64,000 bases of DNA, taken from Xanthobacter autotrophicus (GTDB taxonomy: Bacteria > Pseudomonadota > Alphaproteobacteria > Rhizobiales > Xanthobacteraceae). Where the stretch lies: contig NZ_JAIVFO010000008.1 of assembly GCF_029991245.1 (NCBI RefSeq), forward strand, positions 1 through 64,000, read 5' to 3'. The notes under the pieces are model-generated. The model saw only the letters and a list, made by a program, of their open reading frames with translations, did not search any database and was not told the DNA's origin. Of the stretch, positions 1 through 64,000 are shown one piece after another (within the stretch, counting starts at the first letter, position 1; each line of letters opens with the position of its first letter). Made by a program: the position numbers and the translations under genes.

Positions 1-516
1 CGCCACATCCCCGCGCACGCCCCCGGTGCCGCACCGGGAGCCGAGCCGAAGCCGGCGCGCCTCGGCGGACCGCTCGCGGTGCTGTTCTGGTGCTGCTGCG
101 GCATCACCGCGCTGCCGCTCGCGGGCCTGTTCACGCTGGTCGCGGAATTCGGCATCGCGGGGGCCAGGTCCGCGCTGTTCGATTCCTTCGCCGGCCCCGG
201 CCTGCAACAGCAGGTGCTGCGGTTCGGCCTGGTGCCGCAGATCCTGCTGTTCGCCTGGGCGGCGTCGGTGGTGGTGCTGACGGTGGCGAAGGCGCGCATC
301 GCCCTTAGCCTGTTGCCGTGGATGCTGGTCGCGGTGGTGGCCGCCTCGGCCTACGGCCAGTTCGCCATCCGCGACGCCATCTCGCCCGATGGTGCCGACC
401 TCGGCGCCTTCGCGGCGCTCATGCCGGGCCTGCTGGCCCAGGCGGTGGGAGCGGCCACCTTCTTCGGCTATTTCCGCGAGGGCCGGCGGCCGCAGGCCTA
501 TTACATCAAAGGTTAG
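1..516 (+). CDS. DUF2569-like four-helix membrane protein (5' end outside window)
   Basis: The frame is open from the first base of the window with no stop, so the true start lies upstream; the first internal start-like codon is a GTG at 79. The visible part has four hydrophobic segments of about 20 residues, and ends in an Arg-Arg-Pro, Tyr-Tyr pattern (REGRRPQAYYIKG) that resembles the end of DUF2569 proteins. A proline/alanine-rich stretch precedes the first helix. The function of the family is unknown and I infer only an inner-membrane location. Its stop is 3 bases from the stop of the convergent oxidoreductase gene. DUF2569 membership is a recognition by eye and not certain. Confidence 0.6.
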   Translation, partial: RHIPAHAPGAAPGAEPKPARLGGPLAVLFWCCCGITALPLAGLFTLVAEFGIAGARSALFDSFAGPGLQQQVLRFGLVPQILLFAWAASVVVLTVAKARIALSLLPWMLVAVVAASAYGQFAIRDAISPDGADLGAFAALMPGLLAQAVGAATFFGYFREGRRPQAYYIKG

Positions 517-519
517 AAC

Positions 520-2079
520 TCAGGCCCCGCGCGGGCTGTGGGGCGGGACCTCCTCGTCCTGCTCCGGCCGCGCGCGACGGCGCCGGGCGGGTTCGGCCGC
601 GGCACGGGCGGCAAGGCCCGAGGCCCAGCCGGACGCCGCGTGCAACGCCGCCCGCGCCGCGTGACGCGAGGCGGACGTGGCCGCCGCCACACCCCGCCGG
701 GGCCGCGCGGGGGGCGCCGGAACGGCGGCCGGGGCCGGCGAGGGCATGGGCGGATGCGTGTGCGCGTCCGCGACATCCTGGTCCGGGATCAAGTCCGGCG
801 CCGAAACCTCGGCATCCGGTGCGGCCGATGCCGCGATCTTGTCCATATGCAGCCGTGCCGCCAGCCGCACATGCCAATAGCCGGCGAAGCGCGCTACCCG
901 GCCGGCCCAGCCGGACATAGGCGGCGCCGCGAACGGCTGGAGCAAGGCGATGCGGTCGTCCTTCTCGGCGATGGCGCCGCAGATGAGGCGGCCGGCGAGG
1001 AAGCCGTGGCTCAGCGCATCGCCGGCGGACGCGAGCGCATACCACACGCCCCGCTCCCCTTCGTGCACCAGCGGCATGCCGGCCGGTTCCGGCAGCAGGC
1101 GGCCGGCGGCCCCATCGGCAAGGCTCGACCCCACCGGATAGAGTTCGGCGGCATGGCGGCGCAAGACCCGGGCCGCGCCCACCCGCGTCATCACCCGCGT
1201 GGCGGTGGCGGCGCCAAGGGTCAGGCGGCCGGCATCGAAATGATAGCGCAGGCCGGTGAGCCCGGTCTCCTCGACCATGCCCGCATAGGGCACGTCCACC
1301 CCCGGCAGGCGGAAGCCGCCGTAGACCCACGGCGCGCGCGGCAGCACCGCCACCTTCGGGCCGAGCCGGACGAAGGCCTCCGGCCCGGTGATCACCACCT
1401 GGAAGGCCCGGATGCGCCAGCGGACCGCCGTCAGATATTTCCTCAAGCCCTTAAGGTCGGCCGCCAGCGGCCCCTCCACCGGGAGCGTGCGCACGCCCGC
1501 CGCCAGGACCTCGGCCTCCAGCGCCACCTTCAGGGTCGCGGGGGAAACACGCTCCGCCGGAACCACGCCGAGGCCGGCGGTGAAGGTGGAGGTGCCGAGC
1601 AGCGCGGCGAGATCCTGCGCGCCCACCAGCACGGTGGTATCGGGCGCAAGCTCCTGCCTCAGCTCATGTTCGCGAATGAGGGCCTCGGCCGCATGGGGGC
1701 GCGCCACCGAAAGCCGCCCGCGCGGCCCCACCGCCACGCCGGCCTTGTGGGCGAAGGCCAGCGCCCGCTCGGTCGCCTGGGCGGAAAGGATCAGAAGCTC
1801 CTGCGCATCGTGGCGCCCCACGCGATCCACCAGCGCGGGCGTGGCCATGGCGAAGCCGGGGGCCAGAATACCGTCGAGAGGCAGCGGCCGCGTGCCGCCG
1901 AAGGTGAGCAGGATGACCTCACGCCCCCGCCGCGCCAGATCAATGGCGATGGCAAGCCCCGCCACGTCGTCCCCGACGACGCAGATGTCGCAGTCATAGG
2001 TGCGCTTCAGCGCCGCGTCCGACCGCTCCCGGTCGGTAACATCCTGCGCCGCCGCGCGGGACGGGGCCGTATCGATCAT
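520..2079 (-). CDS. FAD-dependent oxidoreductase-like protein with altered dinucleotide motif
   Basis: This 519-residue protein has the layout of a FAD-dependent amine/amino-acid oxidoreductase (DAO-like): an N-terminal Rossmann segment (CVVGDDVAGLAIAIDLARRG) and a C-terminal part with the Gly/His pattern (DALSHGFLAGRLICGAI) seen near the flavin in that family. The usual GxGxxG is GDDVAG here, and the acidic residue expected at the end of the second strand is replaced (EVILLTFGG), so FAD binding may be weakened or different. Roughly the last 80 residues are Ala/Pro/Arg-rich and look disordered. The ATG at 2079 has no strong ribosome-binding site. The substrate is unknown. It stands alone between a convergent membrane gene and divergent sixA. 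Confidence 0.65.
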   Translation of the reverse strand: MIDTAPSRAAAQDVTDRERSDAALKRTYDCDICVVGDDVAGLAIAIDLARRGREVILLTFGGTRPLPLDGILAPGFAMATPALVDRVGRHDAQELLILSAQATERALAFAHKAGVAVGPRGRLSVARPHAAEALIREHELRQELAPDTTVLVGAQDLAALLGTSTFTAGLGVVPAERVSPATLKVALEAEVLAAGVRTLPVEGPLAADLKGLRKYLTAVRWRIRAFQVVITGPEAFVRLGPKVAVLPRAPWVYGGFRLPGVDVPYAGMVEETGLTGLRYHFDAGRLTLGAATATRVMTRVGAARVLRRHAAELYPVGSSLADGAAGRLLPEPAGMPLVHEGERGVWYALASAGDALSHGFLAGRLICGAIAEKDDRIALLQPFAAPPMSGWAGRVARFAGYWHVRLAARLHMDKIAASAAPDAEVSAPDLIPDQDVADAHTHPPMPSPAPAAVPAPPARPRRGVAAATSASRHAARAALHAASGWASGLAARAAAEPARRRRARPEQDEEVPPHSPRGA

Positions 2080-2282
2080 GAAGACTGTCCGCTGAGCACC
2101 GGCTCATGCTGATGCCTTCCGCTTGAGAAACCGTTTATTTGCGGCGCTCTCGTGACATTTTGCGCGGGATGCCGGCGCTGGTATCGGGCGGGGCGTGACG
2201 CTCAAGCGCGGGCATTCTGGTTGCACTGCACACATTCCCTACGTCATAAGAAGCGGCATTTCGTTGATTGGTTTGGAAGCTC

Positions 2283-2804
2283 ATGCGCCGTCTCATACTG
2301 CTGCGCCACGCCAAGTCCGACTGGCCGGACGGCATCGCCGACCCCGAGCGCCCGCTGGCGGTGCGGGGCCGCACGGCGGCGCCGCGCATCGGCGCCTATA
2401 TCGCCCATGAGCAGTTGGTGGCCGACCGCGTGCTGGTCTCCCCGGCCCGCCGCACCCGTGAGACCTGGGACCTGGTGGCCGCCCAGTTACCGCCGGTGAA
2501 GGTGGTGGCCAGCGAGCCGCGCGTGTACGACGCCTCCGCCGCGCGGCTCCTGTCCGTGGTGCGCGAGCAGCCCAGGGAAGCCCACAGCCTCATGCTGGTG
2601 GGCCACAATCCGGGCCTCGGCGACCTTGCCGCGCTGCTTGTATCGACGGGGGCGGCTTCCCATCTGTCGAAAATGGCCGAGAAATTCCCCACCGGCGCCC
2701 TCGCCGTCATCGATCTTCCGGTGGATGAGTGGTGCGATGTCGTGCCCGCATCCGCGCGGCTCGATCGCTTCGTCACCCCGCGCGAGCTGTCTGGAAACGA
2801 CTAG
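2283..2804 (+). CDS. sixA: SixA-type phosphohistidine phosphatase
   Basis: This 173-residue member of the histidine-phosphatase (phosphoglycerate-mutase-like) superfamily begins directly with the catalytic RHAKSDWP motif, with His9 as the predicted phospho-acceptor. The second conserved histidine lies in LMLVGHNPGLGDL. Length and motif order match SixA proteins, which remove phosphate from phosphohistidine on HPt domains or PTS-type proteins. I chose the ATG at 2283, because the frame upstream (from 2268) adds only a few residues before the conserved MRRLILLRHAKS start. It ends 2 bases before the ATG of the YcjX-type gene, so the two are probably co-transcribed. The partner phosphoprotein is not visible here. 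Confidence 0.85.
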   Translation: MRRLILLRHAKSDWPDGIADPERPLAVRGRTAAPRIGAYIAHEQLVADRVLVSPARRTRETWDLVAAQLPPVKVVASEPRVYDASAARLLSVVREQPREAHSLMLVGHNPGLGDLAALLVSTGAASHLSKMAEKFPTGALAVIDLPVDEWCDVVPASARLDRFVTPRELSGND

Positions 2805-2806
2805 GC

Positions 2807-4351
2807 ATGGCGCGCGTCACTGACGCCATGACCGGGGCGCGGACTGCGCTCAAAACCTTGGGTCACCGCGTGGAAGGCCTGGCCCAGCCCGCCCTGAGCC
2901 TGAGCGTTACCGACGCCATGGACGAGGCGCGGATCGCCCTTCGGACCCTGGCCGACCGGGTGGAGGGCATCGCCCATCCCACCCTGCGCCTCGGCGTCAC
3001 CGGCCTGTCGCGGGCCGGCAAGACCATCTTCACCACCGCCCTCATCCATGCGCTGACCCGCGGCGGGCGCCTGCCGGTGTTCGAGGCGCTCCAGTCCGGC
3101 CGCATCGCCCGCGCCGAGCTGCAGCCGCAGCCGGACGACGCCGTGCCGCGCTTCGCCTATGAGGACCATCTGAAGGCGCTGGGCGAGGCGCGGCAATGGC
3201 CCTCCTCCACCACGCGGGTCAGCGAATTGCGGCTGTCCATCCGCTACGCAACGGCGCGCGGCAGCCTGCGCACCCTCACCCTGGATCTCGTGGACTATCC
3301 CGGCGAGTGGCTGCTCGACCTGCCGCTGCTCGACATGAGCTATGCCGACTTCTCCCGCCAGAGCCTCGCTTTGGCCCGCGCCCCGGCCCGCTCGGACGTG
3401 GCGGCGCCCTGGCTCGCGGCGGTGGCGGCCGCCCCGGTGGACGGGCCGCAGGATGAGACCCGCGCGCGGGAAGTCGCGGCGCTGTTCACCCAATACCTCT
3501 CCGCCTGCCGCAGCGAAAAGCTGGCCATGAGCCTCTTGCCGCCGGGCCGCTTCCTCATGCCCGGCGACCTTGAAGGCTCTCCGGCCCTCACCTTCGCCCC
3601 CCTCGACGTGGGCGCCAAGGCGCCGAAGGCGGGCAGCCTCGGGGCCATGATGGAGCGGCGCTTCGAGGCCTACAAGAATGCCGTGGTGCGGCCGTTCTTC
3701 CGCACCCATTTCGCCCGGCTTGACCGGCAGATCGTGCTGGTGGACACGCTGGCCGCGCTCAATGCCGGGCCGGCGGCGCTGGCGGATCTGGAACGGGCGC
3801 TGGACGGCATTCTCGCCGCCTTCCGCACCGGGCGAAACAGCCTGGTCAGCACCCTGTTCCGGCCGCGCATCGAGAAGGTGCTGTTCGCCGCCACCAAGGC
3901 CGACCACCTGCACCGCTCCAGCCATGACCGGCTGGAAGCAATCCTCGCCCGCCTCGTGGAGCGCGCCCGTGCCCGGGCGCAGGACCACGGCGCGGCGCTG
4001 GACGTGGTGGCGCTGGCCGCCATCCGTGCCACCCAGGAAGCGCGGGTGCGGCGCGACGGGCATGAACTCGACGCCATCGTCGGCACGCCGGAAGCGGGAC
4101 AGGAGGCGGGCGGCCACCGCTTCGACGGCACGGAAGACATGGCGGTTTTCCCCGGCGACCTGCCGGAGGATCCCGATGCGCTGTTCGATCCTTCGGGGGC
4201 CGGCTTTCGCGGGCTCGCCACCGGTATCGACGGGGACGCGGACTTCCGCTTCCTGCGCTTCCGCCCGCCGGCGGGGATAGGCGACGGCCCGATCCCGCAC
4301 ATCCGCCTTGACCGGGCGCTGCACTTCCTGCTGGGCGACCGGCTGGCGTGA
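2807..4351 (+). CDS. YcjX/DUF463-family P-loop protein with N-terminal internal duplication
   Basis: The protein has a P-loop GLSRAGKT and the YcjX-like context (LRLGVTGLSRAGKTIFTTALIH, shown in part here), followed by DLVDYPGEWLLDLPLL and VLFAATKADHL segments typical of this GTPase-like family, which is linked to stress and phage-shock responses in other bacteria. Starting at the ATG at 2807 gives 514 residues. The first 30 residues after the start are a diverged tandem copy of the next 30. An alternative start is the ATG at 2918, which would remove the extra copy and part of the second. A weak GGAA lies upstream of 2807 and nothing obvious upstream of 2918. The gene follows sixA by 2 bases. 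Confidence 0.8.
   Translation: MARVTDAMTGARTALKTLGHRVEGLAQPALSLSVTDAMDEARIALRTLADRVEGIAHPTLRLGVTGLSRAGKTIFTTALIHALTRGGRLPVFEALQSGRIARAELQPQPDDAVPRFAYEDHLKALGEARQWPSSTTRVSELRLSIRYATARGSLRTLTLDLVDYPGEWLLDLPLLDMSYADFSRQSLALARAPARSDVAAPWLAAVAAAPVDGPQDETRAREVAALFTQYLSACRSEKLAMSLLPPGRFLMPGDLEGSPALTFAPLDVGAKAPKAGSLGAMMERRFEAYKNAVVRPFFRTHFARLDRQIVLVDTLAALNAGPAALADLERALDGILAAFRTGRNSLVSTLFRPRIEKVLFAATKADHLHRSSHDRLEAILARLVERARARAQDHGAALDVVALAAIRATQEARVRRDGHELDAIVGTPEAGQEAGGHRFDGTEDMAVFPGDLPEDPDALFDPSGAGFRGLATGIDGDADFRFLRFRPPAGIGDGPIPHIRLDRALHFLLGDRLA
2816..2995 (+). repeat. Tandem 90-bp duplication inside the YcjX-like gene
   Basis: Two in-frame 30-codon units lie back to back (2816-2905 and 2906-2995). 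Both begin VTDAM and contain an ALxTLxxRVEG core followed by a Pro. By hand alignment 19 of 30 residues are identical. The second unit leads directly into the P-loop region and is the ancestral-looking copy. Confidence 0.8.
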
Positions 4352-4425
4352 GGCGTTTGGGGGCCCCCGCGCCAGCCCGACGGCGGCGGCGCGAGGCGGC
4401 CCTCAGAGCATCGGGACGGGCGTGC

Positions 4426-5067
4426 TCAGAACTTCGCGGAAGCCCAGCGCACCATCTGCACCAGCACTTGTTCCTGCGCTGAATCGAGGGCGGCGGTTGC
4501 AGCCGGACCCGCCGTGGACGCGGCGGGTACCGCCGCCTTGAACACCTGCGCCGCGAGGATGCGCCCGCTCTGGGTGCCGATGAGCTTGGCCGACAGCTCC
4601 ACCACCGCCACCGGCCCCTGGTCGGTGATGCGCAGGGCGAAGGTGCGGATGTCGATGACCAGCTGGTAGTCCGCATTCACCCCGTCGCCGGGGCGGGCGA
4701 CGCGGCGCAGCTTGCTCGCATTCTCGAAGGCCTGGATGGTCCGCGCCTGGAGCAGCGCCGGCAGATTGTCGCTCCACTGGGCGTCGGAGAGATAGGCCAC
4801 CTGGCCCGGCCCCGGCTCCACCATCACCTTGTCGGTGTTGAGCACGGCAAGCGCGGTGGGCGCCACCACCACCATCTGCCCGTTGCCGCTGCCGCCTGCC
4901 GTGAAGCCGCTGGGGGCGGAGAGGTTGTAGGTGGGGGTCGGCGTGGAGCCGCATCCCGCCAGCGCGAGGGCGAGGGACGCGCCGAACAGGAGGGCGGCGA
5001 GCCGCGGAACGACGGGAGCGAGGGAGGCGAGACGGCGAGCGATACGCTTCCTGCGAACGAAGGTCAT
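4426..5067 (-). CDS. ABC-transport auxiliary lipoprotein of the Mla system
   Basis: This 213-residue predicted lipoprotein has a basic N-terminus, a hydrophobic stretch and the lipobox LALAGC, which puts the lipidated cysteine at residue 39. The mature part resembles the ABC_trans_aux (PqiC/DUF330-like) family that partners MCE-protein transporters at the outer membrane. I chose the ATG at 5067 because the longer open frame adds a Ser/Thr-rich segment ahead of the signal peptide. It is the last gene of the operon, 7 bases after mlaD, and probably replaces the MlaA/MlaC arm in moving phospholipid between membranes. Confidence 0.8.
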   Translation of the reverse strand: MTFVRRKRIARRLASLAPVVPRLAALLFGASLALALAGCGSTPTPTYNLSAPSGFTAGGSGNGQMVVVAPTALAVLNTDKVMVEPGPGQVAYLSDAQWSDNLPALLQARTIQAFENASKLRRVARPGDGVNADYQLVIDIRTFALRITDQGPVAVVELSAKLIGTQSGRILAAQVFKAAVPAASTAGPAATAALDSAQEQVLVQMVRWASAKF

Positions 5068-5074
5068 GGTCGGC

Positions 5075-5998
5075 TCATCGCCCGTATTTCGGAATGGAAT
5101 TGCCGCCGCCGAAGATGAACTGCTGCGGGTTGCGCTCGATGTTCCGGAGCACGCGGTCGATCTCGTTGAGGGTGCGGCGGCCATCGGTGGCCAGCGCCTC
5201 ATACTGCTTCAGGCCCGGCCCGGTGAAGCGGCTGACCTGCTCGGTGAGCAGCGCCGTGCGCTGGTCCAGGTTGTCGGCGAGCCGGCGCACCGAGGTGGCG
5301 GCGTCGGTGGCCTGCACCAGCAGGCCGTCCTTGTCCTCGGTGGCCTTCTGCAGGTTCACCACCACCTTCTCGACCTTCTCGGCGACGCCGTTGAGCTGCT
5401 TGACCAGTGCGTTCGACTGCTCGATCAGGCTCGCCACATCCTCGGACTTCGAGGCCACAGCCTTCGAAAACGTATCGATGTTGGAGATGATGTTCTTGAT
5501 GTCCTGCGGATTGATGGCGTCCAGCACCACCTCGATCTTCTTGGCCACGCCCTGGGCCGAGGCAAGGAGCCCGGCCATGCCCGCGCCGCCGTCGGCGGTG
5601 ATGCGCGGAACGCCGTTCGGCCCCAGCGGCAGGGGCGGGGCGCCGGGACGGCCGCCGCGGATTGAGACCACGACGATGCCGGTCAGGCCCTGGGATTCGA
5701 GACCGGCCTCGGCATCCGACAGCACCGGCACGTCGTTGTTGATGGCAACCCGCGCCAGCACCTGACCCGGCTGGCCCGGCACCAGGCCGAGGCCGGTGAC
5801 CTGGCCCACGGGGATGCCGTTGAAGAGCACGTTGTTGCCCTGGCGCAGGCCCGCCACCGAGCCGTCGAAGAGGACCTCGTAAGCCTTGCGCGCGGTGGAA
5901 TCCTGCGGTCCGGCGAACCAGTACACAAAGCCGAACGCCGCGGCGAGAACCACGAGCGTGAAGGCTCCGATAATGGTGTAGTTGGCCCGTGTTTCCAT
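5075..5998 (-). CDS. mlaD: MlaD-type MCE-domain protein
   Basis: This 307-residue protein has one N-terminal transmembrane helix (about residues 8-29) followed by an MCE domain (about 38-115, including DGSVAGLRQGNNVLFNGIPVGQV) and a long helical C-terminal region with heptad-like spacing. MCE proteins of the MlaD type form hexameric rings on the periplasmic side of the MlaEF transporter and carry phospholipids. It is longer than E. coli MlaD because of the extended C-terminal coil, which is common in alphaproteobacterial versions. It is the third gene of the mlaE-mlaF-mlaD-lipoprotein operon, 62 bases after mlaF. Confidence 0.88.
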   Translation of the reverse strand: METRANYTIIGAFTLVVLAAAFGFVYWFAGPQDSTARKAYEVLFDGSVAGLRQGNNVLFNGIPVGQVTGLGLVPGQPGQVLARVAINNDVPVLSDAEAGLESQGLTGIVVVSIRGGRPGAPPLPLGPNGVPRITADGGAGMAGLLASAQGVAKKIEVVLDAINPQDIKNIISNIDTFSKAVASKSEDVASLIEQSNALVKQLNGVAEKVEKVVVNLQKATEDKDGLLVQATDAATSVRRLADNLDQRTALLTEQVSRFTGPGLKQYEALATDGRRTLNEIDRVLRNIERNPQQFIFGGGNSIPKYGR

Positions 5999-6060
5999 AC
6001 CTGATCCCGGCTCCGTTCCGACCTCGCCCCCGCTGTCCGGTCCGCTCCCTTACGTGTGTC

Positions 6061-6867
6061 TCATCGGCGCGCAGCCTGCACCGCCCGCGCCCGCGTGCCA
6101 TGGAAATAGGCCCGCAGCCAAGGGTGCTGCTCGGCCATCATGTCCTCGATGGTGCCCTGCGCGATCACCTTGCCATCCGCCAGCGCGGCGATGCGATCGC
6201 ACACGGTATGCAGACTGTCGAGATCGTGGGTTACCATGAAAACCGTAAGCCCCAAAGTCTGTTGCAACGTCCGGATAAGCTCGTCGAACTCGCCGGCGCC
6301 GATGGGATCGAGGCCGGAGGTGGGCTCATCCAGAAACAGGATTTCCGGGTCGAGGGCCAGCGAGCGGGCGAGCGCGGCGCGCTTGATCATGCCGCCGGAC
6401 AGCTCCGACGGCAGCTTCTCGGCCACGTCGCACTTCAGGCCCACCATCTCGATCTTGGTATAGGCGATCTCGTCCAGCAGGCGCTGGGACAGCTGCAGAT
6501 TCTCCCGCAGCGGAAACTGGATATTCTGCTTCACCGTAAGCGAGGAGAACAGCGCGCCCTGCTGGAACAGCACGCCCCAGCGCCGCTCCAGCGCCGAGCG
6601 TTCCCGCTCGGAGAGGTCGTCCAGGTTCTGGCCGAACACCTCCACGGTCCCGGACTGCTTGGGCACCAGGCCCAGGATGGTGCGGGTGAGCACCGACTTG
6701 CCCCCGCCCGAGGTGCCGACGAAGCCCAGGATCTCGCCGCGATACACGTCGAGGTCGAGATGGTTGAGAATCACCCGGTCACCAAAGCCCACCACGATGT
6801 CGTGGACGCTGATGATGGCTTCCCGATGGTTGGTCGCCTCGGCGGTGGTGGAGGTGCGCGCGTCCAT
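6061..6867 (-). CDS. mlaF: MlaF-type ABC transporter ATPase
   Basis: This 268-residue ABC ATPase has Walker A GTSGGGKS (residues 51-58), signature LSGGM in the middle, Walker B ILFLDEP with the D-loop SGLD, and a switch histidine in MVTHD. The LSGGMxKR variant is characteristic of the MlaF/Ttg2A branch that energises phospholipid transport with MlaE. It starts 6 bases after the mlaE stop, which fits translational coupling in the operon. It probably acts at the cytoplasmic face of the inner membrane. Confidence 0.93.
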   Translation of the reverse strand: MDARTSTTAEATNHREAIISVHDIVVGFGDRVILNHLDLDVYRGEILGFVGTSGGGKSVLTRTILGLVPKQSGTVEVFGQNLDDLSERERSALERRWGVLFQQGALFSSLTVKQNIQFPLRENLQLSQRLLDEIAYTKIEMVGLKCDVAEKLPSELSGGMIKRAALARSLALDPEILFLDEPTSGLDPIGAGEFDELIRTLQQTLGLTVFMVTHDLDSLHTVCDRIAALADGKVIAQGTIEDMMAEQHPWLRAYFHGTRARAVQAARR

Positions 6868-6873
6868 GCCGCC

Positions 6874-8001
6874 TCACATGTCGATCGCGGCGAAGAACAT
6901 GGCGAAGACGCCGTCCATCACGATGACGAGGAAGATGGCCTTCACCACCGACGCGGTGGTGTGCGCGCCGAGCGACTCGGCGCTGCCCCCCACCCGCAGG
7001 CCTTCGAGGCACGCCACGATGCCGATGGTGGCGGCCATGAAGGGCGCCTTGATCATGCCCACGTTGAACTGGTCCATGTCGATGGCGCCCTTGAGGCGGT
7101 CCAGGAACACGTCGGGCGTGATGCCGCCATAGCCCCACGAGACCAGCCCGGCCCCCAGCAGGGACGACATGGAGCCGATGAAGGTGAGCAGCGGCAAGGC
7201 GATGATGAGCGCCAGCAGGCGCGGCACCACCAGAACTTCCACCGGGTCGAACCCCATGACCCGCAGGGCGTCGACCTCCTCGCGCATGCGCATGGACCCG
7301 AGTTCGGCGGTGTAGGCGCTGCCGGAGCGGCCGGCGATCATGATGGCGACGATGAGCACACCCAGCTCGCGCAGCACCAGCACGCCCACCATGTCCACCA
7401 CATAGATATCGGCACCGAAGCGGCGGAAATTGAAGATGCCCTGCTGGGCCAGGATGCAGCCGATGAGGAAGGTGATCAGGATGATGATCGGCACCGCCCG
7501 CAGGCCGACCCGGTCGAGCTGGTTCACCATGGCGGTGAAGCGGAAGCTGCGCGGACGCAACAGCACCCGCCCCATGGCGGCCACCGACGCCCCGACGAAA
7601 TTCAGCAGCGCCCCGGCATCGGCGGCGACATTCACCGTCTCGTGGCCGAACCGCTCCAGGATCGCCTCGTGCCGGCGGGCCGGAGGGGGCTGCTCCTGCC
7701 CCATGCGGCCCATTTCCTCGATGAGCACCTTGTAGCGCGGGGCCAGCCCCTTCACCTGCGGCTCGACACCGGTGCCCTTCCACGACCGCTTCAGCCGCTC
7801 GAACAGCAGCGCGCCGAAGGTGTCCATGCGCTCGACGGCGGACAGGTCGATCTCGACGCCCTTGGGATGGGCGTAGGTGTGGGCGGTGTCGTCCACCGCC
7901 TGTTCCAGCTCGTCGGCATATTCGGACGTCCATGCGCCGCGCCCGGCCACGGTGAGCCGGTCGTCCTGGCTATGCACGGAAATCAGGGAGGCGTGGGGCA
8001 A
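6874..8001 (-). CDS. mlaE: MlaE-type ABC permease with N-terminal STAS-like domain
   Basis: The permease part (about residue 130 onward) carries the conserved MlaE pattern IIAGRSGSAYTAELGSM and several membrane segments. The first 110 residues form a STAS-like domain, an arrangement common in alphaproteobacterial MlaE. The reading frame is open further upstream, but I chose the TTG at 8001: it has GGAG 8 bases upstream and gives 375 residues, the usual size for the fused form. The region upstream of this TTG in frame is Arg/Pro-rich and looks non-coding. It is the first gene of the mla operon, so the promoter should lie in 8002-8374. Confidence 0.85.
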   Translation of the reverse strand: MPHASLISVHSQDDRLTVAGRGAWTSEYADELEQAVDDTAHTYAHPKGVEIDLSAVERMDTFGALLFERLKRSWKGTGVEPQVKGLAPRYKVLIEEMGRMGQEQPPPARRHEAILERFGHETVNVAADAGALLNFVGASVAAMGRVLLRPRSFRFTAMVNQLDRVGLRAVPIIILITFLIGCILAQQGIFNFRRFGADIYVVDMVGVLVLRELGVLIVAIMIAGRSGSAYTAELGSMRMREEVDALRVMGFDPVEVLVVPRLLALIIALPLLTFIGSMSSLLGAGLVSWGYGGITPDVFLDRLKGAIDMDQFNVGMIKAPFMAATIGIVACLEGLRVGGSAESLGAHTTASVVKAIFLVIVMDGVFAMFFAAIDM

Positions 8002-8374
8002 CGCTTGGTCTCCATGGGGGCGCCGCGAAACGGCGCGGCGCCGGCCTGTCCTTCTCGCCGGAGGCCGCGGGCGATCCGGCCCGGTCTGACCGAGCCGATG
8101 CCCCAACTTCCGACCGCCTGTCGCCCCGCATATGGGTGATGCGTGTCCGCAGGAACGCGCACTCACCCATTCAACTCTTATCAGCTTCGCCTGCTGCGAT
8201 GCGACACGCAGCCGACACTGCGCCCGTGGAGGCACATCCCGGCGACCCCACGAACGATGGATTAAGCCATACAGACAACAGGCCCTTACGTCGAGATCAC
8301 CAGGGACACACCCCGGCAGCATCCGCTCCCGCACCCGCGAAGCGGACCGCGGAATCGGATATTAAGCTTAATCC
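8002..8374. other. Divergent intergenic region, mlaE / dipeptide epimerase
   Basis: I see no credible gene in these 373 bases. They must hold the promoters of both divergent units. The only distinct structure is the palindrome next to the epimerase start, listed separately. Confidence 0.6.
8361..8372. promoter_or_regulatory. 12-bp palindrome ATTAAGCTTAAT at the epimerase start
   Basis: A perfect 12-bp palindrome ends 2 bases before the ATG of the epimerase gene and occupies the place where a ribosome-binding site would be. It is AT-rich in a GC-rich setting. It could be an operator, or restrict initiation by pairing; neither is demonstrated. Confidence 0.4.
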
Positions 8375-9361
8375 ATGGCCCAACTCGCCCTCAGCATCGA
8401 GCGATTCCCCATCGCCGGCACCTTCACCATCGCCCGCGGCTCCAAGACCGAGGCGGTGGTGGTGGAGGCGCACCTCACCCACAACGGCGCCACCGGGCGC
8501 GGAGAATGCGTGCCCTATGCGCGCTACGGCGAGACGGTGGAGGGCGTCGCCGCCGCCATCGCGGCCCTCGGCCCCGACATCGCGGCGGGCCTCGATCGCG
8601 AAGCCCTGCAATACCGCCTGCCGCCGGGCGCCGCCCGCAACGCCCTCGATTGCGCCTTCTGGGACCTCGAAGCCAAGCTCTCGGGCATGCGGGTTGCAGA
8701 GCGCGCCGGCCTTGGCGCGCTTCACCCGCTGACCACCGCCTACACCTTGAGCCTCGATACGCCCGAGGCCATGGCGCAGGCCGCCGCCGCCGCAACGGCG
8801 GCCGGGCGCCCGCTGCTCAAGCTCAAGCTTGGTGCTCCCGGCGACCGTGCCCGGCTCCACGCCATCCGCGCGGCGGCGCCCGAGGCCCGCCTGATCGTGG
8901 ATGCCAACGAAGGCTGGAGCCCGGCCGATTTGCCGGTGCTGCTGGATGCCTGCGCTATCGCCGGCGTCGAGCTGGTGGAACAGCCCCTGCCCGCCGCGGC
9001 CGACCACAGGCTGGCGCGCATGGAACGCCCGGTGCCGGTGTGCGCCGACGAGAGCGTCCACGACCGCGCGGGCCTCGCCGCCCTGCGCGAGCGCTATGAC
9101 GCCGTGAACATCAAGCTGGACAAGGCCGGCGGCTTCACCGAGGCGCTGGCGCTGGCCGAGGCCGCCGAGGGGCTCGGCTTCCGCGTGATGGTGGGCTGCA
9201 TGCTGGCCTCCTCCCTCGCCATGGCCCCTGCCCTGCTGGTGGCGCAGCGGGCGCAGGTGGTGGACCTCGACGGCCCGCTGCTGCTCGCCCGCGACCGCAC
9301 GCCGGGGCTGAGATATGAGGGCGCCCTGGTCTATCCGCCGGAGCCGGAGCTGTGGGGCTGA
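8375..9361 (+). CDS. Dipeptide epimerase (L-Ala-D/L-Glu epimerase type), enolase superfamily
   Basis: This 328-residue enolase-superfamily protein shows the acid/base and metal residues of the dipeptide epimerase (YcjG/AEE) group: KLK (Lys149, Lys151), metal ligands in DANEGW (Asp176), EQP (Glu202) and ADES (Asp225), and the opposite catalytic lysine in IKLDKAGG. Such enzymes epimerise L-Ala-D-Glu from recycled murein, although related proteins act on other dipeptides. The last 31 bases overlap the end of the convergent MFS gene. A perfect palindrome sits just before its ATG. Confidence 0.88.
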   Translation: MAQLALSIERFPIAGTFTIARGSKTEAVVVEAHLTHNGATGRGECVPYARYGETVEGVAAAIAALGPDIAAGLDREALQYRLPPGAARNALDCAFWDLEAKLSGMRVAERAGLGALHPLTTAYTLSLDTPEAMAQAAAAATAAGRPLLKLKLGAPGDRARLHAIRAAAPEARLIVDANEGWSPADLPVLLDACAIAGVELVEQPLPAAADHRLARMERPVPVCADESVHDRAGLAALRERYDAVNIKLDKAGGFTEALALAEAAEGLGFRVMVGCMLASSLAMAPALLVAQRAQVVDLDGPLLLARDRTPGLRYEGALVYPPEPELWG

Positions 9362-10539
9362 AGCCGCGCCGCCACCAGCGCGGCCAGCGCCCCCGCCAGC
9401 CCGATGGCGCTGGAGACGAAGAAAGCCAGCGGCCCGAAGGCCGCCCACAGCGGGCCTGAGGCCACATTCGCCGACGACATCAGGATGCTGCCGATCCAGG
9501 CGGCGGCGGTCTGGCCGGTGCCGGAGCGGTGCTCGCTGACGCTGCGGCTCACCAGTTCCACCATGGCCAGGAAGGTGGCGGCGAAGGTGAAGGCGTGCAG
9601 CATCTGCAGCGGCACCAGCACGGCCAGCGGGGGGTCGAACGCCATGGCCGCGAAGCGCACCACCGCCGCCATCCCGCCCACGGCGATGAGCGCATGGGCC
9701 CCGAAGCGGACCACGAGGCGGGTGCCGAAGCGGAACAGCGCCATTTCCGCCGCCACGCCCACCGCCCACAGCACGCCGATGGTGGCGAGCGAATAGCCCT
9801 GCGCCTTCCAGCTCACCGACGCGAAGGCATAGAGGGTGGCGTGGCTCGCCTGCACCAGCGCCGCCGCCACGATGCCGGCGAGAACACCCAGTCGCGCCCG
9901 CCGCCCGGTGACCGGCGCGGGCCGGGGCTCCGGACGCGGCAGTTCCGGCAGGGCGAGGGTGGCGAGCACATAGGCGAGTTGCCCCGCCAGCATCATCAGC
10001 ACCACGGAGCCGGCGCCCAGCATGCCGAGCAGCGCCCCGCCCACCAGATTGGCGACAAGGAAGGAGGCGGAGCCCCATTGCCGGGCCTTGCCATAGTCCG
10101 CCCGCCCCGCCCGCGCCTGCCGGGAGGCGTAGGAATCCAGCAGCGACAGGCTCGGCATCCAGGCCAGCGCGGTGCAGGCGAGGGTGACGAGAATGGCGAG
10201 GAAATCCACGCTGAGGGCGAGCACCGCCATGCCGCATGCCGCCGCCAGCGCCAGGGCCACCAGCATGGCCTTGGGGCGGCCAAACCGGTCGGAGAGCACG
10301 CCGAGCAGCGGCGTCGAGACGAGGCGCGCCAGCATGGGCACGGCCAGGGCCACGCCGATGGCTTCCGGCCCAAGGCCCCGGTCCTGCAGCCACAAGGGCA
10401 GGTAGGGCACCTGAATGCCCAGGGCGAGGAAGAAGGCGGCATAGGCGCCGCCAAGGCGCAGCCCCAGGGCCGGAGCTACACCCGGAGCCGGAGGCCGACC
10501 CGGCCGGCCGTCGCCCTCCCCCACCTGACGCGCCACCAC
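9331..10539 (-). CDS. MFS transporter (MFS_1-like, HcaT type)
   Basis: This 402-residue protein has about twelve membrane helices and the MFS loop motif between helices 2 and 3 (GVLSDRFGRPKAML). The general look, including SFLVANLVGGALLG, is that of the MFS_1-like/HcaT subgroup. The substrate is not evident. I used the GTG at 10539, which lies 5 bases after the stop of the dehydratase-like gene; its ribosome-binding site is weak. It is the last gene of the plcP-agt-dehydratase-MFS operon and its 3' end overlaps the epimerase gene by 31 bases. Confidence 0.8.
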   Translation of the reverse strand: MVARQVGEGDGRPGRPPAPGVAPALGLRLGGAYAAFFLALGIQVPYLPLWLQDRGLGPEAIGVALAVPMLARLVSTPLLGVLSDRFGRPKAMLVALALAAACGMAVLALSVDFLAILVTLACTALAWMPSLSLLDSYASRQARAGRADYGKARQWGSASFLVANLVGGALLGMLGAGSVVLMMLAGQLAYVLATLALPELPRPEPRPAPVTGRRARLGVLAGIVAAALVQASHATLYAFASVSWKAQGYSLATIGVLWAVGVAAEMALFRFGTRLVVRFGAHALIAVGGMAAVVRFAAMAFDPPLAVLVPLQMLHAFTFAATFLAMVELVSRSVSEHRSGTGQTAAAWIGSILMSSANVASGPLWAAFGPLAFFVSSAIGLAGALAALVAARLQPHSSGSGG

Positions 10540-10544
10540 CGGGC

Positions 10545-11546
10545 TCAGGCGGTGAGGCAGCGGATGAAGGTCTCGGGCTCCACATTGCCGCCGGAGAGCA
10601 CGATGGCCACCGTGCCGCCGGAGACGCCGAGCCGGCCTTCCAGCAGGCAGGCCAGCGCCACCGCGCCGCCGGGCTCCACCACCAGCTTCAGCTCCAGGAA
10701 GGCGAAGGCCACCGCCCGCGCCACCTCGGCGTCGGTGACGGAGGCACCCTCGCCCACCAGCGGGCGGGTGATCTCGAAGGTCAGCGCGCCGGGGGTCGGC
10801 GCCAGCAGGGCGTCGCAGAACGAGCCCGAGGGCTCAGGATTGCGCTCGCGCACGCCGGAGCGGAACGAACGGGCATGGTCGTCGAAGCCGGCGGGCTCGC
10901 AGGCCACCACCCGGGCACCGGGCGCCCGCGCCTTCACCGCCAGGGCGATGCCGGCCACGAGGCCGCCGCCGGAGACGTTCGCCGCCACAAGATCGGGCAC
11001 AAGGCCGAGCGCGGCGAGATCCTGCACGATCTCGAGGCCCACCGTGCCCTGCCCGGCGATGATGTGCGGATCGTCATAGGGCGGCACCAGGGTCGCGCCG
11101 CGCGCCTGCGCGATGGCACGGGCGATGGCGTCGCGGTCCTCGGTGCGGCGGTCATAGCCCACCACCTCGGCCCCCAGCGCCCGGGTGCGGTCGCGCTTCA
11201 GGGCCGGTGCGTCGCGGGGCATGACGATCACCGCCGGCATGCCCAGCAGCCTCGCGGAGGCAGCCACCCCCTGCGCGTGGTTGCCGGACGAGCAGGCGAC
11301 CACGCCGGCGGGCCGGTCCGCCTCGGGGATCTGTACCATGCGGTTGTAGGCGCCGCGGAACTTGAAGGAGCCGGTGCGCTGGAGCGTCTCCGGCTTCAGG
11401 AACACGCGCGCGCCGGTGCGCTCGCTGAGGATCGGGGAAAAGACCAGCGGCGTGCGCACGGCGACGCCGGCGATCCGGCGGGCGGCGGCCTCCACGTCAT
11501 CGGCGGAAGGAATCGGGACGGAACCGGGGATGGGTTGGGCGCTCAT
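10545..11546 (-). CDS. Threonine/serine dehydratase-like PLP enzyme
   Basis: This 333-residue fold-type II PLP enzyme carries the lysine motif GSFKFRGAYN (Lys62), a Ser-Gly-Gly-Gly phosphate loop (NVSGGGLVAG) and the C-terminal SGGN. These fit catabolic or biosynthetic threonine ammonia-lyases and related serine racemase/dehydratases; there is no ACT regulatory domain, so it is the short, unregulated form. Residues that would separate these activities were not resolved. The ATG at 11546 overlaps the glycosyltransferase stop (ATGA). Its location inside a lipid-remodelling-type operon is not explained by its predicted role. Confidence 0.85.
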   Translation of the reverse strand: MSAQPIPGSVPIPSADDVEAAARRIAGVAVRTPLVFSPILSERTGARVFLKPETLQRTGSFKFRGAYNRMVQIPEADRPAGVVACSSGNHAQGVAASARLLGMPAVIVMPRDAPALKRDRTRALGAEVVGYDRRTEDRDAIARAIAQARGATLVPPYDDPHIIAGQGTVGLEIVQDLAALGLVPDLVAANVSGGGLVAGIALAVKARAPGARVVACEPAGFDDHARSFRSGVRERNPEPSGSFCDALLAPTPGALTFEITRPLVGEGASVTDAEVARAVAFAFLELKLVVEPGGAVALACLLEGRLGVSGGTVAIVLSGGNVEPETFIRCLTA

Positions 11547-12610
11547 GCCCCGGACGCTATCCGACGCCGGCGGCGAAGGCGATAGCGGCGGGCGATGGGC
11601 CCGATGTCGTGGGCGATGAGCACGTTGTCGATGAACTGGCGGGCGCTCTCGCGCCACGTGTAGCGCAGCGCGAAGCGCCGCGCCGCCGCCGGCGACAGTT
11701 CCAGCGCCTTCAGGCAGGCGGTCCGCAGGTCGTTGTCGAGGATGCCCACCGGTTCGGTGGCATCCGCCAGCACGTCGGTGGGGCCGGTGACGGGATAGGC
11801 GGCCACCGGCAGGCCGCTCGCCAGCGCTTCCAGCAGCACGATGCCGAAGGTGTCGGTGCGCGAGGGGAAGCAGAACACGTCGCAGGCGGCATAGACCTGC
11901 GCCAGATCCTCGCCCTCCTTCGGCCCGAGGAAATGGGCCGCGGGGAACCGCTCCTTCAGGCTGTTCAGCGCCGGGCCGCCGCCCACCACCACCTTGGAGC
12001 CCGGCAGGTCCAGCTCCAGAAACGCCTCGATGTTCTTCTCCACCGCCACCCGGCCGACGAACAGATAGACCGGGCGGGGCAGGTTCAGCGTCGCCTCCGG
12101 GCGGGGGCGGAACAGCTCCGCATCCACCCCGCGCGACCAGCGCATCAGCCGCTTGAAGCCCCGCGCCTCAAGGTCGCGCTCCAGCGTCGCGGTGGAGACC
12201 ATGACGCCGCCGCCCGCATTGTGGAACGAGCGCAGCCAGGCATAGGTCAGCCGCTCCGGCACCGGGGCCCGGGCGGAGAGATATTCGGGAAACTTGGTAT
12301 GATAGGAAGTGGTGAAGGTCCGCCGCGAGGCGATGCAGGCCCGCCGCACCAGGATGCCGATGGGGCCTTCCGTTGCGATATGCACGAAATCCGGCTGCAT
12401 GGCCTCGATCCGCCGCATGATCATGCGCGGCGTGGCCAGCGCCAGGCGGATCTCGTTGTAGCTGGGCATGGGAATGGACCGGAACCCCTGCGGGCTCAGG
12501 AATTCCAGTTCTGCACCGAGGGCGACCGCTTCATTTGCGGTGTACTCCAGGGAGCGCACCACACCATTGATCTGTGGATGCCACGCATCGGTGGCCACAA
12601 GAACCCGCAT
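11543..12610 (-). CDS. GT4-family glycosyltransferase, probable Agt-type lipid glycosyltransferase
   Basis: This 355-residue protein has the GT4/GT-B features: an N-terminal HPQINGVVRSL glycine-rich acceptor region, a KNIEAFL segment, and the E-x7-E motif in DTFGIVLLEALASGLP. The ATG at 12610 overlaps the stop of the PlcP-type gene by one base (TGATG), indicating tight coupling. In several Alphaproteobacteria a GT4 enzyme (Agt) next to PlcP glycosylates the diacylglycerol that PlcP releases, making glycolipids during phosphate starvation. That role is inferred from the family and the gene pairing; other mannosyl/glucosyl transfer roles remain possible. Confidence 0.8.
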   Translation of the reverse strand: MRVLVATDAWHPQINGVVRSLEYTANEAVALGAELEFLSPQGFRSIPMPSYNEIRLALATPRMIMRRIEAMQPDFVHIATEGPIGILVRRACIASRRTFTTSYHTKFPEYLSARAPVPERLTYAWLRSFHNAGGGVMVSTATLERDLEARGFKRLMRWSRGVDAELFRPRPEATLNLPRPVYLFVGRVAVEKNIEAFLELDLPGSKVVVGGGPALNSLKERFPAAHFLGPKEGEDLAQVYAACDVFCFPSRTDTFGIVLLEALASGLPVAAYPVTGPTDVLADATEPVGILDNDLRTACLKALELSPAAARRFALRYTWRESARQFIDNVLIAHDIGPIARRYRLRRRRRIASGA

Positions 12611-13419
12611 CAAGCCGCCGCGCGCGCCCCCTCGACCATGTCCTGCTGCTCCGCCGGGGCCTTCTGGAGGTTCCGCGTCCAGCAGATGATCTCCAGGTGG
12701 CCGTCCTCATATTCGGCGATGGCGGTGCAGCTTTCCACCCAGTCGCCGCAATTCACATAGCTGACGCCGAACTGGTCGTGAATGACGGCGTGGTGGATAT
12801 GGCCGCAGATGACGCCGTCCACCCCGTGGCGCTTGGCCTCGTCGGCCACCGCCTCCTCGAACTTGCCGATGTAGTTGACGGCGTTCTTCACCTTGAGCTT
12901 GGCCCACTGGCTCAGGGACCAGTAGGTGAGGCCGAGCCGGCGACGCACCTTGTTCACGTAGGTGTTGGTGGTCAGCGCGGCGGAATAGGCCCAGTCGCCG
13001 AGAAAGGCGAGCCACTTGGCGTGGCGCACCACCACGTCGAACACGTCGCCGTGGATGACGAGGTAGCGCTTGCCGTCCGCCGCCTCGTGGATGGCGGTTT
13101 CCACCACCTCGATGCCGCCGAAATGGGTGCCGTAATAATCGCGCAGGAATTCATCGTGGTTGCCGGGCAGGTAGACCATGCGCGTGCCCTTGCGGCCCTT
13201 GCGCAGCAGCTTCTGCACCACGTCGTTGTGCTTCTGCGGCCAGTACCAGGAGGACTTCAGCCGCCAGCCGTCCACGATATCGCCCACCAGATAGATGGTG
13301 TCGGCGTCGTGATACTTCAGGAAGTCGATGAGGAGGTCCGCCTGGCACCCCTTGGTGCCCAGATGGACATCGGAAATGAAAAGGGCGCGGAAGCGGCGCG
13401 CTTGGGGACTGTCGCTCAC
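12610..13419 (-). CDS. plcP: PlcP-type metallophosphoesterase (phospholipase C-like; LpxH-like fold)
   Basis: This 269-residue calcineurin-like phosphoesterase shows the metal-binding series DVHLG, GDIVDGW, GNHDE, HGD and GHIHHA in order. Databases often label this family UDP-2,3-diacylglucosamine diphosphatase, but the rhizobial member PlcP is a phospholipase C that strips headgroups from membrane phospholipids under phosphate limitation. Pairing with a downstream GT4 gene and a candidate Pho box upstream favour the PlcP assignment over LpxH; this is inference. It is the first gene of the four-gene operon. Activity would be cytoplasmic or membrane-associated, as there is no signal peptide. 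Confidence 0.7.
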   Translation of the reverse strand: MSDSPQARRFRALFISDVHLGTKGCQADLLIDFLKYHDADTIYLVGDIVDGWRLKSSWYWPQKHNDVVQKLLRKGRKGTRMVYLPGNHDEFLRDYYGTHFGGIEVVETAIHEAADGKRYLVIHGDVFDVVVRHAKWLAFLGDWAYSAALTTNTYVNKVRRRLGLTYWSLSQWAKLKVKNAVNYIGKFEEAVADEAKRHGVDGVICGHIHHAVIHDQFGVSYVNCGDWVESCTAIAEYEDGHLEIICWTRNLQKAPAEQQDMVEGARAAA

Positions 13420-13556
13420 GCAATCATCTCCCGCCTTGACCTGCCGCTAGGGAATTTCCCTTGGCGGACAGGCGACTTGCGACGGCCTTTCGACGTCGAA
13501 GTCTCTACAGCTGACCTTGCGCCGTCAAAGCGCAGCCCGGACTTAGCCGGAGTCGT

Positions 13557-13574
13557 GTTTCCCTTTTATGACGC
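13557..13574 (-). promoter_or_regulatory. Candidate Pho box upstream of plcP
   Basis: Read on the minus strand this 18-mer contains GTCATAAAA, an exact match to one half of the Pho-box consensus, and matches 12 of 18 positions of CTGTCATAAAACTGTCAC. The second half-site is poor. It lies 138 bp ahead of the plcP start, in a gap that serves only this operon. Confidence 0.4.
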
Positions 13575-13618
13575 CTGCGCGAAAAACGGAAGCACCAACG
13601 CTCATCGTTGCGTCATGA

Positions 13619-14215
13619 TCAGAAAAACAGCAGTAATACGCTGGCCGCTACAGAGGCGGCTAAAAGTCCATTGACGCGGCGGCGCAGCTTTTCATCGGAC
13701 AGCAGCTGCGACAACGCGACGCCGAACACCGCCCAAAGCGCCAGGGATGGCAGCGCCGTCGCCGAGAATACCAGCGCCACGGCCAGAACCTGCGGCAGGA
13801 CATCTCGCGCAGGGTCGACGAAAGTCGGAATGACGCTGAGGGCCACCGTCCACGCCTTCGGATTGACCCACTGGAAGGCCGCGGTCCCGAGGAAGGAGGG
13901 CGCCGACTCAGTCCCATCCTCCCCGGCGTTCGGCGCATCGGCATGCAGCAGGCTCCAGGCAAGATAGAGCAGATAGGCGGCACCGGCGAGCTTGAGCGCC
14001 AGATGCAAGGCCGGCACCGCCACGAACACGCCGCCGAGCCCCATGCCGATGGCGATGACCAGCAGCGGAAACCCCGCCGCCACCCCCAGCATCTGCGGCA
14101 CGGTCCGGCGGAAGCCGAAGCGCGAGCCCGACGCCGCGGCAATCAGATTGTTGGGGCCCGGCGTCACGCTGGCCGCAAACGAGAACAGGACGAGGGGCAG
14201 GATCTGGTCGGTCAT
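13619..14215 (-). CDS. LysE/RhtB-family amino-acid exporter
   Basis: This 198-residue membrane protein has the LysE-family hallmark near its start (FAASVTPGPNNLIAAASG) and the second conserved region around AFQWVNPKAWTVALS. Members export amino acids or related small molecules from the cytoplasm. I placed the start at the ATG at 14215 (MTDQILPL), because the longer frame adds a non-hydrophobic Arg-rich stretch that is absent from the family. It is not close enough to its neighbours to be called an operon member. The substrate is unknown. Confidence 0.88.
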   Translation of the reverse strand: MTDQILPLVLFSFAASVTPGPNNLIAAASGSRFGFRRTVPQMLGVAAGFPLLVIAIGMGLGGVFVAVPALHLALKLAGAAYLLYLAWSLLHADAPNAGEDGTESAPSFLGTAAFQWVNPKAWTVALSVIPTFVDPARDVLPQVLAVALVFSATALPSLALWAVFGVALSQLLSDEKLRRRVNGLLAASVAASVLLLFF

Positions 14216-14357
14216 CGGCAGGTTCGGGGCATGGCATGCATTTTCTTGGAGCCCCACCATTGACCAATGCCCGCGTCCGCGCCAGCGTGCGCGCCCGGCG
14301 AGCGACCGCGCGCCGCACGCGCTTGACATTCAATGATACCACTAGGGAGTTCGACCG

Positions 14358-15206
14358 ATGAAGCTGGTCCGCTTCGGGGACAAAGGGCAGGAAAAGCCGG
14401 GTCTAATCGATTCAACCGGCAAGGTGCGCGACCTGTCCCCAGTCATCCCCGACCTCGCCGGCGAGGCGCTCTCGCCTGCCAGCCTGAACAAGATCGCGGC
14501 GGTCGATCCGGCCTCCCTGCCGCTGGCCCCCGAGGGCGTGCGGCTCGGCTCCTGCGTGGCACGGCCCGGCAATTTCATCGCCGTGGGCCTCAATTTCGCG
14601 GACCACGCGGCCGAGACCAACAACCCCATCCCCGAGGAGCCGGTGCTGTTCAACAAGGCACCGAACTGCGTGGTCGGCCCCGATGACGACGTGATGATCC
14701 CCAAGGGCTCGCTGAAGCTCGACTGGGAGGTGGAGCTGGCCTTCGTCATCGGCACCCGCGCCCGCTATGTGGAAGAGAAGGACGCCCTCGCCCACGTGGC
14801 CGGCTATTTCATCTGCAACGACGTGTCCGAGCGCCATTTCCAGATCGAGCGCTCCGGCCAGTGGGCCAAGGGCAAGGGCTGCGAGACCTTCGGCCCGCTC
14901 GGCCCCTGGCTCGTGACCACGGACGAGCTGACCGATACCTCGGACCTTGCCATGTGGCTGGAGGTGAACGGCGAGAAGGTGCAGAACGGCTCCACCAGAA
15001 CCATGATCTTCCGGATTCCGTTCCTGGTGCACTACATCAGCCAGTTCATGGTGCTGGAGCCCGGCGACGTGATCACCACGGGCACCCCGCCCGGCGTCGG
15101 CCTCGGCTTCAAGCCGCCGCGCTTCCTGAAGGCCGGCGACGTGATGCGCGTGGGCATCGCCGGCCTCGGCGAGCAGCAGCAGACCGTGGTGCCGTTCAAG
15201 CTGTGA
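14358..15206 (+). CDS. Fumarylacetoacetate hydrolase-family protein
   Basis: This 282-residue protein has the FAH C-terminal domain: the NFADHAAE segment, metal-binding acidic residues in DWEVELAFVIG, CNDVSER, and the ITTGTPPGVGLG loop. The family includes 2-keto-4-pentenoate hydratase-type isomerases, acylpyruvases and ureidoglycolate-lyase-like enzymes, so the exact substrate cannot be assigned. AGGGAG lies 8 bases ahead of the ATG at 14358. A strong hairpin follows its stop, separating it from the convergent YbdK-type gene. Confidence 0.88.
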   Translation: MKLVRFGDKGQEKPGLIDSTGKVRDLSPVIPDLAGEALSPASLNKIAAVDPASLPLAPEGVRLGSCVARPGNFIAVGLNFADHAAETNNPIPEEPVLFNKAPNCVVGPDDDVMIPKGSLKLDWEVELAFVIGTRARYVEEKDALAHVAGYFICNDVSERHFQIERSGQWAKGKGCETFGPLGPWLVTTDELTDTSDLAMWLEVNGEKVQNGSTRTMIFRIPFLVHYISQFMVLEPGDVITTGTPPGVGLGFKPPRFLKAGDVMRVGIAGLGEQQQTVVPFKL

Positions 15207-15212
15207 GGCCTG

Positions 15213-15247
15213 TCCTGCGGCAGCGGTCTTTGGCCGCTGCCGCAGGG
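15213..15247. terminator. Hairpin between convergent FAH and YbdK-type genes
   Basis: A 13-bp GC-rich stem (15214-15226 with 15234-15246) with a 7-base loop sits right after the FAH stop. No T-run follows on either strand, so it may act as a bidirectional stem or an attenuating structure instead of a classic intrinsic terminator. Confidence 0.5.
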
Positions 15248-15280
15248 ACTCCGCTCATGGGCCCGTCCATCAGCCTTCCC

Positions 15281-16402
15281 TCACTGCAGCGTGGTGTGGG
15301 CCAGCCAGGTCTTCACCGCGTCGAGGGCATCGCCGCGCTTGCCGGTGCGGTGATGGGCTTCCTGGAAGACCGCCAACTGCACGTCGGCGCTGGTGCCCGC
15401 CTCGGCGATGGTGCGCACGTGCAGGAGGGCGTCGAGGCAGCCCAGCGCCTCCGCGTCCTCTCCCACCAGATGGACGAGGCCGTCCACCGCATCGCGCACC
15501 GAAACCGCGCGGCGCTGGGCCAGATCCACGAACGAGCCGTGGATGCCGTAGCGCTGGGCGCGCCACTTGTTCTCGTCGGCGATGGCCCGGTCCACCGTGC
15601 CCACATCCTTGTTGTGGTGGCGGTTGCGCACCAGGAAGCGCACCAGGGCGCGATACAGCGCCGCGATCGCCACCGTGTCCTCGATGCGGGTGCAGCTGTC
15701 GGGCGCGCGCAGCTCCAGCGTGGGCAGCTGGCGCGACGGGCGGATCGCCCACCACACATAGCTCGAATCGGTGATCGCCCGCGCCTCCACCATGGCATCC
15801 ACATAGCGCTCGTAGGCGGCGGCGTTCTCGAACATCTCGGGCAGGCCGGTGCGCGGCAGCTCGTCATAGGCCGCCAGCCGGTAGCCCATGAGCCCGGTCT
15901 GCTTCGCCCCCCAGAACGGGGATGAGGTGGACAGGGCGATGAAATGGGGAATGTAGGGCACCATGCGGCGCATCACGTCCACCCGCTCGTCGGGGTCGGG
16001 CAGTTCCACATGCACGTGCAGGCCGCACACCATGTTGCGCTCGCCCAGCATCTTCAGGTCGTTCATGACGCCGTCGTAGCGGTTGGCCTTGGTGGCGCGC
16101 ACGCCGTCCCAGGTGGCGGTGGGATGGGTGCCGGCGGCGATGAGCCCCAGCCCATGCTCCGCCGCCACGTCCGCCACGGTGCGGCGCAACCCCTTCAACT
16201 GGTCGAGGGCGCTGCCCGCCCCGGTGGAGGGCCGGGTCGCAAGTTCCAGCTGGGACTGGAGCATCTCCACCGAAACGCTGTCGCCCAGAATGTCCTTCAG
16301 CTCGTCGAAAAAGCCTGACGGCATGCGCCTTTGGACCGCCTTCGTCTCTGCGTTCACGACGAAGAACTCTTCTTCGATGCCGAAGCTGTAATCGTACGAC
16401 AC
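15281..16402 (-). CDS. YbdK-type carboxylate-amine ligase (GCS2 family)
   Basis: This 373-residue protein matches the glutamate-cysteine ligase family 2 (YbdK): [10 protein letters not shown] at the N-terminus, the [11 protein letters not shown] metal/substrate segment and [20 protein letters not shown]. YbdK has weak glutamate-cysteine ligase activity in E. coli and its natural product is uncertain. The GTG at 16402 is the start: GGGAGG lies 5 bases upstream, and the upstream frame is not conserved-looking. It is transcribed alone, converging on the FAH gene. Confidence 0.88.
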
Positions 16403-16697
16403 GCAAGCCTCCCGCAGAAAATGCCAAAAAATATGCGCCAATAACGCCCGACCAACGGCCAAGTTCCGGACAGACTGACGCCGAATCCGACAAAAATGCG
16501 GCACCACGATGATGGCTTGTAAGATCTACTCTTTCGATATTTTAGCAAAATGCGACATGCTACGAATCACTTGTTTGAAAGTGTTTCAGGATTCGCTGAA
16601 ATTCTTATGGGTGGGACGGGAACAAAACCGCCGTTCGCGCGTTTCTGGCGTTCTGACCAACGGCCCCGGTCCTTGACCGGCGCCGAGTGGGTTGCGC
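16403..16697. other. Intergenic region between YbdK-type gene and rsmE, locally AT-rich
   Basis: No gene seen in these 295 bases. The middle (about 16500-16620) is much richer in A+T than its surroundings and holds a 6-bp inverted repeat TTTCAG/CTGAAA with a 6-base spacer at 16584-16601. It must contain the YbdK-type promoter on the minus strand. Confidence 0.5.
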
Positions 16698-17426
16698 TCA
16701 GCCGCCCCGCGCCGCTCCCACCAGGGCGAGGGCAGCCACCGCCGCCGTATCCGCCCGCAGGATGCGCGGGCCGAGGGACAGTGTCACCGCGCGCGGGGCG
16801 ATAAGGGCGCGCTCGTCCGGGCTGAAGCCGCCTTCCGGCCCGATCAGCACGCTCACCGGCCCCTCGGGTGCCGTGCGCAGGGCGTGAATGGGATCATGGT
16901 CGGCGGCGGCTTCGTCGCAGAAGACGAGCACCCGCTCGGGGGGCAGCGCCTCCAGCCACTGGGCCAGCGGGCGCGGCTCGGCGACGCGCGGCAGGCTGAG
17001 GAGGCCGCATTGCTCCGCCGCTTCCACCGCATTGGCCGCCATGCGCTCCAGGTTGATGCGCGACACCTGGGTGTAGCGGGTGATGACGGGCGAGAGCACG
17101 CCGGCGCCCATCTCCACCGCCTTCTGCACCATGTAATCGAGGCGGGCGTGCTTCAGGGGCGCGAAGGCGTATTCCAGCGTCGGCGCCACCGGCTGGGGGC
17201 GAACCTTGGTCGTCACCTCCAGGCGCACCTCGCGCTTGCCGCCAGCGACGCGGGTGGCCCGCCACTCCCCGTCGCGCCCGTTGAACAGCAGCAGATCCTG
17301 TCCCACGGCGAGCCGGATCACGTTCGCAACGTAATGGGCCTGCTCGGGTGCGAGCAGAACGGCGGCGTCGGGGCCAAGCGCGGCGTCCACGCAAAGGCGC
17401 TGCGCACGGAAATCATGATCGGGCAT
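16698..17426 (-). CDS. rsmE: 16S rRNA (uracil-1498-N3)-methyltransferase RsmE
   Basis: This 242-residue SPOUT-class methyltransferase has the RsmE signatures: an N-terminal PUA-like domain, IGPEGGFSPDE, and the knot segment LGPRILRADTAAVAAL that binds S-adenosylmethionine. It methylates U1498 near the decoding site. The ATG at 17426 gives the family's usual length; the longer open frame adds about 76 residues of Arg/Pro-rich, non-family sequence. No clear operon partner. Confidence 0.92.
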   Translation of the reverse strand: MPDHDFRAQRLCVDAALGPDAAVLLAPEQAHYVANVIRLAVGQDLLLFNGRDGEWRATRVAGGKREVRLEVTTKVRPQPVAPTLEYAFAPLKHARLDYMVQKAVEMGAGVLSPVITRYTQVSRINLERMAANAVEAAEQCGLLSLPRVAEPRPLAQWLEALPPERVLVFCDEAAADHDPIHALRTAPEGPVSVLIGPEGGFSPDERALIAPRAVTLSLGPRILRADTAAVAALALVGAARGG

Positions 17427-17723
17427 GGGATGGTGCTCCTCCGGTCCGGGAGGGACACCACGAGACGCCGGTATTTGGCAAGTTCCACCGCGACCAGACG
17501 GATAAGCCGTGCCTGGTCCAACCCGGAGGCGCGATGCCGTCGGGAACAGGCGAGGTCCCAAGAAGACCCCGCCTGCCGCCCCCCAACCGAACGGGTGAGG
17601 GTGCTTGCCCTGACCGGCACAACCCTTGATGGCTGAAGCGTGGCCGGCCTTCATCCCCCAAATGCGGGATGAGGTATCACTGCACGTGCGATAGGGGCCC
17701 TTGGCCGGGCCGCGTCGCCGGCC

Positions 17724-18116
17724 TTACTTCTTGCTGCCGTCGGCGTTGAACTGGGCGAGGAAGGCGATGAGGTCCTTGCGCTCGTCCTCGTTCTTGATGC
17801 CGGCGAAGGCCATCTTGCCCTTGGGGGCGAGCGCCTTGGGGTTGGTGACGTAGGCGTCGAGGGTGGCCTCGTCCCACACCTTGCCGGCGGCACCGCCGTC
17901 CTTGATGTCGGCGGAATAGGCATAGCCGTCGAAATGCGCCCACTTGGCGCCGACGATGCCGTTGAGCGGCGGGCCCACCTTCGCCTTGGCGTCGGGGCCG
18001 ACGGCGTGGCACGCCATGCACTTCTTGAAGGCGATCTCGCCCTTTGCCACATCGGGATCCGCAAGGGCCGAGCCGGTCGCGGCGAGCACGAGAACCGAAG
18101 CCAGAATGAGACGCAT
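17724..18116 (-). CDS. Periplasmic class I c-type cytochrome (c2/c550-like)
   Basis: This 130-residue precursor has a signal peptide ending at SALA (cleavage after Ala19), a CMACH haem motif (Cys33-His37) and a distal methionine in KGKMAFAG, so the haem is probably His/Met ligated. It is a soluble periplasmic electron carrier of the mitochondrial-c/c2 type. The ATG at 18116 follows GAGAGAGGAAAGC. It is divergent from the methanofuran-type operon and 188 bases away. A role as electron acceptor for a methylotrophic dehydrogenase is possible but not shown. Confidence 0.88.
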   Translation of the reverse strand: MRLILASVLVLAATGSALADPDVAKGEIAFKKCMACHAVGPDAKAKVGPPLNGIVGAKWAHFDGYAYSADIKDGGAAGKVWDEATLDAYVTNPKALAPKGKMAFAGIKNEDERKDLIAFLAQFNADGSKK

Positions 18117-18304
18117 GAAGCTTTCCTCTCTCAACTGTCGCGACCGGTCATGTTCTTCACATACTCGAATATACGAAAAACACCCGCATCGCCCAAACCC
18201 TTGCTGCAGCGCACAAAACTCCTCCATTGGAGGCAGCGCCGCGCCTCCTTAGCATGACTCCAGCAAACCCACCGATGCGACCTTGAGACCGAGCGGGAGA
18301 CCAC

Positions 18305-18952
18305 GTGACCATCATCGTGAAGATCGGCGGCAGCCTGACGCGGGGCGCCGCGCCGCGCCGCCTGCTGGCGCGCCTTGCCGCTGGACAGGGGCTGGTGGTG
18401 GTCCCCGGCGGCGGAGCGCTGGCCGACCAGGTCCGCGCCGTTCAGCCGCAGTTGGGCCTGTCCGATGCCGCCGCCCACCGCATGGCCCTGCTCGCCATGG
18501 AGCAGATGGCCCATGCCATGCTGGACCTCGAACCCCGCCTGCAGCCCGCCCGCACCCCCGCCGAGCTGGCGGCGGCAGCGATGCGGGGCGCCGCCCTGTG
18601 GTTCCCGGCCGCCATGACGCTGGGCCACGCCGACATTCCCGAAAGCTGGGACATAACGTCTGACAGCCTGGCCCTGTGGCTCGCGGCCGAGATGGGGGCG
18701 GAACGGCTGGTGCTGGTGAAGGCGCCGGGCGCGCCAGTTCTCGCCCCCTCCGGCGCCCGCGCCGCCGACATGGCGGCCTGGACTGCGACCGGACTGGTGG
18801 ATGCGGCCTTTGCGACCATGGCGGTCCGGTTTACAGGCGATATTCTCGCCGTCCCCGCCGACGATGGGGACCGGCTCGACGCCGCCCTGCGCACCAAGGC
18901 GGGCACAGCCGCAATAAACGAGGAAACCAGGGAAGGCCCGCGCCTGTCATGA
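18305..18952 (+). CDS. Amino-acid-kinase-family protein, MfnE-like (methanofuran precursor kinase)
   Basis: This 215-residue protein carries VKIGGSL at the N-terminus, a VVPGGGALADQVR loop and ITSDSLALWLA, which together match the small amino-acid-kinase-fold enzymes found with methanofuran genes. In methanogens MfnE phosphorylates aminomethylfuran-methyl phosphate, an intermediate of methanofuran. The start is a GTG at 18305 with GGGAG upstream. It is the first gene of a five-gene operon, and its stop overlaps the next ATG (ATGA). The kinase assignment is strong from context; the precise substrate in bacteria is inferred. Confidence 0.8.
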   Translation: MTIIVKIGGSLTRGAAPRRLLARLAAGQGLVVVPGGGALADQVRAVQPQLGLSDAAAHRMALLAMEQMAHAMLDLEPRLQPARTPAELAAAAMRGAALWFPAAMTLGHADIPESWDITSDSLALWLAAEMGAERLVLVKAPGAPVLAPSGARAADMAAWTATGLVDAAFATMAVRFTGDILAVPADDGDRLDAALRTKAGTAAINEETREGPRLS

Positions 18953-19530
18953 CCGCCAAAGCGCCCCGCGCGAAAACGCCCCGCTGGGCCTGGGCCCTCA
19001 CCGGCTCCGGGCACTATTTCACGGAGAGCATCGAGATCATCCGCGCGCTCCAGGACGTGGACCTGTTCATCTCGGACGCGGCCGACGAAGTGCTGCGCAT
19101 GTACAAGCAGGACAAGGAGCCGCTGCCGGAACAGACCCAGGTGTTCCGCGACAACAGCGCCTCCTCCGCCTCCATCGGCCGCTTCTATCACGGCGAGTAC
19201 CACACCCTGGTGGTGTCGCCCGCCTCGTCCAACACGGTGGCGAAGGCGGTGCATGGCATCTCCGACACCCTCGTCACCAATTGCTTCGCCCAGGCCGGCA
19301 AGTGCCGGGTGCCTTGCATCGTCTTCGCCTGCGACAGCATGCCGGAGATGATCACCATGGCCCCCGAAGGCCCGGTGCCGGTCTATCCGCGCCGCATCGA
19401 CCTGGAAAACACGCGCCTGCTCAAGGAGTTCGATGCCACCGTGGTGGCCGAGACGCTGGACGAGCTGCGCGCCGCCATCGCCCGCCGCCGGGCGGAACTC
19501 GCCCAGCTCTTCCCCGCGCCGGCGGCCTGA
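18949..19530 (+). CDS. Flavoprotein, DmrB/archaeoflavoprotein-like
   Basis: This 193-residue protein belongs to the flavoprotein (PPCDC/UbiX-like) fold: an N-terminal TGSGHY segment and SPASSNTVAKAVHGISDTLVTN, a classic FMN-binding pattern. It resembles DmrB, a dihydromethanopterin reductase found in methanogens and in H4MPT-using bacteria, and related archaeoflavoproteins. In this operon it may reduce a dihydro-pterin to the tetrahydro form or handle another cofactor step. The ATG at 18949 overlaps the kinase stop. The next ATG begins 1 base after its stop. Confidence 0.8.
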   Translation: MTAKAPRAKTPRWAWALTGSGHYFTESIEIIRALQDVDLFISDAADEVLRMYKQDKEPLPEQTQVFRDNSASSASIGRFYHGEYHTLVVSPASSNTVAKAVHGISDTLVTNCFAQAGKCRVPCIVFACDSMPEMITMAPEGPVPVYPRRIDLENTRLLKEFDATVVAETLDELRAAIARRRAELAQLFPAPAA

Positions 19531-19531
19531 G

Positions 19532-20950
19532 ATGGCCGAGCGCGTCGCCCTCGTCACCGGGTCGCTGGCCGAGCCGCGCATCCGCCGCATCGCACAGGAG
19601 ATCGCGGATGACGCCCTCGACCCGGTGGTGGTGAATGTGGGCGTGAAGGTCGCCGCCCTGATGACGGCGGAGATCGTGGAACGGCGCCTGAAGCTGCCGG
19701 AGCGCATCGACCGCGTGCTCATGCCCGGCCGCTTCCGCGGCGACCTCGACCGCCTCGCCACCCGCTTCGGCCTGCCCTTCGCGCGCGGGCCGGAGGAGGC
19801 AGCGGATATCCCCGCCTATTTCGGCAGGGGCCGGGGCGGCGCCGTAAACCTCGACCGGCAGGACGTGCTGCTGTTCGCCGAGATCGTGGACGCCACCCGC
19901 TTGTCCATCGACGAACTTCTCACCCGCGCCCGCTTCCTGAAGGACGAGGGCGCGGACGTGATCGACCTCGGCGCCCTGCCCGACAATCCCTTCCCCCATC
20001 TGGAAGAGGCCATCGCCGCACTGAAGGCGGACGGCTTCAGGGTGAGCGTGGACAGCTTCGACCCGCAGGAGCTGGCACGCGGCACCCGCGCCGGGGCCGA
20101 TTATCTCCTCAGCCTCAACGAGCACACCCTTGCCATCGCCGAGGAAGGCCCCGCCGTGCCGGTTCTGGTGCCGGCGCAGGCGGGGGACCTTGCCTCCCTC
20201 ATCCGGGCGATCGAGATATGCGAGGCCAAAGGCCGGCCGTTCCTCGCCGATCCCATCCTCGATCCCATCCATCTGGGCTTCACCGCCTCGCTGCTGCGCT
20301 ACGCCGAGCTGCGGCGGCTGAAGCCGGACATCCCCATCCTCATGGGCATCGGCAATGTCACCGAGCTGACCGATGCCGACACCACCGGCATGAACGCCTT
20401 GCTCATGGGCATCATCTCCGAGCTTCGCCTGAACGCGGTGCTGGCGGTGCAGGTGAGCCCCCATTGCCGCACCGCCATCCGCGAGTTCGACCGGGCGCGG
20501 CGGGAATTCTTCGCCGCGCGGGAGGCCGGCGCCCTGCCCCAGGGCTTCGGCGGCGGCCTCATGGCCCTGCGCGACCGGCGCCCCTTCACCACCACGCCCG
20601 AGGAGGTGGATCGCCTCGCCGGCACGGTGGCCGACCGCAACTTCCGCATCGAGGTGACGGAACAGGGCATCCACGCCTACAACCGCGACGGCCACCACGT
20701 GGCGCGCGACCCGTTCGACCTCTTCCCCCATCTCAAGGTGGAGGACGACGGCGCCCACGCCTTCTATCTCGGCGTGGAGACGGCGCGGGCCGAGATCGCC
20801 CTGAAGCTGGGCAAGCGCTACGCCCAGGACGAGCCGCTGAAATGGGGCGTGGCGGGCGAGACCGGCAGCAGCGCCGAGGACGCCCACCGGTTGACTTTCA
20901 AGGAAGCGGGCTCGACCCTTTCCGCAAAGAAGAAAGGCGACGCCACGTGA
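19532..20950 (+). CDS. DUF6513/dihydropteroate-synthase-like protein of the H4MPT/methanofuran set
   Basis: This 472-residue protein has a central TIM-barrel-like part resembling dihydropteroate synthase (DEGADVIDLGALPD, RVSVDSFDPQELARGTRAGADYLLS in pieces) flanked by family-specific N- and C-terminal regions. Such proteins accompany tetrahydromethanopterin genes in methanogens and methylotrophs and are thought to join the pterin to its side chain or act on a related pterin. Exact chemistry is unsettled. It begins 1 base after the flavoprotein stop and its stop overlaps the next GTG (GTGA). Confidence 0.8.
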   Translation: MAERVALVTGSLAEPRIRRIAQEIADDALDPVVVNVGVKVAALMTAEIVERRLKLPERIDRVLMPGRFRGDLDRLATRFGLPFARGPEEAADIPAYFGRGRGGAVNLDRQDVLLFAEIVDATRLSIDELLTRARFLKDEGADVIDLGALPDNPFPHLEEAIAALKADGFRVSVDSFDPQELARGTRAGADYLLSLNEHTLAIAEEGPAVPVLVPAQAGDLASLIRAIEICEAKGRPFLADPILDPIHLGFTASLLRYAELRRLKPDIPILMGIGNVTELTDADTTGMNALLMGIISELRLNAVLAVQVSPHCRTAIREFDRARREFFAAREAGALPQGFGGGLMALRDRRPFTTTPEEVDRLAGTVADRNFRIEVTEQGIHAYNRDGHHVARDPFDLFPHLKVEDDGAHAFYLGVETARAEIALKLGKRYAQDEPLKWGVAGETGSSAEDAHRLTFKEAGSTLSAKKKGDAT

Positions 20951-21516
20951 TCCGGGAGACCATCGTCAGCACCCAATCGGCTGCGGGAGAGCCCCATGTG
21001 GCGCCCATGGGCGCGACCCTCGTGGAGGGCGGCTACCTGCTCCAGCCGTTCCGGCCGTCGCGGACCCTGGACAACATGGCGGCCCATGGGGTGGCGGTGG
21101 TGAATTTCACCGACGATGCCCGCGTGTTTGCCGGCTGCATCACCGGCCGGCACCGGTCCTGGCCCACCGTCCCCGCCACACGGCTCGACGGCGCGGTGCG
21201 CCTCGACCGGTGCCTCGCCCATGACGAGGTGGAAGTGACGCGGATGGAGGACGACCCCACCCGCCCGCGCTTCTTCTGCCGCATCGTCCACCGCGAGCAG
21301 CATGCCCCCTTCCTCGGCCTCAACCGGGCGGTGGCGGCGGTGCTGGAAGGCGCGGTGCTGGTCTCGCGCCTGCACATGATGGACCCCGAGCGGGTGGACC
21401 GGGAGATGAACTATCTCTCCATCGCCATCGAGAAGACCGCCGGCCCCGCCGAGCGCGAGGCCTGGGACTGGCTGTGCGAGACCATCGCCGACCATCGCGC
21501 GCGGGTGGCGTCATGA
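20947..21516 (+). CDS. DUF447-family protein (flavin-reductase-like split barrel)
   Basis: This 189-residue protein fits DUF447, a small split-barrel family known mainly from methanogens and H4MPT-containing bacteria: APMGATL near the start, VNFTDDARVFAG, and LNRAVAAVLEGAVLVSR. The fold suggests FMN or pterin binding; no reaction has been assigned that I know of. Translation probably starts at the GTG at 20947, which overlaps the preceding stop, and its own stop overlaps the mfnB ATG (ATGA). Its place in the middle of the operon ties it to the cofactor pathway. Confidence 0.8.
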   Translation: MIRETIVSTQSAAGEPHVAPMGATLVEGGYLLQPFRPSRTLDNMAAHGVAVVNFTDDARVFAGCITGRHRSWPTVPATRLDGAVRLDRCLAHDEVEVTRMEDDPTRPRFFCRIVHREQHAPFLGLNRAVAAVLEGAVLVSRLHMMDPERVDREMNYLSIAIEKTAGPAEREAWDWLCETIADHRARVAS

Positions 21517-22253
21517 CCGTGCATGTGACCCTGCCCGCGGCAACGCGCCCGGGCCTGCTCGCCTCCGTGGCCACGCTCGCCGAGATGGAGGTCGCGCTTG
21601 GCGCCGGCGCCGACATCGTCGACCTGAAGAACCCGGCTGAAGGGGCACTGGGCGCCTGGGCGGAGGCGCCGCTGCGGGCCGCCGTCGCCCGCTGGCGCGC
21701 GACGGGCTGCCTCACCGGCCTCAGCGCCACCGTGGGCGACCAGCCCCTTGATGCGGCCACCATCCTCGCCGCCGCCCGGCGCACCGCCGCCACCGGCGTG
21801 CCGCTGGTGAAGATCGGCTTTTCCCTGCCCGCCGACGGTGCCGGGGCGGCGCTGGCCCCGGTCCTCGAAGCCCTGCGGCCGCTGGCGCGGGAGACACGCC
21901 TCATCGCCGTGCTGTTCGCCGACCAGCATCCGGACCTCGCCACCCTTCCCCGCTTCGCCGAGGCCGGCTTCCACGGGGTGATGCTGGATACGGCGGACAA
22001 GGCGGCCGGCGGCCTTCTCGCCCATCTGGGGGTGGAACGCCTCGCCGGCTTCGTGGCAGAGGCCAAGGCGGCCGGCCTGCTCACCGGCCTTGCGGGCTCG
22101 CTGAAGCTTGAGGACATCGCGCCTCTGGCGGCGCTTCAGCCGCACTATCTCGGCTTCCGCGGCGCCCTGTGCGCCACCGGGCGTACCAGCACCCTCGATC
22201 CGGCGCGGCTCGCTCGGGTGCGCGACGAACTGAAGGGGCGGGTGGCGGCTTAA
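21513..22253 (+). CDS. mfnB: MfnB-type (5-formylfuran-3-yl)methyl phosphate synthase
   Basis: This 246-residue TIM-barrel protein has the DUF556/MfnB lysine pattern: DLKNPAEGALGAW near residue 35, VKIGFSL, and GFRGALC near the end. MfnB makes the furan precursor of methanofuran from two triose-phosphate units via Schiff-base chemistry. Its presence, with MfnE-like and DmrB-like neighbours, is the best evidence for a methanofuran/H4MPT C1 pathway. The ATG at 21513 overlaps the DUF447 stop. It is the last gene of the operon and converges on the amidotransferase gene 30 bases downstream. Confidence 0.88.
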   Translation: MTVHVTLPAATRPGLLASVATLAEMEVALGAGADIVDLKNPAEGALGAWAEAPLRAAVARWRATGCLTGLSATVGDQPLDAATILAAARRTAATGVPLVKIGFSLPADGAGAALAPVLEALRPLARETRLIAVLFADQHPDLATLPRFAEAGFHGVMLDTADKAAGGLLAHLGVERLAGFVAEAKAAGLLTGLAGSLKLEDIAPLAALQPHYLGFRGALCATGRTSTLDPARLARVRDELKGRVAA

Positions 22254-22283
22254 GCGTCGCCCACGGCCAAAGGTTTCACCGCG

Positions 22284-22991
22284 TTACCACGTCGCCCGGA
22301 AATTCCGGTAAAGCTGCTCCGCCGCCGTCCGGAACACCGGCATCTTCTCTTCCACCGCCTTCACCAGCAGCGCCCCGCCGCCGGGGCCGGTGATGGCCTC
22401 CAGCGCGCAGCGGTATTCGGTGATCTCGCCCCATTCGGGCACCGTGTCGTCGGTCAGTTCCACGTGATACTGGATGCCGAACGCCCGTTCCCCCACCTGT
22501 AGCGCCTGGATGGCGCAATGGTCGTTGTGCGCCAGCACCTTGGCCCCCTCCGGCAGCTTCAGCACGGCGGCGCCGTGCCACTGCAGGGTCGGGAAGGTGG
22601 GCGGCAGGCCGGTGAAGAACACCGACTCCTGCCCCGCCTGCGTCAAAGACACGTCGGTCACCCCCACCTCGGGGCGCGGCATGAGGCCGACCTTGCCGCC
22701 CAGCGCGTCGGCCAGCAGCTGGTGGCCGAGGCAGACGCCGAGATAAGGCTTGCCCGTGGCCGTCCACGCGCGGATCGCCGCCTTCTCGGCCACCAGCCAG
22801 GGGTGCTCCTCCTCCTGCCACACATCCATGGGGCCGCCGAACACCATGAGGGCGTCATAACCGTCGAGGGCGGGAATGGCCTCCCCCTCGTCCAGCTCCA
22901 CGGCGTCCCAGGTCACGCCGTCGGCGCGCATGAAGTCGCGGAAGCTGCCGGGATGCTCGGCGGCCACATGCTGGAAAACGAGGACTCTCAA
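22284..22991 (-). CDS. Type 1 (class I) glutamine amidotransferase-like protein
   Basis: This 235-residue protein has the class I amidotransferase nucleophile elbow LGVCLGHQLL (Cys87), the upstream FGGPMDVW oxyanion-loop region and the downstream His in FGIQYHVEL. It resembles stand-alone GuaA/YfeJ-type proteins that hydrolyse glutamine or gamma-glutamyl compounds. No synthetase partner is nearby. I chose the TTG at 22991: GGGAG lies 6 bases upstream and the sequence that follows, RVLVFQH, is the expected first strand. The longer open frame adds a Pro/Arg-rich tail not seen in the family. Confidence 0.85.
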   Translation of the reverse strand: MRVLVFQHVAAEHPGSFRDFMRADGVTWDAVELDEGEAIPALDGYDALMVFGGPMDVWQEEEHPWLVAEKAAIRAWTATGKPYLGVCLGHQLLADALGGKVGLMPRPEVGVTDVSLTQAGQESVFFTGLPPTFPTLQWHGAAVLKLPEGAKVLAHNDHCAIQALQVGERAFGIQYHVELTDDTVPEWGEITEYRCALEAITGPGGGALLVKAVEEKMPVFRTAAEQLYRNFRATW

Positions 22992-23279
22992 GGGATTCTC
23001 CCGAGGCGGGCGAGGCGGGCACCGGCCATACTGGCGCACCGCCTGCCGGGGCGGCAAGGGCGCCACCGGGTTGGGGATATCGCGAACCGGTATCATTATA
23101 AAGTATGATGCTAGGTTTGACCCGCCCGCCCCCTGCCGCCTCGGCCTCGCCATCCTCATCGCGCATCTGAGCGCCTGAGGCTATCCCAAGGCGGTCCCGA
23201 GGCCCTCTGGCGCCGGGCGGTGTCTCAGTTTGAAAAGAAGCGCCGGTGGGCCCCGCCCTCCATCCCGTGCCGGCCAACT

Positions 23280-23303
23280 CCCTCCCCCGCACGCGGGAGA
23301 GGG
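23280..23303. repeat. REP-like GC-rich inverted repeat
   Basis: Two 11-base arms, CCCTCCCCCGC and GCGGGAGAGGG, pair except for one mismatch around a 2-base loop. Arms of this CTCCC/GGGAG type are common in intergenic DNA of Hyphomicrobiales; the family link is from general knowledge. Confidence 0.45.
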
Positions 23304-23369
23304 TTCCGGGGTGCACTTGGTCGAAGCCGCAGATGTTTAAGTTGAAATACCGCCTCGTGCCGGCAAACA

Positions 23370-23398
23370 TTGACTCGGACACGGTTCGCGATTAAGAA
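23370..23398 (+). promoter_or_regulatory. Candidate rpsD promoter
   Basis: TTGACT is followed after 17 bases by TAAGAA. The spacing is ideal, the -35 is near-perfect and the -10 is weak. It precedes the rpsD start by about 180 bases. Confidence 0.4.
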
Positions 23399-23575
23399 CC
23401 CGCCACCTTTCGGGCCGTCAGCGGCCCGTTCGGCGTTTCACGCACCCGTGGCATCGTTCGGCAGCGCGCTGGATGAGCCTGTCGGTGGAAGGGGTCCCGG
23501 CACTGCGCTGGAATCTCGTCCGCAGAGGAGGGGCGCGATCCCAATTCAACCAAGACCATCAAGGATCCGCGTTAC

Positions 23576-24193
23576 ATGAGCAAGCGCATTGCGGCCAAGC
23601 ACAAGATCGATCGCCGTATGGGCGAGAACATCTGGGGCCGCTCCAAGAGCCCGGTGAATCGTCGTGAATACGGTCCCGGCCAGCACGGCCAGCGCCGCAA
23701 GGGCAAGCTGTCCGACTTCGGCGTGCAGCTGCGCGCCAAGCAGAAGCTGAAGGGCTATTACGGCTCCATCGGCGAGAAGCAGTTCCACAAGGTGTATGTC
23801 GAGGCCTCGCGCCTCAAGGGCGACACCGGTGCCAACCTGATCGGCCTGCTGGAGCGCCGGCTCGACGCGGTGGTGTACCGCGCCAAGTTTGTGCCCACCA
23901 TCTTCGCCGCCCGCCAGTTCGTCTCCCACGGTCACGTGAAGGTGAACGGCCAGCGCGTGAACATCCCGTCCTACCTGGTGAAGGTCGGCGACGTGGTGGA
24001 GGTGAAGGAAGCCTCCCGCCAGATGACCCTGGTGCTGGAAGCCCAGCAGCTCGGCGAGCGTGACGTGCCCGACTACATCGAGCTCGACACCAACAAGCTG
24101 GCCGCCCGCTTCGCCCGCATCCCGGAGCTGAACGAGGTGCCCTACCCGGTCCAGATGGAACCGAACCTCGTGGTCGAGTTCTATTCGCGCTGA
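23576..24193 (+). CDS. rpsD: 30S ribosomal protein S4
   Basis: This 205-residue protein is unmistakable S4: the Lys/Arg-rich N-terminus, [18 protein letters not shown], the S4 RNA-binding domain ([16 protein letters not shown]...[16 protein letters not shown] in parts) and the ending LVVEFYSR. It nucleates 16S rRNA folding in the small subunit. In this lineage the rpsD gene stands alone instead of lying in the alpha operon. A strong intrinsic terminator follows 26 bases after its stop. Confidence 0.97.
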
Positions 24194-24216
24194 CCTGATC
24201 GGCGCCCGCCAAACGA

Positions 24217-24245
24217 AAAGGCCGCCCTCCCGGGCGGCCTTTTTT
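24217..24245 (+). terminator. Intrinsic terminator after rpsD
   Basis: A perfect 8-bp GC stem (GGCCGCCC/GGGCGGCC, 24220-24227 and 24232-24239) with a 4-base loop is followed by six T; flanking A's extend the stem. Because of the A-run on the left, it could also serve the minus-strand DUF1476 gene. Confidence 0.9.
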
Positions 24246-24317
24246 GCTTTGAGGATCATCGGGGATCCCGGACAGGGCCGGCCGCCATGCGGACGACCCC
24301 AGCCCGGCAACGGGCGT

Positions 24318-24638
24318 TCAGCCCGCCTTCACCTCGGCCGCGGCCAGGGCAAGGAACTCGTCCATGTTGCGGCGGATCTGGTGGTCGGACACGTCCACGC
24401 CCTTGGCGTCGAAGTCGCCCCGCAGCTTGCGGAACACATCTTCGTCACCGGCCTCCTGGAGGTCAGCGACCACCACTTCCTTGGCATAGGCTTCAGCTGC
24501 CTCGCCGCTGAGGCCGAGGACCTGGGCGGCCCACAGGCCGAGCTTCTTGTTCCGACGGGCGACCGCCTTGAAGCGGGCTTCCTCGTCGAGGGCGAAGCGC
24601 TTCTCGAATCCTTCTTCGCGCTTGTCGAACGTGGTCAT
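24318..24638 (-). CDS. DUF1476 protein, F1-ATPase zeta-subunit-type inhibitor
   Basis: This 106-residue, highly helical, charged protein starts [20 protein letters not shown], the hallmark of DUF1476. In Paracoccus and relatives the family member (zeta subunit) inhibits ATP hydrolysis by F1-ATPase. Here its length and sequence agree; direct inhibition was not tested in this organism. It is transcribed divergently from purC across a 389-base gap (to the purC start used here). Confidence 0.9.
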
Positions 24639-25027
24639 GGCATCCCTCTTCTGACGCTTTGGCGACCGACGGCCGGCCGGGATCGGATTGGCGGTCCCAC
24701 GACCGCACGCGTGCCTTGAATATCTCTCACGTCACCCCAGATCAACGGCAGTCAAGCGCTGCCCCATGTCGCGTCCCGCCGCAGGCGGCGAAAACCGGGT
24801 GCTGCCGACGGCAGTGCAGTGTTGGAAACACAGGCGGCGCGCAAAGACCAGAGAGCAGGCATGCACAGGCGAACGTGGACGCGCGTTGTGTCGCGGCGCC
24901 TGATCGGCTAGTGTCCAAACGGGCCTGGTGTGAACTGGCAACATTCACCCCCCGGTCCCGCCGAGGAGCGTCACCAGAACGGAGCCTTGGCAAACCCATG
25001 GATTTCCTCAATCAGCGGTATATTCCC
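24639..25027. other. Divergent intergenic region DUF1476 / purC
   Basis: No credible gene seen apart from a possible 10-codon N-terminal extension of purC (ATG at 24998). It should hold promoters for both flanking genes. I see no recognisable riboswitch or PurR-type palindrome. Confidence 0.5.
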
Positions 25028-25792
25028 ATGAGCCGCCGCCGCCGAATCTACGAAGGCAAGGCGAAAGTCCTTTATGAAGGACCCGAGCCCGGCACACTCA
25101 TCCAGCACTTCAAAGACGATGCCACCGCCTTCAATGCGAAGAAGCACGATGTCATCGACGGCAAGGGTGTGCTGAACAACCGGATCTCGGAGTACATCTT
25201 CTCCCGGTTGAACGACATCGGAGTGCCGACTCACTTCATCCGCCGGCTGAACATGCGCGAGCAGCTCATCCGCGAAGTGGAGATCATTCCGCTCGAGATC
25301 GTGGTGCGCAACGTCGCCGCAGGCTCCATCTCGACCCGTCTCGGGATCGAGGAAGGCACGCCGCTGCCGCGCTCCATCATCGAGTTCTATTACAAGAACG
25401 ACGCGCTCAACGACCCGATGGTGTCGGAAGAGCACATCACCGCCTTCGGCTGGGCCACCACCCAGGAGATCGACGACATCATCGCGCTTGCGATCCGCGT
25501 CAACGACTTCCTGTCCGGCCTGTTCCTCGGTGCCGGCATCCGTCTTGTGGATTTCAAGATGGAATGCGGGCGCCTGTGGGAAAACGACATGATGCGGATC
25601 GTGGTGGCCGACGAGATCAGCCCCGATTCGTGCCGGCTGTGGGACATGAAGTCCAACGACAAGATGGACAAGGACCGCTTCCGCCGCGACATGGGCGGCC
25701 TCGTGGAGGCCTACAGCGAAGTGGCGCGCCGGCTCGGCATCCTCATGGAGAACGACCCGACCCAGGGCAAGGGTCCGGTTCTGGTGAAGTGA
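25028..25792 (+). CDS. purC: Phosphoribosylaminoimidazole-succinocarboxamide synthase
   Basis: SAICAR synthase, 254 residues from the ATG at 25028, which gives the usual family start ([18 protein letters not shown]). An in-frame ATG at 24998 would add ten residues; it has GGAG 13 bases upstream and cannot be excluded. Conserved elements include [22 protein letters not shown] and [12 protein letters not shown]. It acts in step 8 of de novo purine synthesis. A terminator follows, so purS-purQ-purL may be a separate unit. Confidence 0.95.
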
Positions 25793-25857
25793 GGCGTTGA
25801 GCCTTGCTGCCGAAAAATGCTAGGCGGGGGCCGCAATCGGCCCCGGGACATGGCGGG

Positions 25858-25882
25858 ACGGGGGCCTGAAAGGCCCCCGTTT
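25858..25882 (+). terminator. Intrinsic-type terminator after purC
   Basis: A 9-bp GC stem (ACGGGGGCC/GGCCCCCGT) with loop TGAAA is followed by TTTG. The T-run is short, so termination may be partial, allowing some read-through into purS. Confidence 0.65.
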
Positions 25883-25950
25883 GCATTACGGCCCGGTCCA
25901 GATGCCCTGCGTCACGGGCCAAGCCGCGTCGCAGGCCAATACAGAGCAAC

Positions 25951-25982
25951 AGGTGTCATGAAGGCAAAGGTGTCATGAAGGC
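25951..25982 (+). repeat. 15-bp direct repeat duplicating the purS initiation region
   Basis: The 15-mer AGGTGTCATGAAGGC occurs twice (25951-25965 and 25968-25982), 2 bases apart. Each copy holds an AGGTG ribosome-binding-like stretch and ATGAAGGC. The first ATG (25958) opens a 6-codon frame (MKAKVS) whose stop TGA overlaps the purS ATG. Confidence 0.85.
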
Positions 25983-26217
25983 CCGTGTGATCGTCACCCT
26001 GAAGTCGGCGGTGCTGGACCCGCAGGGCAAGGCCATCGAGGGCGCGCTGCGCTCGCTGGGCGTCGCGGGCGTGCAGAGCGTGCGGCAGGGCAAGGTCTTC
26101 GACGTGGAACTGGCCGGCAACGACCGCGCTTCCGCCGAGGGCGCCCTGAAGGATGCCTGCGACAAGCTTCTCGCCAATACCGTGATCGAGACCTACAAGG
26201 TCGAGTTCGCGGAGTGA
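25975..26217 (+). CDS. purS: Phosphoribosylformylglycinamidine synthase subunit PurS
   Basis: This 80-residue protein matches PurS (MKARVIVTLKSAVLDPQGKAIEGAL). PurS is the small bridging subunit of the three-part FGAM synthase with PurQ and PurL. The ATG at 25975 overlaps the stop of a 6-codon upstream frame created by a local 15-bp duplication, so it may be translated by coupling to that short frame. The gap to purQ is 113 bases. Confidence 0.95.
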   Translation: MKARVIVTLKSAVLDPQGKAIEGALRSLGVAGVQSVRQGKVFDVELAGNDRASAEGALKDACDKLLANTVIETYKVEFAE

Positions 26218-26330
26218 TGCGCCATGGGCGGCAGGCGCGCATGTGCGGTGCTGCGTCGCCCTTTCGAACGCCGGCTCGACCCAGCCTGTGCCATTGGCCC
26301 GTGCCACTGGCCTGCGCCCATTGAGAGATC

Positions 26331-27025
26331 ATGAAACCAGCTGTCATCCTCTTCCCCGGCTCCAACCGTGAGCAGGACGCCGTGCGCGCGCTGCGCCTTG
26401 TCGCGGGCGCGAAGCCGCAGGTGGTCTGGCACGCCGAGCATGAACTGCCCCCCGGCACCGACCTCGTCGTGCTGCCCGGCGGCTTCTCCTACGGCGACTA
26501 TCTGAGGTGCGGCGCCATCGCGGCGCGCGCCAACATCATGGAGGCCGTGCGCGCCCATGCCGCCAGGGGCGGCCTGGTGCTCGGCATCTGCAACGGCTTC
26601 CAGATCCTGTGCGAGGCCGGCCTGCTGCCCGGCGTGCTGGTGCGCAACGCCCGCCTGCGCTTCGTCTGCCGCGAGGTGCTGCTGCGGGTGGAGCGGGCCG
26701 ATACCGCCTTCACCAAGGCCTATCGCAAGAGCGACCTCATCCGCATTCCCGTCGCCCATGGCGAGGGCAACTACACCGCGGACGAGGGCACCATCACCCG
26801 GCTGGAGCATGACGGCCGCATCGCCTTCCGCTACGCCCGCCGCGACGGCCAGATCGACCAGACCGACGGCCCCAACGGTGCCATCAACGGCATCGCCGGC
26901 ATCTATTCCGAAAAGTTCAACGTGCTGGGAATGATGCCGCATCCCGAAAACTACATCGAGCCGGAAATCGGCCCCACCGACGGCCGCGGCCTGTTCGAGA
27001 GCCTTGCCGGAGCCCTGAAGGCGGC

Positions 27026-27029
<4 letters not shown>
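26331..27029 (+). CDS. purQ: Phosphoribosylformylglycinamidine synthase subunit PurQ
   Basis: This 232-residue glutaminase subunit has the nucleophile in LGICNGFQ (Cys87) and the His/Glu pair in MMPHPEN. It supplies ammonia to PurL in the FGAM synthase complex. Its stop overlaps the GTG start of purL (GTGA), which implies coupled expression. Confidence 0.96.
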
Positions 27030-29275
<2,246 letters not shown>

Positions 29276-29306
29276 ACCGCTCCGCCGTTTTGAGGACCCT
29301 GCGACC

Positions 29307-29540
29307 ATGCCCATGAATGCCCGCGAGATCGAGCAGCTCATCAAGGACGCGCTGCCCGACGCGACGGTGGTGATCGAGGATCTGGCCGGCGACGGCGACC
29401 ACTACGCCGCCCGTATCGTGTCCGCGGCGTTCCGCGGCAAGAGCCGGGTGCAGCAGCACCAGATGGTCTATGCCGCGCTCAAGGGGAACATGGGCGGCGT
29501 GCTCCACGCCCTCGCCCTCCAGACCGCCGCGCCGGACTAG
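29307..29540 (+). CDS. BolA-family protein
   Basis: This 77-residue protein fits the BolA fold: an N-terminal helix (IEQLIKDALPDATVVIEDL) followed by the DGDHYAARIVS strand and the conserved QHQMVYAAL helix. BolA proteins pair with CGFS glutaredoxins to handle iron-sulphur clusters or sense iron. The ATG at 29307 follows GAGGA; the longer open frame is not conserved-looking. The next gene is a CGFS glutaredoxin, in line with this partnership. Confidence 0.92.
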   Translation: MPMNAREIEQLIKDALPDATVVIEDLAGDGDHYAARIVSAAFRGKSRVQQHQMVYAALKGNMGGVLHALALQTAAPD

Positions 29541-29699
29541 ATCCGGGGACCTGCGCCCCCGCGCGCCGGCGGTGCGCTCACGCGGCAGTGCACAATGCCC
29601 CGGACGCGCCCCCATGGACCCCCCTTGCGCTTTGCCACGCGAGGGCCGATCTTGAAGAATGCTGGCCCTCATTCGGCCGATCAGAATGGATTTGAGACC

Positions 29700-30038
29700 A
29701 TGGGTATTCGTGAAGACATCGACGCCATCGTGAAGTCTGGTGACGTGGTCCTGTTCATGAAGGGCACGCCCCAGTTTCCGCAGTGCGGCTTTTCCGGGCA
29801 GGTGGTGCAGATCCTCGACCACGTGGGCGTCCCCTTCAAGGGCGTGAACGTGCTCGAAAACGACGCCGTCCGGCAGGGCATCAAGGACTACGCCAGCTGG
29901 CCGACCATCCCGCAGCTCTACATCAAGGGCGAGTTCGTGGGTGGCTGCGACATCGTGCGCGAGATGTTCCAGGCCGGCGAACTGGCGACCTTCCTTGAGG
30001 AAAAGGGTGTCGCCATCCGCGATCGCGCCGTCGGCTGA
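29700..30038 (+). CDS. grxD: Monothiol CGFS glutaredoxin (Grx4 type)
   Basis: This 112-residue protein has the CGFS active site (QCGFSGQ, Cys29), preceded by KGTP and followed by WPTIPQLY and GGCDIV, the glutathione-binding landmarks of Grx4. It carries [2Fe-2S] clusters with BolA and delivers them to other proteins. I chose the ATG at 29700 as the family start. It lies 159 bases after bolA. Confidence 0.96.
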   Translation: MGIREDIDAIVKSGDVVLFMKGTPQFPQCGFSGQVVQILDHVGVPFKGVNVLENDAVRQGIKDYASWPTIPQLYIKGEFVGGCDIVREMFQAGELATFLEEKGVAIRDRAVG

Positions 30039-30051
30039 GTATTCGAGCGAC

Positions 30052-30357
30052 GTGACCACGCCTGATCAGGCTGCCGCCGCGCCGCTCGCCCTCAAGCTCG
30101 CCATCAGCCTGGGGCTGCTGGCGAACGCTGGCCTTGCGATCCTGCTCATCGCCATTTCCGGATTCGTCTTCGGCGCCCAGGAGGGCGCCAACGGCGAAGC
30201 CTCTGCGGTGGCTGGCTGGGGCTCGACCCTCGCCATCAGCGTGCTGGCCCCTGCCCTCGGCCTGATGATGTGGCGCCGCGGCCGGCATCAACTGGCCCTC
30301 GCCATGGTCTGGCTGCCACCTCTGGCGTTGCTGGTCGGCGCTCTGGTCGTTCTCTGA
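30052..30357 (+). CDS. Small predicted inner-membrane protein, unknown function
   Basis: A frame of 101 residues from a GTG at 30052 encodes three hydrophobic segments (around residues 15-40, 54-72 and 82-101) and an intervening Arg-rich loop. I do not recognise a family. It lies 13 bases after grxD and may be co-transcribed. The GTG has no strong ribosome-binding site, so its status is less certain than that of its neighbours. Confidence 0.55.
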   Translation: MTTPDQAAAAPLALKLAISLGLLANAGLAILLIAISGFVFGAQEGANGEASAVAGWGSTLAISVLAPALGLMMWRRGRHQLALAMVWLPPLALLVGALVVL

Positions 30358-30442
30358 AGTGGCAGCTCTCTGAGGGGGCAGCCCCAGGGCTTGTCGCCGT
30401 CTGGTTCCAAGGCCCGGTGAGCCACGCTCACCAGGCCTTGTC

Positions 30443-31318
30443 TCATTCCAGCCCGGCCTGCCGCTTGGCAGCGGTGAGGGTGTTCTGGAGCAGGCAGGCG
30501 ATGGTCATGGGGCCGACCCCGCCCGGCACCGGGGTGATCAGGCCGGCGATGCCCTGCGCTTCCTGATAGGCCACGTCGCCCACGAGGCGCGTCTTGCCGT
30601 CGGGCTTGGGAATGCGGTTGATGCCCACGTCGATCACGGTCGCACCGGGCTTGATCCAGTCGCCGCGGACCATCTCCGGCCGGCCCACGGCGGCCACGAG
30701 GATGTCAGCGGTGCGGCACTCGCCCGGCAGGTCGCGGGTGCGCGAATGGGCGATGGTGACGGTGCAATCCTCCTTCAGCAGCAGTTGCGCCGCCGGCTTG
30801 CCGACGATGTTGGAGCGCCCCAGCACCACCGCCCTGAGGCCCGAAAGGTTGCCCAGATGGTGCTTCAGCAGCATCACGCAGCCGAGCGGCGTGCACGGCA
30901 CCAGGGCGTCGAGGCCCACCGCGAGGCGGCCGGCATTCACCACATGGAAGCCGTCCACGTCCTTGGCGGGATCGATGGTGGAGAGCACCTTCATGGCATC
31001 GATCTGCCCCGGAAGCGGCAGCTGAACCAGAATGCCGTTCACCGCCGGATCGGCGTTGAGCCTGGCGATCAGCGCCAGCAGGTCCGCCTCGGGCGTGTCC
31101 ACCGCGAGCTTGTGCTCGAAGGAGGTCATGCCGGCCTCCAGGGTCTGGGCCGCCTTGTTGCGCACATAGACCTGGCTGGCCGGGTCCTCGCCCACGAGGA
31201 CCACCGCGAGCCCTGGCTTGAGACCGTGGGCCGCGCCAAGGCGCGCCACCTCCTGTGCGATGCGGGCCCGCAGCCCGGCTGCGAACGCCTTTCCGTCGAT
31301 GGGCTTGGTCTCGATCAC
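30443..31318 (-). CDS. folD: Bifunctional methylene-H4folate dehydrogenase/cyclohydrolase
   Basis: FolD, 291 residues from the GTG at 31318 (GGGGGA upstream). Catalytic lysine in [14 protein letters not shown] for NADP binding and [10 protein letters not shown] are all present. The enzyme interconverts methylene-, methenyl- and formyl-tetrahydrofolate. In an organism with an H4MPT branch it provides the parallel folate branch of C1 metabolism. It lies downstream of the GGDEF-EAL gene with an AT-rich hairpin between. Confidence 0.93.
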
Positions 31319-31522
31319 CACATCCCCCAAATGCTTTGCCCCGCCAGCCGTGGTGCGCCTCGTCCAGCGGAAGGCGGCGCCGCTCGCGGGCCTGATGTTC
31401 ACCGACCTTGTGTCCACCGCGTCGCGCAAAGGCAAGGCCAGAACGGCGCCTCATCGCCGCAGCGCAGGCAACGCCGCGGCACGCCGCAGATGCCCCAAGG
31501 TCGGAGCAATGCCTCTTATAGA

Positions 31523-31552
31523 GATAATTATTTTCTTGAAAAGAAAATTATC
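31523..31552 (-). terminator. AT-rich hairpin after the GGDEF-EAL gene
   Basis: The arms GATAATTATTTTCTT and AAGAAAATTATC pair with a 3-base bulge around loop GAA, starting 3 bases after the GGDEF-EAL stop. It is striking for its A+T content in GC-rich DNA and could be an intrinsic terminator, or part of the folD promoter. Confidence 0.5.
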
Positions 31553-31555
31553 ATC

Positions 31556-33817
31556 CTAGCCCGGTGCGCGCCGCGTGGTCGACGCAACCGACCCCTCGGG
31601 CGCATGCTCCCCCACACGGCCGACGGAGGACGCAGGCTCGCCGGAGGCGGCAGCGTCATCCGACGCGACACCGGCATCCGCCACGTGCTGCCGCTCCAGC
31701 ATGGCGGCCGCGGCCACGAGGGGCAGCGGCGGCGCGAACAGATAGCCCTGCGCCTGCTGGGCGCCGAAGGCCCTGAGGAAGCGCAACTGCTCGCGCGTCT
31801 CCACCCCTTCCGCGGTCAGGGTAATGCCGAGGGAGCGGCCGAGCCGGATCACGTATTCCACGATGGCCGACGCATCCCGGTCGGTACCCATGTTGAGGAT
31901 GAAGGACTTGTCGATCTTGATCTTGGTGATGGGAAAGCGCCGCACATGCACCAGCGAGGCATGGCCGGTGCCGAAATCGTCGAGGGCGAGCCTCACCCCC
32001 ATGTCCCGCAGCTTCTGGAGCGCCTCCTGGCCCTCGCTGGAGGCGTCGAGGATGGCGCTTTCGGTGATCTCGATCTCCAGCCGGGCCGGATCGAACCCGG
32101 TTTCGGCGAGCGCCGCGACCACCATGCCGGCGATGGCGCCCTGGCGCAGGTTGAGCGCCGACATGTTCACCGACAGCGTCACCTCCGGCAGCGCCCGCGC
32201 GTCCAGCAGGGCGGCGCGCAGCACATAGGCGTCGAACCGGCCCATGAGGCGGGAGGTCTCGGCCACGGCCAGGAAGGCGCCCGGCAGGAGCCGTCCCTGG
32301 GTGGGATGGTCCCAGCGCGCCAGCGCCTCGAAGCCGATGATGCGCTCGCTCTCCACATCCACCTGGGGCTGGTAGACCAGCGTGATCTCGCCCTTGTCCA
32401 GCGCCGCCGCGAGTTCCAGCTCGATGCGCCGGTGCTCGATCCGCGCCGCGTCGAACCCCGGCTCGAACAGGCGGTAGAGGCCGGTGCCGTCGGCCTTGGC
32501 CTGGTAGAGGGCGACATCGGCGAGCCGCAGCAGGTCCGCGCCGTTGGCGGCGTCCTGGGGCAGGCGCGCGGCGCCCACGCAGGCGCTCAGGCACATCTCG
32601 CCGCCCCGCTCCAGCAGGACCGGAGGCGCCAGCGCCTTGAACAGCCGTTGGACCATGCGATCGAGGTCGCCGTCCTCCCGGCAGTGGACCACGGCCACGA
32701 ATTCATCGCCGCCGAACCGTGCAACCACGCCGCCTTCCCCCAGCGCCTCCTCCGTCCGCCGGGCGAAGGCGCGCAGCAGGTCGTCGCCGGCAGCGTGGCC
32801 GGCGCTGTCGTTGATCTCCTTGAAGTCGTCGAGATCCACGAACAGCAGCGCCAGCGTCTCGCCGTTCCGGCGCCGGGCAATGGCGGCGTCCAGCGCCTCG
32901 ATGAAGGCGCCGCGATTGAGCAGGCCGGTCAGGTAATCCCGCGCGGCCAGCTCCCGCGCCCTGGCCTCGCTGGTGACGAGGTCGGCCGCCATCCGGCGCG
33001 CCCGGACCATGAGCACCAGAAACAGCACGGCGAGAAGGGAGGTGAGCACGGCGGCGGCCGGCAGCAGCCCCCACAGCATCTTGCTGCCGGGATGCGCGCC
33101 CCGCCACACCAGCTCCGCCTCCGAGCCGTCATAGAGATTGGGGATGAAAACGCCGGTATGCAGCCCGCCACGACCCGGCTGATGGATCAGCTCCACCTCC
33201 TCCAGGCTGGCGGGGGCACCCACCATCCGCAGGAATTCAGGGTCGATGACATCCACCGTGATGGCCACCAGCGGCTGCGCCACATCGAGCCCCTCGACCT
33301 TTACGTCGAACGGTCGGGCCACCAAAAGGCCCGCGGCATCCTCGGTGGCGACCACGCCTGAGAGCGCCGCCTTCTGCCCGTCGGCGAGAGCCCGCACGAC
33401 GGCGGGGCGGATCCAGCCGAACGCCCGCAGCTCGTTCTGCTCTCCCCGCTCGGAGGAATAGATGACGCGCCCCCTGGCGTCGGTGATGTAGACGAACTCG
33501 AAGCCGAAGCCGCTATTGAGCTTCATGCCGAAACGGCGATGCAGGGGGGTCATGTCCCCGAGCGCCAGATGGTGGAGCGTTTCCTGCTCGTCGGTGGTGG
33601 CGACCAGCGCCTGCTCCATCACCGTTTCGCGGGCGTGCAGGGAGGCGAGCAGCGCGGCGCGCTCTCGGGTGCGCGCCTTGTCGTCCTGGCGCAGGCCGGC
33701 CAGCACGAAGACCGTGACGAGGCCCGCCACCAGAAGCGCCAGCGCCACCAGGCCCGCCAGAAGGGAACGATAACCAGGGCTGCCCTGTCGGCGGGGAATG
33801 GCAGTGCCCTCCTTCAT
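31556..33817 (-). CDS. Membrane GGDEF-EAL c-di-GMP enzyme with periplasmic CHASE4-like sensor
   Basis: This 753-residue protein has a transmembrane helix near residues 18-42, a periplasmic sensor of about 220 residues (CHASE4-like: FEFVYITDARGRVIYSS), a second helix, then GGDEF and EAL domains. The GGDEF site RFGGDEFV is intact but the inhibitory RxxD site five residues upstream is absent. The EAL domain keeps EALARW, NMSAL, EITES, LDDFGTG, KIDK and EGVET, so phosphodiesterase activity is likely. The last 50 residues are Ser/Ala-rich and look disordered. Net output (synthesis or breakdown of c-di-GMP) cannot be predicted. Confidence 0.9.
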   Translation of the reverse strand: MKEGTAIPRRQGSPGYRSLLAGLVALALLVAGLVTVFVLAGLRQDDKARTRERAALLASLHARETVMEQALVATTDEQETLHHLALGDMTPLHRRFGMKLNSGFGFEFVYITDARGRVIYSSERGEQNELRAFGWIRPAVVRALADGQKAALSGVVATEDAAGLLVARPFDVKVEGLDVAQPLVAITVDVIDPEFLRMVGAPASLEEVELIHQPGRGGLHTGVFIPNLYDGSEAELVWRGAHPGSKMLWGLLPAAAVLTSLLAVLFLVLMVRARRMAADLVTSEARARELAARDYLTGLLNRGAFIEALDAAIARRRNGETLALLFVDLDDFKEINDSAGHAAGDDLLRAFARRTEEALGEGGVVARFGGDEFVAVVHCREDGDLDRMVQRLFKALAPPVLLERGGEMCLSACVGAARLPQDAANGADLLRLADVALYQAKADGTGLYRLFEPGFDAARIEHRRIELELAAALDKGEITLVYQPQVDVESERIIGFEALARWDHPTQGRLLPGAFLAVAETSRLMGRFDAYVLRAALLDARALPEVTLSVNMSALNLRQGAIAGMVVAALAETGFDPARLEIEITESAILDASSEGQEALQKLRDMGVRLALDDFGTGHASLVHVRRFPITKIKIDKSFILNMGTDRDASAIVEYVIRLGRSLGITLTAEGVETREQLRFLRAFGAQQAQGYLFAPPLPLVAAAAMLERQHVADAGVASDDAAASGEPASSVGRVGEHAPEGSVASTTRRAPG

Positions 33818-34015
33818 GGGCGGCGTTCAGGCTGGCCGGGGGTCGCGTCACAACGCGCGCGCGGGGCGCGGCAGAGGGCTGATTTGTCCGACAGATTCCC
33901 CAGCGGCGCAAGGGGCAGCGGCTTCCCTGCACACACCGCATCCGACGCCAAAAGCCATGCAGCTAGAAGAGGGCCTTGCACCGCTCAGGTTGAAATGCCT
34001 GGCGTGAAGGCACCT

Positions 34016-35428
34016 CTAGGCGCCGAACCACCAGGTGGCGAGGCCGAGGAAGGCGAAGAAGCCCACCGTGTCCGTCACCGTGGTCACGAACACGCCCGAC
34101 GCCACGGCCGGGTCGAGCTTCAGCCACGAGATGGCGAGCGGAATGAGGATGCCGAACAGGCCCGCCGCCATCATGTTCAAAACCAGCGCGCTGGCGATGA
34201 CCGCCCCGAGCTGCGCGTTGGCAAACCACGCGCCGGCGATGAGGCCGAGCAGGCACGCCAGCGCCAGCCCGTTGAACAGCCCCACCAGCACCTCGCGCGA
34301 GACGATGCGGCGGGCATTGTGGCTGGACAGGTCCTTGGTGGCGAGCGCGCGCACCGCCACGGTCATGGTCTGGGTGGCGGCATTGCCCCCCATGGAGGCG
34401 ACGATGGGCATGAGCACCGCCAGCGCCACCATCTTCTCGATGGTGGCCTCGAACAGGCCGATGATGGAGGCGGAGATGAAGGCGGTGCCGAGATTGACCA
34501 CCAGCCAGGGCAGGCGGCTCCTGGCCGTGTAGGCGACGCTGTCGGAAAGCTCCTCGTCGCTGCCCACGCCGGCGAGGGCGCGCAGGTCCTCGTCCGCCTC
34601 CTCCTGGATCACGTCCACCACGTCGTCGATGGTCATGACGCCCACGAGCCGGCCGGCATCGTCCACCACCGGGGCCGAGACCAGGTTGTAGCGCTCGAAC
34701 AGGCGCGCCACGTCCTCCTGGTCGTCGGTGGCCTTCACCCCCTTCAGCTGCTCGGTCTTCACCTGGGTCACCAGCATGGTGCGCCGGGTGCGCAGCAGCC
34801 GGTCGAGGGAGACCGAGCCCACCAGCCGGTAGGCCGGGTCCACCACGAACACCTCGTAGAAGGTCTCCGGCAGGTCCGGCGTCTCGCGCATGTAGTCGAT
34901 GGTGCGGCCCACGGTCCAGAACGGCGGCACGGCGATGAACTCGGTCTGCATGCGCCGGCCGGCGCTGTCCTCGGGATAGTCGAGGGAGCGCCGCAGGGCC
35001 ACGCGCTCGGGCGCCGGAAGGTGCTGCAGCACCGCGCCCATCTCTTCCTCGTCGAGATCTTCGAGGATGTAGACGGCATCGTCCGAATCGATGTCGCGCA
35101 TGCCGCGCGCGATGGTGAGCGGCGACAGCCCGCGCAGGATGCCGAGGCGCACCGTCTCGTCCAGCTCGGTCAGCGCGGTGAAGTCGAAGGCGGGACCCAG
35201 CAGCTCGATGAGCCGGCGGCGCTCATCGCCGTCCAGCTCCTCGATGAGATCGCCCATGTCGGCTTCGTGGAGGTCGCCGGTGAGCGCCGTCAGCCGGTCC
35301 ACGTCGCGCGCGGCGATGGCCTCGCGGATGGCCTGCCGGAACCCGTCGGCCAGGGTGCCGTCGGAGTCGCGGACTTCGGGCGCGGCATCCGCACCTTCAG
35401 CGACAGGCGCGTCGGCATCCTCGCGCAT
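34016..35428 (-). CDS. mgtE: MgtE-type magnesium channel/transporter
   Basis: This 470-residue protein has the MgtE layout: a helical N domain, paired CBS domains (about residues 150-270), and a C-terminal membrane domain with MPIVASMGGNAATQTMTVAVRA, the pore signature (first 20 residues quoted). MgtE admits Mg2+ and closes when cytosolic Mg2+ is high. The ATG at 35428 has GGGAGGA upstream. The frame remains open for another kilobase upstream, but that is the shadow of the pentapeptide gene. Confidence 0.93.
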   Translation of the reverse strand: MREDADAPVAEGADAAPEVRDSDGTLADGFRQAIREAIAARDVDRLTALTGDLHEADMGDLIEELDGDERRRLIELLGPAFDFTALTELDETVRLGILRGLSPLTIARGMRDIDSDDAVYILEDLDEEEMGAVLQHLPAPERVALRRSLDYPEDSAGRRMQTEFIAVPPFWTVGRTIDYMRETPDLPETFYEVFVVDPAYRLVGSVSLDRLLRTRRTMLVTQVKTEQLKGVKATDDQEDVARLFERYNLVSAPVVDDAGRLVGVMTIDDVVDVIQEEADEDLRALAGVGSDEELSDSVAYTARSRLPWLVVNLGTAFISASIIGLFEATIEKMVALAVLMPIVASMGGNAATQTMTVAVRALATKDLSSHNARRIVSREVLVGLFNGLALACLLGLIAGAWFANAQLGAVIASALVLNMMAAGLFGILIPLAISWLKLDPAVASGVFVTTVTDTVGFFAFLGLATWWFGA

Positions 35429-35673
35429 GGGGTCCTCCCGGTCTTCGAGGCGGGGGTCGGGTGCCCGCTCGGTCGGAGCTTGGGCACGGGTCGGGGATCT
35501 GGGGCAGGAAGTCCCGCCAAGCAACGGTGACGGATCGACACCCGTCCGTCGCTCTAGAGGGAAGGCAGTCGTTTGTGAAGCCTTATCCGGCAGATACCGC
35601 AGCCCAATGCCCGGGTGGCAGCCCCGCCCGCAGCGCCGGACTTCTGATCCGCCCTTTGGGCGGCCGTGCGCGA

Positions 35674-36492
35674 TCAGCGAAGTGCGGGGCGCACGGCGAG
35701 GTCGAGGTTCCTGACCCGATCGAAGCCGATGGCTTCGTCGAGGCCGCGCAGGTCCCAAAGGCGTGCCGAGTTCACGTCCGCACCGGTGAAGGTGGCGCCG
35801 GCGACCGTCGCGCCGGTGAGGTTCGCGCCGCCGAGTTCCGCTCCCGTGAGAGTCGCGCGGGACAGGTTCGCGCCGGACAGATCGGCATATTCGAGCATGG
35901 TTCGTCCGAGATTGGCGCCGGTGAGGTCGGCCCCGGCAAGATTCGCCGAGGTGAGGTCCCCGCGCATCAGGCCCATGGACTGGTTGCGCATGTCGGCGGA
36001 AAGGTCTGCCCCCGCCAGCCGGGCACCCGCCAGGCTGGCGCCGGTGAGATTGGCGGTGATGCGGGCGCCGGCGAGATCCGCCCGATCGAGGCGCGCGCCG
36101 ATCATCTGGGTACCGAAGAGGCTGGCGCCGGCCAGATGCGCATCGCTGAGGTCCGCGCCCATGAGCCACGCCTGATCCAGCACCACGCCGTCCAGGCGCG
36201 CGCCCCTGAGCCGGGCCTTGTTGAGGCGTGCGGTGCGCAACCGCGCGTGGCGCAAGTCGAGACCCGAAAGATCCAGGCCGTTGAGCTGCTTGCCCGTGAG
36301 ATCGGCGGGATGCTCGGGCGTGGCGGCGGCGAGAAGGGCGACCACCTCGTCCCGTGTCATCTCGGCCTGCGTCATCGCCGGGCCCTGCATGTCGGTATGG
36401 CTCAGAAGGCCCTGTGTCCGGGCGCCGGAGGCGGGCAGCACCGCCAGCGTGGCCGATACGACGATCCGGGCGAGAGGGTTGGCATGGCGCAC
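35674..36492 (-). CDS. Exported pentapeptide-repeat protein
   Basis: This 272-residue protein is built mostly of A(D/N)LxX pentapeptide repeats (about residues 70-250; for example ADLSDAHLAGASLFG and ANLAGADLTGANL), which fold into a right-handed quadrilateral helix. A signal-peptide-like N-terminus suggests export. I chose the GTG at 36492 because GGAGG lies 5 bases upstream; a GTG at 36504 lacks such a site. The function is not known. It is divergent from the deacetylase gene. Confidence 0.8.
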   Translation of the reverse strand: MRHANPLARIVVSATLAVLPASGARTQGLLSHTDMQGPAMTQAEMTRDEVVALLAAATPEHPADLTGKQLNGLDLSGLDLRHARLRTARLNKARLRGARLDGVVLDQAWLMGADLSDAHLAGASLFGTQMIGARLDRADLAGARITANLTGASLAGARLAGADLSADMRNQSMGLMRGDLTSANLAGADLTGANLGRTMLEYADLSGANLSRATLTGAELGGANLTGATVAGATFTGADVNSARLWDLRGLDEAIGFDRVRNLDLAVRPALR

Positions 36493-36720
36493 GGCATCCT
36501 CCACATGTTCGTTGGGCTGTTATTCGCCACAAAGGCGTGGAAATTACACTCGCCCGGCATCACGGCTGTGTGTGCCGGCCCGTGGCGCGACAGGGACGGC
36601 CCTGCCCCGCCACGGCTGGCGCCAAGCATCCGGGAGCGGGCATGACCCAGTCCGGGCCGAACGCGAGCGTAACGCCCCTTGCCCCCGCAGGGTGAACGAA
36701 AGGACCACGCGGAAAACGCC

Positions 36721-37512
36721 ATGCCAGCCTCCCTGCGGCGCGCCGCAACGCTTGGTCTCTTCCTTCTTGCGGCCGCCGGCGCAAGCGCCCCCTCCGCGAA
36801 CGCCGCCGAGACGTGCCCCGGCCGTCCCGACGCCCTCGGCACCGCGCGCGTGCTGGAGATCGAGCCCAAGGGCGTGCGGGTGGGGACGAAGTCGTTTCCC
36901 GCCACCCTGCCGCTGGCGCCCAGGGAGGTGGTGCTCACCTTCGACGACGGCCCATGGCCCAAGACCACCGCTGCCGTCCTCGACGCCCTGAAGGCGGAAT
37001 GCGTCCACGCCACCTTCTTCCTCATCGGCGAGAACGCCAGGGCGCGGCCCGAGCTGGTGCGCCGCGCCCTGGCGGAGGGCCACACCATCGCCCACCACAC
37101 CCTGACCCATCCCGCCGCGACCCTGGCCAGGATGCCGTTCGAGGCGGCGGTGAAGGAAATCGAGCGCGGCATCGCCGCCGACGAAAAGGCCGCCTATGGC
37201 GCGAGCGGGCCGGCGGCCCGGGTGCCCTTCTTCCGCTTCCCCGGCTTCGCCGCGACGCCCGAACTGCTCACCTTTCTGGACGGCAAGGGCATCGCCGTGT
37301 TCGGCGCCGATTTCTGGGCCAGCGACTGGAACGTGATGACGCCCGAGGCGGAGCTGGACCTGGTGCTGAAGCGGCTCGATGCGGCGGGCGGGGGCATCGT
37401 GCTGTTCCACGACACCAAGACCTACACCGCCGCCATGATTCCCGCCTTCCTGCGCGCCCTCGCCGAGCGCGGTTACACGGTGGTGCACATGGTGCCGAAG
37501 CAACCGGGCTGA
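36721..37512 (+). CDS. Secreted polysaccharide deacetylase (NodB/CE4 family)
   Basis: This 263-residue protein has a signal peptide (cleavage near ANA-AET, residue 28-29) and the CE4 motifs TFDDGP (Asp75, Asp76), the metal HHTLTH (His126, His130) and FFRFPG. It would remove acetyl groups from peptidoglycan or exported polysaccharide in the periplasm or cell surface. The start is the ATG at 36721. A strong stem-loop follows, shared with tRNA-Leu on the other strand. Confidence 0.88.
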   Translation: MPASLRRAATLGLFLLAAAGASAPSANAAETCPGRPDALGTARVLEIEPKGVRVGTKSFPATLPLAPREVVLTFDDGPWPKTTAAVLDALKAECVHATFFLIGENARARPELVRRALAEGHTIAHHTLTHPAATLARMPFEAAVKEIERGIAADEKAAYGASGPAARVPFFRFPGFAATPELLTFLDGKGIAVFGADFWASDWNVMTPEAELDLVLKRLDAAGGGIVLFHDTKTYTAAMIPAFLRALAERGYTVVHMVPKQPG

Positions 37513-37566
37513 AGCCCGCGGACGCGAAAGGCCGCCGCGCCGGACTGATACGAAACGGGGCCGGAA

Positions 37567-37600
37567 ACGAAAACGGCGGCCCGAAGGCCGCCGTTTTCGT
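37567..37600. terminator. Bidirectional intrinsic terminator (deacetylase gene / tRNA-Leu)
   Basis: A perfect 15-bp stem, ACGAAAACGGCGGCC with GGCCGCCGTTTTCGT, and a CGAA loop (37582-37585). It has a T-run in either direction and lies between the convergent deacetylase gene and tRNA-Leu. Confidence 0.9.
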
Positions 37601-37637
37601 GGCTTGCGCGCCGTGCGCTGCAAGCTCACCAATCCAC

Positions 37638-37722
37638 TGGTGCGGACGAGAGGACTCGAACCTCCACGGGTCTCCCCACTAGCACCTCAAGCTAGCGCGT
37701 CTACCAATTCCGCCACGACCGC
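37638..37722 (-). tRNA. tRNA-Leu(GAG), CCA encoded
   Basis: Read on the minus strand it folds as a class II tRNA: 7-bp acceptor with a U-U mismatch at position 5, D-arm, anticodon loop TTGAGGT (anticodon GAG, reads CTC/CTT), long variable arm and T-arm GGTTCGAGTCC. A genomically encoded CCA ends it at 37638. Length is 85 bases. Confidence 0.96.
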
Positions 37723-37781
37723 AGTCAGGGATGGCTCCGTCCGGGGGTTCCTGTAAGGACCGCTCCCAGCCGGGGGCCATC

Positions 37782-37809
37782 GTCTAACAGATCGGATTGG
37801 CGGCTACAA
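37782..37809 (-). promoter_or_regulatory. Candidate tRNA-Leu promoter
   Basis: On the minus strand TTGTAG is followed after 16 bases by TTAGAC, about 60 bases ahead of the tRNA 5' end. Confidence 0.35.
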
Positions 37810-37981
37810 GTGTCTCCCGTACCGCCCCGCCCGATCCGCGCCCAGCCTGTGGATGACGCATCCCGGCGGGCGGGCGGCACCCGATCCGGTTGACGCCGCC
37901 GACCGGGAACGTCCGCTCAGCCATCCCCGGCCGGACGACGGCCGCGTGCTCCGGGGACTGGACCGCGCGGCACGACGGATT

Positions 37982-38021
37982 ATACCAACGGCCGATGAAC
38001 GGCCTCACCGGCCGTTGGTAT
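37982..38021. repeat. Inverted repeat ATACCAACGGCC ... GGCCGTTGGTAT
   Basis: Perfect 12-bp arms (37982-37993 and 38010-38021) separated by 16 bases. It lies about 130 bases before lipB. Similar arm-bounded short elements are common in intergenic DNA of this order; its copy number is not known from this window, where I see one copy. Confidence 0.6.
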
Positions 38022-38148
38022 CGAGCCGGGCGGCGATCGGTTCTGGCTGTTGCCGAAACCGGCCTTGCTCGGCATCGGTCGAAGCCCCAGCGGCGACTGA
38101 GCCTTCTGCCGGATGAATTCCGGCGCAAAGGTATGTAAGCATCTGTCC

Positions 38149-38883
38149 ATGACCGCCTCTGCCCCCCGCGCCAGCCTCGAAACCCAGTTCCAGCCGACCG
38201 GCGCCGACGCCCCGGCCGTGGAATGGGCCATCAGCGACGGCCCCATCCCCTACCCCGCCGCGCTTGCCGCCATGGAAGCACGGGTCGCCGCCATCGCCGA
38301 GGGCACCGCGCGAGAGTGCGTGTGGCTCTTGGAGCACCCGCCGCTCTACACCGCCGGCACCAGCGCCCGCCCCGAGGACCTCGTGGACGCGCGCTTTCCC
38401 GTCTACGAAACCGGGCGCGGCGGGCAGTTCACCTATCACGGCCCGGGCCAGCGCGTGGCCTATGTGATGCTCGACCTGAAGCGCCGCTCACCGGACGTGC
38501 GGCGCTATGTGAGCGCGCTGGAGGCCTGGATCATCGCAACCCTGTCGGCATTCAACGTGACCGGCGAGCGGCGGGAAGACCGGGTCGGCGTCTGGGTCCG
38601 CCGGCGCGGCGGCGGCGAGGACAAGATCGCCGCCATCGGCATTCGGGTGCGCCGCTGGGTGACGTTCCACGGCATCTCTGTGAACGTGGAGCCGGACCTG
38701 TCCCATTTCGGCGGCATCGTGCCCTGCGGCGTGCGCGAGCATGGGGTGACGAGCCTTGCCGACCTCGGCCTGCCGGTGAGCATGGGCGAGGTCGATGCGG
38801 TGCTGCGCGTGGCCTTCGAGGCCGTCTTCGGCCCGACCATGCCAGCCGCGGCGCCGACCGCTGTGGCGGCGACGGAAGGCTAG
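38149..38883 (+). CDS. lipB: Octanoyl-(acyl carrier protein):protein N-octanoyltransferase LipB
   Basis: This 244-residue protein has LipB landmarks: [28 protein letters not shown] in two conserved stretches, the catalytic lysine in [11 protein letters not shown] (Lys159) and the cysteine in GIVPCGV (Cys193). It transfers octanoate from ACP to lipoyl domains for lipoate assembly. I used the ATG at 38149; an ATG at 38113 would add 12 residues. The ribosome-binding site is weak for both. The 3' gap carries several repeats. Confidence 0.94.
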
Positions 38884-38889
38884 AGCACG

Positions 38890-38922
38890 CGCCGATCAGC
38901 TTGCATCGCAAGCTGATCGGCG
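38890..38922. repeat. 15-bp perfect inverted repeat after lipB
   Basis: Arms CGCCGATCAGCTTGC (38890-38904) and GCAAGCTGATCGGCG (38908-38922) flank a 3-base spacer, 7 bases after the lipB stop. It could form a stem-loop terminator without a T-run, or be a REP-type repeat like those nearby. A weaker similar IR (GATCAGGTTGA/ATCTGACCGGATC) follows around 38960-38988. Confidence 0.7.
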
Positions 38923-39072
38923 AACGCGTTCTCAATCCTAGAGTTAGAGGGCGATTCACCGATCAGGTTGAGTCAATCTGACCGGATCGCGCGAGAGCGC
39001 CCAGACGCGGGATGACGCCGGGCGCCCTCCCCTGCGCACGCAGGAGGACGGGCCCCAGTTCCTGGCCGGGAT

Positions 39073-39175
39073 CTAGAGCGTTTTCAAGCGAAGTGGATAC
39101 CGGTTCGCGTAAAGAAAACGCGTCAAAACAAGATTCTAGAGCATTTCCCGTGAGCCGATGCGAACGGAAAACGCT

Positions 39176-39179
<4 letters not shown>
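39073..39179. repeat. 107-bp inverted-repeat-bounded element abutting alaS
   Basis: The element is bounded by perfect 13-bp inverted repeats, CTAGAGCGTTTTC (39073-39085) and GAAAACGCTCTAG (39167-39179). An internal CTAGAGCATTTCC at 39136 makes it look like two joined units (39073-39135 and 39136-39179). The right arm contains the alaS TAG stop (39176-39178). Sequences of this CTAGAGCGTTTTC type are dispersed in Hyphomicrobiales genomes; I recall this as general knowledge, not from a search. Confidence 0.75.
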
Positions 39180-41830
<2,651 letters not shown>

Positions 41831-42013
41831 GTGCCGGCCACAATCCTTAGGTGCCGGTCCCAGCGTGGAAGCCGGCTCTGGTGATCGCTTCGCGCCAGCG
41901 CCGCCCGAAGGCCCGCCGCGCGGTTCCCGCGAAGGCGAAATGACGCCCGCCGGAACCGGGTTCGTTTAGCGATGGGTGCGCCGCTTGTCCAGAAACGCCT
42001 CGGCGAGCCCTGC

Positions 42014-43099
42014 TCAGGCGTCGGCCGGGTCGCCGTCGGCATCCTCCTCCGGCGTTCCGGCAAGGATCTTTTCGGCGATGAGGCCCGCATTCTGGCGGAT
42101 CGCCGCCTCGATGCGGCCGGCCACCTCCTGGTTCTGCTTCAGGAAGGTCTTGGCGTTCTCGCGGCCCTGGCCCAGGCGCTGGCTGTCGTGGGAAAACCAG
42201 GCGCCGGACTTCTCCACCACGCCGGCCTTGACGCCGAGATCGAGCAGTTCGCCGGTCTTGGAGATCCCCTCGCCGTACATGATGTCGAACTCCACCTGCT
42301 TGAAGGGCGGCGCGAGCTTGTTCTTCACCACCTTCACGCGGGTCTGGTTGCCCACCACTTCGTCGCGCTCCTTGATCATGCCGATGCGACGGATGTCGAG
42401 CCGCACCGAGGCATAGAATTTGAGCGCGTTGCCGCCGGTGGTGGTCTCCGGCGAACCGTACATGACGCCGATCTTCATCCGGATCTGGTTGATGAAGATG
42501 ACCATGGTGTTGGACTTGGAGATGGATGCCGTAAGCTTGCGGAGCGCCTGGCTCATGAGGCGCGCCTGCATGCCGGGCTGGCTGTCGCCCATCTCGCCGT
42601 CGAGTTCGGCGCGCGGGGTGAGCGCCGCCACCGAATCAACCACCAGCACGTCGATGGCGCCCGAGCGCACCAGCGTGTCGGCGATTTCCAGCGCCTGCTC
42701 TCCCGCGTCGGGCTGGGAGATGAGCAGCTCATCGAGATTGACGCCGAGCTTGCGCGCATAGATCGGGTCGAGGGCATGCTCGGCATCGATGAAGGCGCAG
42801 GTGCCGCCGCGCTTCTGCGCTTCCGCCACCGTGTGGAGCGCCAGGGTGGTCTTGCCGGACGATTCCGGTCCGAAGATCTCGACGACGCGCCCCTTGGGCA
42901 GGCCGCCGATGCCGATGGCAATGTCGAGCCCGAGCGAGCCGGTGGGAATGCTCTCGATTTCCAAGGCTTTGCCGCCCTTGCCGAGCCGCATGATCGAGCC
43001 CTTGCCGAAATGCCGCTCAATCTGGGAGAGAGCGGCATCCAGCGCCTTGGTCTTATCCATGGAAGAACCTTCGACGAGTCTGAGTGTCGACTGAGTCAT
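42014..43099 (-). CDS. recA: Recombinase A
   Basis: RecA, 361 residues from the ATG at 43099 (GGAG 7 bases upstream); an ATG at 43060 would give a shorter form but the 43099 start matches the rhizobial family (SLRLVE before MDK). Walker A is GPESSGKT, and [20 protein letters not shown] and the acidic C-tail [11 protein letters not shown] are present. It drives homologous recombination and LexA cleavage. An SOS box sits 66 bases upstream of the start. Confidence 0.98.
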
Positions 43100-43164
43100 C
43101 GCCGCGCTCCGGTGCTGGTGCAAGGGGAAATGAGAACGCAGCACATGTACATGCTTTGTTCTCA

Positions 43165-43179
43165 GTTCGCAATATGTTC
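43165..43179 (-). promoter_or_regulatory. Alphaproteobacterial LexA (SOS) box of recA
   Basis: GTTC-N7-GTTC is an exact match to the alphaproteobacterial LexA site (GTTC at 43165 and 43176; GAAC-N7-GAAC on the recA strand). It lies in the recA upstream gap where a repressor would act. Confidence 0.85.
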
Positions 43180-43249
43180 TCATTTCCCGCGCCCTCGCAT
43201 TTTCGCCCGCTCGCCGCCGAAGCCCGACCTGCACCCTCCGCCTCCCCGC

Positions 43250-43292
43250 TTGACAGCCGCATTTCTTGATCAATAATCAGATTGTCGGACAA
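43250..43292 (+). promoter_or_regulatory. Promoter with TTGTCGGACAA operator for the solute-binding-protein gene
   Basis: TTGACA (43250-43255), 16 bases, AATAAT (43272-43277), then the palindrome TTGTCGGACAA (43282-43292) at the expected transcription start. The operator is of the FCD-GntR type (TNGTNNNACNA) and recurs in the thiolase promoter at 52450. Confidence 0.7.
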
Positions 43293-43344
43293 ACAGAATA
43301 ACGACGCTCAAAGAGGCGCCGAAGGTGTCCGCGGGGAGGAAAGC

Positions 43345-44562
43345 ATGGCAATGAAACGGATTTGCGCGGGCCTCGTCGGCGCGGCGCTGCTGGCGGCCGC
43401 CGGCACGGCGGCGGCCCAGGTGCCGGCGCGGGGCATCAAGGTCGGCGTGCTCACCGATCTCAGCGGTGTCTACACCGACCTCGTGGGGCAAGGCTCCATC
43501 GAGGCCGCCAGGATGGCGGTGGAGGATTTCGGCGGCACCATCGACGGCAAGCCCATCACCATCGTCTCCGCCGACGGGCAGAACAAGGCGGACGTGGGCG
43601 CCTCCATCGCCCGGCGCTGGATCGACGAAGAGAATGTGGACGTGATCGTGGACGTGCCGAACACGGCCATCGCCCTCGCGGTGCAGGAGATCACCCGCGC
43701 CAAGAACAAGGTGCTGCTGAACACCGGCGCCGGCTCCACGGTCTTCACCAACAAGGCCTGCTCGCCCACCTCGTTCCACTGGGTCTATGATTCCTACGCC
43801 ATGGCCAATGGCACCGCCCGCTCGGTGGTCGCCGAGGGCGGCGACAGCTGGTACTTCCTGACGGCGGACTACGCCTTCGGCCAGTCGCTGGAGCGGGACG
43901 CGTCCGAGGTCATCCGCGCCAATGGCGGCAAGGTGCTGGGCTCGGTGCGCCACCCGCTGAGCAATGCGGATTTCTCCTCCTTCCTGCTGCAGGCACAGGC
44001 CTCCGGCGCCAAGGTGATCGCATTCGCCAACGGCGGGGCGGACCTGATCACTTCCCTCAAGCAGGCCCATGAATTCGGCATCGGCGGCGACAAGCAGCGC
44101 CTCGCGGCCATGGTCATCTTCATCACCGACATCCACGCCCTTGGCCTCACCCGGGCGCAGGGCCTGCTGCTGACCACCGGCTTCTATTGGGACATGGATG
44201 CGCAGAACCGCGCCTGGTCCGAACGCTGGGCCAGGCGCATGGGCGGCCGCAAGCCCACCATGCTGCATGCGGGGGTCTATTCGGCGGTGCTGCACTTCCT
44301 GCGCTCCGCCAAGGCCGCCAATTCGGTGGAGGGCAATGTGGTGGCCGACAAGATGCGCGAACTGCCCATCGACGACTTCTTCGCCCGCAACGGCTCCATC
44401 CGCCCCGACGGCCGGATGATCCACGACATGTATCTGGCCCAGGTGAAGACCCCGGCCGAATCCAAGGGGCCGTGGGACTATCTGAAGATCGTCCGCACCA
44501 TTCCCGCGGCGGATGCCTTCCAGCCCCTGTCGCGCAGCGAATGCCCGCTGGTGAAGAAATGA
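43345..44562 (+). CDS. ABC transporter substrate-binding protein (branched-chain amino acid/organic acid type)
   Basis: A 405-residue precursor with a signal peptide (cleavage near AAA-QVP, about residue 25) and the type I periplasmic-binding fold of the Leu/Ile/Val-binding family (IKVGVLTDLSGVY, WYFLTADYAFGQSLERDASE). Members of this branch next to acyl-CoA genes often bind aromatic or other organic acids. GGGGAGGA precedes the ATG at 43345. The cognate membrane and ATPase genes could be the liv operon at 60.3-64 kb; that link is inferred. Its promoter carries the island operator. Confidence 0.88.
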   Translation: MAMKRICAGLVGAALLAAAGTAAAQVPARGIKVGVLTDLSGVYTDLVGQGSIEAARMAVEDFGGTIDGKPITIVSADGQNKADVGASIARRWIDEENVDVIVDVPNTAIALAVQEITRAKNKVLLNTGAGSTVFTNKACSPTSFHWVYDSYAMANGTARSVVAEGGDSWYFLTADYAFGQSLERDASEVIRANGGKVLGSVRHPLSNADFSSFLLQAQASGAKVIAFANGGADLITSLKQAHEFGIGGDKQRLAAMVIFITDIHALGLTRAQGLLLTTGFYWDMDAQNRAWSERWARRMGGRKPTMLHAGVYSAVLHFLRSAKAANSVEGNVVADKMRELPIDDFFARNGSIRPDGRMIHDMYLAQVKTPAESKGPWDYLKIVRTIPAADAFQPLSRSECPLVKK

Positions 44563-44669
44563 CCCTTCAGCGGGGGTGGGGCCGCGCGCCCCGGCTCCCG
44601 CGCACGCAACAGGACCGCCTTCCCGATCCGCATGGGACGCGCTCCCGGCCGCTTTTGACGCGAGGATCC

Positions 44670-45743
44670 ATGCCTGTCGCACCTCCCCCTGTCGCACCCA
44701 CGCCTGTCGCAGCCCCACCGGCACCGGCCGCCGCAGGTTTCGATGCCGAAGCGCTGGCGCGCCATCTCGCCGCGCGCGTGCCGGGCTTCTGCGGGCCGGT
44801 GGGGGTAGAACCGATCTCCGGTGGGCAGTCCAATCCCACCTTCTTCGTGGACAGTCCCAGCCACCGGCTGGTGCTGCGCAAGCAGCCGGGCGGGCCGGTT
44901 TTGCCCTCGGCCCACGCGGTGGACCGCGAGCACCGCATCCAGCACGCCCTGCGCGACAGCGCGGTGCCGGTGCCGCGCATGGTGCACTTCTGCGCTGACC
45001 CGGCGGTGATCGGCACGCCCTTCTATGTGATGGAGCGGCTGGACGGCCGGGTGTTCGGCGATTGCGGCCTTGCCGCCGCGCCGGTGGGCGAGCGCAAGGC
45101 CATGTACCGCAGCGCCGCCGACATGCTGGCGCGGCTCCATGGGGTGGATTGGCGCGCTGCGGGGCTCGGCGATTATGGCCGGCCCGACGGCTATTTCGAG
45201 CGGCAGGTGGCGCGCTGGACCCGGCAGTGGCAGCAATCGCGCACCCGCGAGCTGGCGGAGGTGGACGCGCTCATCGACTGGCTGCCGCGCCACTTCCCCG
45301 CCTCCGGCGCACCCGCCATCGCCCATGGGGATTTTCGCATCGGCAACCTCATGTTCCACCCCGTGGAGCCGCGGGTGATCGGCGTGCTGGACTGGGAACT
45401 GTCCACCATCGGCGATCCCATGGCGGATGTGGCCCATTTCGGCGTCACCTGGGACACAAGGCCGGAGGAATACGGCGGCCTCAGGGGCACCGATCTGGCC
45501 GCGCAGGGCCTGCCGGAGCGGGAGGATTTCCTTAGCTGGTATGGCGCCGCCGGCGGCCGGGCGGAGGATTTTGCACCGTTCCACCGGGTGTTCGCCCTGT
45601 TCCGTTTCGCCGTGATCTTCGAGGGCATCGCCGCCCGCGCCAGGAACGGCAACGCCGCCGCCGAAGGCGCCGAACGCGTCGGCCGCCTGTCCGAGAATTA
45701 CGCGCGCCGCGCCGTCGAACTCATCACCACGGGCGCCGCCTGA
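44670..45743 (+). CDS. Aminoglycoside-phosphotransferase-fold protein of acyl-CoA catabolic clusters
   Basis: This 357-residue protein has the APH kinase fold: GGQSNPTFF near the N-terminus, the catalytic loop IAHGDFRIGNLMFH and the metal site VLDWELSTIGDP. It belongs to the phosphotransferase group usually paired with FadE11-type acyl-CoA dehydrogenases (an ACAD10/11-like set). Such enzymes are proposed to phosphorylate hydroxyacyl-CoA so that phosphate can be eliminated. The N-terminal 22 residues are a Pro/Ala repeat (VAPPPVAPTPVAAPP). The ATG at 44670 follows GAGGATCC; the dehydrogenase begins 31 bases after its stop. Confidence 0.85.
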   Translation: MPVAPPPVAPTPVAAPPAPAAAGFDAEALARHLAARVPGFCGPVGVEPISGGQSNPTFFVDSPSHRLVLRKQPGGPVLPSAHAVDREHRIQHALRDSAVPVPRMVHFCADPAVIGTPFYVMERLDGRVFGDCGLAAAPVGERKAMYRSAADMLARLHGVDWRAAGLGDYGRPDGYFERQVARWTRQWQQSRTRELAEVDALIDWLPRHFPASGAPAIAHGDFRIGNLMFHPVEPRVIGVLDWELSTIGDPMADVAHFGVTWDTRPEEYGGLRGTDLAAQGLPEREDFLSWYGAAGGRAEDFAPFHRVFALFRFAVIFEGIAARARNGNAAAEGAERVGRLSENYARRAVELITTGAA

Positions 45744-45774
45744 GGGCCGCCTGCGGGAACAAGGAAGACAAGAG

Positions 45775-47037
45775 ATGGATTTTGCCTATTCCGACAAGGT
45801 CGAGGGGCTGCGCGCGCGTGTCAGCGACTTCATGGCGGCGCACGTGCTGCCGGCCAACACCCAGTGGCACCGCGAGGTGGAGGCGGGCCGCTATCCCCTC
45901 GACCTGATCGAGCGGCTGAAGGCGAAGGCCTATTCGGAGGGCCTGTGGAACCTCTTCCTGCCCGCCCTGAAGGACGACGAGCCGGGCATGCGCCTCACCA
46001 ATCTGGAATATGCCCCGCTGGCGGAGATCATGGGCCGCATTCCCTGGGCAGCGGAAGTGTTCAACTGCAACGCGCCGGACACCGGGAACATGGAGATCCT
46101 CCACATGTTCGCCACGCCGGCGCAGCGCGAACAATGGCTTTTGCCGCTGCTGGAGGGGCGCATCCGCTCCTGCGTCGGCATCACCGAACCGGACACCGCC
46201 TCCTCCGACCCTACCAATTTGCAGACCACCATCCTGCGTGACGGCGACGACTACGTCATCAACGGCCGCAAGTGGTTCACCACCGGCGCCAAGCACCCCA
46301 ACAACCGCTTCGTGATCGTGATGGGCCTGTCCGATCCACGGCCGGAGGCCGATCCCCACGCCCGCCATTCCATGGTCATCGTGCCGTTCGATACGCCAGG
46401 CGTGCGGCTGGTGCGGGATGTGCCCATCATGCACCACCATGCGCCGGAGGGGCATTGCGAGGTGCTGCTGCGCGACGTGCGGGTGCCCGCGGAGAACCTC
46501 CTCGGGCAGGAGGGACAGGGCTTTGCGCTGGCCCAGGCACGGCTCGGGCCGGGGCGGGTGCATCACTGCATGCGCACCATCGGCCAGTGCGAATTGGCGC
46601 TGGAGCTGCTGATGGAGCGCGCGCTGGAGCGGCGCACCTTCGGGCGCCACCTCGCCGACTATGCCAACATCCAGGACTGGATCGCCCAGTCCCGTATCGA
46701 GATCGACCAGCTGCGCCTGCACGTGCTGCGCGCCGCATGGCTCATGGACCGGGCCGGCAACCAGGCCGCCCGCATCGAGGTCTCCGCCATCAAGGTGGCG
46801 GCGGCGCGGGTGCAGACGCAGGTGGTGGACCGGGCCATCCAGGTGTTCGGCGCCATGGGCCTCACCCCCGACACGCCGCTGTCCTACCTGTGGACCTGGG
46901 GCCGGGCCATGCGCTTCATCGACGGGCCGGACGAGGTGCACCTGCGCACCATCGCCCGCGACGAGCTGAAGAAGGCCAAGGCCCGGCGCGGCAGCACCGC
47001 CGCCTATCTCATCCCCCCCAGCGCCCATCAGGCGTGA
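45775..47037 (+). CDS. Acyl-CoA dehydrogenase (FadE11/ACAD10-11 type)
   Basis: This 420-residue FAD protein has ACAD elements CVGITEPDTASSDPTN, INGRKWFTTGA, TFGRHLADYANIQDWIAQS and IQVFGAMGLT, with an extended C-terminus. It is in the long/branched-chain group that accompanies the APH-like gene. It probably introduces or accepts a 2,3-double bond in an acyl-CoA, alone or after phosphorylation of a 4-hydroxy group. It lies 31 bases after the kinase-like gene and 19 bases before the reductase gene, forming a tight unit. Confidence 0.9.
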   Translation: MDFAYSDKVEGLRARVSDFMAAHVLPANTQWHREVEAGRYPLDLIERLKAKAYSEGLWNLFLPALKDDEPGMRLTNLEYAPLAEIMGRIPWAAEVFNCNAPDTGNMEILHMFATPAQREQWLLPLLEGRIRSCVGITEPDTASSDPTNLQTTILRDGDDYVINGRKWFTTGAKHPNNRFVIVMGLSDPRPEADPHARHSMVIVPFDTPGVRLVRDVPIMHHHAPEGHCEVLLRDVRVPAENLLGQEGQGFALAQARLGPGRVHHCMRTIGQCELALELLMERALERRTFGRHLADYANIQDWIAQSRIEIDQLRLHVLRAAWLMDRAGNQAARIEVSAIKVAAARVQTQVVDRAIQVFGAMGLTPDTPLSYLWTWGRAMRFIDGPDEVHLRTIARDELKKAKARRGSTAAYLIPPSAHQA

Positions 47038-47056
47038 TCGCAGAAAGGGGTCCGCC

Positions 47057-48028
47057 ATGCGTGGCTGGCGCGTGCATGAGATTACCGAAGACGGCGCCAT
47101 GGTGTTCGGCGACTGCCCGGACCCGCGCGCCACCGGCGACGGCTGCGTGGTGAAGGTGGCGGCGGCGGGGGTCAACTTCCTCGATACGCTGATGATCCGC
47201 GGCCGCTACCAGGTGAAGCCGCCCCTGCCCTTCACCCCCGGCATCGAGGTGGCGGGCACGGTGGTGGAGGCCGGGCCGGACAGCCGGTTCCGCCCCGGCG
47301 ACCGGCTGTGCGCGCTCATGGACCACGGCGGCTTCGCCGATCATGCAGCGGTGCCGGCGCTGGGCGCGCAGAAGCTGCCCGACGACTTCCCCCTGCGCGA
47401 GGCCGTGGCCCTGCCGGTGATCTATCCCACCGCCCATCTCGCCCTGCGCCACCGCGCCGGCCTGAAGGCGGGCGAGACGGTGCTGGTGCATGCGGGGGCG
47501 GGCGGCGTCGGGTCCGCGGCGATCCAGCTGGCGCGTCACTGGGGGGCACGGGTGATCGCAACCGCCGGCGGGCCGCAGAAAACGGCCCTGTGCCGTGACC
47601 TCGGCGCCGACGAGATCATCGACTATGCCGCCGAGCCGCTGGTGGAGCGGGTGAAGGAGATCACCCACGGCCGGGGCGTGGATGTCATCGTCGATCCGGT
47701 GGGCGGCAAGGTCGCGGTGGACAGCCTGAGGTGCCTCGCCTGGGGCGGGCGGCTCGTCATCGTGGGCTTTGCCGGCGGGGCGGTGGCGGACCTGCCCTCC
47801 AACCGGCTGCTGCTGAAGAACGCCGCCGCCATGGGTGTCTATTGGGGCGCCTACCGCCAGCATCGTCCCGAGCTGGTGGGCGTCCTGTTCGACGAATTGT
47901 TCGCGCTGCGCCGGACCGGGGCCATTGTCCCGCTCATCCGCGACGTGTTCCCGCTCGCGCAGGCGCCGGCGGCGCTGGAGGCGCTGGCGGGCCGGCGCAC
48001 CGTGGGCAAGGTGGTGCTGGAGCCGTGA
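47057..48028 (+). CDS. Quinone oxidoreductase-like MDR-family protein
   Basis: This 323-residue medium-chain dehydrogenase/reductase lacks the structural zinc cysteines, as in QOR-type members. TPGIEVAGTVVEAG and the nucleotide-binding HAGAGGVGSAAIQLAR are conserved. It resembles NADPH:quinone oxidoreductases and enoyl reductases acting on CoA thioesters. In this cluster it may reduce a 2-enoyl-CoA, but the substrate is unknown. AAGGGG precedes the ATG. Confidence 0.87.
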   Translation: MRGWRVHEITEDGAMVFGDCPDPRATGDGCVVKVAAAGVNFLDTLMIRGRYQVKPPLPFTPGIEVAGTVVEAGPDSRFRPGDRLCALMDHGGFADHAAVPALGAQKLPDDFPLREAVALPVIYPTAHLALRHRAGLKAGETVLVHAGAGGVGSAAIQLARHWGARVIATAGGPQKTALCRDLGADEIIDYAAEPLVERVKEITHGRGVDVIVDPVGGKVAVDSLRCLAWGGRLVIVGFAGGAVADLPSNRLLLKNAAAMGVYWGAYRQHRPELVGVLFDELFALRRTGAIVPLIRDVFPLAQAPAALEALAGRRTVGKVVLEP

Positions 48029-48125
48029 GCGGGGGACGGGCCTCGCATAAAGTGATTTGAACGCCAGCGGACGGGTCCCGCGAAGCGGCCGCAAGTGCCG
48101 CGCGGGGGCGCTCCGGGAGGAAGCC

Positions 48126-49706
48126 ATGATCAGACACGAAGTCCATTTCGGCCGGGTCGTGCCGTGCTTCATCGACCGCCCGCCCAGCGTCGATGCCCTG
48201 TTCCGGTCCTGGGCGGCGCGCACGCCGGATGCCCTCGCCGTGGTGGATGGCGGGCGGCGCGTCACCTATGGCGCGCTGGACGCGGCGGTGGAGCGGCTGG
48301 CGGACGGGCTCTTCGCCCATGGGGTGCGCAAGGGCGCGCGCGTCGCCACGCTGGTGGGCAACCATCTGGCGGTGGTGGAGCTGTCGCTGGCCTGCGCGCG
48401 CATCGGCGCCATCCATGTCACCCTCGACATCCGCCAGCGGCGGCCGGAGATCGCCTATATCCTCGCCCAGAGCGGGGCCATGCTGCTGGTCCACGACGCC
48501 GCCTGCGCCGCCGAGCTGCCGGAGGCCGCCGAGGTGCCCGAGCTGCGCTACCGCTTCGTCGCCGGCGGCGTTGCGGCGGGCTCCGTGCCCTACGAGGAAC
48601 TGTTCACGCCGCTGGCGCCCGACCGCGCCGCGCAAGTCCTGGCAGCCGAGGTCTTTGAAGAAGATCCCTTCTGCATCCTCTACACCTCCGGCACCACCGG
48701 AAAGCCGAAGGGCGCGGTGCTGACCCATCTGGGCGTCATCCATTCCTGCCTGCATTACCGTTACGCGCTGGGGCTGGAGCCCGGCGACCGCACCGTGCTC
48801 GCAGTGCCGAACGCCCACATGACCGGGCTGGTGGGCGTCATCCACGGCACGCTGGCGGCGGGGGCGTGCCTCATCCTCATGGGCCAGTTCAAGGCCCGGC
48901 TGTTCCTGGAGCTGGCGGCGCGGGAGAAGCTGACCGCCGCGCTCATGGTGCCGGCCATGTACAACCTCTGCCTGCTCGATCCGCAGTTCGAGCAGTTGGA
49001 CCTGTCCAGCTGGCGCATCGCGGCCTTCGGCGGCGCCCCCATGCCGGAGGCTAGCGCCCGCCGGCTGAAGGAGAAGAGCCCGAAGCTCACCTTGTTCAAC
49101 GTCTATGGCGCCACCGAGACCAGTTCGCCCGTCGCCATCCTGCCCCGCGATGCCCCGCCCGAGCGGCTCGACAGCGTCGGCCGGCTGATGCCCTGCATCG
49201 ACCTCAAGGTCATGGACGAGGACGGCCGCGAGGTGCCCCCCGGCACTCCGGGCGAATTGTGGATCGCCGGCGCCTCCATCGTGCCCGGCTACTGGCGCAA
49301 TCCCGAGGCCGACGCCACCGCCTTCGTCGGCGGCTACTGGCGCTCGGGCGATGTGGGTTCCATGGACGCCGAGGGCTACCTCAAGGTGTTCGACCGCAAG
49401 AAGGACATGATCAACCGCGCCGGCTACAAGGTCTATTCGGCCGAGGTGGAGAGCGTGCTGGTGTTCCACCCGGACGTGAGCGAAGCCGCCGTGGTGGGCT
49501 ATCCCGATCCGGTGCTGGGCGAGCGGGTGGAGGCCTTCGTGGTGGCCGGTGCCGACCTCAGCGTGGACGAACTGCGCCGCTTCTGCGCCGCGCGGCTCTC
49601 CGACTACAAGGTGCCGGACCGCGTCACCATCCTGCCGGACGGCCTGCCGCGCAATCCCAACGGCAAGGTGATGAAGAGCGTGCTGCGCGAACGCGCGGCG
49701 GGCTGA
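48126..49706 (+). CDS. AMP-forming acyl-CoA synthetase/ligase
   Basis: This 526-residue ANL-superfamily ligase has the P-loop YTSGTTGKPKGA (residues 186-197), NVYGATETSSP, the YWRSGDVG hinge-region motif and the C-terminal catalytic lysine in PRNPNGKVMKS. It would activate a carboxylic acid to its CoA thioester, the entry step of the island's pathway. GGGAGGAAGCC precedes the ATG at 48126. Acid specificity cannot be read from sequence alone. Confidence 0.9.
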   Translation: MIRHEVHFGRVVPCFIDRPPSVDALFRSWAARTPDALAVVDGGRRVTYGALDAAVERLADGLFAHGVRKGARVATLVGNHLAVVELSLACARIGAIHVTLDIRQRRPEIAYILAQSGAMLLVHDAACAAELPEAAEVPELRYRFVAGGVAAGSVPYEELFTPLAPDRAAQVLAAEVFEEDPFCILYTSGTTGKPKGAVLTHLGVIHSCLHYRYALGLEPGDRTVLAVPNAHMTGLVGVIHGTLAAGACLILMGQFKARLFLELAAREKLTAALMVPAMYNLCLLDPQFEQLDLSSWRIAAFGGAPMPEASARRLKEKSPKLTLFNVYGATETSSPVAILPRDAPPERLDSVGRLMPCIDLKVMDEDGREVPPGTPGELWIAGASIVPGYWRNPEADATAFVGGYWRSGDVGSMDAEGYLKVFDRKKDMINRAGYKVYSAEVESVLVFHPDVSEAAVVGYPDPVLGERVEAFVVAGADLSVDELRRFCAARLSDYKVPDRVTILPDGLPRNPNGKVMKSVLRERAAG

Positions 49707-49790
49707 CCGGCGCCTCGACAGGATTTGCCAGTCAGCCTATGTCAGGATGTGGCCCCGATGGCCGCCAATGCGGGACGAGAGCGAGGACAG

Positions 49791-50576
49791 ATGGCGCAGA
49801 CCAAGGAGGCGCGCGAGGCCGGGACGGCGGAACCGTCTTCCGTGTTCGCGCCCATCACGCCCGCACCGGCCTACAAGCTGGTGGCGGATGCCATCGAGCG
49901 GCAGATCGTCTCCGGCCGGGTGCGGGCCGGCGATGCCCTGGGCACCGAAGCGGAGCTGGTGCGCCAGTTCGGCGTCAACCGCTCCACCGTGCGCGAGGGC
50001 ATCCGGCTTTTGGAGCAGAGCGGCCTGATCCGGCGCGATTCCAGCCGCCGGCTGTTTGCCGCCGTGCCCCATTACGACCGGTTCGCGGGCGGTATCAGCC
50101 GCGCCTTCGTGCTCAACGAGATCACCTTCCGCGAGCTGTGGGAATCCACCCTGGCCATCGAGACCGCGGTGGCGGAGCTGGCGGCGGAGCGCATCACGGA
50201 CGAAATTCTCGCCGAGCTGGAAGACAACATGAAGAAATCGGAGAAGGCGCTGAAGAAGCCCTCCGAACTGGCGCTGCTCGACATCGAGTTCCACGACATC
50301 CTCGCCCGCGCCTCCGGCAACCGCGTGCTGCAGTTCGCCCGCGAGCCGGAGAACAAGCTGTTCTTCCCCACCACCGAGATGCTGTTCCGGCGCAACGCCC
50401 GCGCCGCCGAGCGGAACAAAGAGGCCCACGCCGCCATCATCGCGGCCCTGCGCGCCCGCGACAAGGCGCAGGCGGTGCTCTGGATGCGGCGGCACATCAA
50501 CGACTGGAAGCGCGGCTTCGAGCTGATCGGCAAGTCCATCGACCAGGCCATCGACCGCACCTACGCCGAAGACTGA
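49791..50576 (+). CDS. GntR-family regulator of the FCD (FadR) subfamily
   Basis: This 261-residue regulator has an N-terminal winged helix (GTEAELVRQFGVNRSTVREGIRLLEQSG in parts) and a C-terminal all-helical FCD domain with the Asp-His metal site (LLDIEFHDILARASGN, EAHAAIIAAL, RRHINDW). Such repressors bind short TNGTNNNACNA palindromes and release them on binding an acid or acyl-CoA-type effector. It is the best candidate to bind TTGTCGGACAA at 43282 and 52450. I used the ATG at 49791, with GAGGA upstream. Confidence 0.9.
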   Translation: MAQTKEAREAGTAEPSSVFAPITPAPAYKLVADAIERQIVSGRVRAGDALGTEAELVRQFGVNRSTVREGIRLLEQSGLIRRDSSRRLFAAVPHYDRFAGGISRAFVLNEITFRELWESTLAIETAVAELAAERITDEILAELEDNMKKSEKALKKPSELALLDIEFHDILARASGNRVLQFAREPENKLFFPTTEMLFRRNARAAERNKEAHAAIIAALRARDKAQAVLWMRRHINDWKRGFELIGKSIDQAIDRTYAED

Positions 50577-50612
50577 GACCTGCCACGCCCCGATGCGGGC
50601 CGCTGCATTGCC

Positions 50613-50641
50613 TTGACCATAAAGTTACTCATGAGTAACAT
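50613..50641 (+). promoter_or_regulatory. TetR-gene promoter with overlapping 16-bp palindromic operator
   Basis: TTGACC (50613-50618), 17 bases, TAACAT (50636-50641). The perfect palindrome GTTACTCATGAGTAAC (50624-50639) covers most of the spacer and the -10, a classic place for autorepression. I saw no second copy elsewhere in the window. Confidence 0.75.
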
Positions 50642-50705
50642 CCATTCCGACAGGTCGGATGGCATCCTCGCATGCTGCATTCACCCTCCCAGCCGGACCT
50701 TAGCG

Positions 50706-51377
50706 ATGGCGCCGCCGAAACCCACCGATACCGCGCTGGCGGACCCCTCGCCCTGGCGCTCTCCCGCCCAGCGCGGGCGCGACCGGGCGCTGAAGCGCGA
50801 GGCGGTGCTGAAGGCGGCGGCACGGCTGTTCAACGAGAAGGGGTTCCACGCCACCTCGCTGGACGACGTGGCGCGGCAACTGAACGTCACCAAGCCGACC
50901 CTCTACCATTACTTCCGCAGCAAGGACGATGTGCTGTTCGAATGCTGCCGCATGGGGCTGGAGATGATCGAGGCGGCGGCGGCGCCGGGTCCCGGCTCGA
51001 GCGCCAGCGGGCTCGAACGGCTGCGGGCGCTGATGGAGCAATATGCGCAGGCCATGACCATGGATTTCGGCATGAGCATCACCCGCACCCCGGACACCGC
51101 CCTGTCGCCCGAGAACCGCGCCGAGCTGCGGCGCCTGAAATCGCAGATCGACCGGGCCCTGCGCGGCGTGATCCAAAGCGGCATCGAGGATGGTTCCATC
51201 GCCCCCTGCGATGTGCGCACCGCCGCCTTCGCCATCGCCGGGGCGCTGAACGCCATCGCCCACTGGTACCGGCCCGGCGGCCCCCTCGCGCCGGCCGAGA
51301 TCGCCCGGCAGACCGCCGATTTTCTCATCCAGGGGCTCGCGCCGCGCGCCCCCAAACGACGCCAGCCCCGGCGCTGA
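50706..51377 (+). CDS. TetR-family transcriptional regulator
   Basis: This 223-residue protein has the TetR HTH (TSLDDVARQLNVTKPTLYHYFRSKDDV in parts) after a basic N-terminal segment, and a helical ligand-binding C-terminal domain. It follows the GntR gene by 129 bases, in which its own promoter and operator lie. It probably represses itself and possibly the next gene. ATG at 50706; the longer open frame adds 31 residues that overlap the operator region and are not conserved-looking. Confidence 0.9.
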   Translation: MAPPKPTDTALADPSPWRSPAQRGRDRALKREAVLKAAARLFNEKGFHATSLDDVARQLNVTKPTLYHYFRSKDDVLFECCRMGLEMIEAAAAPGPGSSASGLERLRALMEQYAQAMTMDFGMSITRTPDTALSPENRAELRRLKSQIDRALRGVIQSGIEDGSIAPCDVRTAAFAIAGALNAIAHWYRPGGPLAPAEIARQTADFLIQGLAPRAPKRRQPRR

Positions 51378-51404
51378 GCCTCGCCCCACAACGGAGGACA
51401 CCCC

Positions 51405-52370
51405 ATGGCCCTGCCTGCCGCGTTCCGCGATCTTGCCATCCCGGCCATCGCCTCGCCCATGTTCCTCGCCTCCGGCCCCGACCTGGTGGTGGAGGTGTGC
51501 CGCAGCGGCCTGGTGGGCACCTTCCCGGCCCTCAATGCGCGCACCGGCGAAGCCTATGCGGCCTGGCTCGGCGAGATCGAGGATCGGCTTGCCGCAGCGG
51601 CGCAGGCCGGCCCGCGCCCGGCGCCCTATGGGGTCAACCTCATCGTCCACAAGTCCAACCCGCGCCTTGCCGCCGACATCGAGCTGACGGTGAAGCACAA
51701 GGTGCCCCTCGTCATCACCTCCCTCGGCGCGGTGCCCGAGGTGGTGGATGCGGTGCACAGCTATGGCGGCGCCATCTTCCACGACGTGGTCAACATGCGC
51801 CACGCCCGCAAGGCGGCGGAAGCCGGCGTGGACGGCATCATCGCCGTGTGCGCGGGGGCCGGCGGACATGCGGGCACCCTGAGCCCGTTCGCCCTCATTC
51901 CCGAGATCGCCAGCTTCTTCACCGGCACCATCATCTTGTCCGGGGCCATGAGCACCGGCCGCCACATTGCCGCCGCCCGCATGCTCGGCGCCGACATGGC
52001 GTATCTCGGCACCCGCTTCCTCGCCACGCGGGAGTGCATGGTGCCCGATGCGCAGAAGGAGATGGTGGTCGGGGCCAGCGCCGACGACATCGTCTATACC
52101 CCGAAGGTCAGCGGCGTACCGGCGAATTTCCTGCGCCAGAGCCTTGCCGCCGCCGGCATCGACCTCGACCAGCCGAAGCATGAGGGCGGGCTGGACATGG
52201 CCAGCGAGGCCAAGGCCTGGAAGACCGTGTGGTCGGCCGGACAGGGCGTCGGCTCGGTGCGCGAGGTGCTGCCCGCCGCCGAGCTGTGCCGCCAGTTGAT
52301 CGCGGAGTACCACGCTGCCCGCCGCGAGGTGGCGCAGGAGGAAGCCGCCGCCCTCACCCCCGCCGCCTGA
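51405..52370 (+). CDS. Nitronate monooxygenase-family FMN protein
   Basis: This 321-residue TIM-barrel flavoprotein has the NMO landmarks PMFLASGPDLV, the GTFPALNAR segment and the phosphate-binding VDGIIAVCAGAGGHAGTLS. Despite the family name, members near acyl-CoA genes often act on other substrates, for example as enoyl reductases or on CoA esters. It starts 27 bases after tetR with GGAGGA, so it is probably controlled by the TetR operator. Confidence 0.87.
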   Translation: MALPAAFRDLAIPAIASPMFLASGPDLVVEVCRSGLVGTFPALNARTGEAYAAWLGEIEDRLAAAAQAGPRPAPYGVNLIVHKSNPRLAADIELTVKHKVPLVITSLGAVPEVVDAVHSYGGAIFHDVVNMRHARKAAEAGVDGIIAVCAGAGGHAGTLSPFALIPEIASFFTGTIILSGAMSTGRHIAAARMLGADMAYLGTRFLATRECMVPDAQKEMVVGASADDIVYTPKVSGVPANFLRQSLAAAGIDLDQPKHEGGLDMASEAKAWKTVWSAGQGVGSVREVLPAAELCRQLIAEYHAARREVAQEEAAALTPAA

Positions 52371-52422
52371 CGCGAAACGCCCGGGCCAGCCGCACCGCCG
52401 GCCCGGTTCATCATCCGACGTG

Positions 52423-52464
52423 TTGACAAGGCCGGGGCCGGCTGGAATAGTTTGTCGGACAAAC
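52423..52464 (+). promoter_or_regulatory. Thiolase-operon promoter with GTTTGTCGGACAAAC operator
   Basis: TTGACA (52423-52428), 17 bases, AATAGT (52446-52451), and the perfect 15-bp palindrome GTTTGTCGGACAAAC (52450-52464) that begins at the end of the -10. The core TTGTCGGACAA matches the site in front of the solute-binding-protein gene. Confidence 0.75.
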
Positions 52465-52553
52465 CGATAAACCACTCAACGATGGACAGCCTCCGGCGCA
52501 GTCACCCTGCCGGCGCGTGTGACCATCGGCACAACCAAATTCAGGGGAAACGC

Positions 52554-53741
52554 ATGGCACAGGTGGTGGTGGGCGGGGTGGGCATGACGTGCTTCGTGAA
52601 GCCGAGCGAAAGCCCGAGCTACGTGGCGCTGGCCGGCGAGGCGGTGCGCAGCGCGCTGGCGGATGCAGGCATCGACTATGCCAAGGTCCAGCAAGCCTAT
52701 GTGGGCTATGTCTACGGCGATTCCACCAGCGGCCAGAAGGCGCTCTACGGCGTGGGCCTCACCGGCATCCCGGTGGTGAACGTGAACAACAATTGCGCCA
52801 CCGGCTCCACCGCCCTGTGGCTGGCCCGCAATGCGGTGCTGTCGGGACAGGCCGAGTGCGTGCTGGCGCTGGGCTTCGAGCAGATGCAGCCGGGCGCCCT
52901 GGTGGAGCACTGGAAGGACCGGCCGGGTCCGCTGGAAGACTTCATCAAGGTCACCACCGATGTGGCCTATGACGGCGACGTGCCCATGGCGCCGAAGATG
53001 TTCGGCGGCGCCGGCATCGCCCATCAGAACAAGTACGGCACCAAGGACACCACCTTCGCCGCCATCCGCGCCAAGGCGAGCCGCCATGCGGTCCACAATG
53101 CCCGCGCCATCTTCCGCAAGGAGGTGAGCGTGGAGGAGGTGATGGCCTCACCTCCGGTGACGCGCCTGCTCACCCGCCTGCAATGCTGCCCGCCCACCTG
53201 CGGCGCGGCCGCCGCCATCCTGTGCACGCCGGAGTTCGCGCGGCGCCACGGCATCGACGCCACCGTGACCATCGCCGCCCAGGCCATGACCACGGATTTT
53301 CCCTCCAGCTTCGAGCCGGACCTGATGCGGGTGGTCGGCTACGACATGACCGCCGCGGCGGCGGCCTCGGTCTGGGCGCAGGCGGGCCTCGGCCCCGACG
53401 AGGTGGACGTGGCCGAGCTGCACGACTGCTTCACCGCCAACGAGCTGATCACCTATGAGGGCCTCGGCTTCTGCCCCGAGGGCGGGGCGGAGAAGTTCAT
53501 CCTCGACGGCGACAACACCTATGGCGGCAAGGTGGTCACCAATCCCTCGGGCGGGCTGCTCTCCAAGGGCCATCCGCTGGGGGCCACCGGGCTTGCCCAG
53601 TGCTTCGAGCTGACCGGCCAGCTGCGCGGCACCATGGAGGCGCGGCAGGTGGAGGGGGCGCGGGTGGCGCTCCAGCACAATCTCGGCCTCGGCGGCGCCT
53701 GCGTGGTCACGCTCTACACGGCGGACCGGGGCGCACGATGA
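52554..53741 (+). CDS. Thiolase-family protein (SCP-x/lipid-transfer type)
   Basis: This 395-residue thiolase keeps the catalytic triad: Cys81 in NNNCATGS, His340 in SKGHPLGATG and Cys383 in LGGACVVTL. It belongs to the SCP-x-like branch used for branched-chain or sterol-like 3-ketoacyl-CoA. It is the first gene of a four-gene operon, its stop overlapping the MaoC-N gene (ATGA). It lies under the FCD-type operator. The natural substrate is not visible from sequence. Confidence 0.88.
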   Translation: MAQVVVGGVGMTCFVKPSESPSYVALAGEAVRSALADAGIDYAKVQQAYVGYVYGDSTSGQKALYGVGLTGIPVVNVNNNCATGSTALWLARNAVLSGQAECVLALGFEQMQPGALVEHWKDRPGPLEDFIKVTTDVAYDGDVPMAPKMFGGAGIAHQNKYGTKDTTFAAIRAKASRHAVHNARAIFRKEVSVEEVMASPPVTRLLTRLQCCPPTCGAAAAILCTPEFARRHGIDATVTIAAQAMTTDFPSSFEPDLMRVVGYDMTAAAAASVWAQAGLGPDEVDVAELHDCFTANELITYEGLGFCPEGGAEKFILDGDNTYGGKVVTNPSGGLLSKGHPLGATGLAQCFELTGQLRGTMEARQVEGARVALQHNLGLGGACVVTLYTADRGAR

Positions 53742-54181
53742 TCGACCGCAGCTTCATCGGCCACGTGTTCGATCCGTTCACGGTGGAGGTGGAGAAGGGG
53801 CGCATCCGCTTCTTCGCCCGCACCATCGGCGAGACCAATCCCGTCTTCACCGACGAAGAGGCGGCCCACGCGGCGGGCTATGCCTCCCTGCCCCTCCCGC
53901 CGACGCAGCTCTTCTGCCTGGAGATGGACGGGCCGGACCCGTTCCTGTTCTTCAACCGCCTCGGCCTGGACTTCGCGCGGCTGCTGCACGGCGAGCAGTC
54001 CTTCGCCTATAAGCGGGTGGTGTGCGCCGGCGAGCGGCTGACCTTCACCCAGAAGGTAGCCGACATCTACGACAAGAAGAACGGCGCTCTGGAATTCGTG
54101 CTGCGCGAGACCGCCGTGGACGATGAGGCCGGCCGGCGCGTCGCCGATCTGAAATCCACCCTCGTGATCCGCAACAGCTAG
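53738..54181 (+). CDS. FAS1/MaoC-like dehydratase, N-terminal-type domain protein
   Basis: This 147-residue single hot-dog domain protein resembles MaoC_dehydrat_N / FAS1-like dehydratases (FFARTIGETNPVFTDEEAAHAAGY). It lacks the complete hydratase-2 motif found in its neighbour, so the two probably form a heteromeric (R)-specific enoyl-CoA hydratase, as seen in steroid side-chain degradation sets. The ATG overlaps the thiolase stop and the next gene begins 12 bases after its own stop. Confidence 0.85.
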   Translation: MIDRSFIGHVFDPFTVEVEKGRIRFFARTIGETNPVFTDEEAAHAAGYASLPLPPTQLFCLEMDGPDPFLFFNRLGLDFARLLHGEQSFAYKRVVCAGERLTFTQKVADIYDKKNGALEFVLRETAVDDEAGRRVADLKSTLVIRNS

Positions 54182-54193
54182 GGGCTCGCAACC

Positions 54194-54619
54194 ATGACGC
54201 ACGCCCCTGCCCTCGCGGTCGGCGACATCTTCGCCACGCTGGAGCTTGCCCCCGTCACCCGCACCCAGCTGGCGCTCTATGCCGGCGCGTCGGGGGACCA
54301 CAACCCGATCCATATCGACATGGATTTCGCCCACGCCGCCGGGGAAAAGGACGTGTTCGCCCAGGGCATGTTCGTGATGGCCTCCCTCAGCCGCCTGCTG
54401 ACGGCCAATGTGCCGCTCACCGCCCTGCGCTCCTTCGGAACGCGGTTCCTGGCCATGACCCACCTCGGCGACCGCCTCACCCTCACCGCGACCGTGGCGG
54501 AGCTGTTCGAGGCGGAGGGGGAGCAACGCATGCGCCTCGACCTCGCCGTCCGCGACCAGAACGGCGAACAGAAACTTGCGGGCGCGGCAATCCTCGCGCT
54601 CACGTCCCAGAACAGCTGA
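54194..54619 (+). CDS. MaoC-type (R)-specific enoyl-CoA hydratase
   Basis: This 141-residue hot-dog protein carries the hydratase-2 motif YAGASGDHNPIHID, with the catalytic Asp and His. It would hydrate 2-enoyl-CoA to (R)-3-hydroxyacyl-CoA, which the neighbouring SDR could oxidise and the thiolase could then cleave. It is 12 bases after the MaoC-N gene and 11 bases before the SDR gene. Confidence 0.9.
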   Translation: MTHAPALAVGDIFATLELAPVTRTQLALYAGASGDHNPIHIDMDFAHAAGEKDVFAQGMFVMASLSRLLTANVPLTALRSFGTRFLAMTHLGDRLTLTATVAELFEAEGEQRMRLDLAVRDQNGEQKLAGAAILALTSQNS

Positions 54620-54630
54620 AGGTCGCAGTC

Positions 54631-55455
54631 ATGAAGAAGCTTTCGGGCAAGGTCGCCTATGTGACCGGGGCCGGCCGCGGCATCGGCCGCGCCATCGCCC
54701 TGAAACTGGCGGGCGAAGGGGCGCGCCTCGTCCTCAACGATCTGGATGCCGAGCCGATGGAGGCCGTCCGCGCCGAGATCCTGGCGCTGGGCGGCGAGGC
54801 CATCACCGTGCCCGGATCGGTGACCGCCGAGGGCTTCGCCCAGAGCTTCATCGATCGCGGCATCGCGGCGTTCGACGGCGTGGACATCATCGTCAACAAT
54901 GCCGGCTACACGTGGGACAGCCTGATCGGCAAGATGAGCGACGCGCAGTTCGACGCCATCCTCGACGTGCACCTGAAGGCGCCGTTCCAGATCCTGCGGG
55001 CCGCCGCCGAGCCGATCCGCATCCGCGCGGCGCAGGAGGCCGCCGAGGGGCGCGAGGTGTTCCGCAAGGTGGTGAACATCTCCTCCATCGCCGGCACCGG
55101 CGGCAACATGGGCCAGGCCAATTATGCCTCCGCCAAGGCCGGAATCATCGGCCTCACCAAGACGCTGTCGAAGGAGTGGGGGCGCTTCAAGGTGAATGTG
55201 AACTGCGTCGCCTTCGGCCTCATCGAGACCCGGATGACGGCCGCCTCCGAGACCAAGGCGTCCATTACTGTGGAGGGCAACGCGGTTTCCATCGGCCTGC
55301 CGCCCAAGGTGCTGGACGGCTTCCGCAGCCTTATCCCGCTGGGCCGCGCCGGCACGCCGGAGGAGGCAGCCGACGGCGTCTATCTCTTCTGCGCGCCGGA
55401 ATCCAACTATGTCAGCGGGCAGGTGCTGGTGGTCGGCGGCGGCATCTCTTTCTAG
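54631..55455 (+). CDS. SDR-family 3-hydroxyacyl-CoA dehydrogenase-like protein
   Basis: This 274-residue short-chain dehydrogenase has TGAGRGIG (12-19), NNAG (89-92), the catalytic Ser in NISSIAG and YxxxK (Tyr165, Lys169). An insertion around residues 130-145 sets it apart from plain FabG. It probably oxidises the 3-hydroxyacyl-CoA formed by the MaoC pair. It is the last gene before a strong terminator at 55499. Confidence 0.88.
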   Translation: MKKLSGKVAYVTGAGRGIGRAIALKLAGEGARLVLNDLDAEPMEAVRAEILALGGEAITVPGSVTAEGFAQSFIDRGIAAFDGVDIIVNNAGYTWDSLIGKMSDAQFDAILDVHLKAPFQILRAAAEPIRIRAAQEAAEGREVFRKVVNISSIAGTGGNMGQANYASAKAGIIGLTKTLSKEWGRFKVNVNCVAFGLIETRMTAASETKASITVEGNAVSIGLPPKVLDGFRSLIPLGRAGTPEEAADGVYLFCAPESNYVSGQVLVVGGGISF

Positions 55456-55498
55456 TACCATCGGCCTCGGTCTTCGACCGATGCCAAGTGGGTACGCT

Positions 55499-55532
55499 CC
55501 ATAACTCGGGTATTCCCGAGTTATGGCTTTTT
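55499..55532 (+). terminator. Intrinsic terminator of the thiolase-SDR operon
   Basis: A perfect 12-bp stem (CCATAACTCGGG at 55499-55510, CCCGAGTTATGG at 55515-55526) with a TATT loop, followed by CTTTTT. Confidence 0.85.
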
Positions 55533-55703
55533 AAGACCGGTTCCGGCAATGGCCGGAGCCGGGTGCCGCGCGGGCTTGACCAATGCCCCATGAGCAAAGC
55601 TCACGGGCATTGGCGCGCCGCACACCACCGCACCTGCGGGAAGTTGGCCCCAACCTTGCGTGTTCTCCTTCACCAGCGTTCCGCGCGGATGAAGAGGTCA
55701 GCA

Positions 55704-56663
55704 ATGTCGGACGAAGCCCTGCAGTCGGTGGTCGTGGCCAGGAAGACGGTCGAGGCCGAAAACATGGTCTCCTTCGAACTCGTCCCCGCCGAGGGCGGCG
55801 AATTGGCGCCCTTCACGGCGGGCGCGCATGTGGATGTGACCATTCCCGGCGGCCTCATGCGCCAGTATTCCCTGTGCAACAGCGCCAGCGAGCGGCACCG
55901 CTACGTGATCGGCGTGTGGCAGGATGCCAACAGCCGCGGCGGCTCCAAGGCCTTGTTCCAGCAGGTGAACGAGGGTGACCGCCTGCAGGTGGGCGAGCCG
56001 CGCAACCGCTTCGAGGTGCCGCGCGACGTGAAGCGCGCCCTGCTGTTCGCCCGCGGCATCGGCGCCACGCCGGTGCTCTCCATCGCCGATCACCTGAAGG
56101 CGAAGAACATCCCGTTCGAGTTCCACTATCTGTTCGCCGGCGGCTCGCCGGGCTCGTTCCGCGCCACCATCGAGGCCTCGGCCTTCGCCGAGAACACCAC
56201 CTTCTATTTCGAGGCCGCCGAGCCGCGCCTCAACCCGGCGGCCCTGCTCGCCGACCGGCCGGACGACACCCACCTGTTCCTGTGCGGCGTGGACTGGTGG
56301 CTCGACCCGGTCATCGCCAACGCCCAGCAGAAGGGCTACGGCGTGAACCGCATCCATGTGGAGCGCTTCACCGCCAAGGCGCCCCCGCCGCTGCTGGACA
56401 AGGTGTTCGAGGTGAAGATCGCCAGCTCCGGCAAGGTCATCAAGATCCCCGGCGACCGCTCCGTCACCGCGGCGCTGGAGGAAGCCGGCGTGAAGGTGCC
56501 CACCTCCTGCGAGCAAGGCGCCTGCGGCACCTGCAAGGTGAAGGTGCTGGAAGGCGAGATCGACCATCGCGACAAGCGCCTGAAGCCCGATGAGAAGGAA
56601 AAGGGCTATTTCCTGGCCTGCGTGTCGCGTGCCAAAGGCGACCTGCTGGTGTTGGATTTGTGA
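55704..56663 (+). CDS. PDR/VanB-type reductase (FMN/NAD domain plus 2Fe-2S ferredoxin)
   Basis: This 319-residue reductase has an FNR-like flavin domain (about 1-110, RQYSLCNSA), an NAD-binding domain (about 110-225, ARGIGATPVLSI) and a C-terminal plant-type ferredoxin with CEQGACGTC (Cys269, Cys274, Cys277) and Cys306. Enzymes of this type feed electrons to Rieske oxygenases such as VanA or phthalate dioxygenase. No oxygenase is encoded in the window, so the partner is unknown. I chose the ATG at 55704 (GAGG upstream); an ATG at 55689 would add 5 residues. Confidence 0.9.
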   Translation: MSDEALQSVVVARKTVEAENMVSFELVPAEGGELAPFTAGAHVDVTIPGGLMRQYSLCNSASERHRYVIGVWQDANSRGGSKALFQQVNEGDRLQVGEPRNRFEVPRDVKRALLFARGIGATPVLSIADHLKAKNIPFEFHYLFAGGSPGSFRATIEASAFAENTTFYFEAAEPRLNPAALLADRPDDTHLFLCGVDWWLDPVIANAQQKGYGVNRIHVERFTAKAPPPLLDKVFEVKIASSGKVIKIPGDRSVTAALEEAGVKVPTSCEQGACGTCKVKVLEGEIDHRDKRLKPDEKEKGYFLACVSRAKGDLLVLDL

Positions 56664-56823
56664 CAATTCCACTTCGGGCGGCTTCGCGTTTCATGGACCC
56701 GCGAAGCCGCTCTCGAAGTCGAGTTCGTGCCGAGTTCGTGCGTTGTCTTCAAGCCAGACGGTATCCATTTCGCTTGAAGATGCTCCAGGCCCCGTTGCGG
56801 TCACAGCGCAAGGAATGAACCCC

Positions 56824-57024
56824 ATGGTTTCCGAAGAAGACGTCTGGCGGACCGCCTTCATCATCGCCGACCAATACGGCCCCGAAGGCGTGGACTTCGC
56901 CGCGCGCATGGCCCAGAGCTTCGAGATCGGCGGCAAGATGGAGGAGCACCGCGCGTGGGCCTCCATCACGGCCAAGGTGGCGACGCTCACGGCCGAAGAT
57001 ACCAGCTTCGCGCGCCCCAACTGA
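56824..57024 (+). CDS. Small protein of unknown function (DUF6961-like)
   Basis: A 66-residue frame starting MVSEEDVWRTAFIIADQYG with a mixture of helix-forming and charged residues. It recalls small DUF6961 proteins of alphaproteobacteria, but that is only a weak resemblance. AGGA lies 9 bases ahead of the ATG at 56824; an ATG at 56815 would add 3 residues. It sits between the reductase gene and tRNA-His. No function can be offered. Confidence 0.55.
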   Translation: MVSEEDVWRTAFIIADQYGPEGVDFAARMAQSFEIGGKMEEHRAWASITAKVATLTAEDTSFARPN

Positions 57025-57213
57025 CGGCGCCCGCACCGTCAGTCGCCCTCCGGCACCCTGCGGCTCTGGCGCGCAGGGCGTTCCGGCATGGGCGAAGGTC
57101 CAGCAGCGGGGCGGAAAATCCCCTGTGATTTGCGCGCATGCGGCCCCTTGAAATTGCCGGGTCGTGCGCGTAGGTTCCGCGCTCTCTGCCGGTGCCCCAG
57201 GCATCGTCGGCAT

Positions 57214-57290
57214 GCAGGTGTAGCTCAGTTGGTTAGAGCGCCGGTCTGTGGAACCGGAGGTCGGTGGTTCGAGCCCACCCACCTGTACCA
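57214..57290 (+). tRNA. tRNA-His(GTG), lacking G-1, with A73
   Basis: The 77-base gene folds as a cloverleaf with anticodon loop CTGTGGA (GTG), T-arm GGTTCGAGCC and an encoded CCA (57288-57290). The acceptor is GCAGGTG paired with CACCTGT, giving a G1-U72 wobble, discriminator A73 and T at -1. Most bacterial tRNA-His genes encode G-1 opposite C73. Loss of this feature is known in a group of Alphaproteobacteria. Confidence 0.95.
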
Positions 57291-57650
57291 CATCAAACCC
57301 TTCCAAAATCAGCGGAATTTGCTCAAGCACGGCGGCTTTTGCCGGGCCTCTGGAGCGCACGAGGCACCACCCGATTGAAGGTCGAGCCGCGCGGTCTTTC
57401 GCGGCCGGCGCCGAGACAGGCCGTTCTGAGCCTCATTTTCCCTGACAAGCGGAACGGAATGCGCCCACCAAGCCACCTCCCGCACCCGGTTGAAGATCAG
57501 GCTTGACGCCTTGGGCGCAGCTCGCCGCATCGTTGGACCAATGGGCATTGTTCGTGGCCCTTCTGGCGGTGATGATGGTCGTGGTAGCCGGGTTGGTGCC
57601 ATGGGCGCGTTCGCGCGTGTGAGGCCAACCGTCCTCACGGGGAGCAAGAC
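57291..57650. other. Intergenic region tRNA-His / MFS gene
   Basis: 360 bases with no credible coding sequence or clear repeat. It should contain the MFS promoter; none is obvious. Confidence 0.5.
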
Positions 57651-58925
57651 ATGCGGGCGACCAGATTCCATATGGTGGTGATCTTCCTGCTCTTTGCAGT
57701 CACCGTGGTGAACTACATCGACCGGGCCGCCATCTCCTATGCCATCCCCTTGATGGAACAGGAGCTTGGACTCTCGAAGGGCGATGCGGGGATCATCCTC
57801 GGCGCCTTCGGCCTCGGCTACGCGGTGACGACCCTGCTCGGCGGCTTCGCGGTGGATCGCTACGGCGCGCGGCTGGTGCTCACCGCCGCGGCGCTGTTGT
57901 GGAGCTTCTCCATCGGCCTGACCGGGGCCGCCACGGGCTTCCTCACCCTGTATCTGGCGCGCACCCTGCTCGGCGTATCGGAAGGGCCCAACTTCCCGGC
58001 GCTCGCGGGCGCCGTAAGCCGCTGGCTGCCGCCCCAGGAACAGGCCACCGCGCTCGGCTATGCGCTGGTTTCGGTGCCGCTGGCGCTCGCCATCGGCGGC
58101 CCCATCGTCACCCAGCTCCTGTCGGTGCTGGACTGGCGCTGGACCTTCGGCGTGCTGTTCGTCGTCTCCATTGCGTGGGTGCCGCTCTGGTTTGTCCTGT
58201 TCCGCGACGATCCCGCCCAATCACGCCATGTGAATGCGGCGGAGCTGGACCATATCCGGGCCGGGCGGGTGGAGGCCGAGCAACACGCGGCGCGTGAATG
58301 GCCCGCGGCTGCGGAAATCCGTGCGCTGTTCACCAACCGCACGCTGCTGGTGAACTATTGGGCCTTCTTCGTCTTCGGCTATTTCCTGTTCTTCTTCATG
58401 ACCTGGCTGCCCAGCTACCTGCATCAGGCCTATGGGCTCAACCTGGCGCAGGTGGGTGTCTTCACCGTCCTGCCCTGGCTTGCGGCCGCCGCCGCGCTGT
58501 GGACGCTCGGGCGGTGGTCGGACCATCTGCTGAAGGTCACGGGCCGGCTGCGGGTGGCGCGCTCCTATCTCATCGCCGGCACGCAGTTCGTCGCGGCGCT
58601 GGCGGTGGTGCCGGTGGCCCTGAGCGACAATCTCGCCGTGGCCATTGCCGGCATCACGGTGGCGGTGGCGGCCTCCATGGGCGCCAACGCGGCCTATTAT
58701 GCGGTGAACGTGGATGTGGCGCCCAAGCGCGCGGCCACGGCGCTGGGGATCATGGATTTCGGCTTCGCCCTGTCCGGCTTCGCGGCACCGGTGATCACCG
58801 GATGGGTGCTCGGGCTGCGCGGATCGTTCGCCGACGGCTTCCTGCTGATGACGGGGCTGGCCCTGTCCTCCGTGGTGCTGGTGCTCGCCTTCCACCACCC
58901 CGACGCCGATCGCAAGCAGGCCTGA
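57651..58925 (+). CDS. MFS transporter, anion:cation symporter-like (ACS) type
   Basis: This 424-residue, 12-helix protein has the ACS-family opening (VTVVNYIDRAAISYAIP) and the loop motif GGFAVDRYGARLVL. ACS transporters carry organic anions such as sugar acids or aromatic acids by proton symport. GGGGAG precedes the ATG. It converges on the exported hydrolase gene. With the liv operon it could provide a second route of uptake for acids used by the island; this is inference. Confidence 0.85.
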   Translation: MRATRFHMVVIFLLFAVTVVNYIDRAAISYAIPLMEQELGLSKGDAGIILGAFGLGYAVTTLLGGFAVDRYGARLVLTAAALLWSFSIGLTGAATGFLTLYLARTLLGVSEGPNFPALAGAVSRWLPPQEQATALGYALVSVPLALAIGGPIVTQLLSVLDWRWTFGVLFVVSIAWVPLWFVLFRDDPAQSRHVNAAELDHIRAGRVEAEQHAAREWPAAAEIRALFTNRTLLVNYWAFFVFGYFLFFFMTWLPSYLHQAYGLNLAQVGVFTVLPWLAAAAALWTLGRWSDHLLKVTGRLRVARSYLIAGTQFVAALAVVPVALSDNLAVAIAGITVAVAASMGANAAYYAVNVDVAPKRAATALGIMDFGFALSGFAAPVITGWVLGLRGSFADGFLLMTGLALSSVVLVLAFHHPDADRKQA

Positions 58926-58986
58926 CATCGACGGCGAGCCCCGCGCCCGTGGATATCGGGCGGCCGGCGGAATTCGACCTGGATCT

Positions 58987-60321
58987 TCAGGCCAAGGTTT
59001 CGTCGAGCCAGTTGAACACGCGAAGATCCCTCAATCCGTACCCCTTCGGCTCGCAGTGCAGGTCCGCACCATCGGATGCCGAGAAGGGGACCAAGGTCTT
59101 CGGACACGTCAGGAGATCGTAGAGCCGGCGCGACTGCCCCGGCCAGAATGCTTCATTGGCCGGTGCGGTGATCAGCATCGGGCATTCGATCCTGTCGATC
59201 ACGTCCGTGAGGTCGTAGTCCATGGTCGCCCTGAAGGCATCGAAATAGGAGGTCACGCCATAGGGCCTCATGCGGAACACCAGTGCGTTCCGGGTGGCCG
59301 GATCCAGCGTCTTGGCCAAGAAGGCGTCGAATTCCTGCTTTCGGCCGGCCTTCAGCAGCTGGATCATCGGCGGCGGCAGGGCTGCGGTCCACGAGGTCGA
59401 CACGTCGATGACGCCGGGGTCGGCAATGGCGGCGGCGATCCGCTTCTCGAACGCAACAGCGCGGGGAACCCAGTATCCACCCTGGCTGATGCCCTGAATG
59501 GCGATCCGCTTCGGATCCACGCCGTCGCGGCCGAGGGCGAAGTCGACGACGGGCGTGATCACCTTCTCCCAGTCCGGCCGGAAATAAAGGCCCTGCTTCC
59601 ACAAGGCGTAGCCTTGCCCCGGCCCGTCGAAGGTGAGGCAGTCATAGCCGCGGACCCCGGCTCCCGCCGCGCCCATCATCCACATGTCGAGGGCCGAGCC
59701 GTCGCTGCCGTTGCACAGGATCAGCAGGGGACGCTTCTCCTTGGTGCTTCTGCCGCGAAAATAGAAGCCCCGCAGCGCGGTGCCCTCATATGGGATGCTG
59801 ACCTGCTCGATGGGCGGGTCGAACAGGGCGATGGATTTCAGCCAGCAGTCGTCCATCAGCTGCCAGGCAGCTGCAACCCGCGCTGGATCCCCGGTACCGT
59901 CTGAGAAGTAGATGGCACTGTCATAGAAATTCTGCGCCCAGAGATAGGCCTGGCGCGCGCTTTCGGCGTGACCTTTGCCCGCCGAGTCCTCGGCCATGGC
60001 GCGGGCTTCATGTCCCGCCGCGATCAGGGCCTGATAAGCGCTCTCGAAGTTGCCGTCCTCGATCTGCCGGATGACATGGAGGACCTTGCCGACATTTCCG
60101 CCCTGGTGATAGGCGCGCCCGAGGCTCGTCATGAGCACGAACTCGAAGGCCGAGTTCTTGAAGAAATAGGTCGCCTGATTGGCCGCCGAGGGGGTTGTGG
60201 CAAGGCTCGTCGCCTGCTGGGCGGCGCCCGGGGTTTGGGCGCCGGCCGGCCTGCCAGTCATCCCCGTCCCGAGCCCGGCAGCGAGCATGCCGAGGCTGAA
60301 CTGCTTCCTGGTTAATTCCAA
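58987..60321 (-). CDS. Exported alpha/beta hydrolase, dihydropseudooxynicotine-hydrolase-like
   Basis: This 444-residue protein begins with a signal-peptide-like segment (TRKQFSLGMLAAGLG, cleavage near AGAQ, Tat-like but Arg-Lys instead of Arg-Arg) and has an N-terminal helical domain followed by an alpha/beta-hydrolase core with nucleophile GISQGG, acid ASDGAD and a C-terminal His in LHC. The layout recalls 2,6-dihydropseudooxynicotine hydrolase, which cleaves a C-C bond. The start is a TTG at 60321 with AAGGAG 7 bases upstream. It is the last gene of the liv operon, 31 bases after livF. Confidence 0.8.
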   Translation of the reverse strand: MELTRKQFSLGMLAAGLGTGMTGRPAGAQTPGAAQQATSLATTPSAANQATYFFKNSAFEFVLMTSLGRAYHQGGNVGKVLHVIRQIEDGNFESAYQALIAAGHEARAMAEDSAGKGHAESARQAYLWAQNFYDSAIYFSDGTGDPARVAAAWQLMDDCWLKSIALFDPPIEQVSIPYEGTALRGFYFRGRSTKEKRPLLILCNGSDGSALDMWMMGAAGAGVRGYDCLTFDGPGQGYALWKQGLYFRPDWEKVITPVVDFALGRDGVDPKRIAIQGISQGGYWVPRAVAFEKRIAAAIADPGVIDVSTSWTAALPPPMIQLLKAGRKQEFDAFLAKTLDPATRNALVFRMRPYGVTSYFDAFRATMDYDLTDVIDRIECPMLITAPANEAFWPGQSRRLYDLLTCPKTLVPFSASDGADLHCEPKGYGLRDLRVFNWLDETLA

Positions 60322-60352
60322 GGGTCAACTCCTTGGCGTTTCTTTGTTGAGT

Positions 60353-61075
60353 TCAGTGCGCGTGGCCCAGATAGGCCGCACGCACCGCCGGGTCGTTCTT
60401 CAGCATGGCGGCCGGGCCGTGGGCGGCGAGGCGACCGTTCTCCATCACATAGCCGAAGTCGGCCACCTCCAGCGCGGCGGCGGCGAACTGCTCCACCAGC
60501 AGCATGGTGGTCTTCTGCTCCTTCAGCCGGGCGATGGTGGCGAACACCTCCGCCACCAGGCGCGGGGCAAGGCCCATGGAGGGCTCGTCCAAGAGCAGCA
60601 CGCGCGGGTTCAGCATCAGCGCGCGGGCCATGGCCAGCATCTGCTGCTCGCCGCCGGAGAGGGTGCCGGCGAGCTGGGTGCGCCGCTCGGCGAGGCGCGG
60701 GAACAGGGCGAACATGCGGTCGAGATCGGCCTCCACGTCGCCGCGCGGCCGCGCCCCGGTGAGGCGCGGGAAGGCGCCCAGCAGCAAATTGTCGAGCACG
60801 CTCTGGGTGGGGAACACCCGCCGGCCCTCGGGCGAATGGGCAAGGCCCTTCTTGGTGATCTTGAACGCCGGCAGGCCGGTAAGGTCCTCACCATCCAGCC
60901 GCACCGAGCCGGATTCCGGCACGATCATGCCGGAGACGGCGCGCAGCGTCGTGGTCTTGCCGGCGCCGTTGGAGCCGATGAGGGTGACGAGCTGGCCTTC
61001 CTGAACCGTGAGGCTGAGGCCGTGCAGCACCTTCACCTTGCCATAGCCGGCGACGAGATCGGTGACTTCCAGCAT
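60353..61075 (-). CDS. livF: LivF-type ABC transporter ATPase
   Basis: This 240-residue ABC ATPase has Walker A GSNGAGKT, signature LSGGEQQ and Walker B VLLLDEPS followed by GLAP, as in LivF of branched-chain amino acid/organic acid importers. It would pair with the LivG part of the fused upstream gene. It begins 9 bases after the livM-livG stop. Confidence 0.94.
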   Translation of the reverse strand: MLEVTDLVAGYGKVKVLHGLSLTVQEGQLVTLIGSNGAGKTTTLRAVSGMIVPESGSVRLDGEDLTGLPAFKITKKGLAHSPEGRRVFPTQSVLDNLLLGAFPRLTGARPRGDVEADLDRMFALFPRLAERRTQLAGTLSGGEQQMLAMARALMLNPRVLLLDEPSMGLAPRLVAEVFATIARLKEQKTTMLLVEQFAAAALEVADFGYVMENGRLAAHGPAAMLKNDPAVRAAYLGHAH

Positions 61076-61084
61076 GGCGCCCTC

Positions 61085-63076
61085 CTATTCGGCCGCGACG
61101 GCGGCGCCGCCGAGATAGGCCTCGATCACCCGCGGGTCAGCCTGCACCGCCGCCGGCTTGCCCTCCGCGATCTTCTGGCCGAAATCCAGCACCGTGACCG
61201 TGTCGCACAGGCCCATGACCACATCCATGTGGTGCTCGATGAGCACCAAAGTGACGCCGGCGTGGCGCACCTTGCGGATGATCTCCACCAGATGCTTGAT
61301 GTCCGGCGCGGTGAGGCCCGCCGCCGGCTCGTCGAGCAGCAGCAGGTCCGGGTCCAGCGCCAGCGCGCGGGCGATCTCCAAGAGGCGCTGCTTGCCGTAG
61401 GGCAGGTTGCGCGCCTCCTCGTTGGCAAGGTCGGCAAGGCCCACGAAGGCGAGCAGGCTCATGGCCCGCTCGCGCGCCGCCTTCTCCTCCCGCCTTATGC
61501 GCGGCAGGCCCAGCGCCACCTCGGCGAAGGTGGCGCGATAGGTGTGGTGGAGGCCCACCAGCACGTTCTCGATCAGCGTCAGCTCAGCGAAGAGCTGCAC
61601 GTTCTGGAAGGTGCGCGCGATGCCCTGCGCCGCGATGTCGGAGGAGGTGCGCCCGGCGATGTCCTGGTCCTTGAAGCGGATGGACCCCGCGGTGGGCACA
61701 TAGATGCCGGTGAGCACGTTCATCATGGTGCTCTTGCCGGACCCGTTGGGTCCGATGAGGCCATGGATGGTGCCCGGCTTCACCTCGATGCTCACGGTGT
61801 CGAGGGCTTTCAGGCCGCCGAACTGCATCACCACCCCGTCCACGTGGAGCAGCACGCCGTCATGGCCGGTGGCGGTGGCGGTGACCGGCTTGGCCGTGGC
61901 CTCCGCCTCGATGACCGCATGGGTCTTCACCAGGTTCGGCCAGAGTTGCGCGGCGGCCTTCTTGAGGAAGCCGACGATGCCGTCCGGCAGGTAATAAACC
62001 ACAAACAGGATCATCACGCCGAAGATGGCGAGCTTGTAGTCGGTGATCTTCTCCAGCAGCAGCGAGAAGGCGAAGAAGGCGAGGCACAAAACCACCGGAA
62101 TTGCGGTCTGCACCCGGTGCTCCGGATTGCGGATGAAGCTGCGCACGCCCGCCACCACCGCGATGGCGGCAATGGCGCCGGCGATGTAGCGGAACAGCAC
62201 GATGTCGGAGAGCAGGTTCGGCAGGAAGACGATGATCACCGCCCCGAGTATTGGCCCCAGCCGCGACTTGCGCCCGCCCACGGTGACCGCCAGCAGGAAC
62301 TGCACCGACAGCTCGAAGCCGAAGTTGTTCGGCGCGATATATTGCTCCGAATAGGCGAACAACGCCCCCGCGAGCCCGGCAAAGCCCGCCGACACCACGA
62401 AGGCGATCACCTTGTGCTTGTAGACGCTCACGCCCATGCAGTCGGAGGCGATGGGGCTGTCGCGCAGCGCCTCGAAGGCCCGCCCGAGATGGGAGGCGAG
62501 GATGCGGTTGATCACCAGCAGGGTGAGCACCAGAGCCACCGCGGCGATGTAGAAATACTCCACCTCCTTCATGCGCTTGAGCGACATGTCGAACAGCGGG
62601 ATGGTGTCGCCGAGCCACCTGAGATCCAGGAACAGGGGCGTGGTCAGCTTGATGCCGAGGGGACCGTTGGTGAGGTCCGTCATCTCGTTGATGAGGATCT
62701 GCACGATGGTGCCGAAGGCCAATGTCACCATGGCGAGATACGGCCCGGTGACCCGCAGCGCCGGCAGCGCCAGCACGATGCCGAACAGGGCCGTGACGAT
62801 GATCGCCAGCGGCAGCGCCGGCCAGAAGCCGATGCCGAAATGCATGGCCAGGCACCCGGCCGTATAGGCGCCGATGCCGAACAACGCGGCATGGCCGATG
62901 GAGACCTCGCCCGTGTAGCCGAACACCACGTCCAGCCCGAGCAGCAGGATGGCGTAGATGGCGATGGTGATGACGAGATGCAGGTAATAGGGGCTCGTCA
63001 CCACGAACGGCAGCACCGCCAGCGCGGCGAGACCGAGGATCGGGAACGCGGAAGACAGGATGCGTCGCGCCAGCAT
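61085..63076 (-). CDS. LivM-LivG fusion: permease joined to ABC ATPase
   Basis: This 663-residue protein joins a LivM-like permease (about residues 1-385, about ten hydrophobic segments; GEVSIGHAALFGIGAY is the LivM hallmark) to a LivG-like ATPase (about 410-650: Walker A GPNGSGKS, signature-region LPYGKQRLLEIARAL, Walker B LLLLDEPAAGL). A linker rich in Ala/Thr (about 385-410) connects them. This is a real fusion in one frame, not two overlapping genes. Such fusions occur in several Rhizobiales transporters. It lies 4 bases after livH. Confidence 0.9.
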   Translation of the reverse strand: MLARRILSSAFPILGLAALAVLPFVVTSPYYLHLVITIAIYAILLLGLDVVFGYTGEVSIGHAALFGIGAYTAGCLAMHFGIGFWPALPLAIIVTALFGIVLALPALRVTGPYLAMVTLAFGTIVQILINEMTDLTNGPLGIKLTTPLFLDLRWLGDTIPLFDMSLKRMKEVEYFYIAAVALVLTLLVINRILASHLGRAFEALRDSPIASDCMGVSVYKHKVIAFVVSAGFAGLAGALFAYSEQYIAPNNFGFELSVQFLLAVTVGGRKSRLGPILGAVIIVFLPNLLSDIVLFRYIAGAIAAIAVVAGVRSFIRNPEHRVQTAIPVVLCLAFFAFSLLLEKITDYKLAIFGVMILFVVYYLPDGIVGFLKKAAAQLWPNLVKTHAVIEAEATAKPVTATATGHDGVLLHVDGVVMQFGGLKALDTVSIEVKPGTIHGLIGPNGSGKSTMMNVLTGIYVPTAGSIRFKDQDIAGRTSSDIAAQGIARTFQNVQLFAELTLIENVLVGLHHTYRATFAEVALGLPRIRREEKAARERAMSLLAFVGLADLANEEARNLPYGKQRLLEIARALALDPDLLLLDEPAAGLTAPDIKHLVEIIRKVRHAGVTLVLIEHHMDVVMGLCDTVTVLDFGQKIAEGKPAAVQADPRVIEAYLGGAAVAAE

Positions 63077-63080
63077 GGCC

Positions 63081-63980
63081 TCACACCTTCTTGATGGTGG
63101 CGCGGCCGAACAGGCCCGAGGGTTTCAGCGACAGCACGAGCAGCAGGAGCACGAGGCCCGGCACGTCCTTGTAGCCGGTGGAGATGTAGTAGCCGGTGAG
63201 GGTCTCGGTGATGCCGAGGATGAGCCCGCCCACGATCACGCCCATGCCGCTCGACAGGCCGCCGATGATGGCCACCGCGAAGGCCTTCAGCCCCAGCACC
63301 GCGCCCATGGTGGCGCCGGTGAGGGTGACCGGGGCGATGAGCACGCCGGCAAACGCCGCCGTCATGGAGGAGAGCGCATAGGAGAAGGTGATGACGCGCC
63401 GCGTGTCGATGCCCATCAGGCCGGCGGCGTCGCGGTCGTTGGCGGTGGCCACCACCGCCTTGCCGAAGATGGAGCGGCGGTTGAACACTTCCACCGCCAG
63501 CATGATCAGCAACGCGCCCACCACGATGGCGATCTCCATGGGCTGGATGCGCACCCCGAAGATGTTGAGAGAGGCTTCGGGCAAAGGCGAGGGAAAGCGC
63601 AGGGCGTCGCGGCCCCAGATGTTCTCCGCCAGATTGCGGAAGATGATGCCGAGGGCGATGGTGGCCATGATCCAGCCGGCCTCGGAATTGGCCTTCACCG
63701 CCGGGCGCACGCCGAGCCATTCCACCACCGCCCCCTGGGCGAGGCCGAAGGCGAACACGACGGGCAGCATGAGCAAATAGGCGAGCGGGGTGCCCAGCGC
63801 CTGGCCGATAAGGAAGTTCACCGTGGTGAGCCCCACCAGCGCGCCCAGCATCAGGGCTTCGCCCTGGCCGAAATTCAGCGTCTTGGAGGTGGCGAAGGTG
63901 AGCTGGTAGCTGAAGGCGATGACGCCGTAGATCATGCCGACGGCGATGCCGCTGACGATGAGCTGCGAGAGGATGTTCAT
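63081..63980 (-). CDS. livH: LivH-type permease
   Basis: This 299-residue permease has the LivH opening ILSQLIVSGIAVGMIYGVIA and NFGQGEALMLGALVGL. It would form the second membrane subunit with the LivM part of the fusion. The start is the ATG at 63980, with GGAG 7 bases upstream; an adjacent TTG at 63983 is less likely. It is the first gene of the operon seen here, and its promoter lies at or beyond the window edge. Confidence 0.93.
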   Translation of the reverse strand: MNILSQLIVSGIAVGMIYGVIAFSYQLTFATSKTLNFGQGEALMLGALVGLTTVNFLIGQALGTPLAYLLMLPVVFAFGLAQGAVVEWLGVRPAVKANSEAGWIMATIALGIIFRNLAENIWGRDALRFPSPLPEASLNIFGVRIQPMEIAIVVGALLIMLAVEVFNRRSIFGKAVVATANDRDAAGLMGIDTRRVITFSYALSSMTAAFAGVLIAPVTLTGATMGAVLGLKAFAVAIIGGLSSGMGVIVGGLILGITETLTGYYISTGYKDVPGLVLLLLVLSLKPSGLFGRATIKKV

Positions 63981-64000
63981 CAAGGGTCTCCGAAGCGCAA

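Follow-up and report, generated by a model that had tools for sequence, protein, structure and literature searches.

Five genes at 18305-22253 of the window (the whole stretch of Xanthobacter autotrophicus DNA analysed, 64,000 nucleotides) probably make up one operon of the Xanthobacter formaldehyde-oxidation machinery, which serves both archaeal-type cofactors, and Orf19 (DUF6513) and Orf20 (DUF447) probably serve the middle steps of the pterin arm.

A tightly coupled five-gene operon

Read on the sequence, all five genes run one after another on the + strand. Gene 1 (18305..18952), which has a GTG start, encodes an AA_kinase-family protein like MfnE/Orf21, and gene 2 (18949..19530) a flavoprotein of the Flavoprotein family that resembles DmrB/AfpA. 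Gene 3 is orf19 (19532..20950; DUF6513 with TIGR00284, DHPS-like). It is followed by gene 4, orf20 (20947..21516), with a GTG start and both DUF447_N and DUF447_C, and by gene 5, mfnB/orf22 (21513..22253), of the 4HFCP_synth family. The pairs 1/2, 3/4 and 4/5 each overlap by 4 bases, and gene 3 starts 1 base past the gene 2 stop. The nearest relatives of gene 3 are from X. autotrophicus DSM 432 (97 %) and X. oligotrophicus (96 %). Among the relatives returned, five loci are from Xanthobacter and one from a Xanthobacteraceae MAG (L003-L008), and every one of them keeps the identical gene order, so the operon is neither chance nor a gene-calling artefact. With homologues of mfnB, mfnE, orf19, orf20 and afpA together, it belongs to the archaeal-like H4MPT/methylofuran cluster. 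The NCBIfam models for MfnE, AfpA, TIGR00284 and MfnB all score below their curated cut-offs for the window proteins, and the gene names therefore depend on homology and context. The DUF447 protein had no match in the NCBIfam profile search.

The host genome encodes the dependent pathway

The genome of the window (G000; 4.96 Mb, 495 contigs) also carries the H4MPT/methylofuran-dependent pathway genes. Contig C356 encodes FhcD/Ftr, with fhcC, fhcA and fhcB found by tblastn, as well as an MfnD-type ATP-grasp gene, MfnF (TIGR03123 above cut-off) and PqqB. Mch is encoded on contig C441 with mtdB and a RimK-type ligase (both by tblastn), the latter of the orf5/MyfB type by position. An mch-orf5-orf7 order is described in PMC3615186, and MyfB is reported to resemble MptN/RimK (PMC8141765). 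On contig C62 are the RFAP-synthase homologue MptG (TIGR00144 above cut-off), two further ATP-grasp genes of the MfnD/MyfA type, orf17 (His_biosynth), FolB and a CitG-like gene that is orf7 by position. Three Fae homologues are also present in the genome. Starkeya novella is a relative of this host. It makes tyramine methylofuran according to PMC8141765.

The gene set, coordinates and tight coupling described in an earlier note on this DNA agree with the sequence reading and with Pfam and NCBIfam. The note had also linked the operon to H4MPT/methanofuran-type cofactors, a link that stands with homologues of fhcABCD, mch, mtdB and fae all in the genome. It would have given up this link if H4MPT genes were lacking elsewhere; Ftr/FhcD, Mch, Fae and the RFAP-synthase homologue were found.

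Genes of the furan arm and the last pterin step

Gene 1 matches AA_kinase in Pfam (E 1.8e-10) and PDB entry 7qrh (E 1.7e-10). Against the MfnE equivalog it reached E 1.2e-17 and 64 bits, short of the cut-off of 300. By homology and context it is predicted to be MfnE-like, and such a kinase would activate the furan phosphate by converting F1-P to F1-PP. Gene 5 matches 4HFCP_synth (PF04476) above the cut-off (E 1.4e-63) and the MJ1099 structure 4rc1 (E 3.2e-21). Its DLKNP, KIG and LDTADK motifs align with DVKNP, KVG and LDTAIK of MJ1099, lysine motifs that we take to hold the catalytic residues. On the PF04476 match and these motifs gene 5 is classed as MfnB, the NCBIfam MfnB models notwithstanding. 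By homology, it would be the 4-HFC-P synthase that makes the furan phosphate in the first furan step of methylofuran synthesis.

Gene 2 is close in sequence to the crystallised DmrB/AfpA (3wis/4mwg, "Putative dihydromethanopterin reductase (AfpA)"; phmmer E 1.2e-50 over residues 11-183) and is placed with AfpA/DmrB on that homology; the archaeal model TIGR02699 gave 85 of 192 bits, below its cut-off. AfpA/DmrB is given as a dihydromethanopterin reductase in PMC6193120. The same activity is predicted for gene 2, which would then carry out the final reduction of the pterin arm, that of dihydromethanopterin.

Orf20 resembles FMN-binding split-barrel proteins

Orf20 is a DUF447 protein by Pfam (DUF447_N, E 6e-29; DUF447_C, E 1.1e-20). 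A model built from 9 sequences (pLDDT 93.2) matches the DUF447 structure 3b5m with Z 25.5 and 1.5 A over 184 residues. It also matches 2nr4 (Z 21.4, 175 residues), 2iml (Z 20.1, 171 residues) and 2ptf (Z 18.7, 119 residues), and for 3b5m, 2nr4 and 2iml the match is nearly whole-chain. Identity to Orf20 across the four structures is 19-36 %. Their entry titles give no function, and those of 2nr4, 2iml and 2ptf name FMN. After the DUF447 structures, the model matches flavin reductases such as ThdF (Z 17.1). Orf20 is thus modelled as a predicted FMN-binding split-barrel reductase.

Such a protein could be merely an auxiliary flavin reductase that supplies reduced flavin or electrons to AfpA/DmrB. 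Once the DUF447 structures are set aside, most split-barrel matches are flavin reductases, and afpA shares the window operon with orf20. We nonetheless hold this role to be quite unlikely, as only 26 of 48 DUF447 loci have an afpA match, which was looked for at the locus only.

Orf19 carries a DHPS-type barrel with altered loops

In Pfam, Orf19 has a DUF6513 N-terminal domain (E 5e-22), and it matches TIGR00284 in NCBIfam with E 7.3e-58, below the cut-off. Its C-terminal end is PterinBD-DUF4346-like (DUF4346 E 6.7e-6, below cut-off). The structure model is of moderate confidence (pLDDT 75.5, pTM 0.54) and holds a DHPS-type barrel at about residues 110-334, which matches 1ad1 with Z 19.5 and rmsd 3.4 A over 216 residues. 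Residues D174, S194, D240, N275, T277 and E278 are invariant in 46 of 46 Orf19 sequences. When Orf19 was aligned by hhalign with FolP of its own genome and three relatives, the probability was 94.4, and the aspartate motif VDS/SIDT aligned. The FolP set leaves out L067 and L068, two of six stretches, which had no ORF with the sought motif. The usual DHPS loops go by the names STRPG and SRK. Orf19 lacks both loops of its own genome's FolP in the hhalign alignment, and it was therefore not filed as a DHPS even with the barrel in place. The other PF00809 matches in this genome are FolP-like and MetH-like, which leaves Orf19 as a spare pterin-barrel protein.

The missing loops would also fit another role for Orf19, in which it binds pterin and transfers methyl or C1 groups, or handles a carrier, and DUF447 is its flavin partner. 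Within the invariant set, N275 and T277 belong to a G-x-G-N-x-T motif lying opposite GVSNLS of the own-genome MetH pterin domain, an alignment that is weak, and the C-terminus of Orf19 resembles the DUF4346/MtrA end. The profile of Orf19, however, is like that of FolP and not like that of MetH, for which the hhalign probability was 1.6, and every one of the best 50 Foldseek rows listed is a DHPS, a protein containing DHPS or a Sul enzyme. A transferase or carrier-handling role is on this evidence unlikely.

The open-licence literature gave no reaction for DUF6513/TIGR00284 (searched also as COG2457, MM1853 and MTH863) and, in the text available, no reaction or cofactor function for DUF447, in keeping with the earlier note, which had called both families proteins without an assigned reaction.

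orf19 and orf20 are neighbours in most loci

We compared 48 orf20 loci, six of which are closely related Xanthobacter loci, the window among them, and so not independent. In 45 of the 48, orf19 is the next gene 5' of orf20 on the same strand; this is not so in three. The spacing between the two genes ranges from -50 to +36 bases in 44 loci, and the distance of 9447 in L052 reflects a partial hit. The position of mfnB is more varied, directly 3' of orf20 in 19 loci and upstream in 27. A folB gene lies at most five genes upstream of orf20 in 17 of the 48.

Phylogenetic profiles of the two arms

Across the phylum, DUF447 is found in 14 of 229 genomes. The first order profiled (169 genomes) has MptG in 35, of which 33 score above cut-off. 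All 35 also encode DUF447, MfnB and a strong TIGR00284 match (E <= 2.5e-30). TIGR00284 matches 40 genomes at E <= 0.001, and the weak matches (G262, G289, G291, G317 and G363) were left out of the counts. G375 was left out as well, with a partial DUF447_N (E 1.1e-4) on a stretch, L053, that carries no other cluster genes. Beyond the 35, MfnB matched in G262 (131 bits) and G371 (63 bits). Both were considered as cases of MfnB without H4MPT and set aside, since their NCBIfam scores are well below that of the window MfnB; they look like divergent paralogues. By eye, the G262 protein has NLERS where the window MfnB has DLKNP.

TIGR00284 was profiled in the first order; MptG, DUF447 and MfnB were profiled in a second order of 250 genomes. 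Here MptG is strong in 23, and all 23 encode DUF447 and MfnB; weak matches to MptG (G410, G515) and MfnB (G413, G414, G575) were left out. One genome, G450, has DUF447 and a strong MfnB with no MptG match, which either counts in favour of the methanofuran arm or comes from a gap in its 130-contig assembly. The two arms almost never part in these bacteria, and the bacterial profiles do not discriminate between them.

Among 14 control genomes, MptG and DUF447 are both found in Methanocaldococcus jannaschii, Methanosarcina acetivorans, Haloferax volcanii and Sulfolobus acidocaldarius. These are all four archaea of the set, so the agreement of MptG and DUF447 shows no special tie. MfnB and Ftr match only in the two methanogens. 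In the profile search S. acidocaldarius and H. volcanii had DUF447 and MptG but no MfnB or Ftr match; DUF447 is thus present independently of the furan arm, and among the controls only this absence speaks for the pterin arm. TIGR00284 is above cut-off in three controls including Sulfolobus and weak in four bacteria, and Haloferax gave no match to it in the control profile search. PF00809 matches 13 of the 14 controls; the exception, Sulfolobus, has TIGR00284. A relative of Sulfolobus is reported to use sulfopterin (PMC9931769). In haloarchaea folate is held to be the carrier, and the MptG homologue HVO_2628 is described as probably not carrying out the RFAP reaction (PMC8305020), a view that weakens the Haloferax case.

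The earlier note had proposed that DUF6513 and DUF447 substitute for missing methylofuran steps. In the window operon and in related loci, both genes are closely coupled to mfnB and mfnE, MfnB is found in all 58 bacterial genomes with strong MptG, and G450 pairs DUF447 with MfnB where MptG is lacking. According to PMC8141765, moreover, Methylorubrum extorquens has neither an identified MfnC transaminase nor an identified Tyr-Glu ligase. The archaeal controls do not bear this proposal out, with DUF447 and TIGR00284 in Sulfolobus and DUF447 in Haloferax beside no MfnB or Ftr match. Nor do the flavin-reductase-like and DHPS-like folds, neither of which would suit transamination or amide ligation, the missing steps. 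The genes named in PMC8141765 as required for methylofuran by deletion are orf5, orfY and orf17. A role in methanofuran synthesis only was rejected as first choice on the archaeal controls, and we keep it as an improbable rival.

A proposed role in the middle pterin steps

We favour a place for Orf19 and DUF447 midway along the pterin arm. In place of DHPS, Orf19 would most likely couple hydroxymethyl-dihydropterin with the arylamine derived from RFAP. Synthesis of H4MPT requires reduction of the ribose to deoxyribitol, and DUF447, as an FMN split-barrel protein, would most likely reduce this ribose-derived part. The coupling step has been attributed to an unrelated protein of M. jannaschii, MJ0301. 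More speculatively, orf19-orf20 might encode, in archaea as well as bacteria, an enzyme pair for the middle steps of tetrahydromethanopterin synthesis. Orf19 would be a re-tooled DHPS that takes an RFAP-type arylamine rather than p-aminobenzoate, and DUF447 an FMN enzyme that reduces the C-riboside to the deoxyribitol chain and works beside RFAP synthase even in organisms that make no H4MPT, such as Haloferax. We regard this general form as tentative and rather unlikely.

An inventory from 2011 estimated seven unknown proteins in methanopterin synthesis (PMC3087415). The evidence leans towards DUF6513 and DUF447 belonging among these rather than in methylofuran synthesis. What the analysis usefully leaves is a proposal that moves two orphan families to the pterin arm; it is open to testing in aerobes with good genetics, Methylorubrum for example, and narrows an open problem.

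Comparison with known clusters

Related clusters are found on plasmids. An Azospirillum brasilense plasmid is annotated with FolB, kinase, DUF6513, DUF447 and MfnB consecutively, and pTB101 of Aquabacterium olei is a further annotated example. DUF447 matches were found in 37 of 72,556 plasmid records; in the plasmid search with E up to 10, no archaeal genus was among the 38 records counted.

The archaeal-like H4MPT/methylofuran cluster of M. extorquens has Orf22 as MfnB, Orf21 as MfnE and Orf9 as MfnF (PMC8141765, PMC5020050), and PMC5020050 describes the cluster as widely distributed among bacteria. Methylobacterium has DmrA instead of Afp and no recognised MfnD, whereas the window's genome encodes AfpA and an MfnD-type gene. 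The closest parallel is Methylosinus trichosporium OB3b, in which orf19-orf20-afpA-orf21-orf22 form one island (PMC3615186). The idea of an unusual set is not supported, as these are the same five genes, which in OB3b lie separately from the islands of fhc, mch and mptG (PMC3615186). The operon is therefore a known, ordinary methylotrophy gene set and not a new one. The two differ in order, orf19-orf20-afpA-orf21-orf22 as listed for OB3b and orf21-afpA-orf19-orf20-orf22 in the window.

Gene Fusion and Gene Context

A single reading frame at L034:12058-13161 (- strand), one of the compared loci, encodes MfnB together with FolB, the dihydroneopterin aldolase, with both domains confirmed by Pfam. 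The same fusion is probably also encoded at four other loci (L033, L035, L036, and L040), as judged from overlapping open reading frames and tblastn coordinates. The MfnB-FolB fusion unites an enzyme of the furan arm with one of the pterin arm.

MfnB-like proteins are also encoded at L054:5075-5815 and L055:5566-6333, in genomes with no match for MptG or DUF447. Both lie next to genes that, read by eye, look like folate genes. The L054 protein, read by eye, has NLERS in place of DLKNP, one of the lysine-bearing motifs of the MfnB from X. autotrophicus. The L054 and L055 proteins possibly catalyze a different reaction.

In the X. autotrophicus genome itself, pqq genes lie only a few genes away from the fhc genes (L002:2892-12124), placing formaldehyde oxidation beside PQQ supply. 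PqqB was confirmed at this locus, with the neighboring genes read by eye.

Linkage of orf19 to orf20 is absent in three genomes (G326, G349, and G368; loci L020, L026, and L027), with orf19 found either on a different contig or on the same contig about 2 Mb from orf20. Among the control genomes, Haloferax volcanii has no match for MfnB, Ftr, Fae, or TIGR00284, the orf19 family, and has matches for DUF447, MptG, and Mch.

In a 2026 paper (PMC13140500), DUF58/DUF447 proteins are suggested as participants in the cannulae of the Pyrodictiaceae. Such a role for DUF447 seems unlikely given its flavin-reductase fold.
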